This document shows, piece by piece, positions 1 to 48,559 of a DNA stretch of 48,559 bases. Numbering within the stretch: the stretch's first letter is position 1; each line of letters opens with the position of its first letter. The stretch lies in the NCBI GenBank assembly GCA_903847955.1, contig CAINFA010000111.1, positions 1-48,559 on the forward strand, read 5' to 3'. The position numbers and the translations under genes were made by a program. The notes below the pieces were generated by a model. It made no database searches. It saw nothing but the letters and a program-made list of their open reading frames with translations, and was not told the origin of the DNA. This DNA comes from an uncultured Actinomycetes bacterium (GTDB taxonomy: Bacteria; Actinomycetota; Acidimicrobiia; Acidimicrobiales; RAAP-2).

Positions 1-1
1 G

Positions 2-1840
<1,839 letters not shown>

Positions 1841-1844
<4 letters not shown>

Positions 1845-2317
1845 GCACCCTCGGAGCGACGGACCTCGAGAGGGTCACGGCCTACCTCGGCCGTGAGCCC
1901 GAAGGTGCGTTCACCGTCGTGGTGCGTTCCGCCTCGGGGGACCCCGTGGTGATCGAGAACGCACCACTGCTCCGCGATGGGCGGCCGATGCCGACTCGCT
2001 ACTGGCTGGTGGACCCTGAGCTCAGAGCTGAGGTCAGTCGGCTGGAGTCCCAAGGAGGGGTCAACCGGGCCGAAGCCGAAGTTGACGAGGCTGCCATCGC
2101 AGCAGCGCATGAGCGCGCGGCGAGGGAGCGAGCGGCGTTGCTCGAGGGGCACGTTGGTCCCGCCCCGAGCGGCGGTGTCGCGGGCACTCGGACTGGGGTG
2201 AAGTGCCTGCACGCGCACCTCGCCACCTTCCTCGTTGACGGGACGGACCCGGTGGGGCGCTGGACGGCGAACCAGCTCGGGCTCGCGGTGCACCCAGGCG
2301 AGGACCACCATGGCTGA
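1841..2317 (+). CDS. DUF501 family protein
   Basis: Small soluble protein of about 158 aa with no known biochemical function. DUF501 features are the N-terminal LGREPEGAF segment, the RDGRPMPTRYWLVDPEL core, and the C-terminal GVKCLHAHLA and NQLGLAVHP blocks, where Cys and His residues cluster. The TTG start at 1841 overlaps the upstream TGA stop (TTGA), suggesting translational coupling to the FtsB-like gene; a GTG at 1805 in the same frame is an alternative. Its 3' end overlaps ppx by 8 nt. The eno-ftsB-DUF501-ppx order is widely conserved in actinobacteria, which supports reality of the gene but says little about its role. Confidence 0.85.
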
Positions 2318-3221
2318 GGTCCTCGCTGCGCTCGACTGCGGTACCAACTCCACTCGGCTCCTCATCGCCAAGAGCGACGGCACCGTGCTGCACCGAGCCA
2401 TGACCATCACCCGACTCGGGCAAGGCGTCGACGCGACGGGAGCTCTCGACCCCGAGGCCATCGGTCGTGTCCTCGCAGCACTCGAGGAGTTCCGCACCGC
2501 CATGGACCACCACGGCGTAGTCCGAGGACGGCTGGCGGCGACCTCGGCGGTGCGCGACGCGTCCAACGGCAACGTGTTCCTCGAACGGGCGACCGAGGTC
2601 AGTGGGGTCCGAGCCGAGGTCCTCGCAGGCTCCGAAGAAGCGGCGTTGAGCTACCTCGGTGCGACGGCTTCCCTCGGTCCTGCCACCGGACCGCGCCTCG
2701 TGGTCGACGTGGGCGGGGGCTCTGCCGAGCTCGTGCTCGACACCTTGGAAGGCCTCGAGTCCATCTCGCTGCAGTTGGGCTGCGTGCGGATCACCGAGCG
2801 ATGCTTCACCGGACCTCCGCCGACGAGCGCTGAGCTCGACCATGCCCGTGCGGTGATCGGTGCTGAGCTCGACCGAGCCCGCGCCGCCATGCCGCACCTC
2901 GCCACCAGCCGGCCTGTGGTGGTCGGCTTGGCCGGCACGGTCGCCACCTTGGTCCAGCTCGACCGAGGCATCGAGCACTACGAGCGCACAGCTGTGCACC
3001 ACCAGGTGGTGACAGCCGAAGCACTGCAGCGCTGGATCGACCAGCTCAGCCACGAGGACCTCGAGACGAGGATGGGTCACGCAGGGATGGTGCCTGGTCG
3101 AGCCGATGTGCTCCTCGGTGGGCTCCTCGTCCTCGAGGCGGTCCTCGCAACCTGTGCGGCCGGTTCGTTGCTCAGCTCTGAGGATGACATCTTGGATGGG
3201 CTCATTGCCTCGCTGCGATGA
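2310..3221 (+). CDS. Exopolyphosphatase / pppGpp phosphatase (Ppx/GppA family)
   Basis: Predicted phosphatase of the actin-like ATPase fold acting on polyphosphate and/or pppGpp, 303 aa. This is the short Ppx class lacking the HD-like C-terminal domain of the ~500 aa enterobacterial enzymes. Visible motifs are the phosphate-1 loop ALDCGTNSTRLLI (residues 6-18), the phosphate-2 loop VVDVGGGSAELVL near 131, and GLAGTVATL near 210. The ATG at 2310 lies in an ATGGCTGA overlap with the DUF501 stop and has AGGCGAGG upstream. Which of the two substrates is used cannot be read from the sequence. Confidence 0.92.
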   Translation: MAEVLAALDCGTNSTRLLIAKSDGTVLHRAMTITRLGQGVDATGALDPEAIGRVLAALEEFRTAMDHHGVVRGRLAATSAVRDASNGNVFLERATEVSGVRAEVLAGSEEAALSYLGATASLGPATGPRLVVDVGGGSAELVLDTLEGLESISLQLGCVRITERCFTGPPPTSAELDHARAVIGAELDRARAAMPHLATSRPVVVGLAGTVATLVQLDRGIEHYERTAVHHQVVTAEALQRWIDQLSHEDLETRMGHAGMVPGRADVLLGGLLVLEAVLATCAAGSLLSSEDDILDGLIASLR

Positions 3222-3362
3222 GCCCAAGGTCGTTGCGGGCCAGAGGTTGGGGTGCGACCATCAGTGCGTGGCTCCCGTCAGCACCCCTCATCGATACCCG
3301 GGCGGTGGACGGTGCGTGAGCGTTGGTGGTTTCGCCGTCGCAGCGAGCCAGAGGCGGCCCCA

Positions 3363-3983
3363 ATGGTCGTGACCCGTCGCCAAGACCTCCACCACCTCTC
3401 GCTGCGGACGCAGCGCCTCGAGCTGCGCACCATGACTGATGCCGACTTCCCAGCCTGGAGCGAGGTCCGGGTTCGGAGCCGGGACTGGCTCACCAAGTGG
3501 GAGCCAAGGCTGCGCGGGGCTCCAGGGATGGCAGAGGACCGCTCCAGCTTCGCCGCACGGTGCTCCGCTCGCGAGCGGGAGCGCCAGCTCGGCGTGGGCT
3601 ACGGCTTTGGGATCTTCGATGCCGAGGGCTTCAGTGGAGAGATCACCTTGTCCTCGATTCAACGAGGTCCCTTCCAGAATGCCGTCATTGGGTACTGGAT
3701 CGACGTGGCCAAGGCTGGGCGAGGCTACATGCCCGAAGCGTGCGTGGCCGTGCTCGACTTCGCCTTCTCGTCGCTGTCCTTGCACCGGGTTGAGATCGCG
3801 ATCATCCCGCGCAACACCGCCTCACGCCGGGTGGTCGAGAAGCTCGAGATCCGCCTCGAGGGCATCGCCGAGCGCATGCTCGAGATCGACGGCGTGTGGG
3901 AGGACCACGCTCGCTACGCCATCACCTCTGAGGAGTGGGACGTCCGCGGGCCAGAGCTGACGGGGCGCTACCTGACCTCGTGA
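3363..3983 (+). CDS. GNAT N-acetyltransferase (RimJ-like)
   Basis: Predicted acetyl-CoA-dependent N-acetyltransferase of about 206 aa. The RimJ/RimL pattern is visible: LSLRTQRLELRTMTDADF at the N-terminus, the central IGYWIDVAKAGRGYMPEA segment carrying the acetyl-CoA loop, LHRVEIAIIPRNTASRRVVEKL, and the LEGIAERML tail. Such enzymes acetylate protein N-termini, amino sugars or antibiotics; the substrate is unknown. The ATG at 3363 has AGAGG eight bases upstream and gives the usual family length; GTG codons at 3252 and 3312 would add basic N-terminal residues and cannot be excluded. It lies 140 nt after ppx and its last 16 nt overlap the convergent glycosyltransferase gene. Confidence 0.85.
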   Translation: MVVTRRQDLHHLSLRTQRLELRTMTDADFPAWSEVRVRSRDWLTKWEPRLRGAPGMAEDRSSFAARCSARERERQLGVGYGFGIFDAEGFSGEITLSSIQRGPFQNAVIGYWIDVAKAGRGYMPEACVAVLDFAFSSLSLHRVEIAIIPRNTASRRVVEKLEIRLEGIAERMLEIDGVWEDHARYAITSEEWDVRGPELTGRYLTS

Positions 3984-5014
3984 GCGAGGCGGATTGGCGC
4001 CAGCTTGGCGAGGTCTCGGGGGCTGAAGTAGCGAGCCCGCACGCTGGGCGATACGAGCCCGGCCCGCAGGTGTGCGTTTCGCTCCGCCTCGAGGGGGCCG
4101 TGGGCGAAGGGCAGCAGCACGATCGTGCCTGAAGAGGTGGCGCCCACCACCACGTTGCTCGAGCCGACGAGGGTGCCGAGCTGGGCAGACAGTTCCTCGA
4201 TGCTCGACGCCGTCTCGAGCGTGTAGCCGCTGATGGGCCGCGGTACCTTGAGCTGGGCTCGTGCGGCGAGGAGGTCGCCGAGCATCGACAGCGGATCTCT
4301 GAGGGGTCGGATGGAGGATCCAGCCACCTCCTCCCAGCGCACCGGCACCTCTGCGACCTCCAAGCCGAGCCGTCGGGCTCGGCTGAGGACCTCGACGTCG
4401 AACGCGAATCGATCGATGGTGCCGAGGGCGAACAGCAGCTTGGCTGCTGGTGCGGTGAAGGCTTTGAGTCCACACTGGGTGTCCGCGACGTCGAGGTGGC
4501 TGACGACCCGCACGGCCCGATTGAAGACCCGGCCACCGATGGTTCGCAGCTTCGAGGCGTAGGTGATCGAGCGGCCTGCGCTGGCCCGAGAGCCAATCGC
4601 CACGTCGGCGTGCCGGAGCACGCCGAGCATGGGGGAGAGCGCTCGGGGATCGATGGACATATCGGCATCGCCGAAGGCAACCGCTCGGCCCATGGCAGCT
4701 GCCACCCCGGCGCGCACCGCGGCCCCCTTGCCCAGGTTCTCCTCCAGCCGCAGCACCGATGCTCGAGGGAGCTCTCTCGCCAAGGAGGCAGCAACCGCAG
4801 AGGTGGCGTCGCTCGAACCATCGTCGACCCAGAGCACTTCGGTCTGCTCGAGGTCCACCGCACCGTCTGCTGCTGCACCTTGGAGCCGCTCGAGGCCACG
4901 AGTCAGCCGATCTTGCTCGTTGTAGGCCGGGATGATGAGGCTCAGCTCGGGCCGTCGGTCACCGCCGCGTCGGCTGCTGCGGCTCGGTTCGTGCACCGTC
5001 TGATTCTCACACAC
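3968..5014 (-). CDS. Dolichyl-phosphate-glucose-synthase-like GT2 glycosyltransferase
   Basis: GT-A fold, family 2 glycosyltransferase of 348 aa resembling DPG/ALG5-type polyprenyl-phosphate sugar transferases. Motifs are LSLIIPAYNEQDRL near residue 25, VLWVDDGSSDATS near 60, LGKGAAVRAG, the metal-binding GDADMSID near 115, and DTQCGLKAFT near 158. No transmembrane segment is obvious. The last ~95 residues (after about 250) extend beyond the catalytic domain with no family I recognise. The start is a GTG at 5014. It is followed downstream by the convergent GNAT gene with a 16-nt overlap, and shares orientation with the upstream NlpC/P60 gene 24 nt away, so the two may be co-transcribed. A role in lipid-linked sugar donor synthesis is inferred. 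Confidence 0.85.
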   Translation of the reverse strand: MCENQTVHEPSRSSRRGGDRRPELSLIIPAYNEQDRLTRGLERLQGAAADGAVDLEQTEVLWVDDGSSDATSAVAASLARELPRASVLRLEENLGKGAAVRAGVAAAMGRAVAFGDADMSIDPRALSPMLGVLRHADVAIGSRASAGRSITYASKLRTIGGRVFNRAVRVVSHLDVADTQCGLKAFTAPAAKLLFALGTIDRFAFDVEVLSRARRLGLEVAEVPVRWEEVAGSSIRPLRDPLSMLGDLLAARAQLKVPRPISGYTLETASSIEELSAQLGTLVGSSNVVVGATSSGTIVLLPFAHGPLEAERNAHLRAGLVSPSVRARYFSPRDLAKLAPIRLAHEVR

Positions 5015-5038
5015 CGAGCCTGAGCATCGGCTGGGTTG

Positions 5039-6277
5039 TCAGGGGCGGGCAGCGCCGATCAAGCCGTAGGTGAAGATGGACGCGAACTCCACCGTCGCGC
5101 CGGTGTGGGGCGCCTGGACGATGGTCTGCGTACCGTACGGGCCTGCGCCGGCGTACATCACGACGTGGTCAACCTGGTGGTCGTGGTCGAGGTTGAAGTA
5201 GAAGAGCAAGTCGCCAGGCTGGAGTGCGGTGAGGCTCACGTGGGGCAGCGCTTCCCACTGAGCAGCAGCGACCCGAGGGATGCTGACGCCGGCTTGGGCC
5301 CACGACCACTGGGTAAGCCCAGAGCAGTCGAAGCCCTTCGAAGGCGTCTCGCCTCCCCAGACGTAGGGGACACCGAGCTGGCTCTCGGCAGCGTTGAGCG
5401 CTGCGAGGCCGGCCGAGGATCCGCTGGCCGTGCCGTTCACCTTGGTGACCCCGCCGGCCGAACCCGCCGCTTGGTTAGCTGCCGTATTCGCCGCATTCGA
5501 CGCGCTCGAATTGCCAACCGAACTGGCCACCCCGGCAGCCGCTGCTGCTGCCGCGGCTGCTGCAGCGGCGGCAGCACGGCTCTTGGCTGCGGCCGCTGCG
5601 GCGGCTTGCTGCTGGGCGATGCGGACCGCCTCAGCTGCCACTGCCTGTGCCAGAGATCCCTTCACCGAGTCGAGCTCTTTGGTCAGGGCGCGCTGGTTGT
5701 CCTCGTTCTCGGTGACCAGTGATGCCAGCTCTGCGGACGTCGCCTTCTCGGTCGATGCCTCGAGCGCCAACGTTGCACTGGTCTTGGAGAGTTGGGCGTG
5801 CTCGGTGGCCAAGGTGTTCGCCAACTCGTTCAGGTTGCCAGCAGCACTCTGGGCGTAGACCGCCTCAGCCTCGGTTGAGCTCGAGGGCCCTTGGAACAGC
5901 GACGCTCCAGCGACGCTGCCGTCGACGTAGGTGGCGATGGCATCGGTTTGGAGGAGGTCCGTGGTGGCTGCTGCAGAGGCGGTCACCTTGGCCAGCCGCT
6001 GCGCGTTCGCGGCGTAGGCCACCTTGGTCTGGTGCGCCGCGCTCAAGGCTGCGTCGTAGCGCTGCGACAGCGATTCTTGGGCCTGCTCGTCGGTGGCGAT
6101 CTGCTGCTCGACGGCCAACACTTGGTGTTCGAGACCCGAGATGGCGGTTGGAGACGGGGCGCGACGCTCCCCTTCGGCCACGAGGGGCACCGAGCAAGCG
6201 ACGAGCACGACGGCGACGCCAACGGCTCGGGGGAGCCATCGCTGCACCGCTGCGCCCCGACATGGCACAGACGTCAC
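5039..6277 (-). CDS. Secreted NlpC/P60 peptidoglycan endopeptidase
   Basis: Cell-wall hydrolase of 412 aa cleaving stem peptides outside the cell. A basic N-terminus and hydrophobic stretch end in LVACS at residue 28, which also fits a lipobox. Residues ~45-225 form a coiled coil resembling RipA/PcsB-type hydrolases. An Ala-rich linker (about 224-250) with a 14-Ala run follows. The NlpC/P60 domain spans ~290-412 with the triad C318 (FDCSGL), H371 (VDHVVMY) and H391 (APHTGAT). The GTG start is six bases after a TAGCGT hexamer, consistent with a leaderless mRNA. The long coiled coil suggests regulation by a divisome partner, by analogy with the family. Confidence 0.93.
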   Translation of the reverse strand: MTSVPCRGAAVQRWLPRAVGVAVVLVACSVPLVAEGERRAPSPTAISGLEHQVLAVEQQIATDEQAQESLSQRYDAALSAAHQTKVAYAANAQRLAKVTASAAATTDLLQTDAIATYVDGSVAGASLFQGPSSSTEAEAVYAQSAAGNLNELANTLATEHAQLSKTSATLALEASTEKATSAELASLVTENEDNQRALTKELDSVKGSLAQAVAAEAVRIAQQQAAAAAAAKSRAAAAAAAAAAAAAAGVASSVGNSSASNAANTAANQAAGSAGGVTKVNGTASGSSAGLAALNAAESQLGVPYVWGGETPSKGFDCSGLTQWSWAQAGVSIPRVAAAQWEALPHVSLTALQPGDLLFYFNLDHDHQVDHVVMYAGAGPYGTQTIVQAPHTGATVEFASIFTYGLIGAARP

Positions 6278-6283
6278 GACTCC

Positions 6284-6289
6284 ACGCTA
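6284..6289 (-). promoter_or_regulatory. Leaderless -10 hexamer of the NlpC/P60 gene
   Basis: TAGCGT on the minus strand, separated by exactly 6 nt (GGAGTC) from the GTG at 6277. No -35 consensus is visible. Confidence 0.6.
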
Positions 6290-6368
6290 CCGGGCGAGGG
6301 ACGCGATGGGAAGGCCGCCAGCGGCCAGAGGTGCTGGGGTCTGCGAAGATCTCCCAGTGGTCGTCTCC

Positions 6369-6441
6369 GGGGACGTAGCCCAACGGCAGAGGCAAGGCGC
6401 TTAAACCGCCCCGAGTGAGGGTTCGAATCCCTCCGTCCCCA
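6369..6441 (+). tRNA. tRNA with UAA anticodon (Leu by anticodon, class I architecture)
   Basis: A 73-nt cloverleaf is evident. Acceptor stem GGGGACG (6369-6375) pairs with CGTCCCC (6434-6440), with A73 at 6441. The D arm begins GCCC and closes with GGC. The anticodon arm has the 7-nt loop CTTAAAC (6400-6406), giving anticodon UAA. The T arm GAGGG-TTCGAAT-CCCTC is perfect. CCA is not encoded. UAA should read the UUA leucine codon, yet bacterial tRNA-Leu normally has a long variable arm, and here the variable region is only five bases (CGAGT). The anticodon stem also has an A-C mismatch at its base. It is therefore an atypical tRNA-Leu, a tRNA charged with another amino acid, or a decaying copy. 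A terminator hairpin follows directly. Confidence 0.85.
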
Positions 6442-6444
6442 CTT

Positions 6445-6466
6445 CGTTGTCGAAATGACAACGTTT
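6445..6466 (+). terminator. Rho-independent terminator of the tRNA gene
   Basis: Perfect 7-bp stem CGTTGTC/GACAACG (6445-6451 with 6457-6463) with a five-base loop GAAAT, followed by TTT. It begins three bases after the mature tRNA 3' end, so it most likely ends the tRNA transcript. Confidence 0.75.
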
Positions 6467-6476
6467 CCCCAGGTCA
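6462..6476 (+). repeat. 15-bp direct repeat, left copy (possible att or island boundary)
   Basis: CGTTTCCCCAGGTCA here recurs exactly at 8019-8033, about 1.56 kb away. The copy starts inside the right arm of the tRNA terminator, a usual integration neighbourhood. No integrase gene lies between the copies, so an excision or integration role is only inferred. Confidence 0.6.
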
Positions 6477-6681
6477 AAATTCATTTTCTAGGGGTGGCCT
6501 TTGACCTAATCGTTGGCCAACCCGTCGGTCCGCGATGACAACGTGTGTGATCAGCACCAAGCATCCCCGAACGGCACCTTGGCCCGCACTGCAGCGCCGT
6601 TCCCGCGCTGACCTCGGCAGATCTCCTCGCAAGTTGCGGGTGCATCCTCCAAATGTCGCAACCCCCATCCACGATGTCGAT

Positions 6682-6879
6682 GTGAAAGTCAAGGACCTGA
6701 TCAGAGAGCTCGAAGCCGACGGCTGGAGTCAAGTTCGCCAAGTTGGCAGCCATCGTCAGTTTCGCCACGATTCCAAGCCAGGGACCGTCACGGTGTCGGG
6801 TGGACTGGGAGAAGATATGGCGAAGGGAACCGTTGGTAGCGTGGTTCGACAAGCGGGGCTCGCCCGGAGGCAACGATGA
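6682..6879 (+). CDS. hicA: HicA family toxin (mRNA interferase)
   Basis: Small toxin of a type II toxin-antitoxin pair, about 65 aa, with the dsRBD-like HicA fold. Visible features are KVKDLIRELEADGW at the N-terminus, the catalytic-histidine segment GSHRQFRH, GTVTVSG, and a C-terminal helix. HicA proteins degrade mRNA; HicB neutralises them. I chose the GTG at 6682 because it gives the family length and the canonical N-terminus; the longer in-frame reading back to 6535 adds unrelated residues. No good ribosome site is seen. The stop overlaps the hicB start (ATGA), as usual for the pair. The gene lies in the repeat-flanked stretch after the tRNA, consistent with horizontal arrival. Confidence 0.9.
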   Translation: MKVKDLIRELEADGWSQVRQVGSHRQFRHDSKPGTVTVSGGLGEDMAKGTVGSVVRQAGLARRQR

Positions 6880-7088
6880 CTGAGTACGCGATCGTGATCG
6901 AAGATGCTGGCAGCAACTTCTCTGCCTACGTCCCAGACTTGCCTGGCTGTGTCGCTTCTGGTTCGACCGTCGATGAGGTCACCGAGAGAATCCGAGAGGC
7001 AATGGCCCTCCACCTGGAATCGTTGCGTGAGCACGGCGAAGCTGTTCCGCCGTCGACCTCCCGGGTGAGTTCGGTCAAAGTCGCCTAG
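6876..7088 (+). CDS. hicB: HicB family antitoxin
   Basis: Antitoxin partner of HicA, 70 aa. It shows the degraded RNase H-like HicB core: YAIVIEDAGSNFSAYVPDLPGC followed by a short gap, VASGSTVDEVTERIREAMALHLESL and GEAVPPS. No separate helix-turn-helix or ribbon-helix-helix domain is evident after the core, so DNA autoregulation would need residues not recognised here or the HicAB complex. It is translationally coupled to hicA by a 4-nt ATGA overlap. Confidence 0.92.
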   Translation: MTEYAIVIEDAGSNFSAYVPDLPGCVASGSTVDEVTERIREAMALHLESLREHGEAVPPSTSRVSSVKVA

Positions 7089-7133
7089 AGGGTGGATCGA
7101 AGGCACGCATCTCGGTTTGGCAACGCTGCAGCC

Positions 7134-7150
7134 GCGTCCCCGACCGCCGG
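7134..7150 (+). repeat. 17-bp direct repeat, copy 1
   Basis: GCGTCCCCGACCGCCGG, repeated exactly at 7890-7906. The two copies bracket the methyltransferase gene on both sides, with 28 bp between this copy and its stop. Confidence 0.6.
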
Positions 7151-7177
7151 GATTGCGTGGCACCTTCAGGGCTGCGC

Positions 7178-7837
7178 TCAGCCGGGAGCCGTCGCGAGGA
7201 CGAACGCTTGTGAACTCGTTTCGTGTTCCAAGGAAGGTGCCCTGACGACCGTCGCGTGTAGGTCGAAGCCGACCTCTTCGAGTCGCGCTACGACGTCTGC
7301 CACGTGGTGCCGGTAGCTGGTCAGAGGTAGCTGGGTGCCGAACGCATCATCTCGGTGCACCGGATCACCGTTCGCTTGGAAGGCCACCAGCACGACACCC
7401 CCGGGCACCATGACCCTCGCCAATTCCTTGCATGGCTCGCTGAGCCGGTCGGGCGGCGTGTAGATGATCGAGTACCAACTGACCGCGCCGCCGAGTGTTC
7501 GGGTTGCGAACGGGAGCGCGTCGAGCCGACCCTCGTGGAACACGATGTCTGGGTGGGTTGCTCGAGCGACGGCGAGCAGGGCAGACGAGACGTCGACGCC
7601 CACGACGTCGAGGCCACGATCGGCCAAGTACCGCCCGACTCGGCCTGGTCCACATCCGAGGTCTGCGACCCTCGTCGGACCCCGCTCCTTCACGAGCTCA
7701 ACGAAGGCCTCGAGGAGTGATCGATCGACGGCACCTTCCGTCGATGCACTGATGCTGGTACCGACGAACTCCACGTACGTCTGCGCCGCTAGTTCGTAGA
7801 CATCCCGCGCTGCCGTGACGTGCTCGTCGTCGGGCAT
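7178..7837 (-). CDS. Class I SAM-dependent methyltransferase
   Basis: Predicted small-molecule methyltransferase of 219 aa. Motif I DLGCGPGRVGRYL sits near residue 58, an acidic strand-2 end VVGVDVS follows, then LPFATRTLGGAVSWYS (motif II/III region) and VMVPGGVVLVAF. The C-terminal part carries SYRHHVADVVARLEEVGF, as in UbiE/COQ5-like proteins. The substrate is unknown. The ATG at 7837 lies six bases after a TAGCCT hexamer. It is bracketed by an exact 17-bp repeat and lies with hicAB between the 15-bp repeats, so it may be island cargo or an older resident gene; base composition does not look foreign. Confidence 0.9.
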   Translation of the reverse strand: MPDDEHVTAARDVYELAAQTYVEFVGTSISASTEGAVDRSLLEAFVELVKERGPTRVADLGCGPGRVGRYLADRGLDVVGVDVSSALLAVARATHPDIVFHEGRLDALPFATRTLGGAVSWYSIIYTPPDRLSEPCKELARVMVPGGVVLVAFQANGDPVHRDDAFGTQLPLTSYRHHVADVVARLEEVGFDLHATVVRAPSLEHETSSQAFVLATAPG

Positions 7838-7843
7838 CTCTCA

Positions 7844-7849
7844 AGGCTA
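7844..7849 (-). promoter_or_regulatory. Leaderless -10 hexamer of the methyltransferase gene
   Basis: TAGCCT on the minus strand with TGAGAG (6 nt) between it and the ATG at 7837. Confidence 0.6.
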
Positions 7850-7889
7850 CCGAAACCTTTCGTGCACTGACGGCGCTGAAGCCGCCGAC

Positions 7890-7906
7890 GCGTCCCCGAC
7901 CGCCGG
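7890..7906 (+). repeat. 17-bp direct repeat, copy 2
   Basis: Exact match to 7134-7150, upstream of the methyltransferase promoter. Confidence 0.6.
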
Positions 7907-7923
7907 ATTTGTCACTCGACCTC

Positions 7924-7953
7924 GAGGGGGTTCGAACTTCGTCCCCTTAGTTC
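7924..7953 (+). repeat. tRNA 3'-end-like scar, copy A
   Basis: GAGGGGGTTCGAAC followed by TTCGTCCCC resembles the T arm and acceptor 3' strand of the tRNA at 6369-6441. The T-stem cannot pair properly, so it is not a functional tRNA. It is about 80% identical over 30 bases to the copy at 8042. Confidence 0.5.
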
Positions 7954-8018
7954 ACCAGGCCTCATCGCGACAATCGGCCGAATCGTCGAATTCCCCGGAT
8001 TCTCAAGATCAGACGCAG

Positions 8019-8033
8019 CGTTTCCCCAGGTCA
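8019..8033 (+). repeat. 15-bp direct repeat, right copy
   Basis: CGTTTCCCCAGGTCA, identical to 6462-6476. It lies between the two tRNA-end-like scars. Confidence 0.6.
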
Positions 8034-8041
8034 GGAGACCA

Positions 8042-8071
8042 GAGGGGGTTTGAACATAGTCCCGCTAGCTC
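8042..8071 (+). repeat. tRNA 3'-end-like scar, copy B
   Basis: GAGGGGGTTTGAACATAGTC followed by CCGCTAGCTC; degenerate partner of the copy at 7924, 118 bases further on. Confidence 0.45.
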
Positions 8072-8151
8072 CACGGTGCAGGCAGTGCGGTGGTCCCCCG
8101 AGGTCAGCGCGTACTGGGATCTGTTGAAGATCTCGGTGCATAACCCGCACC

Positions 8152-8982
8152 ATGGCGACCGTTGGTGCCATGACCTCGGTACTCGATTCCCTCAGCCGTT
8201 CTAGCGCTCCCTCTTCGCCAATCACCGTCAAGGTGCTCGGGTCCCTTGACGTGCTCGGCGCCGAGCGACCCTTCCATCGAGCCGGCACCAGGGAGCTCGT
8301 GGCGTACCTCGCACTGCATCCCGACGGCGTCAGGACCGACCAGTGGGTCACGGCGCTGTGGCCTGATCGTCAGGTGGCGGCGCCGACGATTCACTCCACG
8401 TCCTCTGCGGCTCGTCGATCACTCGGGCGCACGATCGATGGCCGCGACCTGCTGCCGCATGCCCACGGGCGACTCCGCTTGGACCCGTCGGTCAAGCTCG
8501 ACCTCGACCTGGTCGAGTCCGCTATTGAGGACACCCCAGAGGTTGCCGAGCGAGCGGTAGAGCTGATCGATGGGCGGCCCTTCGCCGAGCTCGCAACGCA
8601 GACATGGGTGGTGACCGAGGGTCACCTGGCGAGAGCCGAGGAGGCAATCTCAAGCTTGTGCCGGATCGTGGCACGACGCAAGCTACGCGCCGGCTCGCCC
8701 TCGGCTGCCCGGAGCATCCTGCGTCGAGGCGTTGAGGCAGTGCCATACGACGAGTCGCTGTGGCGTCTGTTGTTCGAAGCAACCGCCGCTGAAGGCAACC
8801 TCCTCGGGCTCGATCGCCTCGTCACCGAACTGGCCGTCACCGCCGGAGCCCATGGTGGTCACGTCCGAGGGTTCCCTCCGCGTGGACTTGAGTCCTACCT
8901 CCACCGATCGACCTGGGAGCTCTACCTCAGGCTCCGGGGTGCAACGGCGGTGCTGGGCCAAGCGGGGCCCCCAAGGGGGTAG
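8152..8982 (+). CDS. SARP/BTAD-type transcriptional regulator
   Basis: Predicted DNA-binding regulator of 276 aa. Residues ~24-115 match an OmpR-type winged helix as found in SARP proteins (ITVKVLGSLDVLG, TRELVAYLALHPDGVRTDQW, then ALWPDRQVAAPTIHSTSSAAR). Residues ~120-250 form a helical bacterial transcriptional activation (BTAD) domain, with AEEAISSLCRIVARRKLRAG and YDESLWRLLFEATAAEGN. No ATPase, TPR or receiver domain follows, so it is a minimal SARP. The ATG at 8152 is used; ATG 8170 is an alternative. Its TAG stop merges with the TAGATT hexamer in front of the next gene. Targets are unknown; the adjoining surface-sugar genes are a guess. Confidence 0.85.
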   Translation: MATVGAMTSVLDSLSRSSAPSSPITVKVLGSLDVLGAERPFHRAGTRELVAYLALHPDGVRTDQWVTALWPDRQVAAPTIHSTSSAARRSLGRTIDGRDLLPHAHGRLRLDPSVKLDLDLVESAIEDTPEVAERAVELIDGRPFAELATQTWVVTEGHLARAEEAISSLCRIVARRKLRAGSPSAARSILRRGVEAVPYDESLWRLLFEATAAEGNLLGLDRLVTELAVTAGAHGGHVRGFPPRGLESYLHRSTWELYLRLRGATAVLGQAGPPRG

Positions 8983-8994
8983 ATTGGGTGACTC

Positions 8995-9711
8995 ATGGCA
9001 CGCAATCAAACAGGTTCAGTCGTCAGCCGCGCCGCCTCGACGGGCGGTAGCCGTCGGTACCGGGGCACCCAAGGACCATCCAACTTCATCCTGGCGATGG
9101 TGCTCATCGTCGTGCTGGGCTTTGCCTCAGTGGTCTGGGCGCGGGCGGACTACCAGAACCGTGCGGCGGCGACCACCGTCTCGGTGCCGCCGGCAATTGG
9201 CCAGCAGTGGTACTCCGGCGTGGCGAGCTACGTCTGTGGCACCGAGCAAGCTCCCTTCACCAAGTCCACCGCGGCGCAGTCGCCGAGTGGCCTCAAGGCG
9301 CTGGGCAACGGCGTGGTCTCGATCATGCCCACCACCTCGGCCGACGCTGGTGCCAAGGCGACCTTGGGTCAGTTCATTGAGGAGTGGAACACCAACCGTG
9401 GCGTGACGCCGGTCACCTTGGTCCCTGGATCGCTGAGCATCGGTGGACACACCTACGCCGACGGTGATGTCTGCCCCAAGGGCACCCCTGATGCGGGGCA
9501 GAAGGGTGTCGTCCGGATTGCCCGCTGGACGTACTCGGGATACTTCGCCAACCGGTTCACCGCCTACACCGATCCTCACAAGGTGAAGTTCGCCAACAAC
9601 GCGGTGATCTCTATCAGCTTCGGCCCGGTGGAAAAGTCCATTCCTAAGCCGCCAGTGTCGCTAGTGTCTGCCGTGTTGAATGGCGGCGTAGCACCGAACG
9701 CAAAGGGATAG
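8995..9711 (+). CDS. Unrecognised membrane-anchored extracytoplasmic protein
   Basis: I do not recognise a family. The 238-aa product has a polar, basic N-terminus, one membrane helix at residues 30-49 (FILAMVLIVVLGFASVVWAR), and a ~190-residue C-terminal region predicted to be outside. That region contains only two cysteines (SYVCGTEQ and DGDVCPKG), which could form one disulfide, plus QFIEEWNT, SLSIGGHTYADGDVC and VRIARWTYSGYFANRFTAYT. The ATG at 8995 follows a weak GGGTG; TAGATT, formed partly by the SARP stop codon, sits 9 nt upstream. Only two bases separate its stop from manC, so the two are probably co-translated. A role in surface-polysaccharide assembly is inferred from context alone. 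Confidence 0.75.
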   Translation: MARNQTGSVVSRAASTGGSRRYRGTQGPSNFILAMVLIVVLGFASVVWARADYQNRAAATTVSVPPAIGQQWYSGVASYVCGTEQAPFTKSTAAQSPSGLKALGNGVVSIMPTTSADAGAKATLGQFIEEWNTNRGVTPVTLVPGSLSIGGHTYADGDVCPKGTPDAGQKGVVRIARWTYSGYFANRFTAYTDPHKVKFANNAVISISFGPVEKSIPKPPVSLVSAVLNGGVAPNAKG

Positions 9712-9713
9712 GC

Positions 9714-10787
9714 ATGCGGGCGATCATCTTGGTCGGTGGTGAGGGAACCAGGCTCAGGCCGCTGACGTACACCTCGCCAAAGCAGATGCAACCCATCATG
9801 GGTCGACCGATGATCGAGTGGGTGCTCGACCACCTGGCCAGCCATGGGATCGACGAAGTGGTCTTGAGCCTGGGGTACCTTCCCGACGCCTTCGTCGAGG
9901 CCTACCCAGGCGGCACCTACGGCTCCATCAAGCTCACCTACGCCGTGGAGCCCGAGCGGCTCGACACTGCGGGTGCCATTGGGTACGCGGCGCGCTTCGC
10001 TGGCCTCGATGACACCTTCGTCGTCTTGAACGGCGACGTGATGACCGACCTCGACCTCACTGAGCTCGTGCGGTTCCACCGTGACCGGGGTGCCCTGGCC
10101 ACCATCGCCTTACACGAGGTGGAGGACCCGTCAGCCTTCGGCGTCGTGCCCACCGACGACGACGGCCGAGTGCTCGCCTTCGTCGAGAAGCCCGCCCCTG
10201 GCGAGGCGCCCACCAACTTGATCAACGCGGGCACCTACGTCCTCGAGCCCTCCGTGCTCGACCTCATCCCCGAGGGTCGAAAGGTCTCCATCGAGCGCGA
10301 GACCTTCCCTCTGCTCGTCGAGCAGGGGCACTGCTACGCCACCCCTGATGCCTGCTACTGGCTCGACGCTGGAACGCCCAAGGCCTACCTGCAGGCCCAC
10401 TACGACTTCCTCGACGCCAAGCGAGGCGATGCTCGGTACCCCGGTGCGACCTTGGTCGATGGGATCTGGCGGGAGGATGCGTCCCCCATCGCAGGTGCGG
10501 TGAGCGGCGGGAGCTACCTCGCCGCTGAGGTGGAGATCGCCGAGGGCTCAAGCGTGCACCACTCGGTGATCGGCGCTGGCGCCAAGATCGGTCCTGGCGC
10601 CCGCATCGTTGATGCGGTGATCTTCCCCGGCGCTGTGATCGGCGCTGATGCGGTGGTCGATGCCTCGATCGTGGCCGCCGGTGCGATCATCGGCGACGGC
10701 TCGACGTTGACCGAGGTCACCGTGATCGGCGCAGCACACCAGGTTGCGCCTGGTTCGGTCCTCACCGCGGAGCGCATCCCCGCCTAG
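9714..10787 (+). CDS. manC: Mannose-1-phosphate guanylyltransferase-like nucleotidyltransferase
   Basis: Sugar-1-phosphate nucleotidyltransferase of 357 aa, most likely making GDP-mannose. The GT-A-like domain has IILVGGEGTRLRPLTY (residues 4-19), SPKQMQPIMGRPMIEW, the metal-binding LNGDVMTDLD near 105, EKPAPGEAPTNLINAGTYV and the YWLDAGTPKAYL block. From about 245 a left-handed beta-helix of hexapeptides follows (for example SVIGAGAKIGPGARI). This two-domain layout matches actinobacterial Rv3264c-type ManC; a glucose-1-phosphate thymidylyltransferase-like specificity is the alternative. AAAGGG precedes the ATG. Codon 133 (10110-10112) is TTA, very rare in this window. The TAG stop forms the start of the galE hexamer. 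Confidence 0.88.
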   Translation: MRAIILVGGEGTRLRPLTYTSPKQMQPIMGRPMIEWVLDHLASHGIDEVVLSLGYLPDAFVEAYPGGTYGSIKLTYAVEPERLDTAGAIGYAARFAGLDDTFVVLNGDVMTDLDLTELVRFHRDRGALATIALHEVEDPSAFGVVPTDDDGRVLAFVEKPAPGEAPTNLINAGTYVLEPSVLDLIPEGRKVSIERETFPLLVEQGHCYATPDACYWLDAGTPKAYLQAHYDFLDAKRGDARYPGATLVDGIWREDASPIAGAVSGGSYLAAEVEIAEGSSVHHSVIGAGAKIGPGARIVDAVIFPGAVIGADAVVDASIVAAGAIIGDGSTLTEVTVIGAAHQVAPGSVLTAERIPA

Positions 10788-10794
10788 GGTCGTC

Positions 10795-11781
10795 ATGCGA
10801 CTCCTCGTGACCGGTGGGGCGGGTTACATCGGCTCGCTCACCGCCGAGCGTCTCCTCGAACGCGGCCACGAGGTCGTGGTGGTCGACGACCTGTCGAGTG
10901 GCCACGCCGAGGACGTGCCGAGTGGGGCGCACTTCGTTGAGGCATCGATCGCTGACCGCAGTGTCGTGGCTGCGTTGTGCGAAACGCACGGGATTGAGGC
11001 CTGCGTGCACTTCGCCGGACGCATTGCCATGGGGGAGTCGATGGTGGTGCCCGAGCGGTACTGGGCGACCAACGTGGGTGAGACCCTCGTGCTGTTCAAG
11101 ACCTTGATCGACGCAGGGGTCGACGCCGTTGTCCTGTCCTCGACGGCTGGTGTCTACGGCACGCCCGACCAGCTGCCCATCGATGAGCAGCAGCCAACCG
11201 TGCCAGCGAGCACCTACGGCCAGACCAAGTTGGTCGTGGAGCAGGTCGCCCAGTCCATGGCCGCACTCGGGCGACTGCGCTTCGTCGCCCTCCGGTACTT
11301 CAACGCTGCTGGGGGTGCACCCGGCCATGCCGAGCGGCATCGCACCGAGACGCACCTCATCCCCTTGGCCATCGCCGCCGCCGTCGGGCACCGCCCTGCG
11401 CTGCAGCTCTTCGGCACGGACTACCCAACCCCTGATGGCACCTGCATCAGGGACTACATCCACGTCGAGGATCTCGCCGAAGCCCACGTGCTGGCGGTGG
11501 AGGCCTTCGATCGAGGCCTCACGAGTTTGATCGCGAACCTGGGCACCGGGACCGGCTACTCCAACCGTGAGGTGCTCGCCATGGTGTCCACGGTGACCGG
11601 CCGAGAGGTTCCCGTGGTGGAGGCCGACCGCCGTCCAGGTGATGCCGCCGAGCTGGTGGCGTCCTCAGCGTTGGCGACTGAGGTACTCGGCTGGGTCCCT
11701 CGGCACTCGAGCCTCGAGCAGATCGTCGCCGACGCATGGGCTGGTTACCAAGCCGCCTTCGGCACCCTTCCCCTGGCCTGA
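10795..11781 (+). CDS. galE: UDP-glucose 4-epimerase-like extended SDR
   Basis: Extended short-chain dehydrogenase of 328 aa interconverting UDP-glucose and UDP-galactose or related sugars. The Rossmann motif TGGAGYIG lies at residues 6-13, DDLSSGH at 31-37 recognises NAD ribose, and HFAGRIAMGES follows. Catalytic S/Y/K are in LSSTAGVYG and YGQTK (Y141, K145). LRYFNAAGG and the DGTCIRDYIHVEDLA block are typical of GalE. The ATG at 10795 follows TAGGGT by four bases, and the stop of manC lies within that hexamer. The gene is convergent with the broken MFS gene, with a small hairpin at the junction. Confidence 0.92.
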   Translation: MRLLVTGGAGYIGSLTAERLLERGHEVVVVDDLSSGHAEDVPSGAHFVEASIADRSVVAALCETHGIEACVHFAGRIAMGESMVVPERYWATNVGETLVLFKTLIDAGVDAVVLSSTAGVYGTPDQLPIDEQQPTVPASTYGQTKLVVEQVAQSMAALGRLRFVALRYFNAAGGAPGHAERHRTETHLIPLAIAAAVGHRPALQLFGTDYPTPDGTCIRDYIHVEDLAEAHVLAVEAFDRGLTSLIANLGTGTGYSNREVLAMVSTVTGREVPVVEADRRPGDAAELVASSALATEVLGWVPRHSSLEQIVADAWAGYQAAFGTLPLA

Positions 11782-11793
11782 CCCCGAGGTCAG
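11778..11793. terminator. Small hairpin between convergent galE and MFS genes
   Basis: CTGACC-CCGA-GGTCAG (11778-11783 with 11788-11793). It spans both stop codons. The stem is short with no T tract, so terminator function is tentative. Confidence 0.4.
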
Positions 11794-13076
11794 CGAGTCG
11801 GACTCGTTGAAGGCTGGTGGCCTCGACCGTCTTGGTCTGGGGTCAAGTGCCGCCGCAGGTTCAGCAGCAGCATCGAGCCGAGCAAGGCGGCGGCGGCGAT
11901 GAGCAGTGGCCAGAACTCCCCGAGCTTCAGGCCGAAGACGGCAGCGGTAATCGCCGGTGCAGCGGTGAACGCCAGACTCCAGGTGAGCCCAGACGCCGCG
12001 TTGTAGCGGCCCCGGAGGTGCTCAGGGGAGAGCGCGTTGACGATGGCTGGACCCACCGGGGTCATCACCGTCTCGCCCAGAGCGAAGATCGCCGCGCCAC
12101 AGCACTGTGCCACTACCGCAATGGGGCCTGGCAGGAGGCGGCAGATGGCCAAGATCGCCCAGAAGCTTGCCCAGAGCACTCCAGCGATGGCCATGACCCG
12201 GGTTCTACTCCTGCCGTCGATCTGGTTGAGGACCACGAGTTGCGCCACCACGATCGTGGCCGTGTTGCAGAAGAAGCTCAGCCCAACCACGTGCACCGAG
12301 AGGTGCAGGTTGTTGACCACGTAGAGCGAGAACCCGGCATCCACCGAGCCTTACCCGGTGATGGCGATGACCAGCGAGGCCACCATGTAGGCGCGCAGCC
12401 TTGGATCTGCGAGGACCTCTCGCCACGCCCCCTGCGGGGGCGGGGGATTGTCGTCGACGCGAGGTTCGACGTGGCCGTGGTGCCGCAAGGAGACGAGCAA
12501 GACGGCGAGGCCGAGGTTGGCGGCAGCTCCCCCGAGGTACAGCGCCGTGAAGGTGGCCGGGTGCGACAGGCTCACCACGGCCGCCGAGACCAGTCCACCG
12601 ATGCCGACGCCGAGGTTGACCACCATGAAGCTCACGCCGAAGGCACGTTGCTGCTGCTCGGCGTCACCGAGGCGTGCCATGAGCACGTTGCCCGGACCAA
12701 AGACGCCAGTACCAGCGAGGTTCACCCCGATCGCGGTGAGCAGCACGATCCACCACGTCCGGGCGAAGGCCCACGTGGCCTCAGCGCCGCTCGAGAGCAG
12801 GGCCATCGTGATCATCACCTTGATGGGTCCGAAGCGATCGGTCAGCGAACCAATCAGCGGAGTGGCGACGAGGCTCACCAGGGCGGTGAAGAGCAGCGCC
12901 GCACTGGCGAAGCTTACCGAGAAGTGCCGAACGTTGTGGAGGTAGACGACGAACATGGCCAAGGTCAGCCCGAAGCCGAAGCAGGCGAGCAGCACGCACA
13001 GGTAGTACCGCTTGAGGGGCGGTGTCACCGCGCTCCTGAACTCGAGGGGCACCAGGGTCTCGAGCAGTGGCGGCAC
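11790..13076 (-). pseudogene. MFS transporter gene interrupted by in-frame TAA
   Basis: A 12-helix major facilitator transporter is encoded in one frame over ~429 codons but is cut by a TAA at 12353-12351. The 5' part (241 aa) includes YYLCVLLACFGFGLTLAMFV, the MFS signature loop GSLTDRFGPIKV, and six or seven helices ending VIAITG. The 3' part resumes directly as GSVDAGFSLYVVNN and carries the rest of the helices. No shift of frame is needed, so one substitution (for example TAC or TAT to TAA) explains it. The 5' start is a GTG at 13076, seven bases after a TAGCCT hexamer. It could be a recent nonsense mutation, a sequencing error or a readthrough site. Substrate unknown. Confidence 0.85.
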
Positions 13077-13083
13077 GCCTGCG

Positions 13084-13089
13084 AGGCTA
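13084..13089 (-). promoter_or_regulatory. Leaderless -10 hexamer of the MFS gene
   Basis: TAGCCT on the minus strand, 7 nt (CGCAGGC) before the GTG at 13076. Confidence 0.55.
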
Positions 13090-13127
13090 GGGCGTTGGTG
13101 CCCGTCGCACCGACGTGGCGGCTGGTC

Positions 13128-13844
13128 TCAGCGGAAGAGATCCTCGGCGGTCGAGCGAACGATCTCCTCGCGCACCGACGATGGCCTGAGCCAGCTCGGA
13201 TCGACCCCCCTGATGATGGCGACCGGAATGCCCGCATCTTTGCCCATGACCAGCTCGGCGGCACCGCAGAGCTCGTCGGCCACGCAGACCTCGGTGGCGG
13301 CCAGCACCCGTCCGTTGGCATCGGGGGTTCCCCGCAGGTCAATGACCGCAGCGATCCCTGCCGCCCCCAGCGCAACGTCGGTCACGCCTCGCCGCCAGGG
13401 CCGCCCGAAGGTGTCTGAGATCAGCACGCCGACGTCGGTGCCGGTGCGCTGCTTGAGCCCTGCTCGGATTCGACGGGCCGAGCGGTCGGCATCAACGGGG
13501 AGCAGTGCGGCGACGCCGTCGTCGACGTTGGAGAGGTCCACGCCCGCATTGGCGCAGATGAAGCCGTGCACCGTCTCGGTGATCCGCAACTCGCCGCGTC
13601 GGCGCAGGATTCGGACCGCCTCTCGCTCGACGAGTGCCACCTTGGCGTCGGAGTCCTCGACGTCGATTGCCACCAGCTGACCCTCCGCTTTGGAGACCAC
13701 CTTCTGGGTCACCACCACCACGTCACCGTCGCACAGCGTCGGGTTCTCCTCGAGCGCCATCGCGGTGGCAATGACCGCGGCGAGGTCTGCACCTGGGGTG
13801 ATCTCACCGATACCGGTGATCCCCATCAGCGACAACTGGCTCAC
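13128..13844 (-). CDS. cofE: Coenzyme F420:L-glutamate ligase
   Basis: Adds glutamate residues to F420-0, a late step in coenzyme F420 biosynthesis. The product has 238 aa and shows the CofE core: GITGIGEITPGADLA near the N-terminus, GDVVVVTQKVVSKAEG, the ETVHGFICANAGVDLSN block near 92, RIRAGLKQRTG, LISDTFGRPWRRGVTDVALG near 150 and AELVMGKDAGIPVAIIRG. Unlike mycobacterial FbiB (about 450 aa) it has no C-terminal nitroreductase domain, so it resembles the archaeal single-domain enzyme. The GTG start at 13844 overlaps the cofD stop (GTGA), indicating translational coupling. In-frame starts further upstream would overlap cofD and are rejected. Confidence 0.95.
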   Translation of the reverse strand: MSQLSLMGITGIGEITPGADLAAVIATAMALEENPTLCDGDVVVVTQKVVSKAEGQLVAIDVEDSDAKVALVEREAVRILRRRGELRITETVHGFICANAGVDLSNVDDGVAALLPVDADRSARRIRAGLKQRTGTDVGVLISDTFGRPWRRGVTDVALGAAGIAAVIDLRGTPDANGRVLAATEVCVADELCGAAELVMGKDAGIPVAIIRGVDPSWLRPSSVREEIVRSTAEDLFR

Positions 13845-14767
13845 TGCACCGCCCCCAGGGCGACCTCGGCGAGGTGCCGCGAGGCGGCAAGGGAGTCCAT
13901 GATGGTGTCGGTGACGACGCAAGCCATCCCGGCCGCGACGACATCGGCTTCAAGGTGTGCGTCGGCGCGGTCGATCACCAAGGTGGAGGCGAAGGGGGCG
14001 TAGAGCCGGGCGATGCCCGCCACGCTGGCCTCATGCCCGAGTTCGGTGAGCAAGCGGTCCGCTGGACCCTTGAGGGCACGGCCACCGACGATGGGTGAGA
14101 TGGCCACCGACCGGCCCCTACGACCTTCGAGGGCGGTCGCGACGCCTGGAATTGCCAAGATGGGACCGATGGAGACGATCGGGTTCGATGGGGCAATCAC
14201 GAGCACGGTCGCAGTTGCGATGGCGTCGAGGACACCGGGTCCAGGGCGAGCGAGGTCAGCACCGTCGAACCTGACCGACCTGATCGCCACGTCGTGGTGG
14301 TGGCGCACGAAGTACTCCTGGAAGCTGAGTTCCACGCCGTCAACGCTGGTCAGCATCGTGGGCACGGCATCTTCAGTCATCGGTAGCAACCGAACGCTGA
14401 CGCCCAAGGTGGAGAGCAGCGACGCCGTGATGTCGGTGAGGTGGTCCCCTCGACGGAGTCGCTCGGTGCGGTAGAGGTGGGTCGCGAGGTCGAGATCACC
14501 TAAGGCGAACCACGCTTCGCCGCCGAGCTCGGCCAGCCGGGTCTTGGTCCTCCAGGTCTCCCCCCGCAGCCCCCAGCCGGTCACGGTGTTGTCGAGACCG
14601 GCGAGGGTGTAGGTGATGGTGTCGAGGTCCGGGCAGATCCGAAGGCCATGGAGGTCGAGGTCGTCTCCGGTGTTGACGATGGCCGAAATGGTGGATGGCT
14701 CGACAACCTGAATCGCCCCCGAGAGGAAGCGAGCGGCCCCGACGCCACCGCACAAGGTGGTGAGCAT
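13841..14767 (-). CDS. cofD: 2-phospho-L-lactate/PEP transferase of F420 synthesis
   Basis: CofD/FbiA, 308 aa, transfers the phospholactyl or phosphoenolpyruvyl group from its GDP-activated form to Fo. Visible are the N-terminal CGGVGAARFLSG loop, NTGDDLDLHGLRICPDLDTI, ETWRTKTRL, FALGDLDLATHLYRTERL near 85-102, LPMTEDAVPTM, FQEYFVRHHHD, VLVIAPSNPIVSIGPIL near 190 and ISPIVGGRALKGP. All blocks look intact. The ATG at 14767 is six bases after a TAGGCT hexamer, so the cofDE operon is probably leaderless. Codon 89 (14503-14501) is TTA, one of two found in window genes. Confidence 0.96.
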   Translation of the reverse strand: MLTTLCGGVGAARFLSGAIQVVEPSTISAIVNTGDDLDLHGLRICPDLDTITYTLAGLDNTVTGWGLRGETWRTKTRLAELGGEAWFALGDLDLATHLYRTERLRRGDHLTDITASLLSTLGVSVRLLPMTEDAVPTMLTSVDGVELSFQEYFVRHHHDVAIRSVRFDGADLARPGPGVLDAIATATVLVIAPSNPIVSIGPILAIPGVATALEGRRGRSVAISPIVGGRALKGPADRLLTELGHEASVAGIARLYAPFASTLVIDRADAHLEADVVAAGMACVVTDTIMDSLAASRHLAEVALGAVQ

Positions 14768-14773
14768 CGGCTC

Positions 14774-14779
14774 AGCCTA
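14774..14779 (-). promoter_or_regulatory. Leaderless -10 hexamer of cofDE
   Basis: TAGGCT on the minus strand, with GAGCCG (6 nt) before the ATG at 14767. Confidence 0.6.
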
Positions 14780-14865
14780 ACGGCGCGGCTCGTCGCCACG
14801 AGGTGGGGTCAGACCTGAGACCATGGGTGACCGAGTAGAACGGTGGCCACCGAAGGAGGAGGAGC

Positions 14866-14964
14866 GTGAGCCCGATCGACAGCCCTCGGGTGCTCCCGGG
14901 GCGAGGCCCCTGGTCACCCCGCGCCGTGGGCTCGTGCTCGAGATGGCTGGCCCGTGATGCCTGA
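14866..14964 (+). CDS. Possible 32-aa leader ORF ahead of GT4 cluster
   Basis: A GTG at 14866 is preceded by AAGGAGGAGGAG, the strongest ribosome site in the window. It opens a 32-codon frame (MSPIDSPRVLPGRGPWSPRA through to WLARDA) whose TGA at 14962-14964 lies just inside the first glycosyltransferase gene, which starts at 14954 or 14957 in another frame and has no good site of its own. The peptide is Pro/Arg/Ser-rich and resembles nothing I know. Translational coupling is the simplest role. It could instead be a chance frame. Protein reality is uncertain; the strong ribosome site is directly seen. Confidence 0.45.
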   Translation: MSPIDSPRVLPGRGPWSPRAVGSCSRWLARDA

Positions 14965-16090
14965 CGTGCACCCAGATCGCCAGCTCACGGTGGCCTTCGA
15001 TGCCACTCCACTGCTCGGCACGTTGACCGGGATTGGCCTGTGGGCCAAGTTCCTGCTCGGCGAGCTGGCGCACGCTCGGCACCTCGAGCTCAGTGCCTTC
15101 GCCGTGAGCTACCGACGTGAAGGTCTCGAAGCGCTCGTGCCCGAGGGGGTCGCGCACCACCACCGAACGATGGCGGCGAGGCCGTTGCAGCTCAGTTGGC
15201 GCCTCGTGCGCCGGCCAGTCATGGAGCGCTTCATCGGCAAGGTGGACGTTGTCCACGGGACGAACTACGTCGTGGGGCCGACCAAGCGGGCTGCCCGAGT
15301 GGTCAGCGTGCATGATCTGACCGTCGTTCGGTACCCCGAGTTGGCGACGCCTGCGACCCTTCGAACCCTTCCGCTGATCACCCGCGCCATCAAGAGCGGC
15401 GCCTTGGTGCACACCCACACCGAGGCAGTGCGGGCCGAGGTGATCGAGCACTTCGGTGCATCGAGCGACCAGGTGGTAGCCATTGCTCCAGGGGTGGTGC
15501 CCCTCGCCGCACCGAGGGAGATCACTGGCCTGCTGCCGCCGCACCTCGATCGGTACATGCTCTCCATTGGCACGGCCGAACCGCGCAAGGACCTCCCCGG
15601 GCTCGTTCGGGCCTTCGACCAAGCCGCTGGGGATCTCGAGGGCATGGGGCTGGTGCTCGTGGGCCAAGACGGCTGGGGGGTTGACGCCCTCGAGGCAGCC
15701 ATCGCCACTGCCGCCCATCGCGACCGCATCATCCGGCTGGGGTACCTCGACGATGCCAAGCTCTCGTCGGTGCTCCGAGGTGCCACGGCCCTCGTCTACC
15801 CGAGCTTGTACGAGGGCTTCGGCTTCCCACCCCTGCAGGCGATGACCGTCGGCGTGCCGGTGATCGCCACGACCAACGCCTCCCTCGTCGAGGTGCTCGG
15901 CGATGCGGCCCTGCTGGTCGAGCCGCGGGACAGCGCATCGCTCGCCCACGCCATGGTGGCCGTCTCGAGCCACGTCGCGCTGCGTCGCGACCTCGAGATT
16001 CGCGGGCGTCGTCGGGCGGCGCGGTACAGCTGGGAACGATGTGCAGCCGACTTCGAGGACCTCTACCGCCTGGCGGCGACGCGTGGCTGA
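14954..16090 (+). CDS. GT4 family glycosyltransferase (first of three)
   Basis: GT-B fold retaining glycosyltransferase of 378 aa. The N-terminal acceptor domain begins VAFDATPLLGTLTGIGLWA and includes VHGTNYVVGPTKRAARVVSV then HDLTV. The C-terminal donor domain has IGTAEPRKDLPGLVRAF near 197, VLVGQDGWG, RLGYLDDAKLSSVLRGATAL, and the E-x7-E motif in YEGFGFPPLQAMTVGVPVIA near 287. Closest in look to mannosyltransferases of the WbdB/WbpY kind. Start is GTG 14954 or ATG 14957, both overlapping the leader ORF. The next gene overlaps its end by 8 nt (GTGGCTGA). Probably cytosolic, extending a lipid-linked surface glycan; donor unknown, GDP-mannose plausible from neighbouring manC and manB. Confidence 0.88.
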   Translation: MMPDVHPDRQLTVAFDATPLLGTLTGIGLWAKFLLGELAHARHLELSAFAVSYRREGLEALVPEGVAHHHRTMAARPLQLSWRLVRRPVMERFIGKVDVVHGTNYVVGPTKRAARVVSVHDLTVVRYPELATPATLRTLPLITRAIKSGALVHTHTEAVRAEVIEHFGASSDQVVAIAPGVVPLAAPREITGLLPPHLDRYMLSIGTAEPRKDLPGLVRAFDQAAGDLEGMGLVLVGQDGWGVDALEAAIATAAHRDRIIRLGYLDDAKLSSVLRGATALVYPSLYEGFGFPPLQAMTVGVPVIATTNASLVEVLGDAALLVEPRDSASLAHAMVAVSSHVALRRDLEIRGRRRAARYSWERCAADFEDLYRLAATRG

Positions 16091-17189
16091 GCGTCGCCTG
16101 GTCATCGCGGCGGAGCAGCTGCGTCGTCGAGTCCCTGGGGGGCTCGGCACCTACGCCACCGGGTTGCTCAACGGCTTGGTCGACCTCGCTCCACATGGGC
16201 TCGAGGTGGTCGTCGCCGCGAGCCGTGGACCCGGCGACCCCGACCCGCTGGCTCGCCGTGGCGTCACGCTCGAGTGCTCGGTGCTGCCAGCCAAGCCGTA
16301 CCAGGTGCTCTGCGATCTGGGTGTGGTGGGCTTCGGTGGACCTGGCGTCGACGTGGTCCACACCACCGCTCTTGGGATGGGCCGGGTGCGGGGGCCATCG
16401 GTGGCATCGATCCTCGTGGCGGACCTGTCGTGGCGCGACAGCGGGGTTACGACGGGGTCGCGCGCCAAGCGCTGGCACGAGCGGGCATTGCACCGAGCGC
16501 TGCGCCGGGCGGACCGCTTCATCGTCCTGAGCGAGCCGGTGGCTGAAGCGCTACGCGCCGCCGGTGCGCCAAGAGAAGCGGTGGCAGTGATCCCCTGCGG
16601 CACCGACCACCTCCCGGCTCCAGACCTCGATGCCGCCAGGATGCTGCTCGAGGAACACGAGGTTGAGGGACCCACGGTCCTGTGCGCAGCAACCGCCGAA
16701 CCTCGCAAGAACCTCCGACGACTCCTCGAAGCGTGCCAGCAGCTCTTCGGTGAAGGGAGGTCGCTGACCGTGGTCCTCGTCGGACCCCAGGGTTGGGGTG
16801 ACGCTGGTCTCAACGAGGCGCACGGTGGGGTCCGCGTCGTGCATCTGGGTTTCGTGGAGCCGGGCACCTTGGCCGGGCTCATGGTCGAGGCGACCGTCTT
16901 CGGCTACGTCCCCGTCACCGAGGGCTACGGGCTGCCCCCGGTCGAGGCGTTGAGCCTCGGCACCCCGGTGGTCTGCTCGACCACCACGCCGTCGGTCGCG
17001 CACCTCGCCGCTCCAGGCGTCCGACGGGTTGATCCACGACGTCCAAGCGACATCGCCGCTGCGCTCGACGCGGTACTCGCCGACCCCTCTGGCGCCCGGC
17101 GCAGCGTCGAGGCCCAGCGGGGCGACCTCGAGCAGACCTGGGCGCAGGTGGCCCAACAGCACCTCGATGCATGGGGGATCGGTGGCTGA
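16083..17189 (+). CDS. GT4 family glycosyltransferase (second of three)
   Basis: Second GT-B enzyme, 368 aa. The N-terminus AAEQLRRRVPGGLGTYATGL shows the Gly-rich acceptor loop. Then come VVHTTALGMGRVRGP, FIVLSEPVAEALRAAGAP, ATAEPRKNLRRLLEAC near 205, LVGPQGWGDAGL, HLGFVEPGTLAGLMVEATVF and the donor-site E-x7-E segment TEGYGLPPVEALSLGTPVVC near 279. The GTG start lies in an 8-nt GTGGCTGA overlap with the first GT, and the third GT begins in an identical overlap at its end, so all three are likely translated in series. Tandem paralogues suggest sequential addition of related sugars to one glycan. Confidence 0.88.
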   Translation: MAERRLVIAAEQLRRRVPGGLGTYATGLLNGLVDLAPHGLEVVVAASRGPGDPDPLARRGVTLECSVLPAKPYQVLCDLGVVGFGGPGVDVVHTTALGMGRVRGPSVASILVADLSWRDSGVTTGSRAKRWHERALHRALRRADRFIVLSEPVAEALRAAGAPREAVAVIPCGTDHLPAPDLDAARMLLEEHEVEGPTVLCAATAEPRKNLRRLLEACQQLFGEGRSLTVVLVGPQGWGDAGLNEAHGGVRVVHLGFVEPGTLAGLMVEATVFGYVPVTEGYGLPPVEALSLGTPVVCSTTTPSVAHLAAPGVRRVDPRRPSDIAAALDAVLADPSGARRSVEAQRGDLEQTWAQVAQQHLDAWGIGG

Positions 17190-18342
17190 GCGCCTCGTCG
17201 TCAGCCTCGACGTCTCTGCGGTGCCCAACCGCCCTGCAGGCGCCGGACGCTACATCGCGGTCCTCGCCGAGCACCTGGCCGCCCGCGGCGATATTGACCT
17301 CGTGGTGTGGTGTCGGTCCGACGACGCCACGAGGTGGCGCCAGCTCCTCGGGTCTGGCGCCACGATCCGGGCCGAGGTGCCCCGGTCGCGTCCGCTCCGC
17401 CTGCTCTACGAGCGGTTGGTACTCGGTCATCGGATCAACGCGCTCAGTCCCTCGGTCCACCACAGTCCCCACTACACCTTGCCCGGAGCGCTTCGAGTCG
17501 CGAGCTGCGTGTCGATCATGGACACCACGTTCTTCGACCACCCTGAGCTCCACGAGGCATCGAAGGTGCCGTTCTTCCGGAGCGCCATTGTGCGCTCAGC
17601 TCGCCGGGCCACTCGGTTGATCTGCATCTCGGAGTTCACCGCCGATCGCCTCGCCGAGGTGGTGGAGGTGCGCGTGCCGATCACCGTGGCGCGTCTTGGG
17701 GTGGACCTCGAGCGCTTCACGGACCACGTGCAGCCCAGTGACCTTGAGGTGCGGGCTGACCTTGGCCTCGACCCCTCCCGGCGCTACGTGGCCTTCGTCT
17801 CGACGCTCGAGCCTCGGAAGGGCATCATCGAACTGCTCGAAGCCTTCGATGCCACCGCCTCGGCGCATCCAGAGGTCGACTTGGTGCTGGCCGGTCAGCC
17901 GGGCTGGGGGAGCGACGCGATCGAGGCCGCCTTCGCGCGACTCGCGCACCCAGCGCGGGTCCGACGCCTGGGCTACGTCGAGGATGTGGCGCTGCCTGCG
18001 CTGATCCGCGGGGCGGTAGCCCTTGCCTACCCCTCCACCGCCGAGGGATTCGGACTCCCCGCTCTCGAGGCCTTGGCGTGCGGCACGCCGCTGATCACCA
18101 CCGCCGGAACGGTCATGGAGAGCTTGGTCGAGGGGGCCGCCATCCTCGTGGCCCCCCGATCCTCGCCTGACCTTCGTGCCGCCCTCGAGCAGCTCCTCGG
18201 TGCTGGACCCGATCCAGCCCTCGTCGCCCACGGGCTCGACGTGGCACGGTCCCACACCTGGGCGAGGTGCGTCGACGCGCACGTGGCTGCCTACCGTGCA
18301 GCAGTGGCCGACGCTCAGGGAGAGCGCCGGCGGAGTAGGTAG
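17182..18342 (+). CDS. GT4 family glycosyltransferase (third of three)
   Basis: Third GT-B enzyme, 386 aa. Motifs are SLDVSAVPNRPAGAGRYIA at the N-terminus, VHHSPHYTLPGALRVASCVS near 93, CISEFTADRLAEVV, FVSTLEPRKGIIELLEAF near 207, LAGQPGWGSDAIEAAFARL, RLGYVEDVALPALIRGAVAL and the E-x7-E block AEGFGLPALEALACGTPLIT near 290. It follows the second GT with an 8-nt overlap. Its TAG stop (18340-18342) is the first half of the TAGGGT hexamer that appears to drive the next gene. Likely role: another step in the same surface glycan; substrate not readable. Confidence 0.88.
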   Translation: MAERLVVSLDVSAVPNRPAGAGRYIAVLAEHLAARGDIDLVVWCRSDDATRWRQLLGSGATIRAEVPRSRPLRLLYERLVLGHRINALSPSVHHSPHYTLPGALRVASCVSIMDTTFFDHPELHEASKVPFFRSAIVRSARRATRLICISEFTADRLAEVVEVRVPITVARLGVDLERFTDHVQPSDLEVRADLGLDPSRRYVAFVSTLEPRKGIIELLEAFDATASAHPEVDLVLAGQPGWGSDAIEAAFARLAHPARVRRLGYVEDVALPALIRGAVALAYPSTAEGFGLPALEALACGTPLITTAGTVMESLVEGAAILVAPRSSPDLRAALEQLLGAGPDPALVAHGLDVARSHTWARCVDAHVAAYRAAVADAQGERRRSR

Positions 18343-18345
18343 GGT
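18340..18345 (+). promoter_or_regulatory. Leaderless -10 hexamer of the SDR gene, overlapping a stop codon
   Basis: TAGGGT, whose TAG is the stop of the third GT4 gene; 6 nt (GGCTCC) separate it from the GTG at 18352. Confidence 0.55.
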
Positions 18346-18351
18346 GGCTCC

Positions 18352-19254
18352 GTGCGAGCGCTGATCACCGGGAGCAGAGGGTTCGTCGGCCAGTGGCTCA
18401 CCCGCCACCTCGAGGCCTGCGGGGACGTGGTGACGCCGTCGGACGCCGAGGTTGACATCGCCGATGTCGCCGCCCTCTGCGTGCTGTTCGAGGAGGCGCA
18501 GCCCGCGGCCATCTACCACCTCGCTGCCAAGAGCCACGTTGGGGACTCGTGGGTGGATCCCACAGAGGTGCTCCGGGTGAACGTGCTCGGCACCGCTGCA
18601 GTCCTCGCAGCGGCTCGGGCAGTTGCCCCTTCAGCTCGGGTGCTCGTGGTGTCCTCGGCGGAGGTCTACGGCCACGTGGGAGCGGAGGATCTGCCCCTGA
18701 CCGAGGAGTCATCGGTGCGGCCGGTCTCGCCCTACGCCGCCTCAAAGGTGGCGGCCGAAGCCGTGGCGATTCAAGCCGTGCTCGGCTACGACCAGGACGT
18801 CGTGGTGGCGCGACCGTTCAACCACGTCGGACCAGCCCAGAGCCCCATGTTCGCCGTGGCAGCGCTCGCCCAGCGCGTGGTGGCGGCGGAGCGGTCGGGC
18901 GCCAACCGCATCGCGGTGGGCAACCTGGCGGCCAGACGGGATTTCACCGACGTTCGAGACGTGGTGGTGGCCTACCGCCGCCTCATCGAGCTCGGCGAAC
19001 GCGGCGAGACGTACAACATCTGCTCGGGGGTCGACGTGGCCATCGATGAGGTGGCAGCGATGCTGCTCGAGCTGGCGAAGACCTCTTGCGTCTTCGAGGT
19101 CGACTCGCAGTTGACTCGGCCTGCTGATGTGCCCGTGCTCCGCGGGAGCGCAGCCAAGCTGTCCGAGCGCACTGGCTGGTCACCGCAGATTCCGCTTCGC
19201 AAGACGCTCGAGGACACCTTGGCCTACTGGCGCACCCAAGACGTCGACGGCTGA
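18352..19254 (+). CDS. GDP-4-dehydro-6-deoxymannose reductase-like SDR
   Basis: Extended SDR of 300 aa. The NAD(P) loop TGSRGFVG is at 6-13, IYHLAAKSHVGDSW at 54-67, catalytic residues in SSAEVYG and YAASK (Y128, K132), and RPFNHVGPAQSPMF near 154 is typical of Rmd/GDP-mannose dehydratase relatives. It may make GDP-rhamnose or a related deoxysugar from a GDP-mannose derivative; no GDP-mannose 4,6-dehydratase is in the window to supply the substrate, so this is inferred from similarity. The GTG at 18352 matches leaderless geometry. The gene ends in a hairpin shared with the convergent gene. Confidence 0.82.
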   Translation: MRALITGSRGFVGQWLTRHLEACGDVVTPSDAEVDIADVAALCVLFEEAQPAAIYHLAAKSHVGDSWVDPTEVLRVNVLGTAAVLAAARAVAPSARVLVVSSAEVYGHVGAEDLPLTEESSVRPVSPYAASKVAAEAVAIQAVLGYDQDVVVARPFNHVGPAQSPMFAVAALAQRVVAAERSGANRIAVGNLAARRDFTDVRDVVVAYRRLIELGERGETYNICSGVDVAIDEVAAMLLELAKTSCVFEVDSQLTRPADVPVLRGSAAKLSERTGWSPQIPLRKTLEDTLAYWRTQDVDG

Positions 19255-19291
19255 GCCCAGCGGCGGCGTCCTTGGTGCAGAGGGCTCAGCC
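19249..19291. terminator. Bidirectional terminator hairpin between convergent genes
   Basis: Perfect 10-bp inverted repeat GGCTGAGCCC (19249-19258) and GGGCTCAGCC (19282-19291) with a 23-base loop. It contains the stop codons of both convergent genes. No T tract follows. Confidence 0.6.
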
Positions 19292-19681
19292 CTCGGCCTT
19301 GACCTGCGGCTCGAGGACCTTGGTGCGGAACTGGCTGTGGAGGTCCTTGGCTTGGTCGCGGACCTTGGTCACGGCATCGCGGGCAGGGGCAGGGAGCTTG
19401 GCCTCGAGGGGTGCCAAGGCGCCCTCCACCAGGTCGGCGGTGCGTCCCACGCTGTCGTCGACCTTGATCGCTGAGCGAGCGGCCACATCTTGGACGGCCT
19501 TGAGCTGATCCTTGACTTGGGCGATGGGCAGGTCCACCGGGGACTTCTCGAGGAGGGACTTCGAGGTCACGGTCAGCTTCTGCACGCCCATGACGCCGAG
19601 GCCGACGGCGGTGTAGCCGAGGTCCTTGACCTTGGTTGCGGCGCTGGTCGTGGTGGTCTTGGTCTTCTCAGGCTCGGTCAT
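19286..19681 (-). CDS. Helical HbhA/phasin-like protein
   Basis: 131-aa protein with no signal peptide. After a Thr/Lys-rich start (MTEPEKTKTTTTSAATKVKD) it has a mildly hydrophobic patch (LGYTAVGLGVMGVQKLT), then ~90 residues of amphipathic helix rich in Lys, Asp, Ala and Val (VKDQLKAVQDVAARSAIKVD and beyond), ending KVLEPQVKAEG. This pattern resembles mycobacterial heparin-binding hemagglutinin, phasins and lipid-droplet proteins; family membership is not certain. The ATG at 19681 has GGAG six bases upstream. Unlike most genes here it has a textbook sigma-70 promoter and a real 5' UTR, suggesting strong or separately controlled expression. Confidence 0.75.
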   Translation of the reverse strand: MTEPEKTKTTTTSAATKVKDLGYTAVGLGVMGVQKLTVTSKSLLEKSPVDLPIAQVKDQLKAVQDVAARSAIKVDDSVGRTADLVEGALAPLEAKLPAPARDAVTKVRDQAKDLHSQFRTKVLEPQVKAEG

Positions 19682-19702
19682 CGCACACTCCGTGGTTCGT
19701 CG

Positions 19703-19738
19703 ATGCACCATTGTACGCAGTGTGCATAACATTTGCAA
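19703..19738 (-). promoter_or_regulatory. Canonical promoter with overlapping inverted repeat
   Basis: On the minus strand TTGCAA (19738-19733) and TACAAT (19715-19710) are separated by exactly 17 bp, with a ~28-nt leader and GGAG before the HbhA-like gene. An inverted repeat ATGCAC/GTGCAT (19703-19708 and 19722-19727) brackets the -10 box and could be an operator. This AT-rich promoter contrasts with the -35-less hexamers elsewhere. Confidence 0.65.
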
Positions 19739-19763
19739 GCAGGGAGGGCGAGGTGGGCTCAGG

Positions 19764-19769
19764 TAGCCT
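19764..19769 (+). promoter_or_regulatory. TAGCCT hexamer upstream of the GT2-membrane gene
   Basis: TAGCCT ten bases before the ATG at 19780; divergent to the canonical promoter at 19710-19738. The leader would be about 3 nt. Confidence 0.45.
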
Positions 19770-19779
19770 TGGTCCACCC

Positions 19780-22700
19780 ATGGATTCCCTCGCCCCCTCG
19801 GTCGTCGCCGTCGTCGCCTCCCGTGAGCCGGGGCCGTGGTTCGAGCAGACCCTGGCGTCGCTGGCGGCGCAGGACTACGAGCAGCTGTCCATCTTGGTGC
19901 TCGCTGGCGGCCAGGAGGACGCGGTGCGGGCATCGGTGGCTGCCCACGCTCCGGGTGCCTACGTCCGCATGGTCGAGGACTACCGAGGCTACGGGCCAAC
20001 CTCGAACCTCGCCATCGAGATGGTCGATGGGGCGACGTTCTTCCTCCTGTGCCACGACGACTGCTCGATTGCCCCTGATGCGGTGCGCATCATGGTCGAG
20101 GAGTCGTTCCGTTCCAATGCCGGCATCGTGACGCCGAAGCTCGTGACGATGGCCGATCCAGGTGTGCTGCTCCACGTCGGCCAGGTGGCTGACGTCACCG
20201 GTGCGGTGGCCGAGCGCGTTGGGCGCGGTGAGGTCGACCACGGCCAGCACGACGCCGTGCGGGAGGTCTTCGTGGCCCCCGGGGGCTGCAACCTCGTTCG
20301 TGCCGACTTGTTCAGCGCCCTTGGTGGCTTCGATCCAGGCATCTCGGCAATGGGTGAGGACCTCGAGCTGTCCTGGCACGCCCAGGTCGCTGGTGCACGG
20401 GTGGTCGTGGCGCCAAAGGCCGTCGTGGCCCATGAGCACCTCCGCTCGAGCGGGCAAGAGGAGGTCGAGGAAGGCCAGAGCCTCCAAGGGCTCCAGCGCC
20501 GCCATGAGGTCCGCACCATGTTGACCTGCTCTTCGATGGTGACCTTGGCGTGGGCTGTCCCGATGGCCCTCGTGCTCGCCGGGCTCGAGTGGCTGGTGGC
20601 CAAGATCGGCCGGGACGACGCCCGGGCCAAGGTGGTGGTCTCGAGCTGGCGCCACAACCTGGCCCGCACGCCCGACCTCAAGGTTCGCCGAGCCTCCATC
20701 GCAGCGGGGCGTCAGCTGAGTGACCGCGAGCTCCACCGACGCCAAGCACGAGGATCGATCCGGCTCAAGACCTTCGTGACCCGACTCTTCTACCAAGGCA
20801 TGGCGGTGGCGAGGGGTTCGGCGACCGAGGACGCAGCGGTGGGCCTCGACGACCTCGACTTGACCGGCAGCATCGGGTCCGCCTTCTCTGAGAACCAAGA
20901 CTTCGACGAACTCGATGACCTCGGGCATCGGATTGGTGTCCACGGCACCTCGCGGAGGTTCCTCGGTTCGCGCAGCGGGCGCATGGTGGCGGTCGGACTC
21001 CTCATGGTCCTGTACCTCGTGGGCTCGAGGAACCTCGCCTTCTCGCCACTTCCCTACGTGGGGCTGTTCTCGAAGTTCCCCAGCTTCACCGGTGCCTGGT
21101 CGCAGATGTTCTCGAGCTGGCGTCCGGTGGGGGTTGGCACCTCGCTACCCGCCCCATCGGGGTACGGCACCTTGGGTGCACTCGGCGTCTTGACCGCAGG
21201 GCACATGGCGCTGCTCGAGGACCTGCTGGTCGTCGGTATGGTGCCGCTCGGCATGCTCGGTGTGGCGCGCCTCGTGAGCCCGTTGGTCTCCCCCCGAGCA
21301 CGGTTGGCAACGGCAGCGGCCTACGGGGCTATTGGCCTGTGGGGTTCGGCGATCCAGCTCGGCCGCCTCGACGGCCTCATCGCGTACGGAGCTCTACCGT
21401 GGCTCGTCGTGTGCACTGGTCGGGTGGCCGGGGCAGCGCCGATGGCGATGCCGGTGACCGACGCCCGGCTCGGCGACAAGGGTTGGTCGCGCTCGGCTCG
21501 GGGCCGACTGGTCTGGGCCGCGGTGCTGAGCGCCATGGCGATCTCGCTGAGCCCCGCACTCGCAGTGGCGCTCCTCGTGGTCGCCCTGGGTTACGCGATC
21601 GGCGGGTTGCCGCAGGGTGCTGCCGATGGCCTTCGGTACAGCTGGACCACGGTCAAGGTGCTGGTCGGGGCGGTCGTGCTGCTCGGACCCTGGGTCGCCG
21701 GCATGGTGCTGCATCCCACCGCAGCGGCTGGCGTCTTGGGGTTGCCGATCTCCACCTCGAGTGCCCCATCGCTCGCTGCGCTCCTGCGGTTCAGCGTTGG
21801 GACGGCAGGTGCGAGCCCTGTGAGCTGGGCCTTGCCGATGGCCGCAGTGAGCCCCCTCGTCTTGGTCCGTGGAGCCAGACTCGTCATGGCATCTCGGCTG
21901 GCGATGATCGCGGTGAGCTCGTGGGGGTTGGCCTACCTCGTGGCGAACCACCTGCTCGGAAGCTTCGCCCCGCAGTTGACGGTCATCTTGGTGCCCGGCG
22001 CTGTGGCAGTGGCTGGGCTCGCTGGGTTGGCGATCTCCGGGTTCGAGGTTGAGCTGGCTGACTTCGCCTTCGGCTGGCGCCAGGGGGTCGCCGTGTTCGG
22101 CGTGGCCGCCAGTCTGCTCGGCATGGTCCCCTTCGTGCTCGCAACGGGGAGTGGCTCATGGGGACTCTCGACGAGTGGCATCACCGGTGAGGTTGAGGCC
22201 GTGACCGCAGCGACCGCCACCGAGGGAATGCGGGTGCTGTGGCTCGCCGATCCACGGGTGCTCCCCATGCAGGGCTGGTCCATCGAGCCCGGTCTGGCCT
22301 TTGGCACCACGACCTCGACCACCGAGAGCTCAACCTCGCTCTTCGCAGAGGTGGGCCCGGGGGACGCCAGCCACCTCGCCGATGCCGTCAGGGAGGCGAT
22401 GGACGGGAACACCACCACCTTGGGACGTCTGCTCGGTCAAGGAGCCATCGGCTACGTGGTGGTCGACACCTCGGCGACGCCCTCGATCACCGACCTCAGC
22501 CACTCGAGCACCTTCGCCGTCCCACCGAGCCTGGAGCGAGCGCTCTCGCTCCAGCAAGACCTCAGTCAGGTGTCCACTGCAGGGGGGATCACGGTCTACC
22601 GCGTCACCGACGCCATCCCGCTCCTTGCCCTCCGCCAGGAGCCCGCTCCGTTGGGAGTCCCCTCCAGCGCAGCGGCAGTGGCTGGTTGGCTGCCCATCGG

Positions 22701-23010
22701 CACCCCAGCCCCTGACAGCCTCGGTACCCTGAGCGTCGCCCCACGCGGGACGGTGCTCGTCACCTCGAGCCCCTCCAGCGCGCTGCGGTTGAGCGTCGGT
22801 GGACGGCAGGTGCGTTCGACCCCTGGATTCAGCTCCGCGGCCCAGTTCGCCTCGGCCGGCGGCACCGCTGCGCTCACGAGTTCGATGCTCCCGCGCAACG
22901 GCCTGCTCGCTGGGATCGACGTGCTGGCGTGGGTGGCGTGTGGTGCGGCGTTGCTCGGCGTGGTGCGCCCGAGGCGCTCGGCCGTCACTCCCCACGAGGA
23001 GCCCTCGTGA
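19780..23010 (+). CDS. Giant GT2 glycosyltransferase fused to multi-pass membrane domain
   Basis: 1076-aa protein. Residues ~1-260 are a GT2 domain: VVAVVASREPGPWFEQTLAS, TFFLLCHDDCSIAPDAVR (DD variant of DXD), GIVTPKLV, APGGCNLVRADLFSALGGFD and the acceptor motif MGEDLELSWHAQVAGA. Next come a basic helical linker and, from ~400, at least ten hydrophobic segments (for example VAVGLLMVLYLVG and AVLSAMAISLSPALAVALLV). A soluble stretch (~800-1030) and a last helix near the C-terminus (LAWVACGAALLGVV) follow. The pairing of this fusion with a DUF5719 gene, near manB, cofDE and manC, is conserved in actinobacteria. It probably both forms and moves a lipid-linked polymer across the membrane; that is inferred. 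The next gene overlaps its stop (GTGA). Confidence 0.88.
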   Translation: MDSLAPSVVAVVASREPGPWFEQTLASLAAQDYEQLSILVLAGGQEDAVRASVAAHAPGAYVRMVEDYRGYGPTSNLAIEMVDGATFFLLCHDDCSIAPDAVRIMVEESFRSNAGIVTPKLVTMADPGVLLHVGQVADVTGAVAERVGRGEVDHGQHDAVREVFVAPGGCNLVRADLFSALGGFDPGISAMGEDLELSWHAQVAGARVVVAPKAVVAHEHLRSSGQEEVEEGQSLQGLQRRHEVRTMLTCSSMVTLAWAVPMALVLAGLEWLVAKIGRDDARAKVVVSSWRHNLARTPDLKVRRASIAAGRQLSDRELHRRQARGSIRLKTFVTRLFYQGMAVARGSATEDAAVGLDDLDLTGSIGSAFSENQDFDELDDLGHRIGVHGTSRRFLGSRSGRMVAVGLLMVLYLVGSRNLAFSPLPYVGLFSKFPSFTGAWSQMFSSWRPVGVGTSLPAPSGYGTLGALGVLTAGHMALLEDLLVVGMVPLGMLGVARLVSPLVSPRARLATAAAYGAIGLWGSAIQLGRLDGLIAYGALPWLVVCTGRVAGAAPMAMPVTDARLGDKGWSRSARGRLVWAAVLSAMAISLSPALAVALLVVALGYAIGGLPQGAADGLRYSWTTVKVLVGAVVLLGPWVAGMVLHPTAAAGVLGLPISTSSAPSLAALLRFSVGTAGASPVSWALPMAAVSPLVLVRGARLVMASRLAMIAVSSWGLAYLVANHLLGSFAPQLTVILVPGAVAVAGLAGLAISGFEVELADFAFGWRQGVAVFGVAASLLGMVPFVLATGSGSWGLSTSGITGEVEAVTAATATEGMRVLWLADPRVLPMQGWSIEPGLAFGTTTSTTESSTSLFAEVGPGDASHLADAVREAMDGNTTTLGRLLGQGAIGYVVVDTSATPSITDLSHSSTFAVPPSLERALSLQQDLSQVSTAGGITVYRVTDAIPLLALRQEPAPLGVPSSAAAVAGWLPIGTPAPDSLGTLSVAPRGTVLVTSSPSSALRLSVGGRQVRSTPGFSSAAQFASAGGTAALTSSMLPRNGLLAGIDVLAWVACGAALLGVVRPRRSAVTPHEEPS

Positions 23011-24437
23011 CCGCGCGCCGTCGTCGCAGCACCGAGCCCGGGCGCCTGAGGGTAGCTGGCTTGGTGGGGGTCTCCATGGCCGTGCTGGTCGGGGGTGCAG
23101 CGGTGAGAGGTGCCGCCACCCCTCCCACGCTCGCGCCGCTGTCGGGGACCCTCGCCGCCTCACCATCAGCCTCGTCCTCGGCGTGGGTCTGCGGCGCAGC
23201 CCCCACCACCGATGTCGACACCATCGCGCTCACGAACACCACCGCCAGCCCGGTATTCGGCACCGTGACCGAAGTGGGCAGCGGAGCCCCGAGCGCTGCC
23301 CGACCGGTTGCCATCGCCCCCCACAGCACCGCCAGCATCAATCCCGTGCGGGGGGCAACGGGAGACTTCGTGTCGACGCTGGTGTCGCTCGATGGTGGAG
23401 GGGTTGCCGCTACCAGCGTCATCGAGGCCGATGGGTTGTGGACGACGTCACCATGCGTGGCCACTGCCACCTCGTCGTCGTACCTCGCCGGAGGCACGAC
23501 GGCCAATGGTGCTGACACCTACCTCACCGTCACCAACCCGACCGCCACCTTGGCAGTGGTCAACGCCAGCTTCGTCACGCCGACCCAGGTGCTCCAGCCC
23601 CTGCCGTACCAGGGGCTGGTTATCGCCCCAGCCCACTCGGTGACGCTCAACCTCGGCGCCTACGTCCAAGCCCAACCCAGCTTCGGAATCGCCGTCACCG
23701 CCACGACTGGGCGGGTCGTCGCCAGCGAGTTCGAGCACGGTGCCGGGCGCGTCAGAGCGATCTCCTTGGTCGAGGGAGCCCCAGCGCTCATGGACGATGC
23801 GGTGATCGCTGGTGCGTCCAACGTGGCCTCTGCGTCGACCATCCTCGAGGTGGCCAACCTGTCGGATACCCCAGAGACCGCAAGCCTCGGCATCACCCTC
23901 CCCTCGGGGCCCGTCGCGAGCGAGCACCTCTCGCTCGGGGCGATGACCGTCACCGACCTGAACCTCGGTGCGAGCTCGGCGATTCCGAAGAACTTCGCCT
24001 ACGCCGCTCGGGTCACGACGAGTGGCCCTGGGGTGGTGGTGGCGCGCATCACGGCGACCTCAGCGGGCGAGGTGCGGACGCGGGCGGTGCTGGCGGGCCA
24101 ACTCGCTGTGGCTGGTCCGACGGTGGCAGTGGTGCCTCCTGCTGGCGTGGGTGTGGATCGCCAGGTCGGTTGGGTTGGGGTCCTGTGCCTCGGTGATGGC
24201 CCCTTGACGTTGTCGGTGGCAACCATGAGTGCTGGCAACTTGGTGCCAGCACCTCGAGCCCCGCTCAAACTCCACGGTGGGACCTTCGTTCCCCTCGAGG
24301 CACCCACCATTCCCACCATTGGCCGCCAAGAGGCGTTCGTGGTGCGTGCGTCAGGGCCCATCGCCATCCTCGGGGCACTCATCCCGAGCAGCCTGCCCGC
24401 CGGTCAAGGATCAACCGGGATCACCGTGGCGAACTGA
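23007..24437 (+). CDS. DUF5719 family secreted protein
   Basis: 476-aa protein with an N-terminal membrane helix or signal (LRVAGLVGVSMAVLVGGAAV) and an extracytoplasmic body of beta-rich repeats. DUF5719 hallmarks are TYLTVTNPTATLAVVNASFV, GLVIAPAHSVTLNLGAYVQ and VTATTGRVVASEFEH; the first unit near 60 (DTIALTNTTASPVFGTVTEV) and a third near 275 (STILEVANLSDTPETASLGI) look like repeats of the same sandwich fold. The GTG at 23007 overlaps the GT2 stop and has GAGGAG six bases upstream, so the pair is translationally coupled. Function is unknown; coupling to the GT2-membrane protein suggests an outer partner of glycan polymerisation or attachment. A convergent terminator hairpin follows. Confidence 0.82.
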   Translation: MTARRRRSTEPGRLRVAGLVGVSMAVLVGGAAVRGAATPPTLAPLSGTLAASPSASSSAWVCGAAPTTDVDTIALTNTTASPVFGTVTEVGSGAPSAARPVAIAPHSTASINPVRGATGDFVSTLVSLDGGGVAATSVIEADGLWTTSPCVATATSSSYLAGGTTANGADTYLTVTNPTATLAVVNASFVTPTQVLQPLPYQGLVIAPAHSVTLNLGAYVQAQPSFGIAVTATTGRVVASEFEHGAGRVRAISLVEGAPALMDDAVIAGASNVASASTILEVANLSDTPETASLGITLPSGPVASEHLSLGAMTVTDLNLGASSAIPKNFAYAARVTTSGPGVVVARITATSAGEVRTRAVLAGQLAVAGPTVAVVPPAGVGVDRQVGWVGVLCLGDGPLTLSVATMSAGNLVPAPRAPLKLHGGTFVPLEAPTIPTIGRQEAFVVRASGPIAILGALIPSSLPAGQGSTGITVAN

Positions 24438-24442
24438 GCGCT

Positions 24443-24475
24443 CGCCACCTCGTCAACCGGGTTGACCAGGTGGCG
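24443..24475. terminator. Long bidirectional terminator hairpin
   Basis: CGCCACCT (24443-24450) pairs with AGGTGGCG (24468-24475); an inner GTCAA/TTGAC stem extends it around a CCGGG loop. It lies between the convergent DUF5719 and ftsH stops. No T tract. Confidence 0.7.
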
Positions 24476-24486
24476 GCGTCACGTTC

Positions 24487-26475
24487 TCAGCTTGAGGCGT
24501 TCGGCGGCCAGGTTGGTGCGGGCCACGAGGCGGGAGGCTCTGGAAGCTCGCCAGCAACGTTGGCCAGTGCCCCAAAACTCGGAACCTCGTCGTGGCCGCC
24601 AGGGTGGACGGGCTCTCCGTAGGCCTCATCGACGAGCGCGGTGACCACACTGCCGTCGATGGTCTCGTGCTCGAGCAGGGCTCGGGTCACGGCCTCGAGA
24701 CCCTGGCGGTGCACGGTGAGCAAGTGCCGCGCCCGTTCCTCCTGCTCGCGCAGGATCTTGGCCACTTCCTCGTCGATGAGCTTGCCGGTCTCATCGGAGT
24801 AGTCCTTGGTGTGCATGAGGTCTTCGCCGAGGAAGACCTGTCCCTGGCTGCCCCAGGCCATGGGTCCGATGATCGAGGACATCCCCCACTCCCGCACCAT
24901 GCGCCGGGCCAACTCGGTGTTGCGCTGCAGGTCGTCTGAGGCACCGGTGGACAGGTCGCCGTAGACCAAGAGCTCGGCAATCCGCCCGCCCATGCGCATG
25001 CAGATGGCGTCTTCGATGTACTGGCGGTTGTGCAGGTGCCGCTCTTCGATGGGTAGCTGCATGGTCACCCCCAGTGCCATGCCCGCAGGGATGATGGAGA
25101 CCTTGTGGATCGGGTCAGCCTGATCGAGTACGTAGCCCAAGATGGCGTGTCCGGACTCGTGGTAGGCCACCCGCTCCTTCTCTTGGTCCGAGAGGACCGT
25201 CGAGCCGCGCTTGGCTCCCATCAAGATGCGATCTCGGGCGCTCTCGAAGTCCACCATCTCGATCACCAATGAGCCCCTGCGCACGGCGTGCAGCGCAGCC
25301 TCATTGACCAAGTTGGCGAGGTCGGCGCCGCTCATCCCGGGCGTGCCCTTGGCCACGGTGACGAGGTCGACTGACGGGCCGATCTTCTTGTTGGCGCAGT
25401 GGTTCTGCAAGATGGGCAGGCGCTCGTCGAGGTCGGGGAGTGGCACCACGATCTGGCGGTCGAACCGACCCGGCCGCAACAATGCGGGGTCGAGCACGTC
25501 GGGACGGTTGGTGGCGGCGATCAGCACCACGCCCTCGGCAGGGGAGAAGCCGTCCATCTCCGACAGCATCTGGTTGATGGTCTGCTCACGCTCGTCGTGA
25601 CCGCCCCCGAGCCCCGCTCCTCGCTTGCGGCCGATGGAGTCGATCTCGTCGATGAAGATGATCGCTGGGGATTGCTTGCGGGCCGTCTGGAACAGGTCAC
25701 GCACCCGAGAGGCCCCGACGCCGACGAACATCTCGATGAAGTCCGATCCCGACACGGAGAAGAAGGGGACGCCCGCCTCGCCCGCCACTGCACGGGCGAG
25801 CAAGGTCTTGCCGGTTCCTGGCGGGCCCACCAAGAGCACACCCTTGGGGATCTTTGCTCCGATCTCGGTGAAGCGGGCCGGGTTCTTCAAGAAATCCACG
25901 ACCTCGGAGATCTCCTGCTTGACCCCGTCGTAGCCGGCGACGTCAACGAAGGTCTTGACCCCAGGCTCTTGCTGGAACTGCTTGGCCGACGACTTCCCGA
26001 TCGACATGATGCCGCCCATCTGGGCGCGTGACATGCGGTAGACCAAGAACACGAGGCCGCCCATGATGCCGAAGAGCACGATCTCAGGTCCCCACTGCGA
26101 CAAGAAGGTGCTCGAGGAGGGGAAGGTGACCTCAACCCCGTTCTTGACCAGGAGGTCGACGTCGGTGGTGATGGGCGTGGCGGGAGCATTCACCGAGTAG
26201 GTGAGGCCGTCTTTGAACTCACCGGACACGTTGCCGGTCACCTTGTCGATGGCTGCGGTCTTGATGAGGTGGTTCTGCGCGTCAGCGAGGAAGGTCGAGT
26301 AGGGCAACGAGATGCTCGAACCCGAGGACTGCCCCACGCCGTGGAACAGCACCACCGACAGCACGACGACGATGAGGGCCGGCCAGAGCCAGCGTTGGGT
26401 CGGAGACGGCCTCGACGGCGGCGTGGACCCGGGTTGCTTTGCTGAGGAGGGACCCTTGCCTTTGAAGAACGCCAC
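24487..26475 (-). CDS. ftsH: ATP-dependent zinc metalloprotease FtsH
   Basis: Membrane-bound AAA protease, 662 aa, degrading membrane and regulatory proteins. Helix 1 is at 29-46, an extracytoplasmic domain at ~50-127, helix 2 at 131-147. AAA motifs: Walker A GPPGTGKT (217-224), Walker B IIFIDE (272-277), pore FVGVGA (250-255), and SRH with [20 protein letters not shown] (321-340). The protease has HESGH (439-443) with a distal Asp in [12 protein letters not shown]. The tail ([20 protein letters not shown]) is Pro/Ala-rich. The GTG at 26475 is six bases from a TAACAT hexamer, so the mRNA is probably leaderless. All catalytic motifs are intact. Confidence 0.97.
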
Positions 26476-26481
26476 GCTGCC

Positions 26482-26487
26482 ATGTTA
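26482..26487 (-). promoter_or_regulatory. Leaderless -10 hexamer of ftsH
   Basis: TAACAT on the minus strand, GGCAGC (6 nt) before the GTG at 26475. Confidence 0.6.
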
Positions 26488-26550
26488 GGGCCGACCTGCG
26501 GCGCGATGTCCCCGGACCCTGAGCGACCGAGGTGCTCAGCGAGCCGACGG

Positions 26551-26556
26551 TAGCCT
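26551..26556 (+). promoter_or_regulatory. Leaderless -10 hexamer of the CPBP protease gene
   Basis: TAGCCT six bases before ATG 26563. This spacing favours the second ATG of the ATGATG pair as the true start. Confidence 0.55.
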
Positions 26557-26562
26557 TCGATG

Positions 26563-27411
26563 ATGATCCCGAGCCCTCAGCGGACGCCTCGAAACCCGGT
26601 GCCAGGGCCAGGGGTTGAGTCAGGCGGGGTCCTCCTCGCACCGACGAGGTTGCTCGCCCTCACCCCGTCGCAGGGGGCGGTGTGGTTCTGGTGTGCATTC
26701 GGGGGCTTCCTCGCCGGCACGCTCGTTGCCCAGGTGCTCCTCCAGGTGGTGGCGCAGCTGACCGGCCACGGTGGGCAGGTCAACCGCATTGCCTCTGAGG
26801 CCGTCTGGCCCGCGTGGTACGTCACCTCTTCGTTGGTGGGCCTTTGGATGGGCATGCTCGGTGGTTGCCTCGTGGCGGTCCGGTTGACGAGGACGGGCCC
26901 GTGGCGAACGGCGTTTGGGGTCGCCTTCAAGCCAGTGGATCTCGTCGGCCTGCTCATCGGAGTGGCGGCCCAGTACGGCATCACCGCTGCCTACCTGTCG
27001 CTGCTTGGGAACTCCACCAACCTCAATGGGCCATCGAATCGGCTGACGGGCGGATTCACGGGGTCTGCGGTGTGGATTGTGGTTGCCCTTACTGTCGTTG
27101 GCTCCCCTGTGGTGGAGGAGCTGTTCTTCCGAGGCCTGCTCGTACGCTCCCTCGGATCGTTGTCACTCGGCCGGCTTCCTAAAGGGCGCCTCATTGGCGT
27201 CTGCATCGCCGGGACCGTCCTCCTCGATGGCCTGGCGTTTGGGGCCGCCCATGGCGAAGCGCTCCAGTTGGTGGGATTGGCCGTCTTCGGCGCCATCTTG
27301 GCGGGGTGCTACCTCGCAACCGGGCGAATCACGATGGGGCTCTTCGCCCACATCGGCTTCAACGCGGTGGCGCTGGCATCGGTGGTGGAGACCACGCTGC
27401 GATGGCACTGA
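26563..27411 (+). CDS. CPBP family intramembrane metalloprotease
   Basis: 282-aa multi-pass protein of the CAAX protease/bacteriocin-processing (Abi) family. Predicted helices occupy ~40-65, 88-108, 125-147, 168-183, 205-225 and 235-265. The three catalytic motifs are clear: EELFFRGLLVRSL (EExxxR), AFGAAHGEAL (FxxxH) and HIGFNAVAL (HxxxN). These enzymes cleave substrates within the membrane; some handle prenylated proteins or anchors. Start chosen at ATG 26563 from promoter spacing; ATG 26560 is one codon earlier. It overlaps the next membrane-protein gene by 10 nt. Confidence 0.9.
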   Translation: MIPSPQRTPRNPVPGPGVESGGVLLAPTRLLALTPSQGAVWFWCAFGGFLAGTLVAQVLLQVVAQLTGHGGQVNRIASEAVWPAWYVTSSLVGLWMGMLGGCLVAVRLTRTGPWRTAFGVAFKPVDLVGLLIGVAAQYGITAAYLSLLGNSTNLNGPSNRLTGGFTGSAVWIVVALTVVGSPVVEELFFRGLLVRSLGSLSLGRLPKGRLIGVCIAGTVLLDGLAFGAAHGEALQLVGLAVFGAILAGCYLATGRITMGLFAHIGFNAVALASVVETTLRWH

Positions 27412-29807
27412 GCCCACGACGCCACCAGGGCTGGCTGGCCAGCACCCAGGGTCGACGCGATCAGTGGCCCCTGCTCGTCACCACCGTGGTCATCTTGGTG
27501 GTGGTTGGCATCACGGTCTGGCAGCTCGGGGGTGCATCAGCGCTGCTGTCGAATACCACGACCACCGGCGGGGACACCGGTGCGCACTACATCGTGCCGC
27601 ACTACCTCAGCACGTTCCTCGACCACGGGCACCTGACCGGGTGGTTCCCAGGGTGGTACGACGGTATGCCGCTGTACACCTACTACTTCATCCTTCCGGA
27701 CCTCCTGACCGTGTTCGGGACGCACCTCGTTGGCTACAACGTCGCCTTCAAGCTGTCGACCGTGCTCGGATCGCTGCTGTTGCCGCTGTGCGCCTGGGCC
27801 CTTGGACGGGGGTTCGGCTTGCGCCGGCCGTTCCCAGAAGTCCTGGCTGTGTTCACCCTGCCCTTCTTGTTCGAGCAGAGCTACACCATTGACGGAGGCA
27901 ACCTCTTCTCGACCTTGGCCGGCGAGTACGCGTTCAGCCTGAGCCTGTCGTTGGTGCTGTTGTTCCTCGGGCTGTGCGCACATGGTCTGCGGACCAAGCG
28001 CAACAAGCTGCTCGCCCCGCTGGTGCTCGCCACTGCACTCGCCGCACACCTCCTGCCCGTGCTCTACGGCCTTAGTGGGCTTGGGCTCTTGGCCCTCATG
28101 GAGCTGATCCCTTCCACGCCCTTGTCGGACGACGGCATGGGCTGGGCGAGAGGCATCGTCACCCGGCGGCGTTCGACCCAGCGCGACCGCCTCGATCGGC
28201 TGGGTTGGTTGGGGGTCACCCTAGGGATCGGTCTCGGGCTCATGGCGTGGTGGCTGGTGCCCTTCGTGGCCTTCCAGAAGTACGCGAACCCCATGGGCTA
28301 CACCAACATCTCGATCGGGTTCTCGCTCTACGCTCCAACGGCGGACCTCTGGGTGGTGGTGCTGGCGGTCGTGACCGCCGTGCTCGGATTCACCGTGCGC
28401 AGTCGCTTCGCCATCTTCGCCACGGTGATGACGGTGGTGTGGGGGGTGGCGGTGGCTGTTGACCCCCAGGGTTCGATCTACAACGCGCGGCTGCTGCCGA
28501 TGTACATCGTGTCGCTCTACCTCTCAGGAGCCTGGAGCTTCTCCTACGGCGCAGTCCGACTCGCCACCGCGTGGCGGCGGTACAAGCTGGGACGCTTCGC
28601 CACGGCGCCCCTCAGCCGACGGCGACCATCCGACGTGCGCTACGCGCCGGGGTCGATCACCGGTGCCATCGTGGCGCTCGTGGTGGTGGGTGGCATCGTG
28701 GTCTCACAGTTCGACCCGGTGCAGACCGAGCTCAACAAGGTCCTCCCTGCCAGCCTGCAACTGACCCCACCGGCCAATCAGGTGGCTAACTGGGCGAGCT
28801 ACAACTACGCCGGCTACGAGGGCCGGGGGCTGTACTACGACGAGTTGAACGCCATCATCAACCTGGCCAATGAGGTTGGAGCCCAACATGGCTGCGGCCG
28901 GATGATGTGGGAGTACGAGCCGTCGGAGACCAACCTCGGCACCACCGAAGCGCTCATGGACCTCCCGCTGTGGACCCACGACTGCATCGATACCCAAGAG
29001 GGTCTCTTCTTCGAATCCTCCGCCACGACGCCGTACCACTTCTTGAACCAGGCCCAACTATCGACCCAACCGTCGATGGCCCAGGTCGGCTTGCCCTACG
29101 GCTCCACCGACGTGGCCGACGGCCTCCGGCACCTCCAGGTGATGGGCGTCCGTTACTACTTGGCCTTCACCCCGAGCCTCGTCGCGGCCGCAGCGAAGTT
29201 CCCCGGCGCCACCTTGGTGGGGCAGACCCCGGCCTTGGAGCTCGGTGGATCCCAGACGACCACGTGGAAGGTCTTCGAGCTGGCCGACGCCGACGTGGTC
29301 AGCCCGCTCTCGCACCTCCCCGTGGTCGAGCCCGGCATTGACGCCAGCTCGGCCAGCTGGATTTCCGCGTCGGTGCCGTGGTACCAAGACGTCGCCAACG
29401 CCTCGGTGCCCTTGGCGGCGTCTGGACCCAAGGGGTGGCCGCGGGGCGGCTCGGCGACCTCGGGCGCTCGAGTGCTGCAGCCCACGGTGGTCAGCCACGT
29501 CGTGCTGGGCCGCGACACGGTCAGCTTCCACAGCTCAAGGCTCGGTGTACCGGTGCTGGTGAAGGTCTCGTACTTCCCGGCCTGGCACGCCACCGGAGCG
29601 CTGGGGCCCTACCGCGTCACCCCGAACTTCATGGTGGTGGTGCCGACGTCGCACGACGTGACCCTGCGGTTCACCACCACCTCGGAGAACCAGTTGGGCA
29701 CCGCGATCAGCTGGCTGAGCCTGGTTGCTCTCCTCGTTCTCGCCGGGTTGCTCCTTCGTCGACGGCGAGGGCAACCTGGGGTCCCGAACCCCTCTCGAAC
29801 CGCCTGA
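27402..29807 (+). CDS. GT-C-like membrane protein (6-pyruvoyl-tetrahydropterin synthase-related domain)
   Basis: 801-aa integral membrane protein. After one helix (~24-45) it has GGDTGAHYIVPHYLSTFL and GWFPGWYDGMPLYTYYFILP, with Asp and Trp/Tyr clusters typical of the misnamed PTPS_related family, which has a GT-C-like fold. About ten more helices follow to ~450 (for example LGSLLLPLCAWALG and LGIGLGLMAWWLVPFVAF), then an extracytoplasmic region (~460-775), and a last helix (AISWLSLVALLVLAGLLL) before a basic tail. Probable lipid-phosphosugar-dependent glycosyltransferase or a partner of one. It overlaps the CPBP gene by 10 nt and precedes manB by 22 nt. Confidence 0.78.
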   Translation: MALSPRRHQGWLASTQGRRDQWPLLVTTVVILVVVGITVWQLGGASALLSNTTTTGGDTGAHYIVPHYLSTFLDHGHLTGWFPGWYDGMPLYTYYFILPDLLTVFGTHLVGYNVAFKLSTVLGSLLLPLCAWALGRGFGLRRPFPEVLAVFTLPFLFEQSYTIDGGNLFSTLAGEYAFSLSLSLVLLFLGLCAHGLRTKRNKLLAPLVLATALAAHLLPVLYGLSGLGLLALMELIPSTPLSDDGMGWARGIVTRRRSTQRDRLDRLGWLGVTLGIGLGLMAWWLVPFVAFQKYANPMGYTNISIGFSLYAPTADLWVVVLAVVTAVLGFTVRSRFAIFATVMTVVWGVAVAVDPQGSIYNARLLPMYIVSLYLSGAWSFSYGAVRLATAWRRYKLGRFATAPLSRRRPSDVRYAPGSITGAIVALVVVGGIVVSQFDPVQTELNKVLPASLQLTPPANQVANWASYNYAGYEGRGLYYDELNAIINLANEVGAQHGCGRMMWEYEPSETNLGTTEALMDLPLWTHDCIDTQEGLFFESSATTPYHFLNQAQLSTQPSMAQVGLPYGSTDVADGLRHLQVMGVRYYLAFTPSLVAAAAKFPGATLVGQTPALELGGSQTTTWKVFELADADVVSPLSHLPVVEPGIDASSASWISASVPWYQDVANASVPLAASGPKGWPRGGSATSGARVLQPTVVSHVVLGRDTVSFHSSRLGVPVLVKVSYFPAWHATGALGPYRVTPNFMVVVPTSHDVTLRFTTTSENQLGTAISWLSLVALLVLAGLLLRRRRGQPGVPNPSRTA

Positions 29808-29817
29808 GGTGCTCAGG

Positions 29818-29823
29818 TAGGCT
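29818..29823 (+). promoter_or_regulatory. Leaderless -10 hexamer of manB
   Basis: TAGGCT with CGCAGC (6 nt) before the GTG at 29830. Confidence 0.6.
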
Positions 29824-29829
29824 CGCAGC

Positions 29830-31182
29830 GTGATGAACCTCAGCGAGATCTTCAAGGCGTACGACATCCGTGGAACGGTCCCTGATCAGGTGAACCCCGA
29901 GCTGGCTCGGGCGCTCGGCGCCGCGGTCGCCCGCTTCGTGGGGACCCAAGAGATCGTGGTGGCGCGAGACATGCGGGCATCTGGCGTCGAGCTGGTTGCC
30001 GCCTTCGCCGAAGGCGCAGCCACCCAAGGCGTGGCCACCGTCGACCTCGGCATGGCCTCGACCGACTTCTTGTACTTCGCTGCCGGGCACCTCGACCGCC
30101 CTGGTGCGATGTTCACCGCCAGCCACAACCCAGCCCAGTACAACGGCGTCAAGCTGTGCCTCGCTGGTGCGCGCCCCATTGGTCGTGACACCGGGCTGCT
30201 CGAGATCGAAGAGCTCACGGCCGAGTTCCTCGCCAACCCGCCGGCAACCGTGGCGCCGTTGACCTCGGAGCGAGACCTGCTCCAAGCGTGGGTGGATCAC
30301 GTCCACTCCTTCATCGACGTCACCTCGCTGCGCCCCCTCAAGATCGTGGCTGACACGGCCAATGGCATGGGCGGCCTCGTGGTGCCGCTCGTCATGGCCG
30401 GGTTGCCCTTCGAGGTCGAGATCCTCTACCCCGAGCTCGACGGCAGCTTCCCCAACCACCCCGCTGATCCAATTCAGGAGGAGAACCTGGTCGACCTCAA
30501 GGCAGCGGTGCTCGAGCGTGGTGCTGATGTTGGGCTGGCCTTCGACGGTGACGCCGACCGCGTGTTCTTGGTCGACGAGCGGGCAGAAGGTGTCAGCGGC
30601 TCGCTGACCACCGCCATGGTGGCCGATGCGATGCTGGCGAAGTACCCCGGCTCGACCGTGCTCTACAACTGCATCTGCTCCAAGGTGGTTCCCGAGATCA
30701 TCACCGCCGCAGGCGGCACGGGCGTGCGGACCAAGGTCGGGCACTCCTTCATCAAGGCCGACATGGAGCGCACCGGTGCGGTCTTTGGTGGGGAGCACTC
30801 CGGGCACTACTACTACCGCGACAACTTCCGAGCTGACTCGGGGATCATCACCGCCATGGTGGTGCTCGAGCTGATGTCCAAGCGGAACGTGCCCTTGAGC
30901 GAGCTCGTTGCGCCCTACCGGGTCTACGCCGCCTCGGGCGAGCTCAACACCGAAGTGGCCGACCCCAGGGGCGCGGTGGCCGCCCTGGCCGCCCACCTCG
31001 AGGGCACCGATGCCACCTTGGACCACCTCGATGGTCTCACGGTCACCTACGGTGACTGGTGGTACAACCTGCGGCCGTCGAACACTGAACCGCTGCTCCG
31101 CCTCAACGTTGAGGCTGCTAATGACGCCGAGGTTGCCCGCCGGGTTGCTGAGGTCCAGTCCCTGCTCGCCTCGCTCGCCTGA
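29830..31182 (+). CDS. manB: Phosphomannomutase / phosphoglucomutase
   Basis: Alpha-D-phosphohexomutase, 450 aa, interconverting mannose-6-phosphate and mannose-1-phosphate for GDP-mannose synthesis with ManC. Four family motifs are visible: phosphoserine loop TASHNPAQYNGVK (S99), metal loop DGDADR (239-244), sugar loop GGEHSGHYYYRD near 322, and phosphate loop RPSNTEPLLRLNVE near 418. Start is GTG 29830 (ATG 29833 next). It heads a run with a Trm112-like gene and an SIS gene, the same order as the mycobacterial pmmA region. ManB is in an independent transcript from manC, 19 kb away. Confidence 0.95.
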   Translation: MMNLSEIFKAYDIRGTVPDQVNPELARALGAAVARFVGTQEIVVARDMRASGVELVAAFAEGAATQGVATVDLGMASTDFLYFAAGHLDRPGAMFTASHNPAQYNGVKLCLAGARPIGRDTGLLEIEELTAEFLANPPATVAPLTSERDLLQAWVDHVHSFIDVTSLRPLKIVADTANGMGGLVVPLVMAGLPFEVEILYPELDGSFPNHPADPIQEENLVDLKAAVLERGADVGLAFDGDADRVFLVDERAEGVSGSLTTAMVADAMLAKYPGSTVLYNCICSKVVPEIITAAGGTGVRTKVGHSFIKADMERTGAVFGGEHSGHYYYRDNFRADSGIITAMVVLELMSKRNVPLSELVAPYRVYAASGELNTEVADPRGAVAALAAHLEGTDATLDHLDGLTVTYGDWWYNLRPSNTEPLLRLNVEAANDAEVARRVAEVQSLLASLA

Positions 31183-31203
31183 GCCTGACCCTACGGAGAC
31201 CCC

Positions 31204-31464
31204 ATGGCTCTCGACCCACTCTTGATCGGGGTCATCGCTTGTCCGGTGGACCGGCTGCCCCTGCAGTACTTCGAGGCTGACGGCCTGCTGTACAACCCGC
31301 GACTCAAGCGCACCTACCGCATCGAGGGCGCAATTCCCGTCCTCATGCCCGATGAGGCCACCGAGTTGACCGACGCTGAGGCACAGGTACTTGACGCCAA
31401 GGTGGCAGCCGGCGAGGCACGCCAGACTGGCGGAGCGGCGACCGACCGACCCGCAGGGCGCTAG
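31204..31464 (+). CDS. Trm112-like small protein
   Basis: 86-aa protein similar to the Trm112/YcaR family of small zinc-ribbon or zinc-less partner proteins. It shows DPLLIGVIACPVDRLPLQYF, then LYNPRLKRTYRIEGAIPVLM and a helical tail. Only one cysteine (VIACPVD) remains from the usual zinc ligands, so metal binding is doubtful. Trm112 proteins activate methyltransferases in other organisms; no such partner is fixed here. GGAG precedes the ATG, 21 bases after manB. The manB-Trm112-SIS order is conserved in actinobacteria. Confidence 0.85.
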   Translation: MALDPLLIGVIACPVDRLPLQYFEADGLLYNPRLKRTYRIEGAIPVLMPDEATELTDAEAQVLDAKVAAGEARQTGGAATDRPAGR

Positions 31465-31470
31465 GTAGCG

Positions 31471-32499
31471 ATGTCCGAGGTCCTCGACAGCCTCGGCTGC
31501 CGGAGCTACCTCGACCGCACGCCGGAGGTGGTGGCCGCCTCGTTGGCGCTGCGCCGCACCCAGCAGGCACGAGGTGATCTCCGGGCGGTGGTGCTCGTGG
31601 GAACCGGTGCGCTCGGGGTAGCCCTCGAGCTGGCTCGGGCGATCCTGCAGCCAGTCGCTGAGGTGCCCATCGTGCGGGTGGCGAGTCACGACCCGTTCCC
31701 CTTCCACGCCGACGACCTCGTCGTTGCCGCCAGCTTCGCTGGGGACACCCCAGAGGTGCTCGAGCACCTCGAACGGGCGAGCGCAGTCTCCTCGACCATC
31801 ACCGTGCTCCAGAGCCGTGGTCCAGCAGGAGCATTTGGCACCGGTGCGGCGGGAGTCCACGTCCTCGATGGAGCAGCCCCCGGCCCTCGCTTCTGTGCCC
31901 TCGAGGTGCTGTGCTGTGCCCTCGAGCTGCTCAGTGACGCCCTCGGCCTGGCGGAGCGTCCCTCGACCACAGCGCTGCTCGAGGCCTTCGCCGCCACCAT
32001 CACAGACGCCTCGGCCCAGGACCAGGCCGAGCAGTGGGCACGCCGCATCGATCGCACCATGGTGCTCTCGATCGGCAGCGGTCAGCTCGGTGGAGCCTTG
32101 GCGCAGCGGTTGAGCTCCCAGATCGATGAGCAGGCCAAGACCTTGTCGTTGCCGTTGTCGTACCCCGAGCTGGCCTACAGCACGATTGCTGGCTTCGGCC
32201 AAGGTGGGGACCTCACACGACAGGTGTTCACCGCCATCGAGCTGCTGACCGACGCCGAGGACCCGAGCGATCGGCGCCGCCGACAGGTGGTGGTCGACAT
32301 GATCGATGAGAACGTGGCCCACCGGCTCACCGTGGCGCCACAACCCGGCACCGTGGCACACCAAGTGGGGGAGATCTTGGCTCGGATCGACCTGCTGGCG
32401 TTGGCGCTCGCCGCCTGGGTCGGCATCGACCCCGGCCCGGTTCCAGCCATCGCGGAGATCAAGGCAGCCGTGGCTCGACGCGACGACGGCGCCGCCTGA
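31471..32499 (+). CDS. SIS-domain phosphosugar isomerase-like protein (TobH/PGI-PMI type)
   Basis: 342-aa protein with two sugar-isomerase folds resembling actinobacterial Rv3256c (TobH) and bifunctional phosphoglucose/phosphomannose isomerases. Visible are AVVLVGTGALGVALELARAI near 43, VVAASFAGDTPEVLEHLERA near 87 (SIS Ser/Thr-rich loop), VLSIGSGQLGGALAQRLSSQ near 192, EQAKTLSLPLSYPELAYSTI near 213 and DMIDENVAHRLTV. It could supply mannose-6-phosphate for ManB; strict activity cannot be inferred because several active-site residues of known bifunctional enzymes cannot be matched by eye. Six bases separate it from the Trm112-like gene. Confidence 0.8.
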   Translation: MSEVLDSLGCRSYLDRTPEVVAASLALRRTQQARGDLRAVVLVGTGALGVALELARAILQPVAEVPIVRVASHDPFPFHADDLVVAASFAGDTPEVLEHLERASAVSSTITVLQSRGPAGAFGTGAAGVHVLDGAAPGPRFCALEVLCCALELLSDALGLAERPSTTALLEAFAATITDASAQDQAEQWARRIDRTMVLSIGSGQLGGALAQRLSSQIDEQAKTLSLPLSYPELAYSTIAGFGQGGDLTRQVFTAIELLTDAEDPSDRRRRQVVVDMIDENVAHRLTVAPQPGTVAHQVGEILARIDLLALALAAWVGIDPGPVPAIAEIKAAVARRDDGAA

Positions 32500-32514
32500 G
32501 CCCGTGGGCCCAAG

Positions 32515-32530
32515 CGACGCCGCGGCGTCG
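32515..32530. terminator. Palindromic hairpin between convergent SIS and thiolase genes
   Basis: Perfect 16-bp palindrome CGACGCCGCGGCGTCG, able to form a 6-bp stem with a CGCG loop. It lies between the two convergent stops. Confidence 0.5.
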
Positions 32531-32544
32531 GTGTGGTGGTGGAC

Positions 32545-33750
32545 TTAGCTCAGGCGCTCAACGATCATCGCCATGCCTTGGCCGCCGCCAACGCACATCG
32601 ACTCAAGGCCATAGGTCTTGCCGGCATCCTCGAGGGAGTTGAGCAAGGTGGTCATGATGCGGGCGCCGGTCTGCCCAAAGGGGTGGCCGAGGGCGATCGC
32701 CCCGCCACGGATGTTGAGCTTGTCGAGGTCGATGCCGAGGTGCTTGGCCGAGGGCAGCACCTGCGCGGCGAAGGCTTCGTTGATCTCGACCAGGTCAATC
32801 TGGTCCATGGTCATCCCGGCGCGGCCCAGCGCCTGGCGACACGCGTCGACCGGCCCGAGGCCCATGATCTCGGGGTGCAGGCCCGAGACACCTGAGGCCA
32901 CGATGCGGGCCAAGGGGGTGATCCCGAGCTGCTTGGCCTTGGTGTCGGACATGACGACCACCGCAGCGGCACCATCGTTCAGTGGGCACGCGTTCCCGGC
33001 GGTGACGCGACCATCCTCCTTGAAGGCGGGCTTGAGGCTCGAGAGACCCTCCAGGGTGGTCTGGGGGCGAGGGCAGTCGTCGGTGGAGACCACGGTGCCA
33101 TCCTCCAAGGTGACTGGGATGATCTCCCGCTGGAAGAAGCCCTCCTCGATGGCCTTGGCGGCCAACTGCTGCGAGCGAAGGGCGTAGGCGTCCATGTCCT
33201 CGCGAGCAACGTCTTCGAGCTCGGCCACGTTCTCGGCGGTCTGGCCCATCGCGATGTAGACGTCGCCGATGCCTGCGGGGTAGTCCCACGGCGAGACGAA
33301 CTTGGCACCACGCTCAGCGGTGCGAGCCTCGGCCTCGGCGAAGATGGGGTTGTGGGGGCCAGTGTCGGAGGCGCCGTGGTTGTAGCGGCTGACGGTCTCG
33401 ACGCCAGCGGCGACGAACACGTCACCTTCGCCGGCCTTGATGGCGTGGGCGGCCATGCGGATCGACTGCAGCGACGACGAGCAGTAGCGGTTGACGGTCA
33501 CGCCAGGGACGTTGTCGAGCCCAGCGAGCACGGCGGCCACGCGAGCGATGTTGTAGCCGGCCTCACCTGCGGGCTGGCCGCAACCCAAGATCAGGTCCTC
33601 CACCTGGTTCGGGTCGAGCTGGGGGATCTTGGCCAGCACCTCGCGCACGACGAGTGCGGTGAGGTCGTCGGGACGGCACGTGGTGAGCGATCCCTTGAAG
33701 GCACGGCCGATGGGCGTGCGTCCGGTGGCGACGATGACGGCTTCAGGCAT
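32545..33750 (-). CDS. Acetyl-CoA acetyltransferase / thiolase
   Basis: Thiolase of 401 aa. Catalytic residues are visible: the acyl-accepting cysteine in TVNRYCSSSLQ (C90), NEAFAAQ, the base histidine in GHPFGQTGARI near 358, and the second cysteine in CVGGGQGMA near 385. Both degradative (3-ketoacyl-CoA) and biosynthetic (acetoacetyl-CoA) roles fit. The ATG at 33750 has GAGGAG six bases upstream, unlike the leaderless neighbours; a TAACAT hexamer and an inverted repeat sit ~50 bases upstream. It lies apart from, but near, acyl-CoA synthetase and dehydrogenase genes used in fatty-acid turnover. Confidence 0.95.
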   Translation of the reverse strand: MPEAVIVATGRTPIGRAFKGSLTTCRPDDLTALVVREVLAKIPQLDPNQVEDLILGCGQPAGEAGYNIARVAAVLAGLDNVPGVTVNRYCSSSLQSIRMAAHAIKAGEGDVFVAAGVETVSRYNHGASDTGPHNPIFAEAEARTAERGAKFVSPWDYPAGIGDVYIAMGQTAENVAELEDVAREDMDAYALRSQQLAAKAIEEGFFQREIIPVTLEDGTVVSTDDCPRPQTTLEGLSSLKPAFKEDGRVTAGNACPLNDGAAAVVVMSDTKAKQLGITPLARIVASGVSGLHPEIMGLGPVDACRQALGRAGMTMDQIDLVEINEAFAAQVLPSAKHLGIDLDKLNIRGGAIALGHPFGQTGARIMTTLLNSLEDAGKTYGLESMCVGGGQGMAMIVERLS

Positions 33751-33771
33751 TGCGACTCCTCGTGGTCGGGG

Positions 33772-33803
33772 ATGCCCGCGTCGGGGCAGCCTCGGGCATG
33801 TTA
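33772..33803 (-). promoter_or_regulatory. Thiolase promoter with inverted repeat (possible operator)
   Basis: On the minus strand TAACAT (33803-33798) is overlapped by an inverted repeat ATGCCCG/CGGGCAT (33793-33799 with 33772-33778). The repeat would straddle the transcription start, as operators of fatty-acid regulators often do. The leader is ~40 nt with GAGGAG. Confidence 0.45.
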
Positions 33804-33838
33804 GCGACCTCGGCGGTGCGCGCCCAATCCTCGGTGGG

Positions 33839-34204
33839 TCAGACCAAGGCTCCCCCAGCGGCGAACAGCAGCAGGATGAAGAGCACGCCAGCGACCATGA
33901 CGGCAGCGCAGACCCCAAGCGCCGCCAGCGCCATGGCAGAACCCCACTGTGCGCCATTCGAGCGCGAGATTTGCACCAGGGCCATGATCGCCAGGACGAT
34001 GGCCACCGGCCAGCCGATGACGAGCACGGCACAGACCAGCGAAGCTGGGGCGAAGGGGTTCAGCGCTGCGTTCGCCGAGGGCACACCCGTCTTGGCGAGC
34101 GCCGTGGGAAGGGGCAGGGCGACTGCTTGCTTTGGCCCCGTCGAGGGTTCGGCGCGGCCAGCCGCGGCCACCTTCGGTGCGTCGCGGCCGGGGTGGCTGG
34201 GCAC
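33839..34204 (-). CDS. DUF4190 domain membrane protein
   Basis: 121-aa small membrane protein. A Pro/Ala-rich cytoplasmic N-terminus precedes the DUF4190 unit: NPFAPASLVCAVLVIGWPVA, IVLAIMALVQISRSNGAQWG, then SAMALAALGVCAAVMVAGVL and FILLLFAAGG, giving two to three helices. Function unknown; many actinobacteria carry several. The GTG at 34204 lies 4 nt after the hydroxyacid dehydrogenase stop, but no clear ribosome site is present; the frame stays open further upstream within that gene. It ends ~88 nt before the thiolase start on the same strand. Confidence 0.75.
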   Translation of the reverse strand: MPSHPGRDAPKVAAAGRAEPSTGPKQAVALPLPTALAKTGVPSANAALNPFAPASLVCAVLVIGWPVAIVLAIMALVQISRSNGAQWGSAMALAALGVCAAVMVAGVLFILLLFAAGGALV

Positions 34205-34208
34205 GGGG

Positions 34209-35123
34209 TTAGTAGCCCTGGTGCAGGTCGATGACGCCCTCGAGTGGCTCGCCCTTGAGGTAGCGACCGAGGTTGTCGAGGAACAGCTCGATGGCACCGG
34301 CGAAGATCTCCGTGCCCGTCCACGACGAGTGCGGCGTCAGGAAGACCCTGGAGTCGTGGTAGAGCCAGTGGCCGGAGGGCAGGGGTTCGGGATCGCACAC
34401 GTCGAGCGATGCTCGAGCCACGATGCCGGCATCGAGGGCACGACGCAGCGCGTCTTGGTCGACCAAGGTTCCCCTCGCGATGTTCACGAGGTGCACGCCA
34501 GCCTTGCACCACCCGAAGCTCTCGTCGTTGAGGAGGTGCTCGGTGGCGCTCGTCGCTGGCGCTGCCAGCACCACGTGGTCCGCCTCGGCCACGAGGGTCT
34601 CGAGGTCCTCGACGATGGTCACCCCGTCCACCTCGCTCGGTCGGTTCGTCCGGCGCATCGCTGCGACCTCCATGCCGAAGGCCAAACTGAGCCGCGCCAC
34701 TCGCTGCCCGATGCCGCCGAAGCCGACGATGGCGAGCTTGGAGCCGTGCAGCGCCGAGGTTCGCTGGAAGTTCCAGTGCGCCGGCGCATCGCTCAGCCAG
34801 GTAGCAGGGAACCTCCGTGCTGCCGCCAGCATGGTGGCCAAGACGTACTCCGAGATCGGGATCGCGCCTGCTCCCCGTGCACAGGTCACCACCGGAGCGT
34901 TGAGGAGGGCGGGATCAGTGTGGTCGATGCCGGTGTTGGGAAGCTGCACCCACTGCACGCCTCGCCGAACCGCCTCGTGCACGCTGGGACCGAACCCGCC
35001 GAAGACGACGTCACCGCGTACCCCGTCTTCGATGCCCTGGGAGATGTCGATGACCTCGACCTCGGGGTAGCAGGACCGGAGGGCATCGAGGGCTTGGGTG
35101 ATCTCGCACAGCACGACCGTCAC
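34209..35123 (-). CDS. D-isomer-specific 2-hydroxyacid dehydrogenase
   Basis: NAD(P)-dependent dehydrogenase, 304 aa, of the PGDH/glyoxylate-reductase superfamily. The Rossmann loop is AIVGFGGIGQRVARL near 138; ARGTLVDQDALRRAL holds the catalytic Arg region; the Glu is in DVCDPEPLPSGHWL; the His is in VFLTPHSSWTG. The N-terminal substrate domain includes GGFGPSVHEAVRRG and LPNTGIDH. The GTG at 35123 is chosen because GAGGAG lies seven bases upstream; longer frames run into chrA. It is probably in one operon with chrA (65 nt upstream). Substrate unknown. Confidence 0.92.
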   Translation of the reverse strand: MTVVLCEITQALDALRSCYPEVEVIDISQGIEDGVRGDVVFGGFGPSVHEAVRRGVQWVQLPNTGIDHTDPALLNAPVVTCARGAGAIPISEYVLATMLAAARRFPATWLSDAPAHWNFQRTSALHGSKLAIVGFGGIGQRVARLSLAFGMEVAAMRRTNRPSEVDGVTIVEDLETLVAEADHVVLAAPATSATEHLLNDESFGWCKAGVHLVNIARGTLVDQDALRRALDAGIVARASLDVCDPEPLPSGHWLYHDSRVFLTPHSSWTGTEIFAGAIELFLDNLGRYLKGEPLEGVIDLHQGY

Positions 35124-35188
35124 TGGCAGCTCCTCGTCCGCTCGTTTGGCCTCAGGGTAGTGGCCAGTGCGCTCGGGCGCGAAGCCAC

Positions 35189-36334
35189 CTAGGGGTGTCC
35201 GAGCCCTGCACCGCAGATGACGGCGCCGATGCACAAGGCCCCCAAGATCATCTGCAGCGAGGACCTTCGGAACAGCACGCTCCACGCCAGCCCCATGCCG
35301 AGCAGTCCGAACTCCCAGGGCTGGGAGATGGCTCGAGCCAAGAGGTAGGCACTGCCGAGGATTGCCCCCATCGCTGCGGGGCCCGCACCGGCCATGAAGC
35401 TGAGCACCTTCGGGTTGGACCGTAGGGCGTCGAAGCGACCAGCGAGGCTGATCACGAAGAGGAAGCTCGGGGCGAAGGCAACGACCGCCATGAGGAGCGC
35501 TCCACCGAGCCCACCCGCAGCCCAGCCGACCGCAGCAACGGTCTGCACCACGGGCCCAGGGGTGAGCTGACCGAGTGCGACGGCTTGGAGGAACTGGGCC
35601 GAGGTCATCCAGTGGTGACGGTGGACGGCGTCAGCTTGCATCAACGGCACGATCACGAAGCCGCCACCGAAGCTGAGCGCTCCGACCTTGAGGGCTGTCC
35701 ACGCCATGGCCGGCAACGCGCCCACCATGGCGACGACCCCAAGCACCATCGAACTCGGTCCCCGCTGCGTGCCGAGGTTCCGCCGCAGGAGCTCGAACCC
35801 ACCACATCCGAGCAGCACGAGCACCAGCCAGGTTCCGAGCGTGATGCAGGCCAGGGCCCCAATGGCGGCGTAGAGCACGACCCTCGCCACCTCTGAGGCC
35901 ACACCTCTTGCCCGGGTGATTGCCGGCTGGAGCAGGTCGATACCGGTCCGCAGGGCGATAGCAGCCACCACCGATCCCGCTCCCGCAGCCGCTCCCGCAA
36001 CGACGCTTGGGGTCGAGGAGCCGAAGAGGAGGGCGGCGGCAGCGATGATGCCAACGAGACCAGGGATGATGAAGCAAAGGCCGCCGACGAAGGCCCCGAC
36101 GGGGCCGCCGAGCACGTAGGCGCAGTAGATCGACACTTGGGTAGAGGCCGGGCCGGGGAGCAAGTTCGCGGCGGTCACCGCGTGCTCGAAGGTTTCGAGC
36201 TCGATCCAACCGCGCTCGTCGACGCAACGACGCCGGAAGAGGGCGAGGTGGGCTGGTGGGCCACCGAAGCCGATCACGCCGAAGCGCGCCCACTCCTTGG
36301 CGATGACCCCGAGGGGGACGGTGCGGTCGGCCAC
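35189..36334 (-). CDS. chrA: Chromate-transporter family protein (ChrA, two-domain)
   Basis: 381-aa CHR transporter with two homologous halves. The N-half motif GFGGPPAHLALFRRR (about 22-36) and TAANLLPGPASTQVS match the CHR signature; the C-half repeats it as GALSFGGGFVIVPLM and ALGQLTPGPVVQTVAAVGW. About ten helices are predicted. Known members export chromate by proton antiport; other anions are possible. The GTG at 36334 is six bases from TAGGCT, whose TAG is the stop codon of the upstream LCP gene. Confidence 0.92.
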   Translation of the reverse strand: MADRTVPLGVIAKEWARFGVIGFGGPPAHLALFRRRCVDERGWIELETFEHAVTAANLLPGPASTQVSIYCAYVLGGPVGAFVGGLCFIIPGLVGIIAAAALLFGSSTPSVVAGAAAGAGSVVAAIALRTGIDLLQPAITRARGVASEVARVVLYAAIGALACITLGTWLVLVLLGCGGFELLRRNLGTQRGPSSMVLGVVAMVGALPAMAWTALKVGALSFGGGFVIVPLMQADAVHRHHWMTSAQFLQAVALGQLTPGPVVQTVAAVGWAAGGLGGALLMAVVAFAPSFLFVISLAGRFDALRSNPKVLSFMAGAGPAAMGAILGSAYLLARAISQPWEFGLLGMGLAWSVLFRRSSLQMILGALCIGAVICGAGLGHP

Positions 36335-36340
36335 CGAAGG

Positions 36341-36346
36341 AGCCTA
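36341..36346 (-). promoter_or_regulatory. Leaderless -10 hexamer of chrA, overlapping the LCP stop
   Basis: TAGGCT on the minus strand; its TAG (36346-36344) is the LCP stop. CCTTCG (6 nt) precedes the GTG at 36334. Confidence 0.6.
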
Positions 36347-38056
36347 GGTCGTTGCTGGTCCGTTGTTCTGCGAGTTGCAGCCTCGAGGGTCCCAGGGCTT
36401 GAGGGGCTGGGCAATCGCGCTCGGGGCGGAGAAGTTGTTGTCGGTGCTGACCCCTGGAACGTCAGGGACGGTGGTGGGCGTTGCTCCGCCACCGGCCACC
36501 GTGGTCGAGGTCGACGTCGTGGGTTGCGTGGTGGTGGTGGTCACGTGGCGGACCGGAGCGATGGAGACATCGGTACCGGTCTGGACGGTGACGGTGGCGC
36601 CGGGGTCGACCTTGGAGGGGTCGTAGCCCATGATGGCCGGACCTTGGATCTGGCGGAGAATCGCCTGGGCATCGGCCATCTGTGGGCTGGTCCAGGTGCC
36701 GTTCTTAGGAGCTGGCGGCCCGCCGTACCAGACGATGGTCTCAGAGATGGGACCCGTGGGCGTGCGGTCACCGGTGGCGCCGATTCTGAAACCGTGCGCC
36801 CCAAGGCCATGGGCCACCGTGGCGGCCTGGTTGGCGACGCCGGTGGCGTTCTCCACCGAGGTGGTGAAGCTGCTTGGTGCGGGCAGGGGGGCGTAGTCCC
36901 AGGTGCTCGTGGTCGGCGTGGAGCCGAAGATCTGATCCATGGTCGCCATGCCGCCGGGTTGGATGGGGAAGACGACGTCGCCGTAGTTCCCACCCTCGTA
37001 CTCCAAGCTGCCCGAGAGGTCCACGATGACGGGGTAGGTCAGCTGGGGGACCGAACCGATCGGCACTGAGTTGAAGTTCTCGGCCAGTGAGACCATGGTC
37101 GAGAGGGTGAGGTTCTGGTCGATCGTCAGGTCGTGGGACACCGACTGCGCCAACGAGACGTCGGTCGAGGGGTTCGACAGACCGTTGCCGGAGAGCTCTT
37201 TGGCCAGGACTCGGAGGAACTCGTGGGTCCGGCGGATGCGCGCGAGGTCGGATTCGGGCTCTTGGGCCCAACTCTGGGGATCGTTCAGGTTGTCGCCTGG
37301 GTGGTAGATCTGCAGGTGCCGAGCGCGAACCACCTGCAAGGCGTGGAAGCCATCGAGGTAGTAGCAGCCGAAGTGGCGGATGTTGAGGCCAGACTCGAGG
37401 TCGAAGACCGGCACGGGGAAGTACATGTGGATGCCACCGAGCGCGTTGACCACATCGGCGAAGGTGTCGAAGTTGAGTTCGATGTAGTGGTCGATGGGGA
37501 TCCCGAAGTCCTCCTGGATCGCCGCCACCAACTGTGAGGGTCCTTGGTAGAGCGCGGCGTCGATCTTGTTCGCCCCCTCGATGCGGGCATTGGGGATGAA
37601 GGTGTCTCGGGGGATCGACAGCAGCGCCATGGTGCCGTTGTTGAAGTCGAGGTGCACCACCATGGTGATGTCGCTGTTGACGCCGTTGACCCCGTTCTGG
37701 CAGAGGCCGTACGCCGGGTTCTGCACCTTGAGCGCGCACCGGTCGGTCGAGCCAACGAGCAGGATGTTCTCGGTGCCGTGGATGCTGCCTTGGAGACCCG
37801 ACACGTTGGTGTGGTGGAAGCGAGAGTTGAGGTACCAGGCGTAGCCGGCCACTCCCGCCACGGCCACGACGAGGGCCAAGGCGGACAGCACGATGGCTCG
37901 CCGCAACCAGTACCGCTGTCGGGAGACCTTCTTCGAGCCTCCGCCCCCACCGGACCGACCTCGCGACCGCTTCTTGCCGTGCCGCGGGCCCCCCGGAAGC
38001 CGATCGTGCTGGACCGGGCTTCGCTCAATGGGGGTCAGGTCGTCGTACATCGCCAC
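36344..38056 (-). CDS. LytR-CpsA-Psr (LCP) family wall-glycopolymer ligase
   Basis: 570-aa membrane-anchored enzyme that transfers lipid-linked glycopolymers to peptidoglycan. A basic N-terminus (GKKRSRGRSGGGGGSKKVSR) precedes a membrane helix (~50-72). The LCP domain has ILLVGSTDRC, SDITMVVHLDFNNGTMALLS, IPRDTFIPNARIEGANKIDA with the conserved Arg/Asp, and the VVNALGGIHMYFPVPVFD block. A LytR_C-type domain follows near 400 (ATGVANQAATVAHGLGAHGF). The Thr/Pro-rich C-terminus is low complexity. GTG 38056 is six bases after TAGCCT. It likely completes assembly of the surface glycan encoded in this window. Confidence 0.93.
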   Translation of the reverse strand: MAMYDDLTPIERSPVQHDRLPGGPRHGKKRSRGRSGGGGGSKKVSRQRYWLRRAIVLSALALVVAVAGVAGYAWYLNSRFHHTNVSGLQGSIHGTENILLVGSTDRCALKVQNPAYGLCQNGVNGVNSDITMVVHLDFNNGTMALLSIPRDTFIPNARIEGANKIDAALYQGPSQLVAAIQEDFGIPIDHYIELNFDTFADVVNALGGIHMYFPVPVFDLESGLNIRHFGCYYLDGFHALQVVRARHLQIYHPGDNLNDPQSWAQEPESDLARIRRTHEFLRVLAKELSGNGLSNPSTDVSLAQSVSHDLTIDQNLTLSTMVSLAENFNSVPIGSVPQLTYPVIVDLSGSLEYEGGNYGDVVFPIQPGGMATMDQIFGSTPTTSTWDYAPLPAPSSFTTSVENATGVANQAATVAHGLGAHGFRIGATGDRTPTGPISETIVWYGGPPAPKNGTWTSPQMADAQAILRQIQGPAIMGYDPSKVDPGATVTVQTGTDVSIAPVRHVTTTTTQPTTSTSTTVAGGGATPTTVPDVPGVSTDNNFSAPSAIAQPLKPWDPRGCNSQNNGPATT

Positions 38057-38062
38057 CGTGCA

Positions 38063-38068
38063 AGGCTA
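38063..38068 (-). promoter_or_regulatory. Leaderless -10 hexamer of the LCP gene
   Basis: TAGCCT on the minus strand, TGCACG (6 nt) before the GTG at 38056. Confidence 0.6.
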
Positions 38069-38085
38069 GCGACCCGAGGCGCCGA

Positions 38086-38102
38086 GAGGGGGTAGCCCCC
38101 TC
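38086..38102 (-). terminator. Terminator hairpin after the acyl-CoA synthetase gene
   Basis: GAGGGGG-TAG-CCCCCTC (38086-38102), a 7-bp G/C stem with a 3-base loop, 18 bases beyond the synthetase stop and just upstream of the LCP promoter. Confidence 0.65.
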
Positions 38103-38120
38103 GCCGACCAGGCCCGGTCC

Positions 38121-39731
38121 TCAGGTGGCGAAGGCTTCCACCGCTTCGTTGCGATGCCGGGCGTAGTCCATCTTCCCCGAGGGAGTTCGACCGATGCTCT
38201 CGACCACGCGCAGTTGCCTCGGTGCCTTGTAGCTCGCCAACTTGGTCTTGACGTGGGCAATCAAGTCGCTCACCTCGACCGCAGCGCCACGGTGGAGTTC
38301 CACCGCACCAACCACTCGCTCGCCGTAGAGCTCGTCGGGCACGCCAACCACGCATGCATCGGCCACCGACGGGTGCGTCTTGAGTGCCTCCTCGACCTCT
38401 TCGGGGAAGACCTTCTCGCCCGCAGTGTTGATGCACTGCGAGCCTCGACCGAGGAGCTGGATGGTGCCATCGGCGCGCACCGTGGCGAAGTCGCCAGGGA
38501 TGGAGTAGCGAACGCCATCGATCACCTTGAAGGTGGCAGCGGACTTGGTGGCATCTTTGTAGTAGCCGATCGGGTTCCGGCCGCCGATCCCGAGCACCCC
38601 AATCTCCTCGCTGCCGGGTTCCACCTTGCGACCGTCGTCGGTGAGCACCACCACGTCGGCACCCACGCTGAAGGCGGCGGTGGGCCTCGTCTTCGAACGG
38701 CTCGAGACCGACGCTCCCATACCAATGGCCTCTGAGGAGCTGAAGGCATCGATCAAGAGCACGTCGCTGAGCACCTCGAGCAGTCCCTCTTTGACCTCCC
38801 TCGACCACATCGCGCCTGAGGAGGTGATGGCGGTGAGCGACGAGAGGTCGAAGCGTCCCGGTGCGGCGATGAGCGCCCTGAGCAATGGGCGGGCGAAGGG
38901 GTCTCCCACGATCACCGCCACGTTGACCTGGTCCACCTCGATGACCTGGGCCAACTCCACCGGGTCGTAGTGCCGTGAGGGGAGCAGGCTCACCGAGCCG
39001 CCCTCGGCGAGGTACTCCAGTGCGGTGAACAACCCCGTGCCATGCATCAGCGGGCAGGCGGGGAGCACGGCCATCCCCGGTCCACCCTCACGCACCACGG
39101 CCGCCACGCCATCGAGGCCAGCGTCACCCGCGTAGCGGCGGAACCCTCCAGCATTGAGCCGGGCGAACAGATCGTCTTGTCGCCACATGACGCCCTTAGG
39201 CATGCCGGTGGTGCCACCGGTGTAGAGCATCAGTAGGTCGTCGGGACTCCGGCCCCACGGCGGGGTGCCACCTCCCTCGGTGGCCGATGCCACAGCGAAG
39301 GGCGTCGCCCACGCTGGGCACGGCGTGGTGCCGTCATCGACGTGGAGGAAGGTCGTGACCCCGGGCGTGCGATGCCGCACGGTGTCAACCCGCTCGGTGA
39401 AGGTCCCGTGGAACACCACCACCGAGGCGTCGGCGTTGTCCCAGAGGTACGTCAGCTCATCGTCGCCGTAGCGGTAGTTGGTGTTGACCGGCACGAGTCC
39501 GGCGTGGAACGCCCCGGCCACCGAGATGAGGTACTCAGGGCTGTTGTAGAGGTAGATGGCCACCTTGTCCTGGGGGCCGACGTCTCTCGTGAGCAGCCAT
39601 GCGGCGATGCCTTGCACCTGGCGATGGAACTCCGACCACGTCAGCTGGTGGGCTCCTTGGCTGATCGCCAACGCGTCGGGTTGGACCTCAGCAACGGTGG
39701 CGAAGACGTCGGCGTAGTTCCAGCTGGTCAT
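38121..39731 (-). CDS. Acyl-CoA synthetase (AMP-forming, FadD-like)
   Basis: Adenylate-forming acid-CoA ligase of 536 aa. The P-loop LMLYTGGTTGMPKGVMW is near 165, the A5-like YSIPGDFATVRADGTIQLLG block near 410 and the hinge/catalytic lysine in ESIGRTPSGKMDYARHRNEA near the C-terminus (K in GKMDY). The substrate pocket cannot be read; medium or long fatty acids are typical. The ATG at 39731 has GGGGGAG just upstream and gives the usual N-terminus (MTSWNYADVFATVAEVQPDA); upstream ATGs in frame are less likely. It is divergent from an acyl-CoA dehydrogenase gene. Confidence 0.92.
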   Translation of the reverse strand: MTSWNYADVFATVAEVQPDALAISQGAHQLTWSEFHRQVQGIAAWLLTRDVGPQDKVAIYLYNSPEYLISVAGAFHAGLVPVNTNYRYGDDELTYLWDNADASVVVFHGTFTERVDTVRHRTPGVTTFLHVDDGTTPCPAWATPFAVASATEGGGTPPWGRSPDDLLMLYTGGTTGMPKGVMWRQDDLFARLNAGGFRRYAGDAGLDGVAAVVREGGPGMAVLPACPLMHGTGLFTALEYLAEGGSVSLLPSRHYDPVELAQVIEVDQVNVAVIVGDPFARPLLRALIAAPGRFDLSSLTAITSSGAMWSREVKEGLLEVLSDVLLIDAFSSSEAIGMGASVSSRSKTRPTAAFSVGADVVVLTDDGRKVEPGSEEIGVLGIGGRNPIGYYKDATKSAATFKVIDGVRYSIPGDFATVRADGTIQLLGRGSQCINTAGEKVFPEEVEEALKTHPSVADACVVGVPDELYGERVVGAVELHRGAAVEVSDLIAHVKTKLASYKAPRQLRVVESIGRTPSGKMDYARHRNEAVEAFAT

Positions 39732-39771
39732 GTCTCCCCCCATCGCACAGCGGCGGTCAGCCACTGGACTC

Positions 39772-39777
39772 TACGCT
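39772..39777 (+). promoter_or_regulatory. Leaderless -10 hexamer of acyl-CoA dehydrogenase 1
   Basis: TACGCT with ACGCACC (7 nt) before the GTG at 39785. Confidence 0.5.
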
Positions 39778-39784
39778 ACGCACC

Positions 39785-40927
39785 GTGAAGCTCGACTTGC
39801 CTGGTGAGGACCACCCAGCTCGGCTGGCGGTGCGGGCGTTTCTGGCCGAGCACCCCGACCCGAACGGGGCGGCGCTGGCGGAGGCGGGCTACGTCGTCCC
39901 CCACTGGCCGAGCCCCTGGGGGCTCGGGGCTGATCCTCTGAGCCAGCTCGTGATCGACGACGAGCTGCACCTCGCCGGCATCCGGCGTCCGGTGAATCCC
40001 ATCGGCATCGGCTGGGCTGGACCGACGCTGCTGCATGCTGGCACCCCAGCGCAGCAGCAGCGCTTCCTGCCGAGGCTGCTCTCAGGCGAGGACTTCTGGT
40101 GCCAGCTCTTCAGCGAGCCTGGCGCAGGCTCAGACCTCGCAGCGCTCTCCACGACGGCCACTCTCGATAGGGACGAGTTCGTCGTGACGGGCTCGAAGAT
40201 CTGGACGAGCTACGGCCACATCGCCCGGTACGGCATCTTGCTCGCCCGAACCGACCCCACGGCCGAGCGTCACCACGGCATTAGCTACTTCGTCTGTCCG
40301 ATGGACCTCGACGGCATCACCATCGCCCCGGTGGTGGATATGACCGGAGACCACGCCTTCAACCAGGTGTTCTTCGACGAGGTCCGGATCCCGAGCGACT
40401 GCTTGGTCGGCGAGCTACACCGCGGCTGGAGCTTGGCCAAGGTGACCTTGGCCAATGAGCGGGTCTCGCTCTCGGGGGAGGGGGCGCTGTGGGGCAGGGG
40501 TCCGACCGTGACCGACTTGGTCGAACTCGTCCGCTCCGCTGGTCGCCCCCTCTCGCCGACCTTGCGGGCGCGGCTCGTGGAGGTCTACGTCGAAGCCGAG
40601 GTGCTGGCCATGGTGCGCCAACGCCTCCTCTCGGCGGTGTTGGCAGGTCGAGCGATGGGGCCTGAAGCCTCGGTGCGCAAGGCGCTCGCTGACGAGCACG
40701 GCCAGCACCTGATGACCTTGGCGGTGGACCTGGCCGGACCTGCTGGCCAGCTGCGTGGACGAGGTCCGCTCGGCACCGAAGCCTCTGACGTCCTCGGCTG
40801 GAGCCACGGCTTCCTCTACGCCCAGGCCCTCACCATTGGAGGTGGGACCGCAGCCGTGCAGCGCAACATCATCGCCGAGCGGCTGCTCGGGTTGCCGAGG
40901 GATGAGGTGGCGACGCCCGAGGCTTAG
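39785..40927 (+). CDS. Acyl-CoA dehydrogenase 1
   Basis: FAD-dependent acyl-CoA dehydrogenase of 380 aa. FSEPGAGSDLAALSTTATLD (FAD/substrate loop) lies near 116, SKIWTSYGHIARYGILLART follows, FNQVFFDEVRIPSDCLVGEL near 194, and the C-terminal GGGTAAVQRNIIAERLLGLP carries the Arg/Glu-rich FAD contact region. The catalytic Glu position of some classes is replaced in this divergent C-terminus, so the class (fatty acyl or other CoA esters) is open. Divergent from the acyl-CoA synthetase. Its stop overlaps the convergent ribC stop by four bases. Confidence 0.9.
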   Translation: MKLDLPGEDHPARLAVRAFLAEHPDPNGAALAEAGYVVPHWPSPWGLGADPLSQLVIDDELHLAGIRRPVNPIGIGWAGPTLLHAGTPAQQQRFLPRLLSGEDFWCQLFSEPGAGSDLAALSTTATLDRDEFVVTGSKIWTSYGHIARYGILLARTDPTAERHHGISYFVCPMDLDGITIAPVVDMTGDHAFNQVFFDEVRIPSDCLVGELHRGWSLAKVTLANERVSLSGEGALWGRGPTVTDLVELVRSAGRPLSPTLRARLVEVYVEAEVLAMVRQRLLSAVLAGRAMGPEASVRKALADEHGQHLMTLAVDLAGPAGQLRGRGPLGTEASDVLGWSHGFLYAQALTIGGGTAAVQRNIIAERLLGLPRDEVATPEA

Positions 40928-41406
40928 TTCGAGGCGAGGAGTGGTCCGGCGTGACCGAAGCCCTGGCGGATGCCCTGGCCCGCACGAGCGACGAGCTGCT
41001 CGGGCTCAAAGCGCATCCAGTACGCGTTCCTGGCGTGGTCCCGGCTTCGATTCTCGAAGACGCTGGCGAGGACGGCGGGGTCCTCGGCCTCGTCCTCGTG
41101 GACGAAGACCTCCAAGATCGGCGTTGAGGTCAGCAGCTGGGCCATCATGATCCCCTGGGAGGCCTCATGGGCGCAGACCTTGTCCACGTCTGCGGAGCCG
41201 GGCATACCGAGGGCAACGACGATGACGGCGCCCTGTTGCTCGATGAGGCGCTTGGCCGCGACCGCCAGGTCCTTGAAGCCCGGAACGGTTTGGCGGACCA
41301 CGGTGAAGGTCTCGCCGTAGCCGGGGCATAGCTCGAGCTCGGCCAGCGCAGCACCACCCATGTCGTAGCGAGCGAACATCGTGTCGACGACGCCGAAGAT
41401 CTCCAT
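40924..41406 (-). CDS. Archaeal-type riboflavin synthase (RibC, lumazine-synthase fold)
   Basis: 160-aa protein matching the archaeal riboflavin synthase, which dismutates 6,7-dimethyl-8-ribityllumazine to riboflavin. It is related to lumazine synthase, not to the two-barrel bacterial RibE. Visible blocks are FGVVDTMFARYDMGGAALAE, VVRQTVPGFKDLAVAAKRLI, VVALGMPGSADVDKVCAHEA, QGIMMAQLLTSTPILEVFVH followed by EDEAEDP, and AGQGIRQGFGHAGP. The ATG at 41406 has AGAGGAGGA five bases upstream. It follows bioB and bsaP on the same strand, with a TAGGAT hexamer in the gap as a possible internal promoter. Such enzymes are uncommon in bacteria. Activity rests on motif recall and needs a search. Confidence 0.85.
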   Translation of the reverse strand: MEIFGVVDTMFARYDMGGAALAELELCPGYGETFTVVRQTVPGFKDLAVAAKRLIEQQGAVIVVALGMPGSADVDKVCAHEASQGIMMAQLLTSTPILEVFVHEDEAEDPAVLASVFENRSRDHARNAYWMRFEPEQLVARAGQGIRQGFGHAGPLLASN

Positions 41407-41452
41407 TGGTCCTCCTCTTGGGGCGCCAATCCTACCGGCGTCGCCCTGGCGT

Positions 41453-41620
41453 TCAGGCGTCGAGCCCCACCACGCCATGGTCTCTGCACCTGGCCTCGAC
41501 GCTGGTCGGGGTCACCACGACCACGAGGCGACGGCCGCAGTGGTGGCAGTGCCGGGGCGGATCAAAGGGGCGACGACAGCCCACGCAGTTCGCCTTGCCG
41601 CAACTGGTGCAGTGCGACAC
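41453..41620 (-). CDS. bsaP: Biotin synthase auxiliary protein (BsaP-like zinc/FeS protein)
   Basis: A 55-aa cysteine-rich protein missed by length cut-offs. It begins MSHCTSCGKANCVGCRRPFD and continues PPRHCHHCGRRLVVVVTPTS then VEARCRDHG. Cysteines are at 4, 7, 12, 15, 25, 28 and 45, in several CxxC pairs. The YC/HCxxC, RRLVVVVTPT and ARCxxHG pattern matches mycobacterial BsaP, which lets actinobacterial BioB convert dethiobiotin to biotin. The GTG at 41620 is two bases after the bioB stop, so it is translationally linked. No other start fits. Role follows from location and motif. Confidence 0.85.
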   Translation of the reverse strand: MSHCTSCGKANCVGCRRPFDPPRHCHHCGRRLVVVVTPTSVEARCRDHGVVGLDA

Positions 41621-41622
41621 TG

Positions 41623-42702
41623 CTACAGCACCGTCGACAGCGAGCCAATCGGCATCTCGAGCTCGGTGAGCATGTCGAGGTCCTCTGCGGGGGAGCGGCC
41701 CAAGGTGGTCAGGTAGTTCCCGACGATGAGCGCGTTGATCCCTGAGGTCATCCCGACCGCCTGGAGTTCACCGAGGGTGACTTCACGACCCCCGGCGTAG
41801 CGCAAGATGACCGACGGCAGTCCGAGTCGGAACAGGGCGATCCACCGCAACGCTTCGTGAGCCTCGACGATGGGGCGATCTCCGAGCGGGGTGCCTGGGC
41901 GGGGGTTCAAGAAGTTCATCGGCACCTCGCTCGGTCCGAGGCGACGGAGTTCCTCGAGGAGCTCGAGCCGTTGGGCCTCGCTCTCGCCCATGCCCAACAG
42001 GACGCCGCAGCACAACTCCATGCCGTCGTTGAGCACGAGCTGGCAGGTCGCGAGCCGCTCGTCGTAGCTGTGGGTGGTGACCACCTCTGGGAAGAAGCTG
42101 CGAGCAGTCTCGAGGTTGTGGTTGTACCGGTGGACGCCTGCAGCAGCGAAGGCGGCGGACTGCTCGGGGGTCAAGATGCCTGCTGAGATGGCGATGTTGA
42201 GCCCGGTCTCTGCCCTCAAGATGGGCACGAGCTCGAGCAGTCGCGCCATGGTGCGAGCATCAGGACCCTTGATGGCGAGCACGATGCAGAACTCGGTCGC
42301 ACCGGTGGCCTTGGTCTCGATCGCGGCACGTCGAAGGATGTCGAGGTCGAGGAAGGGCGTGGCCTTCACCGAGGTGTCGAACAGGGCAGACTGCGAGCAG
42401 AAGTGGCAGTCCTCGGGGCAACCCCCGGTCTTGGCGGAGATGATCCCCTCCACCTCAACGGTGGGGCCGACCCAGGCGAGCCGCACCTCGTGGGCCAACT
42501 CGGCCAGTGCGGCGGTGGCTGGCGCGCCGAGCTCCACCAGCGCACCGAGCTCCGCGCTGTCGAGCTGCCGATGCTCGCCGAGCAGGGCCTGACGTGCCCT
42601 GGCGATGCACGCGAGCTCGGGATCGGTGAGCGGTCGTGGCGGCAGTGACCTCCGCTGCCGTAGGTTGATGGGCGTCGGCACGGCAGTTATCTCAGCAGTC
42701 AT
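41623..42702 (-). CDS. bioB: Biotin synthase
   Basis: Radical-SAM sulfur-insertion enzyme converting dethiobiotin to biotin, 359 aa. The [4Fe-4S] motif CxxxCxxC is in KTGGCPEDCHFCSQSALFD (C95, C99, C102). Other BioB blocks are IAISAGILTPEQSAAFAAAG, VHRYNHNLETARSFFPEVVT, LCCGVLLGMGESEAQRLELL near 225, FLNPRPGTPLGDRP and the AVGMTSGINALIVGNYLTTL stretch. The ATG at 42702 is seven bases after TACGGT. No other bio genes are in the window. The next two genes downstream on the strand are bsaP and ribC. Confidence 0.97.
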   Translation of the reverse strand: MTAEITAVPTPINLRQRRSLPPRPLTDPELACIARARQALLGEHRQLDSAELGALVELGAPATAALAELAHEVRLAWVGPTVEVEGIISAKTGGCPEDCHFCSQSALFDTSVKATPFLDLDILRRAAIETKATGATEFCIVLAIKGPDARTMARLLELVPILRAETGLNIAISAGILTPEQSAAFAAAGVHRYNHNLETARSFFPEVVTTHSYDERLATCQLVLNDGMELCCGVLLGMGESEAQRLELLEELRRLGPSEVPMNFLNPRPGTPLGDRPIVEAHEALRWIALFRLGLPSVILRYAGGREVTLGELQAVGMTSGINALIVGNYLTTLGRSPAEDLDMLTELEMPIGSLSTVL

Positions 42703-42709
42703 GGCGATG

Positions 42710-42719
42710 ACCGTACCGT
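42710..42719. promoter_or_regulatory. Overlapping divergent -10 elements of bioB and acyl-CoA dehydrogenase 2
   Basis: ACCGTACCGT. On the minus strand it gives TACGGT (42715-42710), seven bases before the bioB ATG. On the plus strand it gives TACCGT (42714-42719) with a ~30-nt leader and GAGAGGG before ATG 42750. The two hexamers share two bases, so the promoters must compete. Confidence 0.45.
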
Positions 42720-42749
42720 GCCGAAGGAGACCGACGAGAGGGGTGGCCG

Positions 42750-44042
42750 ATGGCCTGGGACTTCGAGACCGAGCCAGAGTTCGAAGAGCAGCTGGAGTGG
42801 ATGCGGCAGTTCGTCCGCGAGGAGATCTTCCCCCTCGAGACGTTGCGCCTCAGCTACGACCAGATCTTGGTCGCCATCAAGCCGCTCCAAGAGCAGGTGA
42901 AAGAGCGCGGGCTGTGGGCCGCGCACCTCGACCCTGAGCTCGGGGGCATGGGCTTCGGCCAGGTCAAGCTCGGCCTCATGCACGAGATCTTGGGTCAGAC
43001 CCCGCTCGGGCCAGTGGTGTTCGGCAACAACGCCCCCGATTCGGGCAACGCGGAGCTGTTGGCGATCGGGATGAAGACGTCGGGGCGGACCGATCACTGG
43101 GAGCCGTGGCTCACGCCCTTGCTCGAGGGCAAGATCCGCAGTGGGTTCTCGATGACCGAGCCCCACACGGCTGGTTCAGACCCCACCTTGCTCCAGACCC
43201 GCGCCGTCAAAGACGGCGAGGAGTGGGTCATCAACGGCCGCAAGTGGTACACCACCAACGGCTCGGTCGCCGACATCTTGATCGTGATGGCGGTGACCAA
43301 CCCCGACGTCCACCCCTACCAAGGCAGCTCGATGATCGTGGTCCCGGTGGACACTCCAGGGGTGACCATCGTGCGCGACGTGGCGTCGATGGATGATCCA
43401 ATCGTCGACTACGGCAAGTTCGGCAACCACGCCGAGATCCTCTACGAAGATGTTCGCGTCCCGGCGATGAACCTGGTCGGGAGGGAGGGTGACGGCTTCG
43501 TCTTGGCCCAGGCCCGCCTCGGACCTGGCCGGATCCACCACTGCATGCGGTGGCTGGGGCAGTCCAAGCGAGCCTTCGACATGCTGTGCGAGCGCTCCGT
43601 CTCCCGCTTCGCCCACGGCTCGCTGCTGGCCGAGAAGCAGACGGTCCAGAACTGGATCGCGGACTCAATGGCCGAGATGCACGCTGCCCGGCTGATGACG
43701 CTCCAAGCGGCGTGGAAGATGGACAAAGAAGGTGCTGCGGCAGCCCGCAACGAGATCGCCATGATCAAGTACTACGGCGCCACGGTGCTGTACAACGTCA
43801 TCGATCGGGCACTGCAGGTGCACGGCTCGCTCGGGTACTCCGCGGACATGCCGCTCGAGGCGATGTACCGCGCCGCTCGAGCGGCGCGGATCTACGACGG
43901 CCCCGACGAGGTGCACCGCCAGACCGTTGCCCGGCGAGCGCTCAAGGGCTACACCCCAACCGAGGTTCCGAGCGAGCACATCCCTACCCGAGAGGCGGCC
44001 GCGAGAGCACGGTTCGCCGAGCTGCTTGAGTCGTTCAGCTGA
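42750..44042 (+). CDS. Acyl-CoA dehydrogenase 2
   Basis: 430-aa flavoprotein dehydrogenase of the larger type, as in short/branched acyl-CoA and bile-acid or cholesterol side-chain catabolism. FAD loop FSMTEPHTAGSDPTLLQTRA is near 133, the NGRKWYTTNGSVADILIVMA block near 157, the HGSLGYSADMPLEAMYRAAR block near 355, then ARIYDGPDEVHRQTVARRAL with the catalytic acid region. Longer and less divergent than dehydrogenase 1. The start ATG 42750 has GAGAGGG 6 bases upstream. It is divergent from bioB with overlapping -10 elements and ends at a hairpin shared with the convergent SDR gene. Confidence 0.93.
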   Translation: MAWDFETEPEFEEQLEWMRQFVREEIFPLETLRLSYDQILVAIKPLQEQVKERGLWAAHLDPELGGMGFGQVKLGLMHEILGQTPLGPVVFGNNAPDSGNAELLAIGMKTSGRTDHWEPWLTPLLEGKIRSGFSMTEPHTAGSDPTLLQTRAVKDGEEWVINGRKWYTTNGSVADILIVMAVTNPDVHPYQGSSMIVVPVDTPGVTIVRDVASMDDPIVDYGKFGNHAEILYEDVRVPAMNLVGREGDGFVLAQARLGPGRIHHCMRWLGQSKRAFDMLCERSVSRFAHGSLLAEKQTVQNWIADSMAEMHAARLMTLQAAWKMDKEGAAAARNEIAMIKYYGATVLYNVIDRALQVHGSLGYSADMPLEAMYRAARAARIYDGPDEVHRQTVARRALKGYTPTEVPSEHIPTREAAARARFAELLESFS

Positions 44043-44062
44043 GCGAAGAGCAACCGCTCAGC
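44038..44062. terminator. Terminator hairpin between convergent genes
   Basis: GCTGAGCG (44038-44045) pairs with CGCTCAGC (44055-44062) across a nine-base loop. It contains both stops. Confidence 0.6.
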
Positions 44063-45041
44063 CGGGGCCCCGAGCACCGGGGGCGGTGGCCAGGGTCAAG
44101 GTGTCGAAGAGTGCGGCAGCTTCTTGCGCTTCGACCACGGGACTCTTCTTGGTGAAGCCCAGGTGGTGCAGTCCCCTCGGACGCCGGTCGAGCCACAGTC
44201 GGCCCCCTTCGGGGGTCCCTGCTGGCTCGCTCGCCAGCCAGACCACCGTGTCAGCACCTTGGGTCGTCGTGCGCAGGAGGGGTCCGAGCACCTTGGAGAA
44301 GGTCGGAAGTGAGGCCGACACCCCAGGGGTGTCGGTCCACCCCGGGTGGGCGAGGTGGAAGGCAATCTGCGCCGGTCCGTACCGCTGCTGGAGGTTGGCG
44401 TTGAGCACCACCTGGGCCCGCTTGGCCTTGGCGTAGGCGGTGGCGCCCTTGTAGCTCGACGGGGTCATCTGGAGCTGGTCCGCGTCGTAGCGTTCGGTGT
44501 ACATCCCGCCCGAGGTCATGGTGATCACCTTGGCCCCCTGCGCAGCCTCCAAGGGCACGAGGAGCAACTCGGTGAGCAAGAACGGCGACAGCAGGTGGAC
44601 GGCGAAGGTGGTCTCGTAGCCCTGGGCGGTGACGACGTAGTGCTCGAGCAGGGCGCCGGCGTTGTGGATGAGCACGTCGAGGTGCTCGAGGTTTCCAGCC
44701 AGTCGGCCTCCAAGGGCGCGGGTGGCGTCGAGGTCCGCCAGGTCGGCCACCTCGCCTCGGGTGCTCCCCGAACTGAGCGCGCCAACCTCGGCGACCGTCT
44801 TGGCTAGCTTGTCGGGGTTGCGGCCAACGAGGATGAGGTCAGCCCCGAGGAGGGCCAACTGCCGGGCGATCTCGAGACCGAGCCCTGAGGTGGCCCCGGT
44901 GATGACGGCAGTCCGACCCGTCATCGAGCGGTAGGGCTGCCAGTGGTCGAGCGACGACCGAACCCGAGGCCCAAGGGAGGTGAAGCTACCCACCACGGTG
45001 GCCTCGAGGACGCCGTCGACGACCGAGGCCAGGACGTTCAT
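44058..45041 (-). CDS. Short-chain dehydrogenase/reductase
   Basis: NAD(P)-dependent SDR of 327 aa, similar to retinol-dehydrogenase/DHRS-12-like oxidoreductases. TGATSGLGLEIARQ (TGxxxGxG loop) is near 52, NAGALLEHYVVTAQGYE (NAG) near 125, a Ser in ITMTSGGMYTERY, and the YKGATAYAKAKR block holds YxxxK. A ~40-residue N-terminal segment precedes the Rossmann fold (MNVLASVVDGVLEATVVGSF). The ATG at 45041 overlaps the SRPBCC stop (ATGA), so the two genes are coupled. Substrate unknown; lipid or ketone reduction fits the neighbourhood. Confidence 0.9.
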   Translation of the reverse strand: MNVLASVVDGVLEATVVGSFTSLGPRVRSSLDHWQPYRSMTGRTAVITGATSGLGLEIARQLALLGADLILVGRNPDKLAKTVAEVGALSSGSTRGEVADLADLDATRALGGRLAGNLEHLDVLIHNAGALLEHYVVTAQGYETTFAVHLLSPFLLTELLLVPLEAAQGAKVITMTSGGMYTERYDADQLQMTPSSYKGATAYAKAKRAQVVLNANLQQRYGPAQIAFHLAHPGWTDTPGVSASLPTFSKVLGPLLRTTTQGADTVVWLASEPAGTPEGGRLWLDRRPRGLHHLGFTKKSPVVEAQEAAALFDTLTLATAPGARGPG

Positions 45042-45472
45042 GCGCCGAACTGCTCCAAGAAGCCGCTGGCGGCGTGGTTGCCCAAGGTGGTGATGGCGTA
45101 CTTCCACAGCGGCTCGAGGACCGAAGCGACGCCCTTGCCGTTGAGCTCGGCACTGTAGGTGACCGACGTCGCCCCCTCGTCGTCGAGGGCGATGGTGACC
45201 GTGTCACGGCTGATGATGAAGGCGTTCTCTGAGGACAGCACGAGGTGGTTCGGTGGCTCGTACTCCACCAAGGTGTAGGTCAGGGTGAACGATTGGCCTG
45301 CCGCCTTGAGGCCGACCTCGAACTGACTGCCGACCTTGAGCTCACCCTCGTCGAGTCGTCGGGCAGCTACCACTCCTGGATCCCAGCTCGCGGCATTGGT
45401 CATGTCGGCCAAGTAGGCGCAGACCTCCTCCGGGCTCTTCTTGGTGGTCGTGGTGATTGAGAAGTTGGCCAT
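45038..45472 (-). CDS. SRPBCC family protein
   Basis: 144-aa START/Bet v1-like protein with a hydrophobic ligand pocket. It opens with ANFSITTTTKKSPEEVCAYL, then WDPGVVAARRLDEGELKVGS, LVEYEPPNHLVLSSENAFII and VTYSAELNGKGVASVLEPLW. Such proteins bind or transfer lipids or act as polyketide cyclases; no active-site residues are assignable. GGAGG precedes the ATG and TATGCT lies ~15 bases before the start. Coupled to the downstream SDR. Confidence 0.88.
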   Translation of the reverse strand: MANFSITTTTKKSPEEVCAYLADMTNAASWDPGVVAARRLDEGELKVGSQFEVGLKAAGQSFTLTYTLVEYEPPNHLVLSSENAFIISRDTVTIALDDEGATSVTYSAELNGKGVASVLEPLWKYAITTLGNHAASGFLEQFGA

Positions 45473-45574
45473 GGTGCCTCCACGGCCAGCATAGGAGGGG
45501 CGGTGTCTCGCTCCACCGGACGCGCCGTGGTTGGGGCTCCGCTAGAACATCAGGACGGGAAGGGAGCCCACTGG

Positions 45575-46903
45575 ATGCACGAGAGCAACGATGAGCGCAC
45601 GAGTACCGCGACGAGTGGCGCCACCCGGCCTGCCCTCGAACCCGCATCGAGGACGGAAGGCACCGAGCGCCCCGCGATTGAACGCCTCTCGCCTCGCCTC
45701 GCTGAACTCGGCCCACGTCTGGTCCGACGACTCACGAGGAACTTCCACGACGGGTCGCTCGTGGTGCGCGACGAGCTTGGGACCTTCCACGCTGGTGAGG
45801 GCTTGCCGATCATCGAAGTTGAGGTCCACGACCTCCGGACCTACGCCGCCATCTTGCGGTACGGCTCAGAGGGACTGGGCGAGAGCTACATCGCCGGATG
45901 GTGGGATTGCGAGGACATCGCCGGCCTCGTGGCCTTGCTCGTGCGCAACCTCGAGCCAATGGTGTCGATGCTCGACCGCTTCGGTGCGGCGGTCTCTGGA
46001 CCCTGGTCGGCACTCCAACGGCTCAAGGTGCCCACCTTGCACCGTGACCGCAAGAACGTCCAAGCCCACTACGACCTGCCCGGCGAGCTCTTCGAGCTGA
46101 TGCTGGACGAGACCATGTCGTACTCCTGCGCAGTCTTCGAACATCCGGGCCAGACCTTGGGTGATGCCCAACGGGCCAAGCTCGACCGGCTGTGCCAGAA
46201 GCTCGAGTTGACCGAGGACGACCACCTCCTCGAGATCGGCACCGGCTGGGGTGGCCTCGCCATCCACGCGGCATCGAACTACGGATGCCGGGTTACCACC
46301 ACCACCATCTCTGACGCCCAACGCCACGTGGCCCAGCAACGTATCGATGAGGCAGGCCTCTCGGACCGCATCGAGGTGCTCGGCGTCGACTACCGGTCCT
46401 TGGACGGCGTGTACGACAAGCTGGTCAGCGTCGAGATGATCGAGGCGGTGGACTGGCGCCTGTACGAGACCTTCTTCCGCACGTGTCGCCGGCTGGTGCG
46501 CCCCGACGGACTGGTGGCCATCCAGGCCATCACCATCGCTGACCGCAGCTTCGAGCGGGCCAAGCACCACGACGACTTCATCCGCCGGCAGGTCTTCCCC
46601 GGCGGATGCCTGCCGTCGATCTCGGCACTCAACGCGGCGATGGTGGCCTCCACCGACTTCGTGCTGCGAGATGTCGATGACATTGGCCTGCACTACGTCG
46701 AGACCCTCCGGCGGTGGCGTGCTCGGTTCGAGGACAGCTGGCCGACCATGGAGTCCTTCGGCTTCGACGACCGGTTCCATCGGCTCTGGCGCCTCTACCT
46801 CGCCTACTGCGAAGGAGCGTTCGCCGAGCGGCACATCTCTGATGTGCAGCTCGTGCTGTCGGGGCCTGAGCACCGTCCCGCGCTGCGGGCCCGCCCAGTC
46901 TGA
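45575..46903 (+). CDS. Cyclopropane-fatty-acyl-phospholipid synthase-like methyltransferase
   Basis: SAM-dependent lipid methyltransferase of 442 aa, likely adding cyclopropane, methyl or methylene groups to unsaturated acyl chains of membrane phospholipids. The N-terminal lipid-binding part includes YGSEGLGESYIAGWWDCEDI. AHYDLPGELFELMLDETMSY with SCAVF, the SAM site LEIGTGWGGLAIHAA near 220, DYRSLDGVYDKLVSVEMIEA, IQAITIADRSFERAKHHDDF and VFPGGCLPSISALN are all typical of CfaS. The ATG at 45575 has GGGAAGGGA upstream. It abuts the convergent LLM oxidoreductase gene, with the stops adjacent. Confidence 0.93.
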   Translation: MHESNDERTSTATSGATRPALEPASRTEGTERPAIERLSPRLAELGPRLVRRLTRNFHDGSLVVRDELGTFHAGEGLPIIEVEVHDLRTYAAILRYGSEGLGESYIAGWWDCEDIAGLVALLVRNLEPMVSMLDRFGAAVSGPWSALQRLKVPTLHRDRKNVQAHYDLPGELFELMLDETMSYSCAVFEHPGQTLGDAQRAKLDRLCQKLELTEDDHLLEIGTGWGGLAIHAASNYGCRVTTTTISDAQRHVAQQRIDEAGLSDRIEVLGVDYRSLDGVYDKLVSVEMIEAVDWRLYETFFRTCRRLVRPDGLVAIQAITIADRSFERAKHHDDFIRRQVFPGGCLPSISALNAAMVASTDFVLRDVDDIGLHYVETLRRWRARFEDSWPTMESFGFDDRFHRLWRLYLAYCEGAFAERHISDVQLVLSGPEHRPALRARPV

Positions 46904-47863
46904 TCAGGCTCGAGGGGCGAGCCCCTCCACCGCCTCACCGAGGTCGACGCCGATGGGGATGATGGCGATGGCGGGGATCGAGACTCCGTTCGAGGCGTAG
47001 CGGGCGACGTGTGCCCGGCACGCCTCGTAGCTGCCGTGGACCACGAGGGCGTCGACGACCTCGTCGGGGATGACCTCGAGGGCCCGCTTCCGGTCGCCGG
47101 CTGCCCAGGCCTCCCACATCGGCTCGAGCAGTTCGCCACGTCCGAGCCATCGCTGGAACTGGGCGTAGGCCTCGACGTTGAGGTACGCGGCGATCATCCG
47201 TCGACCCACCATGCGGGCCAGGTCGGCATCTTCGGTGGGGAGCACGAAGATGCGGGCCGCCAGTGGGGTCTCCTCGCCTACGACGTCGACCACGCTGCGC
47301 ACGTCCTCGGCCGACAGCCAGTTCAAGATGGCGCCGTCGGCCTCGGTGGCGGCCAGACGGAGCATCCCTGGGCGCAGGGCGCCGAGGAAGATCTTGGGTG
47401 CTTCGGGGACCGGTCGTGACAGCTTGAAGCCCCGCACGGTGAAGCTGTCGCACTCCACGTCGATCTTCTCGCCGGCGAAGGCACGCTTCAAGAACCGCAA
47501 GGTGTCGCGCACGCGTCGGTAGGGGTCGACGAACGCAACGCCATTCCAGCGCTCGACGATGACCTGACTCGAGGCCCCGAGCCCAAAGGTGAACCGTCCT
47601 GGAGCGGCCTCGGCGATCGAGGCGACCGATTGGGCCAACAGGGCTGGGCCCCGCGTGAAGGCCGGAGCGATGGCGAGGCCCAAGTTGAGCGTCGGCTCCC
47701 AGGCGGCTGCGAGTGCCAGGGGGGTGAAGCCATCGGTGCCGTCCACCTCAGCGGACCACACGTCGGTGTACCCGAGCGAGGTCAGCCGTTCGAACCAGGC
47801 GCGGTGCTCGACGAGGGGGACGCCGTCGAAGGGGATCGTGATGCCGTAGCGGGGTGCGGTCAT
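46904..47863 (-). CDS. LLM-class (F420- or flavin-dependent) oxidoreductase
   Basis: 319-aa TIM-barrel enzyme of the luciferase-like monooxygenase class, the group containing actinobacterial F420-dependent reductases. Visible are YGITIPFDGVPLVEHRAWFE, LAIAPAFTRGPALLAQSVAS, FTFGLGASSQVIVERWNGV, PKIFLGALRPGMLRLAATEA and the GAILNWLSAEDV block. F420 use is likely given the cofDE operon in the window, but FMN cannot be excluded by eye. The ATG at 47863 has GGAAGGA upstream. Adjacent to the Cfa-like gene (convergent) and the aquaporin gene. Confidence 0.9.
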   Translation of the reverse strand: MTAPRYGITIPFDGVPLVEHRAWFERLTSLGYTDVWSAEVDGTDGFTPLALAAAWEPTLNLGLAIAPAFTRGPALLAQSVASIAEAAPGRFTFGLGASSQVIVERWNGVAFVDPYRRVRDTLRFLKRAFAGEKIDVECDSFTVRGFKLSRPVPEAPKIFLGALRPGMLRLAATEADGAILNWLSAEDVRSVVDVVGEETPLAARIFVLPTEDADLARMVGRRMIAAYLNVEAYAQFQRWLGRGELLEPMWEAWAAGDRKRALEVIPDEVVDALVVHGSYEACRAHVARYASNGVSIPAIAIIPIGVDLGEAVEGLAPRA

Positions 47864-47912
47864 GGCAGGAATCCTTCCACCTCGGTGGGGGTCATGTCAG
47901 GGTCAGGACGCG

Positions 47913-47953
47913 ACGAAGGCCGGGACCGGTCGCCCGATCCCGGCCTCCGTCGT
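47913..47953 (-). terminator. Strong terminator hairpin after the aquaporin gene
   Basis: ACGA-AGGCCGGGA (47913-47925) pairs with TCCCGGCCT (47938-47946) and TCGT (47950-47953), leaving a ~12-base loop. It lies just past the aquaporin stop on the minus strand. Confidence 0.7.
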
Positions 47954-47959
47954 GCGAAC

Positions 47960-48559
47960 TCAGTTGGCTTCGGCGTTCAAGAACTTGTAGCCGATGGCGG
48001 CAATGGCGCCGCCGACGAGTGGGGCGACGATGAACAGCCAGACCTGGTGCAGGGCAGTGCCGCCGACCACGAGTGCGGGGCCGAAGGAGCGGGCCGGGTT
48101 CACCGAGGTGCCGGTCACCGAGATGCCGAACAGGTGGATGACCCCGAGGGTCAGGCCGATGACCATGCCCGCTACCGCAGCTGCTGCGCCCTTCGCGGTG
48201 ACCGCCAGGATGACGTAGACGAACACCGCGGTCATGATGACCTCGGCGATGAACGCTCCGGTGGCGTTGATCCCGATGTGGCTGGCTGCGCCGTAGCCAT
48301 CAGCGCCGAGTCCGGTGATGTGCCGGTTGTAGGCGTGGGTCTGCTTGAAGGTGAACCACAGCACCACCGCTCCGGCGAAGCCGCCGAGGAACTGTGCGAT
48401 CCAGTAGACGACCGCATCGGCAGCCTCGATGCGGCCGGCGAGCAAGGCTCCCAAGGTCACCGCGGGGTTGACGTGGCAACCTGAGATGCCGCCAATGGCG
48501 TACGCGAGGGCCATGAGCACGAGGCCGAAGGCCAGGGCGGTGGCGGTGAGCCCGACAGA
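47960..48559 (-). CDS. Aquaporin / MIP family channel (5' end cut by window)
   Basis: Major intrinsic protein with the start beyond the window end; the visible 199 residues read SVGLTATALAFGLVLMALAY in frame from the edge. Both pore loops are present: SGCHVNPAVT (NPA box 1) and GTSVNPARSFGPAL (NPA box 2). Five helices remain visible, the first one and the start being outside. Loop residues near NPA2 (Thr-Ser then Arg) suggest a water-type (AqpZ-like) or mixed channel, but the full selectivity filter is not visible. It is followed by a strong terminator. Confidence 0.93.
   Translation of the reverse strand, partial: SVGLTATALAFGLVLMALAYAIGGISGCHVNPAVTLGALLAGRIEAADAVVYWIAQFLGGFAGAVVLWFTFKQTHAYNRHITGLGADGYGAASHIGINATGAFIAEVIMTAVFVYVILAVTAKGAAAAVAGMVIGLTLGVIHLFGISVTGTSVNPARSFGPALVVGGTALHQVWLFIVAPLVGGAIAAIGYKFLNAEAN

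Follow-up and report, generated by a model that had tools for sequence, protein, structure and literature searches.

Textbooks and reviews place cytosolic tRNA-Leu in class II, and the locus analysed here raises the question of what is made by a tRNA gene that combines the leucine anticodon UAA with a class I cloverleaf. The gene is the sole tRNA gene within the window (the whole stretch of 48,559 nt that was analysed), which is contig C111 of a draft genome of 2.28 Mb in 245 contigs, 89.6% complete with 3.5% contamination. The original prediction described a class I tRNA of 73 nt with the anticodon UAA, a five-base variable region, no encoded CCA and a mismatch at the base of the anticodon stem, and offered three readings of it: a leucine tRNA of another architecture, a tRNA charged with a different amino acid, or a degenerate copy. 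The description was confirmed in full by ARAGORN, by Rfam and by inspection of the sequence, which contains the following features.

6369-6441, forward strand: predicted class I tRNA-Leu(UAA) gene, 73 nt (ARAGORN; Rfam RF00005, 58.1 bits), kept in relatives
6378-6393, forward strand: Leu-type D-arm, GCCCAACGGCAGAGGC, with a 3-bp stem, a C13.A22 mismatch, A14, A15, G18G19 and A20a
6395-6411, forward strand: anticodon arm, AGGCG-CTTAAAC-CGCCC, with an A27.C43 mismatch at the end next to the D-arm
6402-6404, forward strand: anticodon TAA (UAA), ARAGORN position 34, predicted to read UUA, and UUG by wobble
6412-6416, forward strand: variable region CGAGT, 5 nt, of which the last base is U48, pairing with A15
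6441, forward strand: discriminator A73, followed by the bases C-T, hence no encoded CCA

A tRNA-Leu(taa) was called by ARAGORN at 6369-6442, and the match at 6369-6441 extends across the full Rfam tRNA model (E 4.5e-10; the gathering cut-off is 29 bits), indicating a complete cloverleaf. The acceptor stem GGGGACG/CGTCCCC has seven pairs, the anticodon stem AGGCG/CGCCC flanks CTTAAAC with four pairs plus the A27.C43 mismatch, and the T-arm reads GAGGG TTCGAAT CCCTC. The variable region, at 5 nt, is shorter than the class II arm, defined as at least 10 nt with a stem of its own. The D-arm consists of a three-pair GCC/GGC stem, the C13.A22 mismatch and the loop GGCAG, and its layout is that of class II tRNA-Leu, unlike that of ordinary class I tRNAs. 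The absence of CCA is ordinary, since about 16 of the 40 tRNA genes read in the source draft genome also lack it. A scan of 6200-6600, of a kind that is weak for Actinomycetota, revealed no sigma-70-like promoter and no terminator. Directly downstream of the tRNA gene are genes of a HicA toxin and a HicB-like antitoxin (6679-6879 and 6876-7088, forward strand; Pfam PF07927, PF15919).

The source draft genome was examined for the other leucine tRNAs. Its Leu CAA, CAG, UAG and GAG genes are all class II; no class II Leu(UAA) was found there, and the gene at 6369-6441 is the sole UAA tRNA. Because the draft is incomplete and slightly contaminated, this absence is weak evidence by itself, and therefore every tRNA with a long variable region was read in three better genomes: G009 (97% complete, 7 contigs), G025 (4 contigs) and Cutibacterium modestum. 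These tRNAs are Leu CAA, CAG, UAG and GAG, four Ser and Tyr, with no Leu(UAA) among them; one more match, of 79 nt in C. modestum, was called Gln. A class II copy hidden in assembly gaps was rejected on these grounds, and the search for a normal class II tRNA-Leu(UAA) that the original prediction had proposed was negative in the draft and in all three better assemblies. By pattern search, class II Leu(UAA) is present in none of the 37 genomes of the family (source included), with a pattern that detects it in 14 other families of the order.

Within the order, tRNA-Leu(UAA) alternates in form from family to family: most families have class II, f29 has both, and class I is found in f1, f9, f22, f31, f33, f39, f43, f48, f60, f61 and others. 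The class I form is patchy inside families f29, f99 and f101; in f29 (L500, L502, L503, L504) there are genomes with class I and genomes with class II, of which the loci could not be matched. Copies outside the family occur in the cultured genera Cutibacterium, Cellulomonas, Aeromicrobium, Microlunatus, Demequina, Actinotalea and Propionimicrobium. Twenty genomes with class I outside the family were examined for a second UAA tRNA and showed none, the extra matches in two of them not being tRNA-like. A sample of 297 genomes of the phylum contains 70 with a genuine class I gene (five more matches were dropped from the count as not tRNA-like) and 198 that match the class II pattern. None of the 70 has a genuine class II Leu(UAA), the two pattern matches among them being something other than tRNA-Leu; if both are nevertheless counted as real, the exclusion of one form by the other has a Fisher p of 6e-40, a value that the relatedness of the genomes makes optimistic. 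Class I Leu(UAA) is widespread and not unique to the source organism. Two variants were noted on the way. One genome of family f2 (G037, L562, 179-253) encodes a class I tRNA-Leu(CAA), GGGGGCGTATCCCAACCGGCAGAGGAAC..., which suggests a shift to class I in a second isoacceptor there. Another genome (G060, L588, 1467-1542) has a class I UAA tRNA with a quite different D-arm, GCTTAAGAGGACTAAAGC, which may be another type or a contaminant.

The genes upstream of the tRNA gene include the markers of a conserved locus.

11-1306, forward strand: enolase (eno), Pfam PF03952/PF00113, first marker of the conserved locus, also close to the class I gene in Cutibacterium, Demequina, Acidipropionibacterium and others
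1805-2317, forward strand: DUF501 protein, Pfam PF04417, found near class I and class II Leu(UAA) genes
2235-3221, forward strand: Ppx/GppA phosphatase (ppx), Pfam PF02541, locus marker
3252-3983, forward strand: GNAT acetyltransferase, Pfam PF13302, marker also seen at class II loci

A glycosyltransferase gene and an NlpC/P60 gene also precede the tRNA gene. The genes eno, DUF501 and/or ppx are near the class I gene in Cutibacterium, Demequina, Acidipropionibacterium, Cellulomonas, Egibacteraceae and many Acidimicrobiales. For the class II gene, the neighbours no more than a few kb away are DUF501, ppx and/or GNAT in families f13, f16, f17, f20 and f53, DUF501 in f32, and GNAT alone in f10, f12, f15 and f21. 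Thus a single locus, with DUF501, ppx and GNAT as common neighbours, seems to be occupied by one form or the other in sister families.

The meaning of UUA codons was examined by aligning open reading frames from 800 kb of G025, a relative with class I as its only UAA tRNA, against those of G047, a genome with class II Leu(UAA); TTA was masked, which avoids the bias of reading it as Leu. The UUA codons of G025 are opposite Leu in 153 of 236 cases (65%), compared with 62% for UUG, 60% for CUG and 57% for CUC, and no non-Leu amino acid exceeds 9% at these positions. In the source genome, UUA is opposite Leu at 7 of 7 sites against G047 and 4 of 7 against G025; this test rests on 14 aligned sites across the two comparisons, because UUA is rare there. 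By the measure of these alignments, UUA is shown to mean leucine in a genome having only a class I UAA tRNA. The same counts bear on a regulatory role like that of bldA, in which the level of the tRNA would control genes containing a rare codon. UUA is indeed rare in the source genome (2 in 4010 codons of 13 genes in the window; 7 in 15991 aligned codons), but such rarity is expected from high G+C, and UUA is common in G025 (236 of 45996 aligned codons), so that the class I tRNA is a general decoder there; a bldA-like role is improbable.

The original prediction would have lost its footing if the gene were not conserved in relatives. It is present in 34 of the 36 other genomes of the family, with 88-96% identity and mostly in single copy; in the remaining two (G011 and G016, 93-95% complete), neither class I nor class II Leu(UAA) was found. 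Covariation was assessed in 128 distinct cellular copies of class I Leu(UAA). Pairing of the acceptor, anticodon and T stems holds in 125-128 of these, and double compensatory changes at 13 pairs keep the cloverleaf. The invariance of the D-arm in this set is partly due to the inclusion of the D-arm in the search pattern; in three copies found without that pattern (L565, L594 and L597), the pairs of the D-stem change together. The compensated D-stem variants, from genomes outside the family, are GTC/GAC in L594, CTC/GAG in L597 and TCC/GGA in L565. A73 is present in 127 of the 128 cellular copies, and the variable region is 5 nt long in 125 and 6 nt long in 3. The pair 27-43 forms in 125 of them (GC 55, GT 45, AT 20, CG 5) and is mismatched in the other three (AC 2, CT 1); AC is found only in the copy at 6369-6441 and in L303, and the A27.C43 mismatch, which may weaken this tRNA, is nearly private to its lineage. 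A four-base-pair anticodon stem serving as a superwobble device (PMC13092985) was considered and rejected, the mismatch not being a feature of the family. A degenerate or unexpressed copy, with the real Leu(UAA) in the unassembled part of the genome, would fit the mismatch and the incompleteness of the draft. It is nonetheless very unlikely: family-wide conservation, mostly in single copy, and compensatory changes led to rejection of a pseudogene, the better assemblies also have no class II UAA gene, and the two forms are mutually exclusive in the phylum.

In Escherichia coli, leucine identity depends on A73, A15-U48, G18G19 and A20a, and variants without the long arm are still active (PMC9976931). 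All determinants for leucyl-tRNA synthetase (LeuRS), namely A73, A14, A15-U48, G18G19 and A20a, are present in the sequence of the tRNA at 6369-6441. A14, A15, U48 and A73 are found together in 293 of the 303 Leu tRNAs of class I and 96 of the 98 of class II; the count among class I tRNAs for other amino acids is 139 of 887. The Leu-type D-arm signature occurs in 251 of 1408 distinct tRNAs, every one of them with a Leu anticodon. LeuRS of the bacterial family (TIGR00396) was found in 41 of 41 genomes, scored for presence only. The LeuRS of the source genome appears to be split between contigs C181 and C226, and genome G003 has two LeuRS loci above the cut-off. Natural recoding, in which the tRNA would be charged with another amino acid and UUA would not mean leucine, could draw on the class I shape typical of non-Leu tRNAs and on G2-C71 in the acceptor stem in place of the C2-G71 of class II Leu(UAA) in the order, but it was rejected as highly improbable, since UUA is opposite Leu as often as other Leu codons are in the masked test, the LeuRS determinants are retained, and the D-arm signature occurs almost exclusively with Leu anticodons.

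Conservation, a structure under selection, the lack of a class II counterpart, the meaning of UUA, the LeuRS determinants and the shared locus together argue that the gene at 6369-6441 is a functional class I tRNA-Leu(UAA) and probably the only dedicated UUA decoder of the cell, a reading to which a probability of roughly 0.92 may be given. Of the three readings offered at the outset, the leucine tRNA of another architecture is the one that stands, although as a widespread form; the other two did not survive the codon test and the pattern of compensatory change, respectively. Class I Leu(UAA) is most likely a substrate of the same ordinary bacterial-type LeuRS as the four class II tRNA-Leu isoacceptors; the enzyme would recognise A73, A14, G18G19, A20a and the A15-U48 Levitt pair, and not the long arm. 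CCA would be added post-transcriptionally, and the tRNA, presumably expressed, would read UUA as leucine; one LeuRS would then serve both tRNA classes.

The origin of class I Leu(UAA) is less clear than its function. Slightly short of an even chance is an origin in place, in which the long arm of a class II Leu(UAA) gene disappeared and the D-arm was adjusted to a class I core. The presence of both classes at the DUF501-ppx-GNAT locus in sister families and the class II Leu layout retained by the D-arm are consistent with this, but the acceptor and anticodon stems differ too, and no intermediate was seen. A second candidate source is viral. Class I tRNA-Leu is common on viral contigs (IMG/VR loci L363-L499), where each of the six Leu anticodons occurs and the D-arm is the same; the D-arm signature in viral loci, including those from a scan for the D-arm only, belongs to 125 Leu, 2 Gly(gcc) and 4 unassigned tRNAs. 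Named phages with class I tRNA-Leu include Mycobacterium phage Tourach, with tRNA-Leu(tag), and Cyanophage P-RSM6. The core of cellular class I Leu(UAA) has a mean best identity of 0.78-0.80 to viral class I and 0.75 to cellular class II UAA, in sequences that are short, and by mean core identity the order is reversed (0.68 to class II UAA, 0.66 to viral class I). Three tRNA arrays on contigs of metagenome-assembled genomes (L295, 2223-2672; L313, 5955-6256; L317, 6099-6405), each carry three or four Leu anticodons, and all Leu tRNAs detected in them are of class I and have the same D-arm; the arrays are possibly phage or mobile-element sequence. A plasmid origin was rejected, there being no match in 72,556 plasmid records.

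Replacement, in which the class II gene gave way at its locus to a phage-type class I tRNA-Leu, perhaps on several occasions, is a tentative reading with distinctly less than even odds. In its favour are the viral set with its six anticodons and the same D-arm, the higher best-match identity to viral class I and the patchiness of class I within f29, f99 and f101. However, the recurrence of the locus near eno-ppx in distant orders points to long vertical descent, the margin in identity is small and is reversed in the mean, and phages could have acquired class I tRNA-Leu from their hosts. The stronger claim, that a phage-type lineage repeatedly displaced chromosomal class II Leu(UAA) at its own locus across Actinomycetota, is unlikely; if it were true, an essential host decoder would be of viral architecture, with one LeuRS for two tRNA classes.

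If class I Leu(UAA) is functional, a large part of Actinomycetota, cultured genera included, would decode UUA with no dedicated tRNA other than a class I tRNA-Leu. Such a case would put the claimed indifference of bacterial LeuRS to the long arm to a natural test, and mitochondrial tRNA-Leu would have a counterpart in bacteria. Where annotation takes the isotype from the long arm, class I Leu genes could be misjudged; the name tRNA-Leu may already be attached to such genes in existing genome annotations, as it is in phage records. The matching phage set raises the question of phage-host tRNA exchange. In a literature search with subscription journals mostly outside its reach, no paper was found that describes a class I tRNA-Leu(UAA) encoded on a bacterial chromosome, or one that alone reads UUA, and short-loop bacterial tRNA-Leu received only passing mentions in the papers searched.

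Among known systems, the class II bacterial tRNA-Leu(UAA) shares with the tRNA at 6369-6441 its anticodon, A73, A14, A15-U48, G18G19, A20a, the 3-bp D-stem with a 13.22 mismatch and, in sister families, the locus, whereas the 5-nt variable region, the acceptor and anticodon stems and the GCC/GGC D-stem are different. In Streptomyces, a high-G+C actinobacterium, the rare codon UUA is read by bldA, a class II tRNA-Leu(UAA); the likeness lies in that task, and the difference in the class I form of the tRNA at 6369-6441. The phage class I tRNA-Leu genes (Tourach, P-RSM6) have the same D-arm and a short variable region, but phages carry six Leu anticodons, often in arrays, whereas the gene at 6369-6441 is a single chromosomal UAA gene and the only UUA reader. 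A bacterial tRNA-Leu(TAG) with a short variable loop is known from a mycobacterial tRNA cluster (PMC6582537); that one is an extra, cluster-borne gene beside a TAG gene with a normal loop, whereas the tRNA at 6369-6441 is the sole isoacceptor. For Mycobacterium tuberculosis, Leu-2, 3 and 5 are named as long-loop, implying that not all tRNA-Leu are (PMC11541572). Animal mitochondrial tRNA-Leu(UUR) is class I, with its identity determined by A73 and A14 (PMC9976931), and is likewise a UUR-reading Leu tRNA without a long arm; in contrast, the gene at 6369-6441 is on a bacterial chromosome, has regular GC-rich stems and would be served by a bacterial-type LeuRS, and the two are presumed to be of unrelated origin.
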